Shown: positions 1 through 31,865 of the stretch, one piece after another
How positions within the stretch are numbered: position 1 is the stretch's first letter
Layout: the number at the start of each line of letters is the position of its first letter
Source of the DNA: a virus
Strand: one strand, 5' to 3'
DNA: 31,865 bases
Virus record (IMG/VR): IMGVR_UViG_3300025704_000077
Span: 1 to 31,865 of that record
The notes under the pieces: generated by a model
The model's database searches: none
What the model was told of the DNA's origin: nothing
What the model saw: the letters and a program-made list of their open reading frames with translations, nothing else
Translations under genes and position numbers: made by a program

Positions 1-326
1 GTAGTGCTGATACGATTGATGGGTGACTTCTCGCCCCAATACTTACAGACAATACTTTGAATAAACATTACTTGTCTCTCATTCTTAGTATTAGCCCAGT
101 AGTTCTCATGGCAACGATCAAACGCATAACGTAATGTCCACCCTGATGCCTTACCAGTCTCTCTGTTTACTTCCATAGCTGTAGGCATATTGTCCTGAGC
201 TATGTCTCGCTTCCACATTGCCTCCAGTAGTGAAGCATCTTCCTTAGTGGAGAGAGTTTTCCTGAAGCGTTTGCCTTTATAAGTAACGTAAGCTTCCCAA
301 CCGCTACCTCTTTTAGTTACACTCAT
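1..326 (-). CDS. int: Tyrosine-type integrase, N-terminal part (cut by window edge)
   Basis: The 108 visible codons begin MSVTKRGSGWEAYVTYKGKR, which resembles the N-terminal arm-binding domain of phage tyrosine recombinases (a short beta sheet, G-W-AYVTYKGKR-R-TLSTKEDA), followed by a helical core-binding segment with TLRYAFDR, ANTKNERQ and KYWGEKSPINRI. The catalytic domain lies beyond base 1. Start: ATG at 326, with AGGAGG six bases upstream lying inside the preceding small gene, whose TGA overlaps this ATG. It is the last visible member of a regulator - membrane peptide - integrase chain, the place where int sits in integrative T7-like phages (upstream of the RNA polymerase). It implies a temperate lifestyle; an attP site is probably outside the window. 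The family call rests on the N-terminus only. Confidence 0.8.
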   Translation of the reverse strand, partial: MSVTKRGSGWEAYVTYKGKRFRKTLSTKEDASLLEAMWKRDIAQDNMPTAMEVNRETGKASGWTLRYAFDRCHENYWANTKNERQVMFIQSIVCKYWGEKSPINRIST

Positions 327-412
327 ACTATACCTCCTGTTAAGAATACTGCTACACAACCAATCGCATAACAAGCACCGCAATATAACGCGCCTTCTAC
401 TAAAAAATTCAT
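323..412 (-). CDS. 29-residue membrane peptide coupled to integrase
   Basis: A very short ORF, MNFLVEGALYCGACYAIGCV then AVFLTGGIV, that is almost entirely one hydrophobic helix with three cysteines. It is supported by a strong Shine-Dalgarno (GAGGAGG, eight bases before the ATG) and by ATGA overlaps on both sides: its ATG overlaps the TGA of the winged-helix regulator, and its TGA overlaps the ATG of the integrase. The integrase ribosome-binding site lies inside this gene. I do not recognise a family. It may be a small membrane protein or a leader whose translation sets integrase output. Confidence 0.6.
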   Translation of the reverse strand: MNFLVEGALYCGACYAIGCVAVFLTGGIV

Positions 413-720
413 AGTCTTATCCTCCTCGCTAAGGCTCTGCCTCGCTTTGTTACCTCGATATACTTCTCAATACGTCTATCGGGATTCTCGTATAGTTTTA
501 TTAAGTCGTGATCTACTAGCACTCGTAAGTTTCTACTTGCACTAGCACTGGATGTATCCATGAACTCACCAACATCCATAACTCTCAGCGTTTCTGAATT
601 AACAAAAGTACGTTGAGCGATAATTACAAAAGCATACACTGTCTGTATATGCATCCACGGGTCAATCTTTCTGAACTCCGTTAGTATTCTTATGTGTTCT
701 TTTAAGTCTCGACCAGACAA
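409..720 (-). CDS. MarR-like winged-helix DNA-binding regulator
   Basis: A 103-residue protein with a winged helix-turn-helix pattern: a helix at roughly 20-38 (WMHIQTVYAFVIIAQR), a first HTH helix DVGEFMD, a recognition helix SSASASRNLRVLVDHDLI at about 57-74, and a charged wing YENPDRRIEKYIEVTKRGRA. This is the MarR/phage replisome-organiser style of wHTH. The start is TTG at 720, preceded by GGAGGG; no ATG is as well placed. It opens the three-gene chain ending in int and has its own promoter (perfect TTGACA) about 150 bp upstream, with a nearby palindrome that could be its operator. By position it may control lysogeny or integrase expression; that role is inferred. Confidence 0.7.
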   Translation of the reverse strand: MSGRDLKEHIRILTEFRKIDPWMHIQTVYAFVIIAQRTFVNSETLRVMDVGEFMDTSSASASRNLRVLVDHDLIKLYENPDRRIEKYIEVTKRGRALARRIRL

Positions 721-873
721 TACACCCTCCTAACCAACTGATAAACATATCAGCCTTCTTAATACAAACTCTGGGAATTAACATAAAACCAAATAAGCAT
801 TTCCCCAAAGCTACTTCGTTTCTTAGAAACTTTATTAGCATGGTTTTCCTTTTTGTAAAGATATTACGGAAGC

Positions 874-902
874 GTAGTATTAGTAATGCGTTTTACTGTC
901 AA
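874..902 (-). promoter_or_regulatory. Sigma70-type promoter for the regulator-integrase operon
   Basis: Reading the minus strand there is a perfect -35 TTGACA (plus 897-902), a 17-base spacer, and a weak -10 TACTAC (plus 874-879). It lies in the only gap (721-923) between the early small-gene operon and the regulator gene and points toward the regulator. No clear rho-independent terminator is visible in the gap; a small GTTTC-TTA-GAAAC hairpin is present without a U tract. The weak -10 suggests an activator-dependent or low-level promoter. Confidence 0.5.
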
Positions 903-920
903 CCTTTACTAGTAATAATC

Positions 921-935
921 GATTCAATTTGAATC
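921..935. promoter_or_regulatory. Perfect 15-bp palindrome, candidate operator
   Basis: GATTCAATTTGAATC is a perfect inverted repeat with a one-base centre. It overlaps the stop codon of the 52-residue gene and lies 19 bp upstream of the TTGACA box. Further half-sites (GGATTCAGGATTCAAT) follow at about 955-971 inside the same gene. The arrangement fits a binding site for a dimeric repressor such as the adjacent winged-helix protein, but no binding evidence exists. Confidence 0.4.
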
Positions 936-1082
936 ACCTTTTTTACTTGACTTGGATTCAGGATTCAATTTCTCTGTGGGTAACTTTTTCTTCCCAAAGA
1001 TAGCATCCCAGTTAGACTCGTACTTCTCCTTGTCTACTTTTCGGGGGCGGTCTCCCTTACCCCCATGTGTTGATTCGCTCAT
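924..1082 (-). CDS. Small conserved phage protein (52 aa)
   Basis: MSESTHGGKGDRPRKVDKEK continues YESNWDAIFGKKK with a lysine/serine-rich tail. The pattern HGGKGDRPR-VDKEKYESNWDAIFG is a recurrent small protein of unknown function in tailed phages. It is preceded by AAGGAG close to the ATG and its ATG overlaps the TGA of the gene before it. It is the last gene of the early small-gene operon. The protein is hydrophilic with no signal or membrane segment. Function unknown; the recognition is of a common phage pattern, not of a characterised family. Confidence 0.7.
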   Translation of the reverse strand: MSESTHGGKGDRPRKVDKEKYESNWDAIFGKKKLPTEKLNPESKSSKKGDSN

Positions 1083-1270
1083 ACTCCTTGTTTCTCCATT
1101 TCTTTAATCATAATATCTAGGTAGTCCCTGCCGCCCTCTCGTACTGCTTTCTGTATAGCTTCCTGCTTGGATTTACCTTTGGTATAGACACTATGATCAT
1201 CTGTATACCAATAGGTAAAGTCTTGCTTCCTGCACATATCTTCAAATTCCTTTAGTGTTGGTAGGCTCAT
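1079..1270 (-). CDS. Hypothetical early protein (63 aa)
   Basis: MSLPTLKEFEDMCRKQDFTY continues WYTDDHSVYTKGKSKQEAI, a small alpha/beta protein rich in charged and aromatic residues. I chose the second ATG (1270): AGGAG lies eight bases upstream of it but only two from the ATG at 1276, and the second ATG makes the ATGA overlap with the previous stop that recurs through this operon. No family recognised and no membrane segment. Probably an early host-takeover or accessory protein by position. Confidence 0.65.
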   Translation of the reverse strand: MSLPTLKEFEDMCRKQDFTYWYTDDHSVYTKGKSKQEAIQKAVREGGRDYLDIMIKEMEKQGV

Positions 1271-1551
1271 TGCCATATCTCCTCTAATTCAATACCAAAA
1301 TCATCGTCAAAATCATCACTGTTTTCACGGTCTTTGTAGTGGTAACAGGTTATGTTAAACTTATTATCTAAATCACAACGCCACACATTAACCTCTACAT
1401 CGGTACGCCAGAACATCCAAAAGTCATCTTCTAAAACATCGGAACGCTTCTTTCCAGATAAGCGTATGCCAGAAAAAATACCGCAAACACGCTCATATAT
1501 TGCTCGAACTTCCTCGTTAGTAAGCCAATCTCTATCGCTATGATTTATCAT
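1267..1551 (-). CDS. Hypothetical early protein, paralogue of the preceding gene (94 aa)
   Basis: The core GIFSGIRLSGKKRSDVLEDD at about residues 25-44 matches GIFAGISIAGKTRSDVLGDS in the gene just upstream, and both proteins go on to a beta-rich segment and end in an acidic helix closing LEEIWQ / LEDNWT. This is a tandem duplication followed by strong divergence. The start ATG overlaps the previous TGA, and the gene ends in ATGA with the next. The product is acidic (DDFDDDFGIELEE) and cytosolic. I do not recognise a family; acidic early phage proteins often bind host enzymes, but that is only analogy. Confidence 0.65.
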   Translation of the reverse strand: MINHSDRDWLTNEEVRAIYERVCGIFSGIRLSGKKRSDVLEDDFWMFWRTDVEVNVWRCDLDNKFNITCYHYKDRENSDDFDDDFGIELEEIWQ

Positions 1552-1811
1552 GTCCAGTTATCCTCTAAATTAATTACTTTAATCTCGTTACCATGAAACT
1601 GGCTGTAGTCGTTACACTGGTACGCCACTACTTTCCACTCCTCGTCCTGCTCTTGGTAATAGACAATAACCTCTATTTGACTGTTCCAGTTAAACTTGTA
1701 CTCGCTATCGCCTAAGACATCGCTTCTAGTCTTCCCTGCAATTGAGATACCCGCGAAGATGCCTTGTACAAACTCTCTGATCAAGAGCATCTTTTTTCTG
1801 TTAATCCACAT
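1548..1811 (-). CDS. Hypothetical early protein, paralogue pair member (87 aa)
   Basis: The open frame extends to 1913, but I place the start at ATG 1811 (MWINRKKMLLIREFVQGIFA): GAGGA lies eight bases upstream and the longer version would overlap the upstream gene by over 110 bases. The region GIFAGISIAGKTRSDVLGDS is shared with the next gene, as is the beta-rich middle (QIEVIVYYQEQDEEWKVVAY). It overlaps the upstream stop by 11 bases and the downstream start by 4. Function unknown. Confidence 0.65.
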   Translation of the reverse strand: MWINRKKMLLIREFVQGIFAGISIAGKTRSDVLGDSEYKFNWNSQIEVIVYYQEQDEEWKVVAYQCNDYSQFHGNEIKVINLEDNWT

Positions 1812-1992
1812 CTTTAAATTCCTCGTAGTGTACAATCTCTTCTGTTGGCTCGTGTACAATCTCAAACCCTGCGTAGCCTGTCTCATCGTCATTGAGTCTA
1901 AGTACAATGTCATAGTCGAGAAGCTGTTGGACTACTTTACCATCACTGCCAGTTATTTCTAGTTGCTCGTGTATGTCTTCGAATATATCCAT
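1801..1992 (-). CDS. Hypothetical acidic early protein (63 aa)
   Basis: MDIFEDIHEQLEITGSDGKV and onward: a strongly acidic protein with alternating hydrophobic beta-like stretches (DYDIVLRL, GYAGFEIVHEP) and an EEIVHYEEFKD tail. GAGGTG lies six bases before the ATG. The stop overlaps the next gene, so translation is probably coupled. No membrane segment, cysteine cluster or DNA-binding motif seen. Not recognised. Confidence 0.6.
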   Translation of the reverse strand: MDIFEDIHEQLEITGSDGKVVQQLLDYDIVLRLNDDETGYAGFEIVHEPTEEIVHYEEFKDVD

Positions 1993-2001
1993 GTTACACC
2001 T

Positions 2002-2181
2002 CTATAAGTTAGTTACTAATTGTGTTACACCGCGAGCCTTCTCAGCTTCGAGGTAGTCTAGCCAATGGTAGCTAGGGTCTTGATCGTCATCTTCCATGTC
2101 CCACAACCTTGCGCGTTCCTTGCGAATGGCTGTACTGATTGATTCAAACTGTGCTTCTACTACTGGGTTAGCTGTCAACAT
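2002..2181 (-). CDS. Hypothetical early protein (59 aa)
   Basis: MLTANPVVEAQFESISTAIR then KERARLWDMEDDDQDPSYHW, a hydrophilic helical protein ending GVTQLVTNL. AGGAG is nine bases before the ATG, within the end of the upstream membrane-peptide gene, which overlaps it by 14 bases. The central EDDDQDPS segment is probably a turn between two helices. No known family recognised. Position and ribosome-binding site make it a real gene. Confidence 0.55.
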   Translation of the reverse strand: MLTANPVVEAQFESISTAIRKERARLWDMEDDDQDPSYHWLDYLEAEKARGVTQLVTNL

Positions 2182-2284
2182 GATACTCTACTCCTGTTGG
2201 TGTGGGTGTAGCTAAAAGGTTAATGTTGAATACTCCGACAATTATAACACTAGCTGTCAAGCAAAGTAAAAGTTCTTTTAACAT
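2168..2284 (-). CDS. 38-residue membrane peptide
   Basis: MLKELLLCLTASVIIVGVFN forms one N-terminal hydrophobic helix (about residues 4-25), followed by a short polar tail with PTPTG. GGGAG lies six bases before the ATG. It overlaps the next gene by 14 bases and contains that gene's ribosome-binding site. The helix could be a membrane anchor or an uncleaved signal. It is similar in design to the 29-residue peptide before the integrase, though not in sequence. Function unknown. Confidence 0.5.
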   Translation of the reverse strand: MLKELLLCLTASVIIVGVFNINLLATPTPTGVEYHVDS

Positions 2285-2286
2285 TA

Positions 2287-2418
2287 TTATCTCCCTAACA
2301 AATCAAATAGTAAATTACTGCGTAGTGTGTGTAGGTCTGCCTTGCCGATAGAGTGCAACTCGTGCAACTCTATGCGGAACATTTGGCACAGTCTCATATC
2401 TAATTCTTTATCAAACAT
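2287..2418 (-). CDS. Hypothetical early peptide (43 aa)
   Basis: MFDKELDMRLCQMFRIELHE then LHSIGKADLHTLRSNLLFDL; mostly helical and amphipathic. The open frame runs up to 2496, but the start at 2418 has AAGGAG seven bases upstream and overlaps the previous stop by eight bases, matching operon style; the longer version would overlap the upstream gene by 86 bases. Not recognised. Confidence 0.5.
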   Translation of the reverse strand: MFDKELDMRLCQMFRIELHELHSIGKADLHTLRSNLLFDLLGR

Positions 2419-2683
2419 TAGCTGTCTCCTTGTTATACTCGCGCCAGATGCTAATAAACCCTGCATGGTAGCCTTTCTTACAGTTACCATAGACAACTTC
2501 AGGCTCTCTACGCTTAATGAATCTAGATGCGATAATATACTGTCTGCGCTTAGTCTTAATCCAGTATCGGTTAACGTCTTTATCTTCTACTACGTATGCG
2601 CCTAGTTTCCCCGCTACCGTAGCAATTAAGTTTACGGCTTTTGCACATACCCGTGGTGATGCCTTACTGATTAATTTTAACAT
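2411..2683 (-). CDS. Hypothetical basic early protein (90 aa)
   Basis: MLKLISKASPRVCAKAVNLI followed by a beta-rich basic part (YWIKTKRRQYIIASRFIKRREPEVV). Net positive charge suggests nucleic-acid contact, but there is no recognised fold. GAGGT stands eight bases before the ATG. It lies 12 bases after the stop of the upstream gene and overlaps the next by eight. Function unknown. Confidence 0.6.
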   Translation of the reverse strand: MLKLISKASPRVCAKAVNLIATVAGKLGAYVVEDKDVNRYWIKTKRRQYIIASRFIKRREPEVVYGNCKKGYHAGFISIWREYNKETANV

Positions 2684-2695
2684 TGGTATTACCTC

Positions 2696-3043
2696 TTAGT
2701 TGTTTGAACGTGAAAAATGTTTATTAATTGGATACTTCTTACAGTGCGCGGTATAGTCCTCATCCCACGCGGTACTAACTTCATTGATGCCCCAGTCGCT
2801 GATAATCTCATCAGGCGATTGGTCGTATTCAAGAATGTAACTGAACCCTGCTAAATACTCTACCTCATCTTTTAAGTCTGTAGGGTTGGTTAAGTATATC
2901 ACACCTATATCACAGGCTTCAACTGCTTCCACTGCATCGTCAAAACTAGTCCCTACGTAGTCAGTGTAGCCCTCGCATTCTACCTCGATAATGTAGCCCT
3001 GCTTTAAGCCCCATTTGATTAGGTGTTGATGTGCCTTTTTCAT
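2696..3043 (-). CDS. Hypothetical early protein (115 aa)
   Basis: MKKAHQHLIKWGLKQGYIIE and onward: an N-terminal helix, a central strand-helix-strand unit (VGTSFDDAVEAVEACDIGVIYL), an acidic DEVEYLAGFSYILEYDQSPDEI segment and a basic C-terminus. GGAGGT is placed five bases before the ATG, and the ATG overlaps the previous TGA. It is the largest gene of the small early operon. I do not recognise a characterised family. Confidence 0.65.
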   Translation of the reverse strand: MKKAHQHLIKWGLKQGYIIEVECEGYTDYVGTSFDDAVEAVEACDIGVIYLTNPTDLKDEVEYLAGFSYILEYDQSPDEIISDWGINEVSTAWDEDYTAHCKKYPINKHFSRSNN

Positions 3044-3252
3044 ACCCCACCTCCGATTAGTTTAACGTCATAAAGTTTATCATCTACTAGTTTGTAGAAT
3101 TTAGAATTAGGTAGGTAAACGTGCAGATCGCTACCGTCATCATCCAGTCCGAAAAAGATGCAGTCAAAACCACCCACATCGCATCTGCGAGCCTCAACAG
3201 ACTGTAACACAATCTGCTTATCTCTGATTTGTTTCTGGCTTACATATGGCAT
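3040..3252 (-). CDS. Hypothetical early protein (70 aa), first gene of the early operon
   Basis: The frame is open to 3273, but I choose ATG 3252 (MPYVSQKQIRDKQIVLQSVE) because GGAGG sits four bases upstream of it and the earlier ATG has no ribosome-binding site. The product is beta-rich (GFDCIFFGLDDDGSDLHVYL) and ends VKLIGGGV. It follows a promoter-like sequence at 3382-3410 by about 130 bases of leader, and it heads a run of overlapping genes reaching 924. Not recognised. Confidence 0.6.
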   Translation of the reverse strand: MPYVSQKQIRDKQIVLQSVEARRCDVGGFDCIFFGLDDDGSDLHVYLPNSKFYKLVDDKLYDVKLIGGGV

Positions 3253-3362
3253 ACTGCCTCCGTTGGTGTTCATTGATTTAGTGATGCTATGGTCTCACAT
3301 CCTGACCCTGCTGTCTACCCCTGCTCCTACCCATTCACCGCAGAAAATGCCCCTCTTACCTC

Positions 3363-3422
3363 AAGCGTCAAAACTAACCTCAAAATACTATCATGGTTTT
3401 TAAGCGTCAAAATACTATCATG
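3363..3422 (-). repeat. Interleaved direct repeats in the early-operon leader
   Basis: On the minus strand two copies of CATGATAGTATTTTGA, 28 bp apart, are interleaved with three TTTTGA-(C/G)G-(C)TT units, two of them identical (TTTTGACGCTT). On the plus strand these are tcaaaatactatcatg (3380-3395 and 3408-3423) and aagcgtcaaaa (3364-3374 and 3403-3413). They cover the candidate promoter, so they may be regulator sites, although iteron-like replication sites or a simple local duplication are also possible. Confidence 0.6.
3382..3410 (-). promoter_or_regulatory. Sigma70-type promoter for the early small-gene operon
   Basis: Minus strand: -35 TTGACG (plus 3405-3410), 17-base spacer, -10 TATTTT (plus 3382-3387). 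It lies within the direct repeats and just downstream, in the sense of transcription, of Fur-like boxes. Transcription would run into the 70-residue gene and the rest of the operon to about 924. A host-type promoter here fits the early region of a T7-like phage. Confidence 0.45.
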
Positions 3423-3426
3423 TTGT

Positions 3427-3441
3427 TGCGAATGATTCTCA
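3427..3441. promoter_or_regulatory. Fur-box-like site (11 of 14)
   Basis: TGCGAATGATTCTCA matches the 7-1-7 Fur consensus TGATAATNATTATCA at 11 of 14 positions. It is 16 bases upstream of the -35 of the early-operon promoter. It is the weakest of the Fur-like sites and is listed because of the stronger sites around it. Confidence 0.4.
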
Positions 3442-3477
3442 TTAACATCTGGCGTAGTGGTGCTTACCAAATGCAAA

Positions 3478-3498
3478 TGAGAATCGTTATCATTATCA
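3478..3498. promoter_or_regulatory. Two overlapping Fur-box-like sites
   Basis: The stretch TGAGAATCGTTATCA (3478-3492, 12 of 14) and the copy shifted six bases, TCGTTATCATTATCA (3484-3498, 11 of 14), form the staggered double 7-1-7 arrangement typical of Fur operators. It lies just after the GP88-like gene and upstream of the early-operon promoter. Binding is inferred from the motif. Confidence 0.6.
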
Positions 3499-3505
3499 TT
3501 TAGGT

Positions 3506-4369
3506 TTAGGCTGATATAAGTTTGGTTAGTTTGGCTAGATTAGACTGGTTAAAAAAGAACCCGTTCTTGGTTTCATCTTGGGCGCGTTCTAGCTTGTTCG
3601 ATCCTTTGCGCTTTAATACACCAACACTGCCTGCAGGATCTAAGAACCGAGCATCCGTATCATCCATATTGATTAAGGGTATCAGGTCAAGCTTCTCAGG
3701 CATTTTATATTCACCCTTGGTTTCAGCAGTGTTAACTGCTAGAACCGTCTTAAAACCGCCTTTAATAGCTCGAGCGGTCATTGTCATTGTTTTATCATTG
3801 TTCGCGCTACCGCTAAATGTGAGATCGTAATTCTTGAGAGTATTCTTTTTAACGCGACTAAAAACCTTGGTGTAATCGTAGAACCTAATAGACGGAAAAT
3901 AAGATATAAAATTATTAAAATCAATATCGGTCGTGCCGTTTAAACGCACCGCTAACGTATCGCCATGGTTGGCATCATGTACGCATATTTCACCGCGTAA
4001 AACTTTAAAGAACCTATCGCGCTCTAATAGATAGCATAGCGTGCGTTTGGTTACCGCCTTTTGTGCCTGAGTCATTCCCAATTGACCGCTTGAAATTAAA
4101 CAATCAGACTTGCACCCAAATAAATCAGCCCCAGCGCATAGCGTTTGACTCGCTACTTTATCAGCGGGTTGCATGTATAAAATAGCGGTGTTGATATTAA
4201 TCTTTTTACCTTTAGATGTTTTGGTGCTACTGTTAACGTTAACTAATGGCGTATTAACTTGCGTTAAATAATCCCAGTTTTTAATTGCCCATGTTTTAAC
4301 AGATGGATTAATTGCGTCACTTGCTAGAAGTGTTTTTTTAGATACTTGTAGTTTCATAATGTGCACCAT
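3506..4369 (-). CDS. GP88-like phage protein with cysteine cluster
   Basis: A 287-residue protein with features of the phage 'gene product 88' family: a cysteine cluster CAGADLFGCKSDC (Cys78, Cys86, Cys90), a following helical part (QAQKAVTKRTLCYLLERDRF), an acidic/polar RLNGTTDIDFNNF stretch and FPSIRFYDYTKVFSR at about 158-172, equivalent to the fYaYTK motif of that family. The biochemical role is unknown; the spaced cysteines suggest metal or Fe-S binding (inference). Two candidate starts, ATG 4369 and ATG 4357 (MKLQVSKK), both lack a Shine-Dalgarno, unlike neighbouring genes. It is preceded by a terminator-like hairpin and followed by Fur-like operators, so it may have its own transcription unit. 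The family call comes from motif memory and is moderate. Confidence 0.6.
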   Translation of the reverse strand: MVHIMKLQVSKKTLLASDAINPSVKTWAIKNWDYLTQVNTPLVNVNSSTKTSKGKKININTAILYMQPADKVASQTLCAGADLFGCKSDCLISSGQLGMTQAQKAVTKRTLCYLLERDRFFKVLRGEICVHDANHGDTLAVRLNGTTDIDFNNFISYFPSIRFYDYTKVFSRVKKNTLKNYDLTFSGSANNDKTMTMTARAIKGGFKTVLAVNTAETKGEYKMPEKLDLIPLINMDDTDARFLDPAGSVGVLKRKGSNKLERAQDETKNGFFFNQSNLAKLTKLISA

Positions 4370-4395
4370 ATTGGTTTAGTTAATTAATATAATAG

Positions 4396-4419
4396 AACCC
4401 GCTATTGCTAACGGGCTCG
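4396..4419 (-). terminator. Terminator-like hairpin
   Basis: On the minus strand GAGCCCG pairs with CGGGTTC (one G.T pair) around a 10-base loop, followed by TATTATATTAATTAA. It is placed just after the 62-residue gene and before the GP88-like gene. The T tract is interrupted, so termination may be partial. Confidence 0.4.
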
Positions 4420-4424
4420 ATATA

Positions 4425-4613
4425 TTAACTACGATCAAAGCATAGGTATTCAAGCAATTCATCTAGGGCTATTTGCGTTTGGTCGTGTTCATCGTCCATA
4501 TTCATATTGCTATAGTGTTGCAAGTCCGCCACCAGTGCTTGAGTTAATCGGAATAGATCGTCCCCATCATGCTCCGCTAGATCAAAAGTGTTAATGCCAA
4601 TATGTAATTTCAT
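4425..4613 (-). CDS. Hypothetical acidic protein (62 aa)
   Basis: MKLHIGINTFDLAEHDGDDL then FRLTQALVADLQHYSNMNMD: one short N-terminal strand, then two amphipathic helices with a very acidic linker (DDEHDQTQIALDELLEYL). AGGTGA lies four bases before the ATG. It is between the 78-residue gene and the GP88-like gene, followed by a hairpin. Not recognised. Its acidity suggests a protein-binding role, but nothing more can be said. Confidence 0.55.
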   Translation of the reverse strand: MKLHIGINTFDLAEHDGDDLFRLTQALVADLQHYSNMNMDDEHDQTQIALDELLEYLCFDRS

Positions 4614-4620
4614 AAGTCAC

Positions 4621-4680
4621 CTATAAAGTAGTTTAATTAGTTTAATGGATACCACTGTTTCCAATGGCATCTATAAAGTA
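4621..4680 (-). repeat. Hairpin with GAAA loop bracketed by a 10-bp direct repeat
   Basis: The plus-strand sequence ctataaagta occurs at 4621-4630 and again at 4671-4680. Between them, on the minus strand, ATGCCATTG-GAAA-CAGTGGTAT (4649-4670) forms a nine-pair stem, two pairs being G.U, closed by a GNRA-type tetraloop. No U tract follows, so it looks like an RNA processing or stability element, or a regulator site, rather than a terminator. Confidence 0.4.
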
Positions 4681-4685
4681 ACTAT

Positions 4686-4924
4686 TTATTTATTTAGCTC
4701 CCGCTCCGCTTGCCAAACCATAGTTTTTAATTCTTTAATTTCAAAATATTCAGCCATATAACCATTCAATTTTAAATCATCATCAGCAGTCCATTCATCA
4801 ATGAGGGCTCTCTTACAAGCTTTCTGAGTTTCGACTGATGATTCTAATGCACGCGATCTAGTAGATAGTGCTAGGCTTATTTGGAGAAGTTGGTCGCTGT
4901 CAAGTTTTAGATTTGAAGTAGTCA
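4686..4924 (-). CDS. Hypothetical helical protein (78 aa)
   Basis: MTTSNLKLDSDQLLQISLAL and onward, almost wholly helical with heptad-like leucines (ELKTMVWQAERELNK at the end). The frame is open to 5078, but the N-terminal extension would translate straight through a Fur-like box and has no ribosome-binding site, whereas ATG 4924 has AAGG ten bases upstream. It is the first gene after the junction region and has a Fur-like box 28 bases before its start. A weak ribosome-binding site leaves the start uncertain. Not recognised. Confidence 0.5.
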
Positions 4925-4951
4925 TAATATGTAGCCTTTTAGTTATGTAAA

Positions 4952-4966
4952 TGATAATGATTCGCA
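4952..4966. promoter_or_regulatory. Fur-box-like site upstream of the 78-aa gene
   Basis: TGATAATGATTCGCA matches TGATAATNATTATCA at 12 of 14 positions and lies 28 bases before the ATG of the first junction gene, a normal position for a Fur operator. I could not find a convincing -35/-10 pair beside it. Confidence 0.55.
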
Positions 4967-5265
4967 TTTGCGATTGGGTAGCCTCTTTGCTTTCCCATGA
5001 TTGGAGTATACTAAATAACGCACATAAATAGTATAGGCAGAGCTTATTGATCGTGACCACCTCCGCTGATTTGGTCATATTAGGTGATTTTAGCGTGATT
5101 TTAAAATTACAAAATGGCTTGTAGTAGGTCTAGTTTGCCGCGTGTTGAACGATCTTTTTATGAATAGCGTGGTATGGCTTTCTAGTAATGGCGTTAGGCG
5201 TACATTATGCACCCTTAGCGTTGATTTGTCATAATCAAAAAAACAGATAAAGAGAGACAGAAACA

Positions 5266-5320
5266 CTGTATGAATAACCAGTAGATACTGTATGAATGTA
5301 CAGCCTGTATGGATATACAG
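5266..5320. promoter_or_regulatory. Three tandem LexA (SOS) boxes
   Basis: Three copies of CTG-N10-CAG: CTGTATGAATAACCAG (5266-5281), CTGTATGAATGTACAG (5288-5303) and CTGTATGGATATACAG (5305-5320). With flanks the second reads TACTGTATGAATGTACAGCC, close to the gammaproteobacterial consensus. Start-to-start spacing is 22 and 17 bp. The nearest downstream gene leftward starts at 4924; rightward there is no plus-strand gene. Several boxes in a row are usual in tightly repressed SOS promoters such as those of colicins. Confidence 0.75.
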
Positions 5321-5410
5321 TAGTAGAGCTGCAAACAGTGGTTTTTATATCCTCTGTAATATCAGCGGCAGAGCGGCTAGATTCTATTCCGTGGCGTAGG
5401 TTGTGGCAAA

Positions 5411-5425
5411 TGATAATGATTCTCA
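5411..5425. promoter_or_regulatory. Fur box, strong match
   Basis: TGATAATGATTCTCA matches the 7-1-7 Fur consensus at 13 of 14 positions. An identical 15-mer lies 34 bp further right. It stands about 90 bp right of the LexA boxes. Confidence 0.65.
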
Positions 5426-5444
5426 TTTACAAACCCGTGATAGA

Positions 5445-5459
5445 TGATAATGATTCTCA
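5445..5459. promoter_or_regulatory. Fur box, strong match (second copy)
   Basis: The same 15-mer, TGATAATGATTCTCA, 13 of 14 to the Fur consensus. The centre-to-centre spacing of 34 bp from the first copy is about three helical turns, so dimers at the two sites could lie on roughly the same face of DNA. Confidence 0.65.
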
Positions 5460-5528
5460 TTCGCATCCATACGGGGGTAACGCCACCGCCCCACATACGA
5501 TATACCACCTCAGATTTTTGTAACAAAA

Positions 5529-5584
5529 TTAAGACCCCTTAGACAAAGGTAGCGAAGCCCAGTTAAAGTGCTAAGAGGTCTTAA
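5529..5584. repeat. 14-bp inverted repeat near the genome-end region
   Basis: TTAAGACCCCTTAG (5529-5542) is the inverse of CTAAGAGGTCTTAA (5571-5584) with one mismatch; the arms are 28 bases apart. It could be a bidirectional terminator, a terminase recognition or cutting site, or a recombination site. There is no T tract directly after either arm. Confidence 0.5.
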
Positions 5585-5680
5585 TATATCAATAAGGAGG
5601 GGCTGGTGGGGGGTATCCCTAAACCAGTGTTAAAGTATCCTACATTACCTGTACTTATACCCTAGGTAATATTCATCACT

Positions 5681-5709
5681 CTTTAACATCCTTAAACATT
5701 CCTAAACAT
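5681..5709 (+). repeat. Short AAACAT repeats
   Basis: CTTTAACAT, CCTTAAACATT and CCTAAACATA follow one another with a period of about 10 bp. In T7, arrays of short CCTAAAG-type repeats flank the terminal redundancy, so a comparable role at the genome end is possible. A related array in the opposite orientation lies upstream of the capsid gene. Confidence 0.4.
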
Positions 5710-5763
5710 ACTTCTATATACTATAGGTATGTAAAGGGGGGGAGGGGGTCTGTATTCCTATAA

Positions 5764-5787
5764 GGGGCATGACCTTTTAAACCCAGT
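5764..5787 (-). promoter_or_regulatory. Conserved element, copy 1 (after last late gene)
   Basis: The minus strand reads ACTGGGTTTA then AAAGGTCATGCCCC, shared almost exactly with a copy at 29962-29984 at the start of the structural block. It begins at the stop codon of the last late gene. Occurrence at the head of the late genes and at the right end parallels T7 late and right-end promoters, so a phage RNA-polymerase promoter is possible. Confidence 0.4.
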
Positions 5788-6143
5788 CATAGCAAGGGAT
5801 TCTCACTTAGCTTTTTAAGGCTTCCTTTAATGCTTTTAACTTGTTCTTTAAGGACAACCAGCTCTTTTTCAATACCGCTTGTGCTTGGGATACTAAGGCT
5901 GCCAACTTTCTCATCCAAGTTATTAATCCTGCCACGCAGTTGTTCAATTTCTTTTCCAATTTTTCCAATGTCATTATCTTCTACCCTTGTTTCTAGTTTA
6001 ACTAAACGTGACTCTAACGCTGTAGAGTCTACATTTGCTTCCAGTGTTGCCACCTTCTCTTGTAATGTTCCGTATCCAATGGCAGCACCAGCGATTGTAC
6101 TAGCTAGTCCTACCCATACGGAGAATGTTTTAACGTCCATCAT
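5787..6143 (-). CDS. Membrane-anchored coiled-coil protein (118 aa)
   Basis: A hydrophobic N-terminal helix (VWVGLASTIAGAAIGYGTL, residues 9-27) is followed by a long heptad-patterned coiled coil (LQEKVATLEANV, LVKLETRVED, IEQLRGRINNLDEKVGSL) and a second helical block ending LKKLSENPLL. The shape, N-terminal anchor plus coiled coil, fits an inner-membrane spanin or another envelope protein, but there is no partner lipoprotein in the expected overlapping position. The ATG overlaps the previous TGA and two ATGs are in tandem. It is the last late gene. Function is inferred from architecture only. Confidence 0.6.
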   Translation of the reverse strand: MMDVKTFSVWVGLASTIAGAAIGYGTLQEKVATLEANVDSTALESRLVKLETRVEDNDIGKIGKEIEQLRGRINNLDEKVGSLSIPSTSGIEKELVVLKEQVKSIKGSLKKLSENPLL

Positions 6144-6931
6144 CTTAGCATCATCTCCAAGTTAGGGATTTGTGCATAATAGTCCTGCATATCACCTTCA
6201 ACAGTCATACTATACTCGTCCCAAGCTACGTTAAGGGCTGTAGGGTTGAGTTCATCAATTGTTATAGTCACTGTATCAAAGAATGCTTGAGTTGTTTGAG
6301 TGTCTATTACAAGTTGAGCTATGGTATCAACTATCTGTATGTCTTGTGAGTAGGCTTCAATCATATTCTTTGTCATGGAAGCTTCAAGCATAGAATCAAT
6401 ACTAGTGTTATACTGCTCTACATCATCTTGCTTAATCTCAACTAAGTCATTTGTAACTGCATACTCTTGTGCGTTTATCACTTGTTCCTGATTACCAGTG
6501 GCTATTATCTCTGCTACCTCTGTCACCTGTGCTATATCGCTTGCTGCTTCGATTAGGGACTCTTTAGCAACCTCATAGTCATACTGCTTGTCTTCTATTA
6601 AACTGTCTAAGGCTACAGCTGTGACAGCCTCTGGGGTACTATTAACTAATCCCTCAGTATAGAATGTATTAAAAGCATTTATTTGGTATTGCTTAAGCTT
6701 GTACTGGTCTCCTGTATATTGATTAAAGATAACAGTGTTGCCTTTCTCCATAGACTCTTGAGTCATTTGAGTAAACTCTGACAAGCCTTTATCGATAGTG
6801 TTATCAATGTCGTTTATACTTTCCTGTAATGAGCTTGGGATGTACAGACCGCCCGCTCTTGCTTCGTTTGATAACAGGAGCATCAGGCACAGTATCAGGG
6901 TGTTCTTTATAATATTTAGTTGCTTTATCAC
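6140..6931 (-). CDS. Secreted or virion-associated helical protein, unknown (263 aa)
   Basis: It starts with GTG at 6931, preceded by AGGAGG at eight bases, and opens with a typical Sec signal peptide: IKQLNIIKN, a hydrophobic core TLILCLMLLL, and a likely cleavage after SNEARA. The mature part (GGLYIPSSLQESINDIDNTI and onward) is acidic, helical and without cysteines. Its first 128 bases overlap the upstream gene in another frame, so the signal peptide is encoded inside that gene's C-terminus. It is followed with ATGA coupling by the coiled-coil protein. I do not recognise a family; export plus position suggests lysis or envelope function. Confidence 0.65.
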   Translation of the reverse strand: MIKQLNIIKNTLILCLMLLLSNEARAGGLYIPSSLQESINDIDNTIDKGLSEFTQMTQESMEKGNTVIFNQYTGDQYKLKQYQINAFNTFYTEGLVNSTPEAVTAVALDSLIEDKQYDYEVAKESLIEAASDIAQVTEVAEIIATGNQEQVINAQEYAVTNDLVEIKQDDVEQYNTSIDSMLEASMTKNMIEAYSQDIQIVDTIAQLVIDTQTTQAFFDTVTITIDELNPTALNVAWDEYSMTVEGDMQDYYAQIPNLEMMLR

Positions 6932-7343
6932 CGATCAGTCCTCCTATCGGGCATGGGGTTTTTGCGTTTAACATCGCATGAAATACTCTAGGGTCATTAC
7001 ATAGTACACTGGTAGCAGCAACTTTTAAGCCGAGGTGTTCTAACTGTCTAGATAGCTTAAGCAGCTCACAGGTTTCATCTCTTGTAGAAGAACCGTAAGA
7101 TAAGCCTATCTGTAAAGTCTGAACCCCTCTCCCATTCGATACAACACAAATATCTTGGTTGTAAACTGGGGCAGCTGCGCCTACTGCTGTGGGTACGGGT
7201 GTACCTTCTTGACTGACAATAGAGGTCGTTGTTGTGGTAATAGTCTCTGCTTGTGTGTTGTTACTAAAGTCACCCTGCTCTGCATCATTAGCCATCACAG
7301 GGGAGCTTAAGAACACAAACATTATTAGTTTTTTTAAATCCAT
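6804..7343 (-). CDS. Secreted protein of unknown function (179 aa)
   Basis: MDLKKLIMFVFLSSPVMAND looks like a Sec signal peptide with cleavage after VMA. It continues with a Thr-rich linker (ETITTTTTSIVSQ), then a cysteine-containing domain: ICVVSNGRGVQTLQIGLSYG, TCELLKLSRQLEHLGLKVAA, and cysteines in SVLCNDPRVF and KTPCPIGG, which in the periplasm could form disulfides. The C-terminus is basic (KSGRSVHPKLITGKYKRH). Its ATG overlaps the end of large terminase by 10 bases. The last 128 bases also encode the signal peptide of the next gene. A similar position after the terminase is common for small virion-associated or lysis proteins; not recognised. Confidence 0.65.
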   Translation of the reverse strand: MDLKKLIMFVFLSSPVMANDAEQGDFSNNTQAETITTTTTSIVSQEGTPVPTAVGAAAPVYNQDICVVSNGRGVQTLQIGLSYGSSTRDETCELLKLSRQLEHLGLKVAATSVLCNDPRVFHAMLNAKTPCPIGGLIGDKATKYYKEHPDTVPDAPVIKRSKSGRSVHPKLITGKYKRH

Positions 7344-9004
7344 GTGTTAGCTCTTTGGGGTGAATTAACATTATAGCCGTTAACAAACTTATCTATCTCG
7401 TCCATCAATAGCTTATTCTTTCTTTCTTGCATTTCTCCTTCTACATCAGCAGCCATCTGTTCTACCCAATAGGCTACACCCATCGCTAGTGCATCCAATC
7501 TATCGTCATGCGCTAGTGATCCCCTATCCTTCGTTATACGAGTCATCTGGTACGTTAACATATACCTCTGAGCCTTCTCAGGCGGATGGTGTTGAACGCT
7601 GTCAAAGTCCTTTTGGATAACTTTAGGATCGAATATGAGCTTGTGTTGATTCATTACAGGCTCTAGTGTGTCTATTATACGTAGTTCTTTCTGCTTACTG
7701 TGTCGTACTTCCTCAGTAGTAACTGGATATATCTTTTTCAAGAAAGGTTTCAGTAGTTCTGTAAACATACCGTCACCAAAGTTACTTTCCACCAGTACAG
7801 CGTTTACTTTATGTTCCTTCGCTATGTTACATAACTTCGTTAGCGTAGTTTCATCGTAACCGCCTTGAATACCTGAACAGTCTGAGACGTACAAGTAGCC
7901 GTTTAACATCTTAACAACAGCATAAGCTGTTTCATCTTGACCTCTACCAGATGGATCAATCACTAATACCGAACCATCGTACTCTATGTAGTCTCCTAGA
8001 ATCGCTTCTGGGGCGTAGTACTTGTCACCCGCCAGTCCTACATTAGGTAGGTCACTAACAGGCTTCATAACGCCATACACGAGCTTCTCGGGTGCTTTAT
8101 CGTTGTCTATCGACATCACCATAAGATCATTAAGCTTCAATGGGTATCTATCCATGTCTGCTAGACTTGTGTCTAACATAAACTGCAATGCAAAACCTGA
8201 ACGTCCGTAAGATAGTTCACGTTCCATTAAGTCCTCATCATCAAATCGCAGAGGATCTACGGGATTGCCGTCTAAGGGACTTTCTGCATTGTGCATAGCA
8301 TCCCAAAGGGTAGGTGCTAAACGTGCGCCATACGACTTCTCAGCCTTCTCTATGGACGGGTATCTAGCAGTCCAGACTCTCATCTGATAACCACGTTCTG
8401 TGAGTGTGTTATATAGACTCATCTCACACTGTGGTGTACCAAGATAAAGAATCTTACCCTCTGGTTTTAGTACCGCATCAAATTCTTTAACAGCTTCACC
8501 TAATTTCTCGCGCATCATTTGCGTCATAGAATTGTTAGGTACTTCGATGTCATCTGCGATAATGATGTCTGCCCGACTGCCCGTTAGCTGTCCAGTAATC
8601 CCGACAGATTTAACTGACGGACTACCAGACGCTAAAGCGGGTCTTACATCAAACGCGATCTTACTCCACCTTTGCTCACTTGTTGCTATGAGATGTTGGC
8701 ATATTGGGAGTTCTAAGATCAGACGTTGTGTGAATGTGGAAAAATCGTCAGCTCTTTGTTTTGATGCTGACACTACCATGAACTTCTTTTGTGGATCGAG
8801 AAGTAATTGGTGTACCACGAATGCTGCTGTAATGTATGACTTACCTACACCACGGAATGCTTCAATGATTGCTCTACGAGGACAGTTCTGAATGTACTCT
8901 GCCATATCGTATTGAACTGGAGTTGGATCAGGCAAGTTGAGATGCTTCCACACTATATACATAAAGTTACGGAAGTCTTTTAGTTGCTCTGGCATCTTTT
9001 CCAT
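7334..9004 (-). CDS. Terminase large subunit (T7 gp19-like, DNA maturase B)
   Basis: The packaging motor ATPase and nuclease that pumps and cuts concatemeric DNA. Visible motifs: Walker A AFRGVGKS at 49-56 (Lys55), Walker B IIIADDIE at 147-154, the coupling motif LYLGTPQ at 186-192, the nuclease aspartate in VLVIDPSGRG (Asp350), a probable second acidic site AVLVESNFGDG (about 402-412) and the C-terminal HDDRLDALA at 499-507. At 556 residues it is close to T7 gp19. AAGGA lies six bases before the ATG. It follows the small basic protein, HNH protein and small terminase, and overlaps the next gene by 10 bases. Confidence 0.95.
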   Translation of the reverse strand: MEKMPEQLKDFRNFMYIVWKHLNLPDPTPVQYDMAEYIQNCPRRAIIEAFRGVGKSYITAAFVVHQLLLDPQKKFMVVSASKQRADDFSTFTQRLILELPICQHLIATSEQRWSKIAFDVRPALASGSPSVKSVGITGQLTGSRADIIIADDIEVPNNSMTQMMREKLGEAVKEFDAVLKPEGKILYLGTPQCEMSLYNTLTERGYQMRVWTARYPSIEKAEKSYGARLAPTLWDAMHNAESPLDGNPVDPLRFDDEDLMERELSYGRSGFALQFMLDTSLADMDRYPLKLNDLMVMSIDNDKAPEKLVYGVMKPVSDLPNVGLAGDKYYAPEAILGDYIEYDGSVLVIDPSGRGQDETAYAVVKMLNGYLYVSDCSGIQGGYDETTLTKLCNIAKEHKVNAVLVESNFGDGMFTELLKPFLKKIYPVTTEEVRHSKQKELRIIDTLEPVMNQHKLIFDPKVIQKDFDSVQHHPPEKAQRYMLTYQMTRITKDRGSLAHDDRLDALAMGVAYWVEQMAADVEGEMQERKNKLLMDEIDKFVNGYNVNSPQRANTWI

Positions 9005-9006
9005 TA

Positions 9007-9138
9007 TTAATCCTTCTTCTTGAAACCTATCTTAAGTTTAGCGTAAGCTTTAGGAGAGATGGTTGATTTCTTTTTAGATCGACTAATGCCTTTCTTTTTT
9101 CTTGCGTTAATATTTGCGTATAAACCTTTACTAGCCAT
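9007..9138 (-). CDS. Small basic conserved phage protein (43 aa)
   Basis: MASKGLYANINARKKKGISR then SKKKSTISPKAYAKLKIGF and a KKKD end. The motif KGLYANIN-RKK recurs in small proteins of unknown function encoded beside terminase genes in many phages. The protein is extremely basic, so DNA or RNA contact is likely. It overlaps the end of the HNH gene by eight bases, its AGGAG lying inside that gene, and ends two bases before the terminase start. Confidence 0.7.
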   Translation of the reverse strand: MASKGLYANINARKKKGISRSKKKSTISPKAYAKLKIGFKKKD

Positions 9139-9352
9139 TTCTGCTCCTGTTCTTTTTCTTACTTTGTATTCTTAAGTTACTTGTAGATTTGTTTTGCGGG
9201 TTTCTGTCTTTATGGTCTACGTCCTTACCAGCGACAGCCGCAGCACCTCTCTTCTTGATCATTAACGACCTCGATGTGTTACGCGCTGCTCTTCTTTTCT
9301 TTTGTTTATCGCTGCTATGGTAATTAGCGTATTCTTTCTTATAGTTTCTCAA
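9131..9352 (-). CDS. HNH-type endonuclease (73 aa)
   Basis: A small basic protein with the C-terminal HNH signature DVDHKDRNPQNKSTSNLRI (about residues 45-63): His47 of the DH pair and the Asn of SNLR are in the usual spacing, and an N-terminal YKKEYANYHSSDKQKKRRAA helix precedes it. The start is TTG at 9352, with GAGGAG eight bases upstream; its TTGA overlaps the stop of the small terminase gene. HNH proteins beside terminase genes have been shown in other phages to assist terminase cleavage; here the role is inferred. There are no zinc cysteines, so it is a minimal HNH. Confidence 0.75.
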   Translation of the reverse strand: MRNYKKEYANYHSSDKQKKRRAARNTSRSLMIKKRGAAAVAGKDVDHKDRNPQNKSTSNLRIQSKKKNRSRNG

Positions 9353-9555
9353 TGGGACATCTCCTCAAAGGGTAATGCCTCCAGTAAGTTAGCCATAGGA
9401 GACTCTGATGTTACAACCTCGTGAACAGCTCCGTTATCTTTTAGGAACTTAGTCGCTACTGACAATTCTGATGCAGATGCTTCACCTGATTTAACTTTCT
9501 GTAACAAGTCTTTAGCTACACTGTCGTGCAGTTCGTCTAATATTTTAGTATCCAT
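9349..9555 (-). CDS. Terminase small subunit (T7 gp18-like, DNA maturase A)
   Basis: A 68-residue helical protein: LHDSVAKDLLQKVKSGEASA then SELSVATKFLKDNGAVHEVV. The -LL-KVKSGEASASELSVA-KFLKDNG- pattern is typical of small terminase subunits of T7-like marine phages, in which it forms the DNA-recognition component of the packaging complex. It is short compared with T7 gp18 (89 aa). It lies between the holin and the HNH gene, as in T7 where holin, small terminase, spanin and large terminase are clustered. Confidence 0.75.
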   Translation of the reverse strand: MDTKILDELHDSVAKDLLQKVKSGEASASELSVATKFLKDNGAVHEVVTSESPMANLLEALPFEEMSH

Positions 9556-9558
9556 AAT

Positions 9559-9951
9559 TTATCCTTTCATAACCTTTGCAATCTTCTCACCACTACGTCC
9601 TACGACATAGCCGCCTAAGCCAAGCTGTAGTAACGCCCAAGCTTCATCACGAAGGGGCGTAGCAAATAACCCGAAGGTATCGCCTACAGCGAGTGCAAGA
9701 AAGGTTAACATTGTTATTGGTCTCCATGCTGCAACGATGAAGTGTTCGCTTTGAGCTTCTGCTGCAACAATCTTTTGCTGCCCCTCAATACGAGAGGTTT
9801 CGTAGTCAAATACACGCTGCATAGCGGAAGCTTGGACATCGAGTAGATGCCCTTTTGCTTTCAATCGTTCATCATCACTAGTGTGTAGTTTGTCCACTAA
9901 CTCTGCGGCTGGTTTAAAGATACCAGCAATCAAGTCTGTTACACCTAACAT
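9559..9951 (-). CDS. Holin of the 3TM type
   Basis: A 130-residue protein with an amphipathic N-terminus (GVTDLIAGIFKPAAELVDKL), a charged helical middle and two or three hydrophobic helices: FIVAAWRPITMLTFLALAV at about 71-89, GLFATPLRDEAWALLQLGLG at about 94-113, then GGYVVGRSGEKIAKVM. The GRSGEK ending is typical of 3TM holins, which form the inner-membrane lesion that triggers lysis. The N-terminal helix may be the third membrane element. AGGAG is properly spaced before the ATG. Its place next to the small terminase agrees with T7 (gene 17.5 holin). Confidence 0.75.
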   Translation of the reverse strand: MLGVTDLIAGIFKPAAELVDKLHTSDDERLKAKGHLLDVQASAMQRVFDYETSRIEGQQKIVAAEAQSEHFIVAAWRPITMLTFLALAVGDTFGLFATPLRDEAWALLQLGLGGYVVGRSGEKIAKVMKG

Positions 9952-9952
9952 A

Positions 9953-10174
9953 TTATACTCCTAGTAATTTGAGGGCTGAGAACAATCCCATAGATTGACT
10001 CCAATAAACAACAGCACCACCCACAACTAACCACTTGATTTGTAGCAGGGTGCGGTTGATGCTATCCAGCATCCCTCTAAGCTCATTGGCGTTAGCCGTA
10101 AGCATCTTAAGTTGTTCGTCCTGTAGATCGACTCGCCATTCCAAGCGTTCTACTTGTTGTTTTAGTTCTTCCAT
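9953..10174 (-). CDS. Coiled-coil protein with C-terminal membrane helix (73 aa)
   Basis: MEELKQQVERLEWRVDLQDE begins a coiled coil to about residue 46, followed by a hydrophobic helix (WLVVGGAVVYWSQSMGLFSAL). The tail-anchored layout suggests an inner-membrane protein with a cytosolic coiled coil, perhaps a holin partner or antiholin as it directly precedes the holin. AAGGA is seven bases before the ATG. Not assigned to a family. Confidence 0.55.
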   Translation of the reverse strand: MEELKQQVERLEWRVDLQDEQLKMLTANANELRGMLDSINRTLLQIKWLVVGGAVVYWSQSMGLFSALKLLGV

Positions 10175-10177
10175 TGG

Positions 10178-10738
10178 TTATCCTTGGATTATTAATTGGT
10201 AGCTTAAACTGTGACTGGGAGCTCCCCCATTTATTTCAGGGAACAAAGTTATTGTGTCTGAACCCCAAGCTGATACTTTAAGGTTATTAAACCTCCCGCC
10301 ACCATAAGCCAAACGTCCCATACAGGTAGTTACAGTATCGTGAGCTTGCTGTGTCCCTGTCTGGTTAAAGTAATTGTAAGAACAAGCATATGCTGATGTT
10401 GTTGCGCTTGTCTTAGTCGCATTACCAAAGCTGATGTTGTAATTGGCTGATGAGTTCGATACATCTTCTAAGTTAAATCTACAGATAACGTGCTTTGCTT
10501 CAAAACCTAAAGACGGTGTAGTTATTGTAGCTGTGCTTGCAGAGTTGTAAGTTCCCGTAATAATTTTAGTGTTTAGTCCAGCATCATCAATACCTGTCAA
10601 AGATGACCCATTAAATGTAGGTGTACCATATCTATCGTTAGGTATTGTCCCAGATGATAATTTACTTGCGTTAAGATTGGAGGTACTCGTAAGTACCCCC
10701 GTTGTGTTAAAGTCTGCTAAGGTTCTTGCCTTAGTCAT
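10178..10738 (-). CDS. Short tail-fibre-like protein (186 aa)
   Basis: The N-terminus (MTKARTLADFNTTGVLTSTS, LNASKLSSGTIPNDRYGTP) has the pattern seen in phage tail-fibre and tip proteins, repeats of the type 'LNASKLSSGTIP'. The rest is Ser/Thr/Asn-rich and beta-strand-like with three cysteines, ending SHSLSYQLIIQG. It is encoded just after the main fibre and a 77-residue protein, so it is probably an accessory fibre, tip adhesin or fibre chaperone. GAGGT lies before the ATG. Host-recognition function is inferred from composition and position. Confidence 0.6.
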   Translation of the reverse strand: MTKARTLADFNTTGVLTSTSNLNASKLSSGTIPNDRYGTPTFNGSSLTGIDDAGLNTKIITGTYNSASTATITTPSLGFEAKHVICRFNLEDVSNSSANYNISFGNATKTSATTSAYACSYNYFNQTGTQQAHDTVTTCMGRLAYGGGRFNNLKVSAWGSDTITLFPEINGGAPSHSLSYQLIIQG

Positions 10739-10759
10739 AATGAGTTACCTCTTTTTAAT

Positions 10760-10993
10760 TTAAGACGGGTTTCTCTGTGCGTCAGTTGGTGGTATGTTAT
10801 AGATTACTCTAGGCTGAAAAGTTGTTTCTCCAGTTGCATAACCTCTTTGTACGTCTACAACGTCAGCGGTATCGACTAAACTGTCAGCTAAAACTACTGC
10901 GGCTGTATGTGCCTCTTCTCTTGAATCGTGATTGCTGTGTAATACTTGTTCAGTTAGACCATCTGCGTTAATTCTTGTATATCCTACTCTCAT
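10760..10993 (-). CDS. Hypothetical protein beside tail fibre (77 aa)
   Basis: MRVGYTRINADGLTEQVLHS continues with a helix (EEAHTAAVVLADSLVD) and a beta part, ending YNIPPTDAQRNPS. A strong AGGAGG stands before the ATG, three bases after the tail-fibre stop codon. Small proteins at this place may be fibre assembly factors, but I recognise no family. Confidence 0.55.
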   Translation of the reverse strand: MRVGYTRINADGLTEQVLHSNHDSREEAHTAAVVLADSLVDTADVVDVQRGYATGETTFQPRVIYNIPPTDAQRNPS

Positions 10994-10996
10994 TCT

Positions 10997-13900
10997 TTAA
11001 CCTCCTATAATCTGTGAATAAGTACCCGCTACTTTGGTTATCTGGATGGACTCGCTACTGGTTATTTCTCTAGCTTTAATCTTAAAAGTTCTTTCTGGCT
11101 TATAGTATCCAAGATATATTTGATGAAAGTGGTTCTGAGTAACAGTGGAGTGCGCGTTGTATGCTTCCATAGGATATGTTTCTCCATTGATTTCAGTGCC
11201 TGAAGTTTCCCAATCGAAAGGGTGCAAGTAAACTGTATCACCTACTAAGGGGGTGTTATTTTGATAAGGATTAAACTTAACAGTTGTTCTATCAGTTGTT
11301 GGGTCATACCACCAACTCTGATACTGATCAAAGGCAAAACCATTTGAACCGTCTGAGTTTGTTGACATTCCACAATAAGGTGAGAAATGTTTAGTAAAAT
11401 CACCAGCAACCTTAAAGATGCTCATAGAAGATGTAACAACAGTTCCTAAATTTATAGTTGTTTCGTCTGATGGATTAGGAGCATCAACCGTTATTACAAA
11501 TTCGCCCTCATTTGAAGAGTTAACGTCAAGAAAATTGGCGGTTATGTTTAAATCTAAAACATTTTCAACGTCTGTGGTTACTCCTGAGTTTATACGTAAT
11601 GAATCGCCACATTGTTGCAAGGTGGATGTTAAAGAATTAATATAAACCGTGCTACTATAACCCCGTTTTTGAAAACGCTGTCTAACTGTGCGCTCAATAC
11701 CATCTAACTTAGTCCCATCAGCCGCTACGTCTCTGCCGTCTACTGTACCGCTTACTGCGATGTTACCAACAACGTCTAACTTTTCACTAATACTATTAGT
11801 GCCTGTGTTTATTCCTACGTTGCCTGATGAGTCTATACGCATACGTTCTGTGTTGCTTGTCCATAACGCTAACGGACTTGCTTCACGATTCAACAGGTTT
11901 ACTTGCTTACCTGCTGTAGTACCATTCATTATTATATGAAAGCCATCGCCTGTCCCAGTACCAGTATCAGCATTAGTTAGCTGTATACGAGCATCTGCAT
12001 CTGCTGTTGCTTCGTGTATATGCGCCTCATAGTTAGGACTACTAGTACCTATACCTACTCTGCCATCACCTTTAAGTGTGAGTATGTTATCAGTTGAAGT
12101 TGACCTAAATCCTAAAATGTCGTTTGAAGTAGTAGCGTCTAAATCAGTTTCTATAGTAAATCTATTGCTATTATCAGATGCTCTAAAATACATTCTAGCA
12201 TCGTCAACACCTTCACCGCCTCTAATCGCTAATTCACCATTCACATCTAACGCAGTCGCAGGACTATCAGTACCTATACCTACGTTGCCTGATGAGTCTA
12301 TACGCATGGCTTCAGAGCCAGACATTTTAAAAGCCGCATAGGGTGCAGAGGCTACGCTAGTAGAGTCAAATTCAAAGTTAAACCCACCAACACCACTGCT
12401 TGCGTTAAGCAACATTTGAGTGTTTGTGTCTGTATCTTCTAATTTAATGATAGGTGATGCACTTTCAATATCTAAAGTATAAGCAGGACTACTAGTACCT
12501 ATACCCATATTGCCTGATGAGTCGATAACCGTACGATAAACACCTGCGGAATCATCATAGATACTAAACTTACCGTCAGTGTTAATAATAGAATAGTCTG
12601 AGTTGTTATTAGTATCTGTAAGGTACAAACGAGGTAAAGTAGATTCAATATGAACATCACCAGTAAACGTAGCACCAGTTAACATAGCTGCCCCTGCGGC
12701 AGTTACATTAGCTGTGTCCGTTATGTCTGCGGCTGGTTCTATAGTATCTAACTTAGAACCGTCATAGGCTACGTCTCTTCCTTCTATGTCTCCAGTTACA
12801 TTTAAATCTCCAGAGGAGGTTAATGTTAAGTTTGTTGTAGCCGCAGTACCGACCGAGAAAGTACCATTATCTAAAACATTAAACTTAACTGTGCTATTCG
12901 TACCGTTTGCCTGTAAAGCGATAGCTCGATGGCTAGAATCAGCTTTAATACCTAAAGGAGCATCTGAAGCAGATACATCAGCCATGTCACCTATTGTAGC
13001 CGTGCCAGTAACTTCTATACCCGTAGAGGTTACGTCCAGTATTTCAGTATTCACACCAATACCAGCATCACCACGGGGTATTGTCATGATACCTGTTACA
13101 AGGTTATAAGAAGCGTCTGTCCCAGCTGCCCCTGTCACCACCTGAGTTACGGGAGAAATGTTATCAGCCACTATGTCAATAAGATCACCAGCAGCAGCAG
13201 CAGAGGTTAACACTACTGAAGTACCGTTACTAGCTGTGTAGTCGTTAGCTGCGGGAGCTACTAACCCAGAGCCTACGAGGTTACAAGATTCCCAAGTGTC
13301 TGTAATATCCATCCGATAAACACGAGCACTATAACCGCTATTAAAGAAATCATCATTACATCCCGTATCTTCTAAATCTTCTAAGTCCTCTAAACCAGCT
13401 TCGGTAGCATTCTCATGATACCATTCGTACTGGAAATTAGTTCCAGCGGGTACTTGATATGTCCAAACCCAATCACCGTTAGCCTCTTGTGTAGCTTCAC
13501 CCTCTGACCACATAGTTTGTGTGCCAGCGGGAGTAGGATATGTATCAACCCAATTCCAAAGATTAGAGTGTATCCATATTCCAGTGGCGTTAGGTTTGCC
13601 CGCTAGTCTAAGGGTGACGGTTACGTTTCCGTTACTGTCCGCTGGTGGGGCGGAGTCGAATGTACTAGCTACAAGTTTAACACCATTAAGGTACACATCT
13701 ACGTGACCAGATTCATAGGACATAGGGAATGTTGTTTGTCCTGTTGCAGCCGTGAAAGATTTACGATTAATGGGGTTAGTAATACCAAGAGCAGCGTTCT
13801 GCCAACCGTTAGCTTGATATACCTTTAGTGTGTTAACACTAGAATCAAACCAAAATGCTCCGATCTGTATTGCAGTACCATCAGAGTATGTTGAAGGTGC

Positions 13901-14506
13901 TACGGTATCTGACCCTAAAAAGGTTCTACCGTAGTGGTTTATCCCTGTAGCGTTTGCTGCCGCAGTTTGCACCGCAGCTGAAATCCCCACAACCGAGTTA
14001 ATAGCAGCTTGACCAGCTTCAGTTAGAGCCATAGATATCCAAGCTGAAGCAGAGCGAACCTTCATTACATTAGTAGCAGTGTCAAACCATAAGTCACCCG
14101 CTTCGGGTGTAGGTACTGTAGGAGAGACAGCAGAAGCACCGTAGTACCTAGCGTTGTAGTCACCAGCAATCATCTCAGCTTTATCAAGGGCTTCTTGAGC
14201 TATGTTGAAGATTTGGTTAGAGTCTTGGTCTAGTGTCTCTGCCTTAAGCATTGAACCAGAAGCAAAGTCTACTTGTCTAGCTGCCGATGCTGTCACACGC
14301 CTTATGCTTATCTTATCACCGTTACTGGGGGTGAAGCCAGTATCGAAAGCTACAAGACTACCTGTTAGGGTATAATCTGTACCTTGTGTTTTGACAACAT
14401 CGTTTACCAGAACAACAATGTCACTGGCTTGTTGGTGACTGGGGGCAACAAAGTTGCTTTGCCCCGTGTAGTCGTACTCATTTATAGAGTGTAAAGTGTT
14501 TGTCAT
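10997..14506 (-). CDS. Tail fibre protein (T7 gp17-like N-terminus) with inserted domain
   Basis: A 1169-residue adhesin. Residues 1-110 match the T7 gp17 N-terminal virion-anchoring domain (YTG-SNFVAPS, VLVNDVVKTQGTDYTLTGS, ISIRRVT, LDQDSNQIFNIAQEALDKA). Two AGDLWFD-like and GAFWFDSSVNTLKVY repeats follow. At about 275-281 (GVKLVAS) a standard fibre motif is broken and resumes at 422 (DYTASNGTSVVLTSAAAAGD); between lies a 140-residue insert resembling a carbohydrate-binding beta-sandwich (VTVTLRLAGK, GIWIHSNLWNW, EANGDWVWTYQVPAGTNFQY, three cysteines and LEDLEDLED). The shaft has GNVGIGTDSP/GNMGIGTSSP and GRDVA-DG-KLD-IE repeats. There is no Peptidase_S74 chaperone visible at the C-terminus. 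The repeats are also visible as DNA repeats. Confidence 0.85.
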   Translation of the reverse strand: MTNTLHSINEYDYTGQSNFVAPSHQQASDIVVLVNDVVKTQGTDYTLTGSLVAFDTGFTPSNGDKISIRRVTASAARQVDFASGSMLKAETLDQDSNQIFNIAQEALDKAEMIAGDYNARYYGASAVSPTVPTPEAGDLWFDTATNVMKVRSASAWISMALTEAGQAAINSVVGISAAVQTAAANATGINHYGRTFLGSDTVAPSTYSDGTAIQIGAFWFDSSVNTLKVYQANGWQNAALGITNPINRKSFTAATGQTTFPMSYESGHVDVYLNGVKLVASTFDSAPPADSNGNVTVTLRLAGKPNATGIWIHSNLWNWVDTYPTPAGTQTMWSEGEATQEANGDWVWTYQVPAGTNFQYEWYHENATEAGLEDLEDLEDTGCNDDFFNSGYSARVYRMDITDTWESCNLVGSGLVAPAANDYTASNGTSVVLTSAAAAGDLIDIVADNISPVTQVVTGAAGTDASYNLVTGIMTIPRGDAGIGVNTEILDVTSTGIEVTGTATIGDMADVSASDAPLGIKADSSHRAIALQANGTNSTVKFNVLDNGTFSVGTAATTNLTLTSSGDLNVTGDIEGRDVAYDGSKLDTIEPAADITDTANVTAAGAAMLTGATFTGDVHIESTLPRLYLTDTNNNSDYSIINTDGKFSIYDDSAGVYRTVIDSSGNMGIGTSSPAYTLDIESASPIIKLEDTDTNTQMLLNASSGVGGFNFEFDSTSVASAPYAAFKMSGSEAMRIDSSGNVGIGTDSPATALDVNGELAIRGGEGVDDARMYFRASDNSNRFTIETDLDATTSNDILGFRSTSTDNILTLKGDGRVGIGTSSPNYEAHIHEATADADARIQLTNADTGTGTGDGFHIIMNGTTAGKQVNLLNREASPLALWTSNTERMRIDSSGNVGINTGTNSISEKLDVVGNIAVSGTVDGRDVAADGTKLDGIERTVRQRFQKRGYSSTVYINSLTSTLQQCGDSLRINSGVTTDVENVLDLNITANFLDVNSSNEGEFVITVDAPNPSDETTINLGTVVTSSMSIFKVAGDFTKHFSPYCGMSTNSDGSNGFAFDQYQSWWYDPTTDRTTVKFNPYQNNTPLVGDTVYLHPFDWETSGTEINGETYPMEAYNAHSTVTQNHFHQIYLGYYKPERTFKIKAREITSSESIQITKVAGTYSQIIGG
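11814..12528 (-). repeat. Coding repeats in the fibre shaft
   Basis: A 29-bp sequence occurs identically at 11814-11842 and 12279-12307 and partly again near 12505-12528 (tgcctgatgagtcgata). It encodes the SGNVGIGT shaft motif. A companion, actactagtacctatacc, occurs near 12038 and 12490. Such repeats favour recombination between shaft segments. They are not a CRISPR array, because spacers are coding and unequal. Confidence 0.7.
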
Positions 14507-14518
14507 TTGATTTTCCTA

Positions 14519-17500
14519 TTATTCGCCTGTTAATGAGATGTTTCCACGATTGGTCGAAGCACCAGATTGTAGTAATAATTCAAAGTAGTTCTTATCTTGA
14601 ACTTGACTGTTAAGTTTGTCGTTCTGAAGAATTACAGTATCAAGCGCACGGTTACGTGCATCATTAATTGCTTTTTTCGTTTCAGTTACACGCATACCGT
14701 GTGTCTTAGTATTTAAAGGAGAACCCATAGGTAAGTTGTTTGCTTTAGAATAGAACAGTACGTTCTCAATCAACACCTTATCTTGTGAAAGTTCCTGCAT
14801 CATTGCATCAAACAATGACATATTTTTACCGTTATAAGCGATCTCGATTGTTCGTAAGTCCTTATCAGGGAAACGATCATCTCTTATCTTTTGACGAGTG
14901 AAGTTACCATAACCTAGATTTTCTAACTTAGCTAAGTAATCAAGAGCTGCCATGTGGTCTTTACTTCTACCTTGTGATAAATCTTCAGAAGTAGCTGCAC
15001 CAAAACCAGTAACTTGAGCATAAGATATTTCACGCTCCATAGCCCACCCAAACGTATCGTAACGTCTTGGTAGGGTTGTACTGTAAGGGTTAACAGACCT
15101 GATTAGTTTATCTTTAATACCTACAGGCTGTGTTAAAGGTGCGTTACCTCTTACTGCTTCTTGAAACTTCTTGATAGAGCTAGGAACAATTTGCAGGGTT
15201 TTGTCTAAGACAAAGTCAGCAAACAAGTCTGCTGCTTTCGCTTTATCTTCACCTTCAGGACTTTCCATTAGACCAGTAAAGCGTACCACTGTACCTACTG
15301 TATCAGACACACCTTGTGTTAAGGCAGAGTCACGAATTGCAGAGATAGCTGTAGCAAATCCTACACCAAAGGTAGCCATGATTTCATCAGGGATTCCACC
15401 CTCATCATCAGCAACACCGTCCATGTTCTTCTTCTCTTGATAATCTAAGTAACCTTCAAGAGCGTTCGTTACAATCGTAGCAGGAATACGTAGCGGTTCC
15501 CACCTAGCAAACGAGACTTCTTTGCCACCGTCTAGGAAGAACGGATCTTTAATGGTCAACGGACGCATTGTAGATTTATTCTTTTCCCCTGTCATGGTGT
15601 AGTCAACATTAGGGCTACCTGAGATAGAACCTTCTGCATACTTAGTAATAACGTAAAGCATCCATGAGTAAGCTACTGCTGCTTCTGTTTTAGCTCTCGC
15701 TGCTCTTGCTGCTCCGTTAATACCAGCCATATCATTTCTAAACTGTGGTAGTAGACTGTTCACTGCTGGTGTTAAACGCATAGACTCATGGAACAACCAT
15801 GCTGGTGTTCTAAAGAATAAGTTACCAATAGCACGAGACCAAGCTTTATCTCTTGTCCAGTCCTCGTAAGCTTTCGCCATACGCTCTGGTAACGCTCCGT
15901 CTGCACTAAAGTCTTTCTTATACAATAACGTCTGTACAGAATCTAAAGCAGCTTCGCCTGTCTCTTGTATACTATCAGCTTCTTTTGTAATTGCTTTTGC
16001 TAATCGCATCGCCTCTGGTGTACCTTCTGCAAACAACTTTTGTGCTTGCGCTCTAAGGTCAGCCACTGAAGCCGTATCGTTAAGAGTTTTAAATGCGCCT
16101 TCGCCCATCTTCTTAACTTCTGCATTAACAAAATCTTCTAGGTCTTTACCTGTCTTACCTTTTCTCGCTCCAAGCTCATAGATAGGTTTTAGCTTCTTCT
16201 CTGTAACGTGGAAGTCATAGCCTTTATCAATTTGCTTTTGGATGTTATCATCGATGTACTTCTCAATATCCTTACCTTTAAGACCTTTCTCTAAAGCCTC
16301 ATCTAGTAGACGATCAAAGCCATCTGCTGTTAGACTAGCTACTGCTGCAATCTCTTGGTTAAACGCATCCGATGCACCAACAAGGCGCGGGAAGAAGCGT
16401 AAGAACTTAGCAGTTTCTGTTGATCCTAAGATAGACTCAATCTTAACACCGCCTTCTAAGAAACGCGAAGGATCAGCGGTAAGCATTGTTTGCTCATACC
16501 GTGCAGCAGCTCTTGCAGATACTAATGACGCTTGTAGCGACCCTTGCATCTGTGAGTAGATTTTAAGACTCTTCTTCCAAGCCATACGGTTCAGTGGATC
16601 ACTGATAATCGTATCAAGCATTGGGTAGAAGGCTACCTTCATTGCTGGGAACACAGTGTTGTAGATAATAGTAGAAGGACTGAATACGCCTGAGATAGAA
16701 GCTTCTAAGAACTTCTCATCTAGTCTAGCTTTAGGTTTAACACCTACGGTACGTTCAATGTCTAGCTCTGCCATCTCATCCAGTATTCGTTGGAACTCTG
16801 GATCAGCATCACGCAGCTCGCGTAACTTAGTTGCACCTTCGTAGTCCTTAGCCTTTAACGCTTTGTCTACTTCTACATCATGTTCGTCTATAATCTTTTG
16901 TAGCTTTCTGTTGTAAACTTTTTGAGAAGCACTCTTCACTGCCGCTTCGTAATCAAACTCTTTACCTTCCGCATCAGCAATCTTTTTGCGATACGTCATA
17001 AAGTCTTGAATCTCTTGTAAGTTTCTACCAGAGTAAGCATTAGCGTGTTTACGCAACATACCAGTTAGTTCCGCTATGTTCTGCGCTGCTTCTAAATCCA
17101 TTTTTAATTTATTCAGTTCTGCATCTGAAATGTTCTTTGTCATCAAACCTTCGATAACATTTAAGTCAGCACCAGCTAGTTCATCTGCTGCATTGATCTG
17201 ACGTAAGATGTCGCTAAACTCTTCAGGTGTGTACTGATGTGTTTCAAAATCATTTATAAAACGCTCTAGTGATCCTTCAGGATTGGTTTTCATTTCCTCA
17301 AAGATGTTGTGAGCGTGTGTGAATACTTTAGGACTAATACGAGCCTTCGGTGGACGAGGGTCGATAGTTTCTTTTGGTTTAACCTTAGCCTTGGTTTTAA
17401 TTACTTTAGGTTTATTATAAGTTACACGTACAGTATTATTACCAGCTTTAGCTTTAGTTTTAATATCAAGTCTTATCTGCGCTGCTTGTGAATCAATGTC

Positions 17501-18748
17501 CTTAACACCAGCATCCTCTAAAAACTTTCTATATTCTTTATAGAAGCGGCTCTTTGATTTTGAACCCATTTGATAAAGTACACGGGCTACGTCATCATCA
17601 AAAAGTAAATCAATAGCTCTGTCACCATAGTTGTATCTAGGCTTAGAACCTTTTAACTCATTTGGTAGTTTAGGGGCTGTCCATACGCCAGCATCTTCTG
17701 CTGCGCCTTCATCAACCTGATCCTTAATAACTTTATCAATCTCTGTAGCGGGTACTTCATCATCCACTGCTTTAGTAATAATAGTATCAGCTTCTGCTTT
17801 TGCATCCGCTAGTTTCTTCTCAGCTAGTATCTGTTTTGCTACCGCTGCTTCATCATTCTTTTTAGCAGCCGCTGCAATCTTAGGTTCGTAATACTTACTC
17901 GCCATTTTACCGACACCGTAGTTTAGTGCAGTACCAATAGCAGCTCCACCAGCAAGACCTATAGTACCCATTAGTAAGGTACGTGAAGTGTCATACTCGT
18001 CTTGTGACCCTGCATCAATTCTAACGTTCTGCATCATCGCATCAGAAGCCATAGCGTGTGCTGCACCTTCTGTACCAGCTAACGCCCCTACTCTTTTAGC
18101 AGAGGTGTTGATACCAACTTTAGCAGCAGCTTCGACAGACTTAGCACTAGCTTTCTTAAGCGATGCTTTTACTGTTTGTCTTAAGGCTTCCTTACCAGCA
18201 AGCTTTGCTGCTTGTCCTGCTACAGCCGATGTACCAAGAGTAGCTAGACCTAACCAGTTAGTTACGTCTGTCATCATCTCCCAGCCAGCTTGACCAGTTG
18301 TGTGCCAGCTCATGTTAACAGCGTCATACTGATCTAACATATAGACAAAGGCTTCTTTAGTTTTCTGGTCTGCCTTCATCACTCTTGACGAGTCAATCGC
18401 CATATCACCAATGTTGTAGTTAAACCCTGCCATCTGTTTCAGACCGTAGTCTGCTAACTTCTCACGGTAAGATTCACCACTGTAACCTTCTAGCTCCTTG
18501 TCACCTTTCTGGGGTACATACCCATAGGTCATTTCAAAGAAGTGTTGAGAAGACTTAATCCAATCATCTTTCTGATGGAGGTCAGTCCACTCAACGTCTT
18601 GTTCAATAACACCAAAAGGTGTGTAGCCTTGTTCTGGTTCTATGACAGGTTGCTCATTGCTTAACGATGAAAGTTCTCCAAGATAATCTCTTTCCTTATC
18701 TTCGTCTTCCAAAGCGTTAAGCTCTGCTAGATAATCTCTGTCTGCCAT
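14519..18748 (-). CDS. Internal virion protein D (T7 gp16-like, ejection protein)
   Basis: A 1409-residue protein in the place of T7 gp16, which is released into the cell at infection and forms part of the DNA-translocating channel. It starts with two DRDYLAELNAL / ERDYLGELSSL repeats and has hydrophobic segments near residues 165-185 (NWLGLATLGTSAVAGQAA) and about 255-280 (LLMGTIGLAGGAAIGTALNY), long charged helical stretches (AKAEADTIITKAVDDE, KPKVIKTKAKVKPKE) and a helical C-terminus. Unlike T7 gp16 I see no lytic transglycosylase motif at the N-terminus. AGGAG precedes the ATG. Confidence 0.8.
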   Translation of the reverse strand: MADRDYLAELNALEDEDKERDYLGELSSLSNEQPVIEPEQGYTPFGVIEQDVEWTDLHQKDDWIKSSQHFFEMTYGYVPQKGDKELEGYSGESYREKLADYGLKQMAGFNYNIGDMAIDSSRVMKADQKTKEAFVYMLDQYDAVNMSWHTTGQAGWEMMTDVTNWLGLATLGTSAVAGQAAKLAGKEALRQTVKASLKKASAKSVEAAAKVGINTSAKRVGALAGTEGAAHAMASDAMMQNVRIDAGSQDEYDTSRTLLMGTIGLAGGAAIGTALNYGVGKMASKYYEPKIAAAAKKNDEAAVAKQILAEKKLADAKAEADTIITKAVDDEVPATEIDKVIKDQVDEGAAEDAGVWTAPKLPNELKGSKPRYNYGDRAIDLLFDDDVARVLYQMGSKSKSRFYKEYRKFLEDAGVKDIDSQAAQIRLDIKTKAKAGNNTVRVTYNKPKVIKTKAKVKPKETIDPRPPKARISPKVFTHAHNIFEEMKTNPEGSLERFINDFETHQYTPEEFSDILRQINAADELAGADLNVIEGLMTKNISDAELNKLKMDLEAAQNIAELTGMLRKHANAYSGRNLQEIQDFMTYRKKIADAEGKEFDYEAAVKSASQKVYNRKLQKIIDEHDVEVDKALKAKDYEGATKLRELRDADPEFQRILDEMAELDIERTVGVKPKARLDEKFLEASISGVFSPSTIIYNTVFPAMKVAFYPMLDTIISDPLNRMAWKKSLKIYSQMQGSLQASLVSARAAARYEQTMLTADPSRFLEGGVKIESILGSTETAKFLRFFPRLVGASDAFNQEIAAVASLTADGFDRLLDEALEKGLKGKDIEKYIDDNIQKQIDKGYDFHVTEKKLKPIYELGARKGKTGKDLEDFVNAEVKKMGEGAFKTLNDTASVADLRAQAQKLFAEGTPEAMRLAKAITKEADSIQETGEAALDSVQTLLYKKDFSADGALPERMAKAYEDWTRDKAWSRAIGNLFFRTPAWLFHESMRLTPAVNSLLPQFRNDMAGINGAARAARAKTEAAVAYSWMLYVITKYAEGSISGSPNVDYTMTGEKNKSTMRPLTIKDPFFLDGGKEVSFARWEPLRIPATIVTNALEGYLDYQEKKNMDGVADDEGGIPDEIMATFGVGFATAISAIRDSALTQGVSDTVGTVVRFTGLMESPEGEDKAKAADLFADFVLDKTLQIVPSSIKKFQEAVRGNAPLTQPVGIKDKLIRSVNPYSTTLPRRYDTFGWAMEREISYAQVTGFGAATSEDLSQGRSKDHMAALDYLAKLENLGYGNFTRQKIRDDRFPDKDLRTIEIAYNGKNMSLFDAMMQELSQDKVLIENVLFYSKANNLPMGSPLNTKTHGMRVTETKKAINDARNRALDTVILQNDKLNSQVQDKNYFELLLQSGASTNRGNISLTGE

Positions 18749-18757
18749 GTTTGGCTC

Positions 18758-20914
18758 CTATTGTTTTTCAATGTATCGCTTAAATTCACTATCGTTGAAT
18801 ATTGCTTGTGGGTTTTCCCTAAGCTGCTGCATATATTCTCTTAGTTGAGGTCTTATTGTATACGCCAAAGTTGGTAAAATACTCTCTAAGGTTACTAAAG
18901 CGTTTTCTACGTAATCTTCTGTAGCTGCTTCTAATACCTCTGGTGAAAACTTTGAGGCTTTATCTAAGTTCTCTTTATAAGCTGTGTTGTTTTTACTTAC
19001 CGTCAGGCTGGGGTCATTATTAGCCTCGTCTAAGTAGCTTAGAATATCCATCAATTCGTTTTGTTCTATGTTAGCAGCTTGATAAGCTTCCTTTAATTCC
19101 TCGTCACTAACTTCAGGAACTGGAACTTCAAAACCAGCCTTTTGCCAATTCTCTACAGCTTTAGGATCATTCTTGTTTGATTCAAACCAGTCAAGTTGTG
19201 ACTGAGTTGGTTCTTTAACGACCTTAGTTGTCTCGTTAGGTACTTCAGTTGTAGTTTCTTCTGTAGTAACTGTTTCACCGTCTAGGCTTACTTCTGATGT
19301 TTGACTAGTGTCAGGCACTCTGTTACGCAACTGATCGAAGAAATCAAAATTAAGATCATCTATCTCATCTGGTGTAAGGGGGTTATCCCAACCTTTATCA
19401 CGCTGTGCTGCTGAATAAAGCTTCCTATACAAACGTTTAGCATCTGCTGTTTGATTTAGAATGTAACCAGCTACCTGTGCTTCAGGCACTGTAAATTTAG
19501 CTGTACCATCTAACAAAGCTTGTACTTCACCAGAAGGGAAGTTAGCTGCCGTATCAACACCAACAAGCAGACCACCTAAGTTATTACTTAAGTAACTTTG
19601 TTCATTATCTAAGAATAGAGGGTTATATAATAAGTATTCATCTAGTGATGCTCTATCTAATGATATCTCATTACCATGCTTATCCTTAACTGGATTACCT
19701 TCCATATCGACAAGAACATCAGTGCCGTCTGCAATAGACTTCTGCACTTGTAACATAAAGTTGTTCTTGTTCTTAGAAGATGCACCGCCAGTAAGCTTAC
19801 CGCGCTCTTCGTGTGCTGTTAGAGCTTGTGTTTGAGCTAAGGTTAGGCTTGGTGTATCGAATGTAATAGTACCGTTAAACGCAGCATCGTCTGCTTTGTT
19901 ACGATCATCAACACGCTTTTGATTACTAGCAGCCACTGCTGAACGTTGGTCTGATTGGAACTTATCCTTTAACGCTACTCTAGCATCAGCAAAGAAATAT
20001 CTAGTAGCGTCATCTTGGTATTCTTTAGGTAAATTCTCAGGAGCTAGTAAGTACGGATTGTTGGTAGCCTTAGCAGCTTCAAGTATGCTTTCACGAACCC
20101 ACTGCTTTTTGATTTCGGGTGGGACGTTGATTCCTGTTTCGTCTGCGTAGGTTTGAAACTTTGCTTCGATTGCTTCATAGGTTCTCCCTGCTGCATTGTT
20201 TCTTAATTCTAGTTTATAAGCATCAGTGGCAGTATCTAGATCACCACTCTCCTCAAGTGTTAAAAAGTTCTCGTGCTCTGTTGTAACAATAGAAGACACA
20301 ACACCTTTGAAGTCTCTCTCAATTTTCTTCTCACCTTCAACAGCTTTAGCTTTAGATGCAGTAATGTTAATACGATCTACACCTTCTTGCCAGCCTTTGT
20401 TGTAACCAACAAGTTCGTGTGCATCCATACCGCTAGTAAGTTCTAGCTCTTGCATATAAGACTCAACGTGATTAAGTCTAGCTACATCGTCTTGCAGAGT
20501 GAAAGAATCCATTGATGCTTCTGCTTCAGCTATCAACCTCTTACCTCTCTCGTACCCTACAGCCGATCTAACTCTTGTTTGGAAACGTAAAGGTAAACTA
20601 GCAAAGGTCTCTGAAGTATAAGGTGAATTACCATTACGCTGCTCTTCTATTTCAGCCGCAGTAATGTTTGCTAAATCTTCTTGTATTAATTTTACACGTT
20701 GTTCGCTTTCTTTTGCTTTAGAATCGAGGAAAGTTCCGCCTAGTGAAGCAAGAGACTCAAGAGCCTTAGCTGTTTGCATCTTACCACTACGGGCAAGCTT
20801 CTGCTCTGCTGTTTCAGATTTTACAAACGTATCTACTTGCTGTGCGCTCTTCTCGTATTGTTTGGTTTGGACAGAACGAGCAAAGTCAACTGTTTCTGCT
20901 AATGATTTACTCAT
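18758..20914 (-). CDS. Internal virion protein C (T7 gp15-like, ejection protein)
   Basis: A 718-residue, mostly helical and acidic protein, close in size to T7 gp15 (747 aa) and in the same place between the gp14-like and gp16-like genes. The N-terminus (SKSLAETVDFARSVQTKQYE) is followed by long helices and an acidic Thr-rich segment (ETVTTEETTTEVPNETTKV, about 545-565). In T7 it sits in the inner core and forms part of the ejection channel. The ATG overlaps the stop of the gp14-like gene by four bases. Confidence 0.75.
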   Translation of the reverse strand: MSKSLAETVDFARSVQTKQYEKSAQQVDTFVKSETAEQKLARSGKMQTAKALESLASLGGTFLDSKAKESEQRVKLIQEDLANITAAEIEEQRNGNSPYTSETFASLPLRFQTRVRSAVGYERGKRLIAEAEASMDSFTLQDDVARLNHVESYMQELELTSGMDAHELVGYNKGWQEGVDRINITASKAKAVEGEKKIERDFKGVVSSIVTTEHENFLTLEESGDLDTATDAYKLELRNNAAGRTYEAIEAKFQTYADETGINVPPEIKKQWVRESILEAAKATNNPYLLAPENLPKEYQDDATRYFFADARVALKDKFQSDQRSAVAASNQKRVDDRNKADDAAFNGTITFDTPSLTLAQTQALTAHEERGKLTGGASSKNKNNFMLQVQKSIADGTDVLVDMEGNPVKDKHGNEISLDRASLDEYLLYNPLFLDNEQSYLSNNLGGLLVGVDTAANFPSGEVQALLDGTAKFTVPEAQVAGYILNQTADAKRLYRKLYSAAQRDKGWDNPLTPDEIDDLNFDFFDQLRNRVPDTSQTSEVSLDGETVTTEETTTEVPNETTKVVKEPTQSQLDWFESNKNDPKAVENWQKAGFEVPVPEVSDEELKEAYQAANIEQNELMDILSYLDEANNDPSLTVSKNNTAYKENLDKASKFSPEVLEAATEDYVENALVTLESILPTLAYTIRPQLREYMQQLRENPQAIFNDSEFKRYIEKQ

Positions 20915-21459
20915 GGTTTTTTCTCCGCTGCTTTATTCGCCCTGATGGTTGAGAGACTGGATTGAGCCGAGATACCTACTTGAGCACCTTGTGCAGTAGA
21001 CCCTAATATAGTACCTAAGCCTACACCGCCTCCTTGTGATACAGAGTTGATTCTTGAGGTATGTGTTGACTGTGCCCCTAATCTAGACTCGTTCATCTGT
21101 GCCAATTCTCTTCCTAGGTTTTGCGTTACCATTGTATTAGCTTCTAAACCTTTTCTCACAATACCTTCTTGGAAAGCCAGTGTACTGTTACCTTGTGCTC
21201 CTGACTCACCGCCAGCGACTACAGCTCTTGCTAGTAGTTCACGGGATTGTATATCATTAGCTACTTGTTCTTGAGCAGCAGCCTCTTGTGCTTGAGCCTC
21301 CTGCAAGTTAATTTGTCTATCGGCATCCATCTTAGCTTGATTAGATGACCTTACGTTTTCTTCGTATGCTGCATCTTGTGCATCGCTGGCTTCTTGTGCC
21401 GCCATAATACCACTAGCTGCGCTCATTATTCCAAGTGTAATTGATACTGGTTCACACAT
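20911..21459 (-). CDS. Internal virion protein B (T7 gp14-like)
   Basis: A 182-residue protein with an N-terminal Ala/Gly-rich hydrophobic helix (ITLGIMSAASGIMAAQEAS), an Ala/Gln-rich helical middle (QEAQAQEAAAQEQVANDIQS) and a Gly/Ser-rich C-terminus (GGGVGLGTILGSTAQGAQVG). This is the usual gp14 composition; in T7 gp14 inserts in the outer membrane during ejection. It overlaps the upstream gene by eight bases and the downstream one by four. Confidence 0.8.
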   Translation of the reverse strand: MCEPVSITLGIMSAASGIMAAQEASDAQDAAYEENVRSSNQAKMDADRQINLQEAQAQEAAAQEQVANDIQSRELLARAVVAGGESGAQGNSTLAFQEGIVRKGLEANTMVTQNLGRELAQMNESRLGAQSTHTSRINSVSQGGGVGLGTILGSTAQGAQVGISAQSSLSTIRANKAAEKKP

Positions 21460-21916
21460 TTTCTTTTATCCTCACAAATTGGTAGAAGGGTTCTTTTCCT
21501 ACTCCGTATTCTTCTATTAAATCAATAAACTGGAAGCCGAGTGATTTTAACCATCTCTTCGACACTGTATTATCAGCGTGTACGTAGTTAAGCAGGAGCG
21601 GGTAATCATTGTTAATCTTTTTTACCCACTCTATTGCTTGTGGTATAAATTCTTTCTTAGTGTCTATTAACTTGTCTGTCCCTAGTAACCAAGGACTGCC
21701 AAAGGCTTTACAATCTGCCACGCCAAACATTCCCACAATACTTCCATCTTCATGGATAACAGAGTGACATTCTCTGGAAGCTTTGAAGCTCTCCTGAAGT
21801 GACCTTAAAGGGTTCAGCCCATTACTAGCCATAACTTCGTTAGCGTCTTGTTCTCTCATAAAGGAAGCCATCTCTCGACAGTCTCCCCAGTTTGCGGGTC
21901 TGTAGTGGTGTGTCAT
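21452..21916 (-). CDS. Internal virion protein A-like, GNAT-fold (T7 gp13 position)
   Basis: I choose ATG 21916 (MTHHYRPANWGDCREMASFM), two bases after the gp12 stop, over an upstream frame extension that would lie inside that gene. The 154-residue product has the plan of the DUF2833/GNAT-like phage proteins found at the T7 gp13 position: RPANWGDCREMASFMREQDA, HSVIHEDGSIVGMFGVADC, LLLNYVHADNTVSKRWLKSL then GFQFIDLIEEYG, a typical acetyltransferase C-terminal half. Whether it is catalytic or only structural is unknown. The ribosome-binding site is weak (AGAGA), so coupling to the gp12-like gene is likely. Confidence 0.75.
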   Translation of the reverse strand: MTHHYRPANWGDCREMASFMREQDANEVMASNGLNPLRSLQESFKASRECHSVIHEDGSIVGMFGVADCKAFGSPWLLGTDKLIDTKKEFIPQAIEWVKKINNDYPLLLNYVHADNTVSKRWLKSLGFQFIDLIEEYGVGKEPFYQFVRIKENV

Positions 21917-21918
21917 AT

Positions 21919-24426
21919 TTATAGTCTCTGGTTTCTTAGAACGACATACCCCTCCCACTCTGCACTTTGGAACGTGCTAGGAAGGTGTGAATCGTTAGTT
22001 ATTGTTATGGCTGTCTTTGTTGCCTGTGCTTGCACCCCAACTTGGAATGATCCGTCATCAATAATAGCAGCCTGATCTAAAAGGTTGTGTTGGTTATCTA
22101 ATACACGCCCTGTGAAGTGTGAGGTAATTGGAGACCTACCTACGGAGTCTACAGTAACGTCAAAGTGTCCAGTGTCATTATAGTTAAACGACAGCTTCTT
22201 TAACTGGAATCGGGCAAGCTGTGTTGAGTCACCTTGTTTTGGTTTAAACACTTGCTGTGACATTTGATACTTAAATGTATAAGGCACGCCAATGATTAGG
22301 GTTTTGCCATTAGCGGTTGCATCATAAGTAGCTGTTGTAGCCGCATTATGGAAAAAAACTTTAGAAGCAACATTATAAAGTAGGTCGCGTGCTATACCTG
22401 ATTCATCAATAGCTGTATAACTTAAAACATTCCCCATAGTATAACCACTTGCATATGGGGCGGTGAAAGGTATGTCCAATTGGTCAGACCAATTATCTCT
22501 TGTTACTGTTATCTGTCTGTCTAATAAGACTTCAGTGTGGTCATATTTGACATCGACTACTTCATAACTACCGTCTTCAAATGTAAAATACATTAAATTG
22601 TTGGTAAAGTATATGTGGGCTATGTCTTCTGTAAATATCCACTTAGACCAAGAACTTTGTAGCCGCTCCTCTGAGGAGTTGTACCACTTATAAATATAAC
22701 ACTCCTTCTTGTTACTAGAAGTAAGGCAAGCGAGCATATCTTCATTAGCAGACGAATCAAATTGTCTTATATTTCCTTCAAGGTATGTGGGAACGTGGGA
22801 GGTGATAGACGTAGCGTCTCTTACTTCTGTTGTTTCTCTTGTGAAGAACTCTCTTACTCCTGCATAGCCACCTGATTTAGTAGCAAAGAATACACTGTTA
22901 CCAGCACCCACTGGTGGGGCGGTTAGATCACACTCATACTTCGTTGATTGATCTACTGTTACTTCCGCTGGTGTTAGTAACTGGGAAGCAGATAGGGTAA
23001 ACTGGTTGAGGGTTGAGAACAGTAGTAAGTTATCCTGAATAGGCACAGCAGCTTTAAGTTCCGATACTTCGTTCTGGCTGACTGCTACATCAATAGGATC
23101 AGAGTCAAGTAGTGTACGTACTGTTGTTCGGAAGAAGTTGTAGTAACCACTAGCCTCACTAAAGATTACATTTTCTCCTGCAAGAACACCTAAGCGGTTT
23201 CTGTGGAAGAATATATCTGTTATTTTACTACCTACAAAACTAGGGAAAGGGTTAGTGTTTTCATCCCCACATACACGGTTATTCCATGCAGGCTGACCAA
23301 AAGTAAAACTAAGGTCAGCGTTCTGTTTTAACTGGTGGGGCATAGTTGATAAAGCGAAACCATGATTAATATTAGGAGCAGCGCATTCACGCCAAAAGCC
23401 TGAACCGCCTGTGCCTTCAAACTTAACGTGAAAATCATCTTCTTTCTTTTGATTATCTCCCACGACACCTAAGATATAACCGTTTTCACATTGGTTAGGT
23501 AAGTCCGTAAAAGATTTAGCTGTTCCTTTGAATGCTTTAAGATTGACACCACCATCATCATCTGTAACTTTAATACTGAAATCACCGAAAGTGCTATCAG
23601 CCTCGACAATAAAGTAAGGCTCTCCCACCCCAATGCTAGGGTCTTTGGTAATACTCCCTGTACCAGCTGTGGTAAAATTTCTTAGATTGCCAATAACTGT
23701 ACCAGTTTTAAGCTGATCGGAGTTGATTGTTTGGTCATCGTCAGTAGCAATTTCTGTTATTTGTTTTGGTGTTGTATAGACTGAGTTAGCTAGACTAGTA
23801 CCTGTTCCATTTATTCTTACAGTATAACTCCTGCCGTAGTTGACCGACTTTAAATATATTAAAGCACTTCGTTCGTTGTGTGAAAGTAACCCAACAGGAG
23901 AAGAAGGCTCGCTAACTACTTTATCTTTGTTAACAATAAACGTAGCATCAGCAACAGAGGTAGATGTAATATCTGAAGGTGTCGTTGGTAGATAAGCAGT
24001 TGCGGCAATGTTGTCCGTATTGCCAGCATTAGCAATTGCGTTACCGTTTGCTAACCAACTACCATGACCTGATTGGTATCGTAAGTTACCAGCGATGTCG
24101 TAAACGTGTACTTTTTTTAAGGAGGTAATGATAACATGGTATTGTTCATCATCACTTCGTTTGTACGTGTGAAAAAATGCTGTCTCTAATCCTGATAAAT
24201 TTACATAGTCCCATCTATCGTTTAGGTTTGTGTTGGTAGTGCTACTTACCCCACTAAGACACTTCAACTGTTTTAAAAACTTTGTAGGTGGGCGTTTCTT
24301 AAGACCATCAACCACATCCGAGAAACCGTTTTCCTGTACTTCTCCCTGACTCTCTAATCGTAGAGCTGCGGGTTGTTGACTAACCCCGTTAATGAGGTTG
24401 GGTATGCTTTTAGAAACTAAAGCCAT
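21919..24426 (-). CDS. Tail tubular protein B (T7 gp12-like, nozzle)
   Basis: An 835-residue structural protein with the conserved start SKSIPNLINGVSQQPAALRL (residues 5-24) and GFSDVVDGLKKRPPTKFLKQL (about 34-54), both hallmarks of T7 gp12. The motifs HRNRLGVLAGENVIFSEASG and LFSTLNQFTLSASQLLTP further on also fit. It forms the distal tail nozzle that closes the channel and binds the fibres with gp11. The ATG lies one base after the gp11 stop. Length is near T7 gp12 (794 aa). Confidence 0.92.
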   Translation of the reverse strand: MALVSKSIPNLINGVSQQPAALRLESQGEVQENGFSDVVDGLKKRPPTKFLKQLKCLSGVSSTTNTNLNDRWDYVNLSGLETAFFHTYKRSDDEQYHVIITSLKKVHVYDIAGNLRYQSGHGSWLANGNAIANAGNTDNIAATAYLPTTPSDITSTSVADATFIVNKDKVVSEPSSPVGLLSHNERSALIYLKSVNYGRSYTVRINGTGTSLANSVYTTPKQITEIATDDDQTINSDQLKTGTVIGNLRNFTTAGTGSITKDPSIGVGEPYFIVEADSTFGDFSIKVTDDDGGVNLKAFKGTAKSFTDLPNQCENGYILGVVGDNQKKEDDFHVKFEGTGGSGFWRECAAPNINHGFALSTMPHQLKQNADLSFTFGQPAWNNRVCGDENTNPFPSFVGSKITDIFFHRNRLGVLAGENVIFSEASGYYNFFRTTVRTLLDSDPIDVAVSQNEVSELKAAVPIQDNLLLFSTLNQFTLSASQLLTPAEVTVDQSTKYECDLTAPPVGAGNSVFFATKSGGYAGVREFFTRETTEVRDATSITSHVPTYLEGNIRQFDSSANEDMLACLTSSNKKECYIYKWYNSSEERLQSSWSKWIFTEDIAHIYFTNNLMYFTFEDGSYEVVDVKYDHTEVLLDRQITVTRDNWSDQLDIPFTAPYASGYTMGNVLSYTAIDESGIARDLLYNVASKVFFHNAATTATYDATANGKTLIIGVPYTFKYQMSQQVFKPKQGDSTQLARFQLKKLSFNYNDTGHFDVTVDSVGRSPITSHFTGRVLDNQHNLLDQAAIIDDGSFQVGVQAQATKTAITITNDSHLPSTFQSAEWEGYVVLRNQRL

Positions 24427-25032
24427 TTAGATCACCTTGTGTCCGATTGAACGATCAAGAACACTATACGTGCCGCCATCGTCAAATATGTTATAGTCCC
24501 CGTTCTCACTTTCCATTTCTTTCAAAGCGAATAGGGCTTGTTGCTCATCAGCTCTGTTCATGGCTGAGAGGTTATCACTACCGACTACTCTTTCTTGGAA
24601 TAATCGTGCAGCTTTAATTGTGATGTATCGTCTTGCTACTTCTGGTATCAATGTGAAGTCTAGCATATAGACAATATCTAGTTTTAAATCTTTGTTGATG
24701 ATGTCTGTGTGTTGTACTTTGTCGTACATAAACTGACCACGTTGTACGTATTCATTCTTATAACTTCTGTACTTATTTACTGAACTAGCTAGGTCAGCAC
24801 GTAATACATTTGCCGCCAGTGGTATCTTACCATTAGAATCTTTAGATGCTGGTACATCTGGCTCACTGTTGAAGTTCCAGCCAAATGACTGAACATCTCT
24901 TGAAACTTCATTGAGTACAGTCTCAGCCGTTTCAGCATCAACTAAACCAGAGTCTAAGCTGTTGACTGGTGCTTCGCCAATGGTCGAGAGCATAGAGTTT
25001 ACAGCCTGAAGCTGTGTTGTGGGAGTTGTCAT
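24427..25032 (-). CDS. Tail tubular protein A (T7 gp11-like, adaptor)
   Basis: A 201-residue protein starting TTPTTQLQAVNSMLSTIGEA PVNSL, the typical opening of T7 gp11, then EVSRDVQSFGWNFNSE and an ending LYI/ITIKAARLFQERVVGS DN. It connects portal to nozzle and provides the docking ring for the six tail fibres. Length is close to T7 gp11 (196 aa). GAGGT precedes the ATG. A terminator stands between it and the capsid gene. Confidence 0.92.
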   Translation of the reverse strand: MTTPTTQLQAVNSMLSTIGEAPVNSLDSGLVDAETAETVLNEVSRDVQSFGWNFNSEPDVPASKDSNGKIPLAANVLRADLASSVNKYRSYKNEYVQRGQFMYDKVQHTDIINKDLKLDIVYMLDFTLIPEVARRYITIKAARLFQERVVGSDNLSAMNRADEQQALFALKEMESENGDYNIFDDGGTYSVLDRSIGHKVI

Positions 25033-25043
25033 ATTTACCTCAA

Positions 25044-25082
25044 TGAAAAAATAAAGAGAAACACCCCCGAAGGGGTGCTCTC
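25044..25082 (-). terminator. Rho-independent terminator after the major capsid gene
   Basis: On the minus strand CACCCC-TTCG-GGGGTG forms a stable tetraloop hairpin, followed by TTTCTCTTTATTTTTT. The position is the same as the T7 late terminator just after gene 10. Confidence 0.85.
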
Positions 25083-25093
25083 ATAAAACGTTA

Positions 25094-26140
25094 CTATACT
25101 AAAGCGATAGCAGCTTTGTTGCGTAGAACATTGTGTCCCATTGCATACTTAGCAACCATCAAAGTACCTTGACGTTCAATCTGATATTCAGACTCAACAC
25201 CTAGGTCTAGTAGCTTAACTGTAGCCGCAGCATCTTTAGTGAATACCAAGCCTTTAAGACCAGTCTCACCAGCAGCGTAATCGCCCAAACCTGAACCACC
25301 ATTTGCTTGAGTGATTCGTGTAGGAGTAGCGTCAGTAGCTACATTTTTAGGTAGGTGGTTAGACATAAGAATCTTAACACCGCCTACTGTTGGTACGTTA
25401 CCGCCAGCAACACTGCCGTTACCGCCTACGTCACGGTTCATAGCTGTAGTGTCAGTGCCTAGTAGCGCGTAATAAGTAGCTGGGTCTAGTACGCAGAACT
25501 TCTCACCAGTTACATCTTGAGTGTCAAACAGCTCAAGAGATTTGATGATACCGTCTACAACGCCTTGACCGCCAGAGGCTAGAGCTAATTTACCAGCGTG
25601 TTCTACTTCACTACCTGAAGCACCCGTCTCGTGCCATACACCGTCACCAACAGCCCACTGAGTTGTTTGGTCAGCAGTGCCAGAACCAGTTGCAGCATCA
25701 TAGATTGTAGAGAAGATGTTTCGGTCAGCAGCGTTAGCTAGAGCATTACCCATCTCTGATGAGTAGATAGAACGTACATCGTAGTGGTTCATCGCTTCGT
25801 CAATTTTAGGGACGAAGGTTGAGCTTACGAGCAAGTCATCTACTGTTACAGTGATTTCGCTTGCATCTACTTCTCCACCATAAATGGTGTCACCAGCTTT
25901 GTGGTAGGCTGCTGATGCAGTACCAATGCTAGGGAATTGAGCAGACTTACCGTTTGAGATAGTTCGTACTCTGTGTAGAGGCATTGCAATGTTGCGCTCT
26001 TCAAATGATGTTAATACTTCACCAGCAAACTGCTTGAGAAAGAGTTCTCTGCTTGATTTGTTTGCAGCAGCAGTTATGTCGTTGTTAATCGAACCTAATC
26101 GGGATACACTTCCTGTATCACTTCCTGAGTTCCATGCCAT
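25094..26140 (-). CDS. Major capsid protein (T7 gp10A-like)
   Basis: A 348-residue HK97-fold capsid protein, close to T7 gp10A (345 aa). The N-terminus AWNSGSDTGSVSRLGSINND is followed by RELFLKQFAGEVLTSFEERN and HRVRTISNGKSAQFPSIGTA, the conserved T7-type capsid segment, and LLVSSTFVPKIDEAMNHYDV. The C-terminus KAAIALV closes without room for a T7-style frameshifted long form. AAAGG lies ten bases before the ATG. The gene is bracketed by two terminators, which implies its own promoter. Confidence 0.95.
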   Translation of the reverse strand: MAWNSGSDTGSVSRLGSINNDITAAANKSSRELFLKQFAGEVLTSFEERNIAMPLHRVRTISNGKSAQFPSIGTASAAYHKAGDTIYGGEVDASEITVTVDDLLVSSTFVPKIDEAMNHYDVRSIYSSEMGNALANAADRNIFSTIYDAATGSGTADQTTQWAVGDGVWHETGASGSEVEHAGKLALASGGQGVVDGIIKSLELFDTQDVTGEKFCVLDPATYYALLGTDTTAMNRDVGGNGSVAGGNVPTVGGVKILMSNHLPKNVATDATPTRITQANGGSGLGDYAAGETGLKGLVFTKDAAATVKLLDLGVESEYQIERQGTLMVAKYAMGHNVLRNKAAIALV

Positions 26141-26155
26141 TGTAATATACCTTTT

Positions 26156-26186
26156 GTTAAATGTTTAAATGAATGTTTAATGTTTA
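26156..26186 (-). repeat. AAACATT repeat array in the capsid leader
   Basis: The minus strand has TAAACATTAAACATTCATTT followed by AAACATTTAAC: three AAACATT units and one related unit within 31 bases, directly upstream of the capsid ribosome-binding site. It resembles the AAACAT array near 5681-5709 but in the other orientation. The remaining leader (to 26265) must hold any capsid promoter; I found no good sigma70 match. Confidence 0.4.
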
Positions 26187-26265
26187 GTCACTTAGCACTT
26201 AATCTTTCCGCTTAGATTGTCCCCGCAGGGGTCAAAGGTAATTAATCTTGTGTTCCGTTACTTTT

Positions 26266-26287
26266 AAAAAAGCCCTCCGAAGAGGGC
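26266..26287 (-). terminator. Rho-independent terminator after the scaffold gene
   Basis: On the minus strand GCCCTC-TTCG-GAGGGC is followed immediately by TTTTTT. It begins ten bases after the scaffold stop codon. Confidence 0.9.
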
Positions 26288-26296
26288 ATAAAGAGA

Positions 26297-27085
26297 CTAT
26301 TGTACGTTGCTACGACCTAACTTAGTCGTAACAGACTGACGGTATGCTGGATCACTCCTGTATCGAGGGTCTCTCATAGCTTGAGTCACTTCTGACCAAG
26401 AGCCATAAGTACCGCCTGAAGAGGGCGCAGATTGTCCAGACAATAATGCTGGGTCAGTCCCTTCGGCAGCTTGATACTTTGAGCGTAATCCTTCTACAGC
26501 CAGCTTAACCATATCAATATCTCCTGAGTCTACTGCTCGATCATAGGCGGCAATCTCAGGTTGACTGAGGTTTTCGCTTGCCCATGTTGTCATCTCGCCA
26601 TAAGACTCTTCTCCTCCAACTATGTTGTGGACGGAGCTTTGGTAATCGCTGTTTAGAGACTCTTGTCCTGCTATCCAACTGTCTACCAAATTCTGGGGGA
26701 AACCAGCATCAGCTAACTTAGTGTAAGCATCCTCTGATAATCCACCTTGATTATACTCTTCTTGTAGTGAAGTAAAATCAACACCAGCTTTCTCTACTGC
26801 TTGTTGCACCTCACTACCAGAAGGTTGTTCTTCTGTTGTTTCTTCGGGAGCAACTTCAGGCTCTTCTGCATCATTTGCAGTTTGCCCTTCTCCCATTTTT
26901 TTCTCCAAATTTGAATAGGCACTTGCCATATCTTCAGGAGTCTTAAATTTTTCTGGCAACCAGTCAGGACGTTCTTCTTTATTAGGATCGTTTTTCGCCT
27001 CTAACTGCTCACCTTTGGCAATCATAGCATCTACGTGCTCTTGTGATTCGCCTTGTTCTTCATGTGTATTTATGTTGTCTGTCAT
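26297..27085 (-). CDS. Capsid assembly scaffolding protein (T7 gp9-like)
   Basis: A 262-residue, strongly acidic protein. It has the scaffold signature RPDWLPEKFKTPEDMASAYS (about 39-58) with NLEKKMGE, a Glu-rich linker (EEPEVAPEETTEEQPSG), a helical core and a C-terminal part (SWSEVTQAMRDPRYRSDPAY, VTTKLGRSNVQ) like that in T7 gp9. It directs prohead assembly and leaves the shell on maturation. It lies between the lysozyme-like gene and the capsid, with a terminator after its stop. Confidence 0.92.
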   Translation of the reverse strand: MTDNINTHEEQGESQEHVDAMIAKGEQLEAKNDPNKEERPDWLPEKFKTPEDMASAYSNLEKKMGEGQTANDAEEPEVAPEETTEEQPSGSEVQQAVEKAGVDFTSLQEEYNQGGLSEDAYTKLADAGFPQNLVDSWIAGQESLNSDYQSSVHNIVGGEESYGEMTTWASENLSQPEIAAYDRAVDSGDIDMVKLAVEGLRSKYQAAEGTDPALLSGQSAPSSGGTYGSWSEVTQAMRDPRYRSDPAYRQSVTTKLGRSNVQ

Positions 27086-27101
27086 AATAGTCTCTTTTGG
27101 T

Positions 27102-27776
27102 TTATTGTGGAATGCCCGCTTCTTTTGCGCTACCTAGTGGTAAGACATCTTTTACTTCAGAGGCTTTTTTAATAAGCCCTGCAAAATACATTTCTTTAAG
27201 AACCCTGTTGTCCATACCCGCAGTGTTCTTTTTATTGTCCTGCCTTCTGGCTTGTTTAGCGAACTGTTTAACATCTCCATTAAGAGCTGCGTCCAAAACG
27301 CTATCCCATTCATCAGCTGCTTTTGTGCCACCAACATTGTAAGCCAGAGAAGTAAGAACTAGTTGGAATCCTTGATCTATCTTATCCCAACTGCCTCCCT
27401 TTTCTTTTAGCTTTTTATCCCAAGACCCATCCCTAGCTATTTTTATATTATTAGCCATGTCCTTGTTAAGTATAGTGGTCTTATCCTCAGACGTTAAACC
27501 CCTTTCAAAAGGTATGCCATAAATTGTACCAGACTTAAGCTCAGTCTCTGTTAGTTTATGTCCATACCCTACGTCAAAGGTTCGTTGTTCTTCAGGTAGA
27601 TGTGCTTCTCTTTTATCATGTGTCCTAATAGGTAAAGCACCGTGGTCACTTTCAGCGTGAACGCCAATGTTGTTGTAGAAGCTCAAAGCTTTGTCGGGAT
27701 GTCTATCAACAGCCTGAACCTGAGCAGGAGGATTAGCATCTAAATAACTTATTGTTGCATCCATAAGTTCGCTCAT
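27102..27776 (-). CDS. Lysozyme-like (GH24-type) muralytic protein, probably virion-associated
   Basis: A 224-residue protein with features of phage lysozymes: FDVGYGHKLTETELKSG at about 85-102, GLTSEDKTTILNKDM, and QGFQLVLTSLAYNVGGTKA at about 145-163, the equivalent of the Q-AL-S--YN-G helix of GH24 enzymes. The catalytic glutamate normally sits before the GYGH region; the best candidates are in HAESDH or EEQRTF, so activity is uncertain. It is encoded between portal and scaffold, an odd place for an endolysin, which suggests a particle-borne enzyme for cell-wall passage. It may stand in for the transglycosylase domain not found in the gp16-like protein. GGAGG precedes the ATG closely. Confidence 0.6.
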   Translation of the reverse strand: MSELMDATISYLDANPPAQVQAVDRHPDKALSFYNNIGVHAESDHGALPIRTHDKREAHLPEEQRTFDVGYGHKLTETELKSGTIYGIPFERGLTSEDKTTILNKDMANNIKIARDGSWDKKLKEKGGSWDKIDQGFQLVLTSLAYNVGGTKAADEWDSVLDAALNGDVKQFAKQARRQDNKKNTAGMDNRVLKEMYFAGLIKKASEVKDVLPLGSAKEAGIPQ

Positions 27777-29336
27777 CTACTCCTCCTCGTTCATCGCCTG
27801 TTGCTGCATCTGATCAGACATACCTTTGATAGCAGGGCTTACACCCTTCTCTGCCATTTGCATCATCTGTTGTTGCTGCATCATCTCTTGTTGTTGTTGA
27901 GCTTCCTGTTGCTTCTGCTCATCAGATTTAACAAGACCCTGTGTATCAATACCAAGGGATGCACCGAGACGATCTAAGTAGTCACCAATGTTTAACTCGC
28001 TTTGAATAACTTCTTGTCCAAGCGGTTGTAACATTTGTAAGAACTGGCTTAGTTTGTTTAAGTCCTGCCCACGACCAAGGGCTTCAAGACCTGTAACGAT
28101 CTGAGGCTTCAACGTGTCTTTAGGGAACTTAGGCATCTTACCTTCCTTCTGCATCTTACCTAAAAGGAGGTTGACTAAGGGAACTTGAAACTCTTGTGAT
28201 AGTACAGAGTAGATACCGCCAAGAGCTGTCTCTAGCTCCTGTGCCATGTACCGCACTTCTTCTGCTGTTACTCTCTCAGCTTGTCGTTGAACAGAGCTGT
28301 TAAGTAAGAAAGCAAAGGATAAGCGTTCTGTAATCTTCTGCATTGTTTCTTGTGCTACTCTAAAGTCATTAAACTTGTTAGCTTGTAAAGTAGTTACATC
28401 ATTAGCATCACCAGAAATAATACCACCGTTGGGTGCATCAGCAATACTTCTCATTTTAGTCGTACCATTTGGTCGTACTAAGAATAATAGTTTAGAGCTG
28501 GCAGCACTACCTTCGACAATAGCTTTGGTTAATGCTTCTAGAGATTTTAAATCACCTACAATTTCTTCACAGAAAGAACGTCCGTAGTTGTTACCGTCCA
28601 CCGCAATGAAACGTAACGCCATCCAAGGAAGCTTGTCTTCAGTGTACGAACCTTTAGTGCTAGGGATAATAATATCATGCACTTCTTGGTGTACTTCAAA
28701 CTTCTTACCCACACGCTTAACGCAAGTGTAGATGTCACATTCTTTCTTATTAGTATCTACTTGGTACTCAGGGTTCTCCATCAAAGCCTCTAAGACTTCT
28801 TTAGGTAACGCATCATACGCTATAGATTCTTTAACTATAATTTTTAGGATGTTGCCCATCGTGTCACGTTGTATGACATAACGGTCTAATCGAAATACTT
28901 TCATTCCACTTTTTGGTGGCATATGTACTAAGACGTTACCGCTAACGATAAGCTGTTTTAGTGCTTCAAAAGTAGGAACACGTATCGCTTTTGATTCTAC
29001 TTCTTGTGTCGCGCTTCGTTCTATACGAGCAAGTGCTTCCTCTGCTTTACCTCGTGCGTCCCCACCTAGTTCCGTAAGATCAAAATCATCGATAGTTAAT
29101 CGGAAGAAAGATTGGTTAGGGGGTAGCAGTGTCATTAGCAGTTTAGAGGCTAGGTTGTTAACACCCCTAGCACCAACTGATTGGTAAGGGGTTACATACT
29201 GAGTGCTCCCTGTATGTCCTTCAGGAGGCATTAGTGTCGGTATAGTTAACTCAGCACAATTACGTGCTCTTGATAAGAACGAATCACGATCTGATGCCAT
29301 GTTTTCATACGTCTTGGCTATAGATGAATCGTGCAT
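27777..29336 (-). CDS. Portal protein (T7 gp8-like head-tail connector)
   Basis: A 519-residue portal, near T7 gp8 (536 aa). Conserved parts: YENMASDRDSFLSRARNCAE, TQYVTPYQSVGARGVNNLAS then KLLMTLLPPNQSFFRL, PWMALRFIAVDGNNYGRSFC, RVTAEEVRYMAQELE-ALGG and a Gln/Met-rich C-terminus (QEAQQQQEMMQQQQMMQMAE). The dodecameric portal is the nucleus of head assembly and the DNA gate. AGGA lies seven bases before the ATG. Gene order portal - (lysozyme-like) - scaffold - capsid supports the call. Confidence 0.95.
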   Translation of the reverse strand: MHDSSIAKTYENMASDRDSFLSRARNCAELTIPTLMPPEGHTGSTQYVTPYQSVGARGVNNLASKLLMTLLPPNQSFFRLTIDDFDLTELGGDARGKAEEALARIERSATQEVESKAIRVPTFEALKQLIVSGNVLVHMPPKSGMKVFRLDRYVIQRDTMGNILKIIVKESIAYDALPKEVLEALMENPEYQVDTNKKECDIYTCVKRVGKKFEVHQEVHDIIIPSTKGSYTEDKLPWMALRFIAVDGNNYGRSFCEEIVGDLKSLEALTKAIVEGSAASSKLLFLVRPNGTTKMRSIADAPNGGIISGDANDVTTLQANKFNDFRVAQETMQKITERLSFAFLLNSSVQRQAERVTAEEVRYMAQELETALGGIYSVLSQEFQVPLVNLLLGKMQKEGKMPKFPKDTLKPQIVTGLEALGRGQDLNKLSQFLQMLQPLGQEVIQSELNIGDYLDRLGASLGIDTQGLVKSDEQKQQEAQQQQEMMQQQQMMQMAEKGVSPAIKGMSDQMQQQAMNEEE

Positions 29337-29348
29337 TGTTAATTCCTA

Positions 29349-29543
29349 TTAATATTTAATTTTAGTTTGTTTTGGCTTTTTAGAGGTAGTGTCCGTATTC
29401 GGTGTTGAGGAGGCAGGGTTCATTCTTTCTTTAACCCTGTCATATTCCGCATAGCCTTTTTTCATGCCTATGCCCGCTAAACCTGATTCAGAAATTTTCC
29501 GTCTCACTTTTGGACTACCAATCATACCCGCAGGGCTACACAC
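29349..29543 (-). CDS. Small phage protein upstream of portal (64 aa)
   Basis: It starts with GTG at 29543 (MCSPAGMIGSPKVRRKISES), overlapping the end of the preceding gene by eight bases; an ATG at residue 7 is an alternative. The sequence is basic and Ser/Pro/Thr-rich with a disordered C-terminus (NPASSTPNTDTTSKKPKQTK). Its MCSP start echoes the MCMSSPK start of the gene before it. The role is unknown; such small proteins often sit beside portal genes in T7-like phages. Confidence 0.5.
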   Translation of the reverse strand: MCSPAGMIGSPKVRRKISESGLAGIGMKKGYAEYDRVKERMNPASSTPNTDTTSKKPKQTKIKY

Positions 29544-29763
29544 TTTTACTACCTATACTCAAACCAGATCCTGCCGATGATCCTGCAACCTGTGTACCTG
29601 AAGACCCTCTTCCAAGAACACCTCTAGCCCCTCTCTTTTTCTTTTTCAGGGCGGTGGCGTTACTGTCTACTGCGTCTTCTAATTCTGATGGGGCTTTTTC
29701 TGGTGGCGGTGGTGCTACTACCGTTGGCGATGGGGCTGCTACTTTTGGTGATGACATACACAT
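29536..29763 (-). CDS. Small Pro/Ala-rich phage protein (75 aa)
   Basis: MCMSSPKVAAPSPTVVAPPP continues with an acidic helix (ELEDAVDSNATALKKKKRGA) and a Gly/Ser tail (GVLGRGSSGTQVAGSSAGSG). The plan 'MC-SPK-P-PP..., RRG--.LG.G-, GLSIG' is common in small proteins encoded near portal or tail genes of T7-like phages; the function is not known. It starts one codon-length after the previous stop, without a strong Shine-Dalgarno (only AAGAG), so translation is likely coupled. Confidence 0.65.
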   Translation of the reverse strand: MCMSSPKVAAPSPTVVAPPPPEKAPSELEDAVDSNATALKKKKRGARGVLGRGSSGTQVAGSSAGSGLSIGSKSV

Positions 29764-29766
29764 AAT

Positions 29767-29946
29767 TTAAATCTCTTCTGGTTGATCGTCCTCGTATAGA
29801 AACTCCATACGTTTTATGACGGTTTGTTGTCCTTGTAAAAAAGCTATATCAGTTTCTGACACACCTCTTCGGTTTGGTAAAGTATCTGGGAATAAACCTT
29901 TAAGATACTTAATTAATTCTATACTTATAAAGGGTTTTTTATTCAT
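29767..29946 (-). CDS. Hypothetical small protein, first gene of the structural block (59 aa)
   Basis: MNKKPFISIELIKYLKGLFP then DTLPNRRGVSETDIAFLQGQ and an acidic end (EDDQPEEI). AGGAG lies nine bases before the ATG. It begins 16 bases after the conserved element at 29962-29984, so it is the first gene read from that element. The pattern IELI-YL---FPD-LP is seen in small proteins preceding portal genes of marine podoviruses; function unknown. Confidence 0.6.
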   Translation of the reverse strand: MNKKPFISIELIKYLKGLFPDTLPNRRGVSETDIAFLQGQQTVIKRMEFLYEDDQPEEI

Positions 29947-29961
29947 TTGTTGTTCTCCTAT

Positions 29962-29984
29962 GGGGCATGACCTTTCAGCCCAGT
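29962..29984 (-). promoter_or_regulatory. Conserved element, copy 2 (before structural genes)
   Basis: The minus strand reads ACTGGGCTGAAAGGTCATGC then CCC, nearly identical to the copy at 5764-5787 after the last late gene. It lies between the RNR stop and the first small structural-block gene. A hairpin (GGAGG/CCTCC arms, 30021-30040) without U tract lies just upstream of it. Confidence 0.45.
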
Positions 29985-30059
29985 ATTTACGGTAGGTGTA
30001 GCCAGACGTTAGCGATGATGTGGAGGCAAGTTACTACCTCCAACACCGTTATCCAATTT

Positions 30060-31865
30060 CTATATTTCGCATGAACCTGACGAGCAAGCCAACTCCTGAG
30101 TTCCAGTAGTGGTGTCCTCTTTTTCATAGTCTCCAAGCCTGTCCCAATCAATCTCTGATGGGGTCTCTCGTTTCAGTTCCATATACTTGTCCTTATCTAT
30201 AGCTTCATAAGGAGCTTGAGCATACACATGGTCAGTACGGGGTAGGAAGCTAATGCCAGAACAACTGTCTAAGCGTTCCCATAACCATTGCCCTGCCGCA
30301 AGGAACTCATCATCAGAGTAGTAGATGGTTACACTAGGTTTATGTTCACACCAGTGCTCCTGATATATCTCCCACAAATCTAACTGCTGTTGTACATTAA
30401 GTTCGTTCACACAGGTTGCACCCTTTGGTGCTTGTACAGGGAAGTCAAACACATAGTTCTCTGTGTTCATTACATCCTTCTCCCACGACACGCCCGCATC
30501 TTTTAGGAATGCAGAGATAGGGTCTTTCCCATCGCTTCGTACTCGTCTTATATAATAAGGAGAGAACCTAGCATGAATACCACTAGCACTGTCTACTAAT
30601 TGAGACACTGTGCCTGACGGCTTCACACACGTAATGGCTGTTGATTGGTTAACACCTAACTCAGCCGCGAACGCTTTGTTGGTTTGTACCGCAATCTTCT
30701 TCAGCTTCTCTAGTGTATCCTTTAGTGTAACTAAGCTACCCTTACCTGATAACAACTTGTGATCCATGATGCCTGTCATACTTACACCAAGCAAACATTC
30801 TTCTTCTGTGTTCTTCTTCCAGACAGAACGTACATACCTAAAGTCAGTTAGTGTTGACTGTAGTGTCCCCAGTATCGCAGCTAGTCGAGTCTTACGCTCT
30901 AGTGATTCTTGTGTATCATCAGCACGTACTACAATCTCAGACAAGTTACACACCTGTGCCGAGCGTAGGACAATCTCACTACAAGGGTTTGTGCCAAAGT
31001 CGTGGTCTATATCTCTACGTCCATTTCTCGCTGCTTGTTTCTTTGCAGCAGTTCGGGAGAAGATGCCACGCTCTCCAGCCTTAGACTTATAGAGTGCTAA
31101 CCATTCTTCCAAAAAGGTTTCATACTCAGGCTTCTCTTCGTACACGGCACTGTTGTTTGCCAAGGCTCTTTGTGTTTGCGTTTCCCACCAATTCCCAGAC
31201 TTCGCATGACGCATACGATCATCAGACAAGTTAGATAGAGAGATGAGAGCAGACCTACGCACACCACCAACAACAACAATCTCAGCAACCTTACAAACAA
31301 TGTCATGACATTCAATACTCGTTAGCTTACGTCCAGCAGCGTTCTTGAAAGTAGCAACAGTAAAGTCGAACAGCCTAACCAAAGGATCAGCCCCGCTCGA
31401 TCTGCCACCAAACGTCTTAAGCCGTGCACCTTTAGCCCGTAACTTAGAGACATCCCAAGTAGGCACTTGACCCGAATACAAAAGACTAACCAACTCACGG
31501 AAAGCTTTAGCCCAACCAATCTTACTGTCTGCAACATGGATTGTAGTTTCTGTTTCATAAAAGTCCTCACTTATGGTTGGTAGTTTAGCAACAGACTGTC
31601 TCTCTACGGAGAACCCTACGCCTGTGCCACACATTAATACATATAATATCTCATCAAATACTCTGGGGTTATCAACTGCTATGTAACTACAGTTAAACCC
31701 TGCCATGTTATCTCGCTTAAGTGCGTCACCCGCTGTCATAAGACAACGCATGGATGGCATAATCTCTTGCCTGTGTATTGCACTAAACAATTCCTTAGCA
31801 AGTTTATCGTCTATCTGTCCACGCTCTAACCAGAAGTCGATGTACCGCTGTACAGTTTCTTTCCA
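30060..31865 (-). CDS. nrdJ: Class II (adenosylcobalamin-dependent) ribonucleotide reductase, 5' end cut
   Basis: The frame is open to the window edge (601 visible residues), so the N-terminus is missing. It closely follows the monomeric RTPR type: IMPSMRCLMTAGDALKRDNM, AGFNCSYIAVDNPRVFDEIL, MCGTGVGFSVERQSVAKLP, NPCSEIVLRSAQVCNLSEIV and KPSGTVSQLVDSASGIHARF. The first active-site cysteine is in NCSY, the radical-bearing cysteine in NPCSE, its redox partner in QVCNLS, and a C-terminal thiol pair in ACSSGSCEI. It makes dNTPs without oxygen or a separate radical subunit, needing host cobalamin, and supplies DNA synthesis. Placement between replication and structural genes is common in marine podoviruses. 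Confidence 0.95.
   Translation of the reverse strand, partial: WKETVQRYIDFWLERGQIDDKLAKELFSAIHRQEIMPSMRCLMTAGDALKRDNMAGFNCSYIAVDNPRVFDEILYVLMCGTGVGFSVERQSVAKLPTISEDFYETETTIHVADSKIGWAKAFRELVSLLYSGQVPTWDVSKLRAKGARLKTFGGRSSGADPLVRLFDFTVATFKNAAGRKLTSIECHDIVCKVAEIVVVGGVRRSALISLSNLSDDRMRHAKSGNWWETQTQRALANNSAVYEEKPEYETFLEEWLALYKSKAGERGIFSRTAAKKQAARNGRRDIDHDFGTNPCSEIVLRSAQVCNLSEIVVRADDTQESLERKTRLAAILGTLQSTLTDFRYVRSVWKKNTEEECLLGVSMTGIMDHKLLSGKGSLVTLKDTLEKLKKIAVQTNKAFAAELGVNQSTAITCVKPSGTVSQLVDSASGIHARFSPYYIRRVRSDGKDPISAFLKDAGVSWEKDVMNTENYVFDFPVQAPKGATCVNELNVQQQLDLWEIYQEHWCEHKPSVTIYYSDDEFLAAGQWLWERLDSCSGISFLPRTDHVYAQAPYEAIDKDKYMELKRETPSEIDWDRLGDYEKEDTTTGTQELACSSGSCEI

Follow-up and report, generated by a model that had tools for sequence, protein, structure and literature searches.

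In CTXphi, 186 (tum), N15 (antC), and GIL01, phage genes are controlled by host LexA through a box that overlaps one defined promoter and serves prophage induction. Tandem LexA boxes are combined with Fur control in a single control region in the colicin operons. Two further kinds of phage are close to the locus described here. The first is the group of T7-like Autographiviridae with temperate features (LUZ100, and HTVC019P and Pasto, which integrate), in which int lies in one operon with a MarR-like regulator (PMC10134795). The second is phage T5 (Tequintavirus), for whose injection stop signal an interaction with components of the host has been suggested (PMC13250531).

How does the present locus compare? 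With the LexA-controlled phages it would share host LexA as a regulator of phage genes, but it has several boxes, placed in a predicted terminal repeat and accompanied by Fur boxes. The same pairing of tandem LexA boxes with Fur is found in the colicin operons, which differ in that they are plasmid toxin genes with no phage end. Like the temperate-featured T7-like phages, this lineage has a T7-type terminase and RNA polymerase, a MarR-like regulator directly upstream of the integrase, an int gene near the RNA polymerase gene, a tRNA attP (in relatives of the DNA analyzed), and a predicted direct terminal repeat of similar size; LUZ100 differs in that its end regions, where examined, have no LexA or Fur sites. 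T5 likewise has a near-perfect LexA box and Fur boxes in a noncoding part of the first-entering terminal repeat, but T5 is unrelated and lytic, and its 10.2-kb repeat also has DnaA boxes and another arrangement.

The window, the whole stretch of 31,865 nucleotides that we analyzed (IMGVR_UViG_3300025704_000077, positions 1 to 31,865), is a fragment of a marine autographivirus. A previous sequence-only reading of this DNA had called it a T7-like phage with an integrase and had envisaged prophage exit without a classical cI repressor. The first of these claims is borne out by the terminase (PF22530), by a T7-type head-tail connector in the window (PF12236), and by a T7-type single-subunit RNA polymerase that lies outside the window and is found in G004 and G007, its closest longer relatives, which are near-identical to it. 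The integrase claim holds for the lineage, since the gene is complete in G004 and G007, but the window itself has only an N-terminal fragment of it. No cI-like repressor was seen in the window, only the MarR-like regulator. The gene order in G004 and G007 is early genes, MarR-like regulator, integrase, attP, and RNA polymerase. The attP is the first 38 nt (5′ half) of a tRNA-Phe gene (about 29,500-29,860 in L130/G004 and about 4,060-4,420 in L131/G007), and because it lies between int and the polymerase gene, integration would part that gene from the early control region. Matches to the tRNA-Phe half-site were found in gammaproteobacterial genomes, one of them exact over the 36 nt searched, which points to a gammaproteobacterial type of host without naming it. 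A genome search with the terminase for a host gave only distant matches, and LexA boxes stood beside lexA-family genes in only some of the genomes from the host search. Toward the other edge of the window, which cuts it, is a class II (B12-dependent) ribonucleotide reductase gene (30060-31865).

Table 1. Genes, predicted operators, and genome-end signals of the window
Feature	Position	Strand	Remarks
Tyrosine integrase, N-terminal fragment, 123 aa	3..371	-	Truncated at window edge; full length in G004 and G007
MarR-like winged-helix regulator, 103 aa	409..720	-	
Fur box	3476..3494	.	1 mismatch; between GP88-type gene and next leftward genes; kept in G004 and G007
GP88-family gene	3506..4369	-	PF17338, phrog_1617
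First leftward gene, 79 aa	4686..4925	-	No family match
Fur box	4950..4968	-	1 mismatch; about 25 bp upstream of first leftward gene; same place in L050 and L047
Promoter-like ATGACA-N17-CATAAT	5204..5232	-	Just downstream of predicted repeat, early-gene side; consensus match only
ATCTGTT, then TTTTT	5242..5248	-	Class II phage-RNA-polymerase pause/terminator sequence, as at T7 concatemer junction
Predicted direct terminal repeat	5249..5502	-	About 254 bp, ends ± about 15 bp; homology to T7, CHF19, LUZ100, and CRP-227 record ends
LexA box 3	5266..5281	-	TACTGGTTATTCATACAGTG
LexA box 2	5288..5303	-	GGCTGTACATTCATACAGTA; 1-bp gap to box 1
LexA box 1 (gene orientation)	5305..5320	-	TACTGTATATCCATACAGGC; 4 mismatches to 20-bp consensus; kept in relatives
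Promoter-like TTGCCA-N17-TAGAAT	5381..5409	-	Within predicted repeat, with Fur boxes on one side and LexA boxes on the other; L051 has TATAAT; consensus match only
Fur box	5409..5427	-	Exact match to AATGANAATNATTNTCATT
Fur box	5443..5461	-	1 mismatch
Genome-end motif	5498..5519	-	AAAAATCTGAGGTGGTATATCG; near-constant in clade; matches T7 right-end junction
Stem-loop with T-tract, likely terminator	5524..5585	-	Late-operon end; kept in relatives
Large terminase, T7-type	7334..9004	-	PF22530; query for relatives

Three CTG-N10-CAG sites had been reported at 5266-5320, two of them spaced by one base, and all three are present. The bare pattern is not enriched in the window (11 occurrences versus 7.8 expected from shuffling), and its count was dropped as evidence. 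Scoring against the 20-bp LexA consensus, with a cutoff of ≤6 mismatches, returned exactly three sites in the window, the same three boxes, compared to 0.16 per shuffled window. Read on the gene strand (minus), they have the CTGT...ACAG-like half-sites and the AT-rich center of the gammaproteobacterial LexA (SOS) operator. The LexA-type identity first suggested for the boxes is thus upheld by their score, and we regard them as genuine-looking sites, with predicted binding, for the bacterial DNA-damage repressor. The weight of this assignment rests on the consensus-scored sites, their clustering, and their conservation rather than on the bare count. The target had been left unclear, with an untranslated RNA as one option and the first leftward gene starting at 4924. 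The start is an ATG at 4925. Positions 1-7000 gave no Rfam match, no conserved plus-strand gene was noticed here in the relatives examined, and the RNA was set aside; the target is better described as the minus-strand early region from 4925 downward.

Accompanying the LexA boxes, and overlooked in the sequence-only reading, are strong predicted boxes for the iron repressor Fur. The Fur consensus AATGANAATNATTNTCATT, which is palindromic about its central base, is matched exactly at one window site and with 1 mismatch at three others.

Relatives were gathered with the GP88-type protein (13 loci) and with the terminase (80 loci). The three-box array recurs about 2.0 kb past the terminase in L044, L045, L047, L050, and L007/L052; its position and spacing are shared by L003/L047, L004/L045, L050, and L007/L052 and partly by L053 and L062. 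The motif is conserved in close relatives. In the recurring arrays the 1-bp spacing is retained and both half-sites persist while the box centers differ. The same region of more distant relatives also has LexA-type boxes, namely, L053 (2 and 3 mismatches), L062 (four), L069 (three), L064, L093, L098, and L120; the near-consensus members, with 2 mismatches, are in L053, L093, and L098. Across 24 distinct boxes in relatives, a set selected on CTG/CAG, the center is variable, but positions 6 (T) and 15 (A) hardly change, a constancy that goes beyond the selection. A set of 38 dereplicated regions downstream of the terminase, 79.5 kb in all, yielded 18 matches to the LexA motif, whereas 150 palindromic permutations of equal composition averaged 0.36 and never exceeded 5; for the Fur motif there were 27 matches, compared with an average of 0.13 and a maximum of 3 among its permutations. 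The regions were picked by similarity to the window's terminase, so that they come from related lineages, and an array inherited from a common ancestor is counted more than once.

Sites were found in 21 of 56 control regions of relatives (LexA in 15, Fur in 16, both in 10). The remaining 35 have neither, which indicates that the array is dispensable in the clade. Counted from the predicted left end, site starts fall mostly at 33-49, 69-77, and 150-260. L053 has LexA at 41 and Fur at 77, and L062 has the inverse, with Fur at 38 and LexA at 72. This interchange of predicted operators at the same slots argues against mere inheritance of the array and is the strongest sign that position matters more than which repressor binds. 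A palindrome survey of the relatives without LexA or Fur sites gave candidate operators only. Other repeated elements were seen in the same collection. In L093 and L098 (G001), the stretch that precedes the early genes has several copies of the perfect palindrome CCGAACCGTTCGG, each upstream of a promoter or gene; TTCCTCGGACATTCCGAGAC has three copies in the L104 control region, downstream of the genome-end motif; and the direct repeat TTGGCATGCTAATTGC has two copies within the predicted terminal repeat of the L094 control region. Apart from these, L017 (IMGVR_UViG_2767802164_000003), a contig with an integrase, shows at 9098-9615 a LexA box that departs from the consensus at one base, along with a tandem pair.

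Where do the boxes lie relative to the genome end? In T7, AAAAATCTGAGTGACTA immediately precedes the 160-bp terminal repeat, and the repeat ends as ...GTGTCCCT^ATCTGTT (...CCCT^ATCTGTT). The window counterpart of this end is ...CTCTCTTT followed by ATCTGTTTTTTT from 5248 downward. ATCTGTT(TT) is the class II phage-RNA-polymerase terminator sequence and is present also at the phage concatemer junction (PMC11617373). The annotated 216-bp repeat of CHF19 ends three bases before ATCTGT, the annotated 244-bp repeat of LUZ100 starts shortly after a similar AAAAATGCGAGACGGTATA and has TTCCCCCC near its start, and the CRP-227 record opens at the genome-end motif. Compared with these four phages, the window has AAAAATCTGAG before the boundary, a TTCCCCC-type block near the start, and ATCTGTT just after the end, and on the basis of this likeness we predict the repeat listed in Table 1. 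Its position and ends are called by homology, the window and its relatives being metagenome contigs. The predicted repeat contains the three LexA boxes and two of the Fur boxes (5409-5427 and 5443-5461) ahead of the early genes, and these operators thus appear to sit within the part of the genome expected to enter the cell first.

The array is positioned between the late-operon terminator and the early genes. The stem-loop of that likely terminator was recognized by reading the sequence and was not among the output of a simple terminator scan. The candidate promoter TTGCCA-N17-TAGAAT adjoins the Fur box with the exact match and is followed by the LexA boxes. The region has 12 promoter-like sites, not clearly above the 8.7 (SD, 3.7) of shuffles; the matches near the boxes are modest, and their conservation does not span the whole clade. 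Another candidate, P1 (TTGACA-N17-TATA), which runs across the genome-end motif, was rejected, as its −35 part is not conserved and it would be absent from the linear left end. In L093 and L098, the LexA box is directly downstream of TTGACC-N17-TATCAT and outside the predicted repeat.

A DNA search of 2690-7400 against isolate phages gave no match. The search of the window region against INPHARED returned 216 isolate records, and among the 20 matches listed the alignment was only over the Fur pair. Four of the 216 records were inspected (L201-L204), and these have Fur-box arrays in noncoding stretches of T5-like and Stephanstirmvirinae phages. Th1 and vB_Kpn_3, both T5-like, combine Fur arrays with a LexA box that has one mismatch, whereas the arrays of EC.P2 and tuntematon consist of Fur boxes and are not joined by a LexA box. 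In T5 itself (AY543070, L207), LexA sites with ≤5 mismatches are at 6213 and 9411, and Fur sites with ≤2 mismatches are at 231, 9552, 9656, and 9691; all of these, as well as their right-repeat copies, fall within the terminal repeat as annotated. The LexA site at 9411 and the Fur sites at 9552, 9656, and 9691 belong to the annotated injection stop signal, beside DnaA boxes. For one repeat copy plus the unique part, the 2 LexA (≤4 mismatches) and 4 Fur sites compare with 0.025 and 0.125, respectively, in a simple shuffle of dinucleotide blocks. No sites were found in the first 1 to 1.5 kb of the records of T7, LUZ100, CHF19, LUZ19, CRP-227, PP2, Mysterion, M83, and PspYZU08, some of which may not start at the physical end. 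In the literature searched, we found no report of Fur boxes in phage genomes, of LexA and Fur boxes in connection with prophages, or of SOS boxes in temperate T7-like phages, although prior notice of the T5 sites is possible.

The sites are conserved, keep to a few slots in which LexA and Fur can replace each other, and occur even where a relative has no integrase. One potential explanation is that they are host-state operators acting on the first-entering end and on early transcription. We prefer this explanation tentatively and give it slightly less than an even chance. The three boxes would be operators for the host LexA repressor within a mixed LexA/Fur array that spans the terminal repeat and the early control region. 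From entry of the left end onward, as well as in an integrated form, should there be one, the array would be occupied by host LexA and iron-loaded Fur, which would repress rightward early transcription or act as a roadblock to it. Either DNA damage, through LexA cleavage, or iron starvation would lift the hold, and the early genes, including those for the MarR-like regulator and the integrase, would then be transcribed. The phage would in this way read host stress via the host's own repressors and would not be tied to lysogeny alone. Binding by LexA and Fur, repression, and the promoter affected are predicted steps of this scheme. Early promoters are not usually found in a terminal repeat, and the location of most sites within the predicted one counts against the scheme, as do the modest promoter matches and the 35 control regions that have neither kind of site; the sites outside it, by promoters or genes (Fur at 4950-4968 and the LexA boxes of L093/L098), favor a control role, and the gammaproteobacterial type of host suggested by the attP also speaks for the scheme.

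Could the boxes instead be a switch for prophage exit? As proposed in the sequence-only reading, LexA alone would repress an early promoter in the lysogen, and its cleavage after DNA damage would free int. The integrase and attP of the closest relatives would fit such a switch, as would the location of that attP, where integration separates the early control region from the polymerase, and the lack of a visible cI-like gene. However, LexA boxes are not restricted to integrase-bearing members. G001, a 42,156-bp contig whose ends overlap by 77 bp and which is therefore probably complete, lacks a tyrosine integrase, yet its LexA boxes are in the corresponding place. Together with the pairing of LexA and Fur sites in the terminal repeat of lytic T5, this argues that the sites are not simply a prophage-exit switch, and the claim is not supported as it was stated. 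Also against it, the same slots are occupied by Fur sites, a T7-like cyanophage integrates without stable lysogeny (PMC8776855), and LUZ100 co-transcribes its MarR-like regulator with int, SOS being unmentioned in PMC10134795. We consider this switch unlikely. A role for the sites as look-alikes, bound by a phage-encoded or unrelated host regulator and merely resembling LexA and Fur boxes, seems very improbable. The MarR-like regulator is a candidate binder, but two independent, well-defined consensuses are matched by near-consensus members (2 mismatches for LexA, exact for Fur), and both kinds of site occur in T5, whose host is Escherichia coli.

Two other explanations were considered. Host LexA and Fur on the first-entering repeat might halt the incoming end, tether it, or shield it, or they might have a role at the concatemer junction in packaging. 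Such docking would suit the placement of all three LexA boxes and two Fur boxes in the predicted repeat, by the class II pause sequence ATCTGTT, the interchangeability of LexA and Fur by slot, and the LexA, Fur, and DnaA sites of the T5 injection stop signal, for which interaction with host components has been proposed (PMC13250531). We nonetheless find it rather doubtful: operators also occur outside the repeat, by genes (4950-4968, 3476-3494, and L093/L098), most autographiviruses examined are without such sites, and the two families could have gained them for different reasons. Alternatively, replicating genomes could serve as decoys that titrate LexA and Fur and so switch on host repair or iron uptake for the benefit of the phage. 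Each predicted repeat would supply five sites, a linear genome would have two such repeats, and an infected cell would contain many genomes; similar arrays are found in T5-like phages, as are Fur arrays in Stephanstirmvirinae phages. Yet few sites are present at the start of infection, titration has no need of fixed slot positions, and the benefit would be limited by degradation of host DNA, which is common in T7-like phages. Decoys therefore seem quite improbable to us.

Returning to host-state operators, the comparison with T5 suggests a broader form of the idea. Two unrelated lineages, marine T7-like and T5-like, each appear to put host LexA and Fur operators in the first-entering repeat, and the DNA-damage and iron state of the host may act directly on the end that comes in, as a gate on early transcription or on DNA entry in temperate and nontemperate phages alike; we would place this possibility somewhat below an even chance. 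Control of phages by LexA is already known as a prophage induction switch at one promoter. If our proposal is true, interchangeable LexA and Fur operators in fixed slots near the genome end, with or without an integrase and also in T5, would mean that host stress is sensed at the start of infection via host repressors. The host components proposed to interact with the T5 injection stop signal are poorly understood, and LexA and Fur would become named candidates. T5 in laboratory E. coli makes the idea of host-stress sensing testable now.

Follow-up and report, generated by a model that had tools for sequence, protein, structure and literature searches.

A likely CBM20-related domain, present in zero, one or two copies, occupies a loop in the T7-type tail fibres of related phages

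The window analysed here comprises the 31,865 bases of the IMG/VR record IMGVR_UViG_3300025704_000077, which may be a fragment, and encodes T7-type structural proteins that include a terminase (PF22530), a head–tail connector (PF12236) and a PF03906-containing tail fibre, as identified with Pfam. The terminase shares 62% identity with its counterpart in Roseobacter phage CRP-227 and 59% with the one in Ayaqvirus S45C18, both of which are filed under Autographiviridae; with a T7-type terminase and connector near those of classified members, the window phage is Autographiviridae-like. Ranked by terminase similarity, the nearest five named phages are marine and the sixth is a Pseudomonas aeruginosa phage; the window phage is T7-like and probably marine. 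A scan of bacterial genomes also returned a single terminase relative, of 58% identity, in a Comamonadaceae MAG, which we took as no evidence on the host. Elsewhere, the window contains a GP88-family gene (3506–4369, minus strand; PF17338, E 2e-22) and part of a gene for a B12-dependent ribonucleotide reductase (30060–31865, minus strand; PF02867, PF21995) that is cut by the window end.

The tail fibre gene contains no internal stop (Table 1). Its assignment to the T7 type rests on the N-terminal PF03906 domain and on the position of the gene next to that of an internal virion protein, an order also found in HTVC119P; the neighbouring ORF (14519–18748) is called an internal virion protein by position only and is without a Pfam hit. 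In the N-terminal third of the fibre protein, far from its C-terminal end, lies a unit that is common in the fibres of marine phages and reads VYLNGVKL-loop-NDYTA.NGTSVVLT. A preliminary description of the sequence had proposed that this unit is split after GVKLVAS by an extra segment, and our alignments, in which the unit is intact in relatives, confirmed both the split and its interval: the insert sits in the loop and extends from residue 282 (nt 13663–13661) to residue 420 (nt 13249–13247), and the 45 amino acids from residue 422 onwards are 76% identical to the corresponding stretches of two related contigs (L002 and L004).

Table 1 Features of the tail fibre gene in the window
Feature	Residues	Position (nt)	Strand	Basis
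T7-type tail fibre gene, 1169 aa		10997..14506	-	ORF; PF03906 Phage_T7_tail, E 2e-11; PHROG tail fibre families
T7 tail-fibre N-terminal domain	26-111	14174..14431	-	PF03906, 44.3 bits against a cut-off of 25.2
Split fibre unit, first half ending GVKLVAS	243-281	13664..13780	-	Aligned to the intact units of L003, L004, L006 and L007
Inserted segment, replaces short loop	282-420	13247..13663	-	Absent from L003-L007; present in L002 (two copies) and L010
CBM20-related domain proper (likely)	289-414	13265..13642	-	Copy alignment; hhalign to CBM20; AlphaFold2 model
Split fibre unit, second half NDYTASNGTSVVLT...	421-465	13112..13246	-	Alignment with uninterrupted units

A scan of IMG/VR with the N-terminus of the fibre returned seven loci, one of which (L008) is truncated after 43 residues. 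In five of these relatives (L003–L007) the unit is intact and its loop, of 11–12 residues, is empty, with L004 and L005 being identical across the unit and possibly one virus. In L002, by contrast, the loop is 276 residues long and contains two tandem copies of the domain, and a further contig (L010), found with a profile of the copies, carries a single diverged copy in the same loop. The loop can be read in eight contigs, the window included, and three of them have the domain; as the domain was what led to L010, this ratio is not a frequency. Among the six readable loci of the unbiased fibre N-terminus set, one has it. A separate scan of IMG/VR with the empty unit yielded 399 relatives, 80 of which were kept; the loop pattern fits 49 of the 80, each with a loop of 6–12 residues, and the other 31 do not fit our text pattern for the unit. 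Since such a scan ranks uninterrupted units first, it does not measure how often the insert occurs. Among the fibres of five named phages that we inspected, the unit with a short loop is present in three, and the text pattern did not find the unit in HTVC304P or CRP-227. The three are those of pelagiphages HTVC119P and HTVC025P and roseophage CRP-1, which share the unit with the window fibre (e.g. VYLNGVKL...DFTATSGTSIVLT) but, unlike it, have no inserted domain in the loop.

Additional carriers were not recovered from IMG/VR either in an initial scan with the window copy alone or in repeat scans with a four-copy query and with the N-terminus of the L010 fibre. Likewise, among 85 stretches from IMG/VR contigs encoding GDWVWT, the profile matched well only the two known contigs, the next-best match having an E value of 0.011 across 24 positions. 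L002 and L010 have the domain at the loop position where the window has it, which makes a chimera or accident of assembly an unlikely source of the insert. The loop of 11–12 residues in the unit of five relatives means, in turn, that the insert cannot be regarded as an ordinary segment of the fibre shaft. The loop counts in the relatives also bear on the domain gain that had been proposed from the window sequence: a whole domain is inserted in the unit, and relatives with empty, single and double states exist, which makes the short loop the probable ancestral state and the domain a gain, with losses possible.

The four copies of the domain share 37–54% protein identity. The closest are the two in L002 (54%), which suggests that this tandem pair arose by duplication within the L002 lineage. 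The contigs are otherwise close over the neighbouring large ORF, which over 260 residues is 95% (L010), 93% (L006) and 92% (L002) identical to that of the window, and yet their loops contain one, zero and two copies, respectively. In comparisons with the window, the inserts of L002 are about 45% identical versus 80% for the fibre before the loop, and the insert of L010 is 39% identical versus 54%. The GC content of the window insert (0.46, against 0.42 for the fibre) gives no strong sign of a recent foreign origin. Residues invariant in all four copies are W29, W31, W58, W60, W74, C95 and C120 (domain numbering). The end of the insert had been described as cysteine-rich; it has two cysteines only (C383 and C408 of the fibre), and both are present in every copy.

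Other domains were encountered in these relatives. The PF01391 collagen repeat matches the fibre of L010 (1619–4813, E 2e-11) and, below the cut-off, that of L002 (1474–5121, E 0.003), and Pfam gave no match to it in the window fibre. L097 (7372–10272) and L100 (7544–10768) each contain, beyond ORFs for an internal-protein-like product and a probable fibre, a large ORF that combines a subtilase domain (PF00082; E 7e-12 in L097 and 9e-23 in L100) with cadherin-type domains and, in L097, an invasin D3 domain; a protease at this place seems unusual for a T7-like phage.

To relate the insert to known families, we compared a profile of the four copies with five CBM20 sequences using hhalign, and obtained a probability of 89.6 and a score of 39.3 over 76 columns. 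The reversed profile scored 17.5, and 300 column shuffles had a mean of 11.8 and a maximum of 25.0, with none of the 300 reaching 39.3. Consistent with this, 194 single-sequence tiles from nine proteins were scored against CBM20, and each of the 12 highest-scoring overlapped an insert in one of the three fibres. Fifteen tiles have at least 50 residues in an insert, and all but three of them are in that top group; the best tile from outside an insert scored 19.96, the controls including tiles of the relatives' cadherin-bearing ORFs. Against glucoamylase alone, the hhalign probability was 44–50. A search of the PDB with hmmsearch and the four-copy profile produced eight matches, the best two of which are CBM20 modules, albeit with weak E values (1ac0, 0.053; 1qho, 0.098); the remaining six are C-type lectins and complement C7, at E 0.55 and worse with about 55 positions aligned. 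A three-copy profile had a single match, to 1qho (E 0.34). For comparison, a CBM20 query itself finds only 54 matches at E ≤0.0025 among the 177,635 distinct sequences of the PDB. The insert shares with the CBM20 modules of Aspergillus glucoamylase (1ac0) and Bacillus maltogenic amylase (1qho) the motifs 'L..W' and 'W..t..vPAG..F.Y.' and a following E; it differs from them in a longer C-terminal stretch, in its two conserved cysteines and in being carried by a phage fibre and not by an amylase.

This similarity is remote. The CBM_20 family (PF00686) matches one of the four copies, at an E value (0.032) too weak for membership, so that the copies lie below its curated cut-off, and it has no match at E ≤10 in the window as a whole; for the window copy, Pfam, PHROGs and NCBIfam offer no matching CBM family. 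The weak matches of that copy in Pfam (RE_TaqI and Importin_rep) and in the PDB (a tailspike, E 1, and a DC-SIGN chain, E 9.7) we regarded as chance.

The predicted fold points in the same direction. An AlphaFold2 model built with the four copies as input is all-beta, with eight strands and medium confidence (pLDDT 59, pTM 0.55); in blocks of ten residues, pLDDT is 64–84 over residues 1–30 and 41–80 and mostly below 50 over residues 82–126. (A single-sequence model, with a pLDDT of 42, was discarded.) In Foldseek, alpha-glucan enzymes account for nine of the top 11 rows, with a best E value of 0.008 and none at or below 0.001, and adhesin (ester-bond) domains occupy rows 6 and 9. In VIA, all of the top ten rows are alpha-glucan-binding proteins, five of them distinct, at Z 6.1 or less, where rows within 1 count as tied and a Z below 8 may reflect just a common arrangement; interleukin-2 receptor and complement chains are close behind at Z 5.3. 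The alpha-glucan modules ranked first in these searches are those of Amy12, pullulanases, CBM25, CBM41, the CBM48 of AMPK, and SEX4. A search of BFVD gave nothing clear; in these fold searches, absence from a listing does not amount to exclusion. The insert is a self-contained domain, with a probable beta-sandwich fold. The preliminary description, which had likened the segment to E-set and CBM domains, is confirmed in its observation and partly supported in its interpretation: the CBM20 profile match with its controls argues for the likeness, and the all-beta model, whose CBM-type neighbours are accompanied by Ig-like folds, is just suggestive. Each of these lines is weak or medium alone, and together they make it likely that the insert is a CBM20-related domain, with the sequence profile and its controls weighing most heavily.

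We next consider the ligand. CBM20 ligand site 1, which consists of two tryptophans and a lysine, is only half kept. In the hhalign alignment, glucoamylase W543 lies opposite W31 and W563 opposite W58, two tryptophans that are invariant in the four copies; the first site-1 tryptophan is present in all four. The second is present in none, glucoamylase W590 being matched by L, F, A or R; one of the four has the lysine, the residues opposite K578 being E, R, K and Y. Since the site is incomplete in the copies, binding of alpha-glucan cannot be assumed, and because the second tryptophan is missing the ligand need not be starch. The invariant W29 is an additional candidate contact.

We found no bacterial donor of the domain in the material searched. 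A pattern search of bacterial genomes gave 47 matches, none of them a relative of the domain, and a search of plasmids gave no match; in an even draw of 398 Pseudomonadota genomes, eight had a profile match (E 0.008–0.096), and the four loci that were inspected have partial alignments and look like chance. Among named phages, the domain had no match better than about E 1.6.

Insertions of CBMs in phage tails are already known, and what is new here is the protein, the phage type and the site. Lactococcal P335 phages have CBM insertions in 'evolved' Dit proteins, and their Tal and NPS proteins contain CBM-like domains (PMC9692632). Much as with the domain described here, a loop of a structural tail protein accommodates a CBM in certain phages and lacks it in others; the difference is that the P335 proteins are the Dit, Tal and NPS of siphophages of Gram-positive hosts, whereas here the carrier is a T7-type fibre, and not a Dit with a CBM in its galectin loop, and the domain is nearest CBM20. 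Alpha-glucan-type modules in phage tails also have a precedent: the best structural match of one BK5-T Tal domain is a CBM that recognises alpha-1,4-glucan (PMC9692632). In a second system, the CBM-bearing Gp119 of Vp4 decorates host cells in a GFP assay and its CBM-less homologue, Gp177 of Deep-Blue, does not (PMC11406892). Here again a tail protein with CBMs has a homologue that lacks them, but Gp119 is the baseplate wedge of a Bacillus myophage, has a CBM16-like fold and was tested experimentally. In the sections of the open-access literature available to us we found no report of a CBM20 fold used in this manner in a T7-type fibre.

Taken together, the balance of the evidence leans towards the domain being a CBM20-related, probably glycan-binding module that was gained in a loop of a T7-type fibre and serves adsorption. 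The domain, lodged in the loop of a repeated-type unit of the fibre, would project sideways as an extra head with a putative glycan-binding role. A T7 virion has six fibres, each of them a trimer, and one insert would therefore provide 18 weak putative sites and a tandem pair 36. Such sites could mediate reversible, multivalent attachment to a host surface polysaccharide or a cell-associated glucan ahead of engagement by the fibre tip, and the domain would probably be a swappable, sugar-gripping module. A more tentative extension, which we think has something to recommend it but would not wager on, is that a probably marine short-tailed lineage captured a domain of the starch- or glycogen-binding type, that zero, one or two copies make a module of tunable avidity, and that the site has been retuned from alpha-glucan to fast-changing polysaccharides of host surfaces.

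Adsorption is not the only role that such a domain might have. A CBM20-type fold could be purely structural, a spacer or stabilising decoration of the fibre without a ligand, as many virion Ig-like domains may be, and the half-kept ligand site, the distance of the insertion from the C-terminal end of the fibre and the dispensability of the domain in five relatives would all fit. We consider this unlikely, though worth keeping in mind, given that five tryptophans are invariant at 37–54% identity between copies, even if some are surely core residues, and that the duplication in L002 and the strong divergence fit a binding role better, without either of them amounting to proof. Less probable still is that the domain anchors virions to gels or to alpha-glucans that are algal or bound to particles, in places where hosts collect, and not to a host receptor; the relation to alpha-glucan-binding domains in the profile, PDB, Foldseek and VIA comparisons and the marine origin of the five named phages closest by terminase speak for such environmental adhesion, but the alpha-glucan site is incomplete and the sixth nearest terminase belongs to a P. 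aeruginosa phage. Comparably improbable is a beta-sandwich of another lineage, such as an adhesin-type Ig-like domain, that came to resemble CBM20 by convergence and binds protein or nothing. The adhesin ester-bond domains at Foldseek ranks 6 and 9, and the VIA Z values below 8 with Ig-like chains close behind, are what convergence might produce; the CBM20 profile match, however, is well over its shuffled, reversed and non-insert controls.

To our knowledge, the receptors of ocean podoviruses are mostly unknown. A discrete, expressible domain whose copy number ranges from zero to two among closely related phages offers a ready test of whether side-domains of the fibre, and not just its tips, set adsorption. 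If the glycan-binding reading is true, tail CBMs, which have been described in siphophages and myophages with Gram-positive hosts, would extend to the fibres of T7-type phages.
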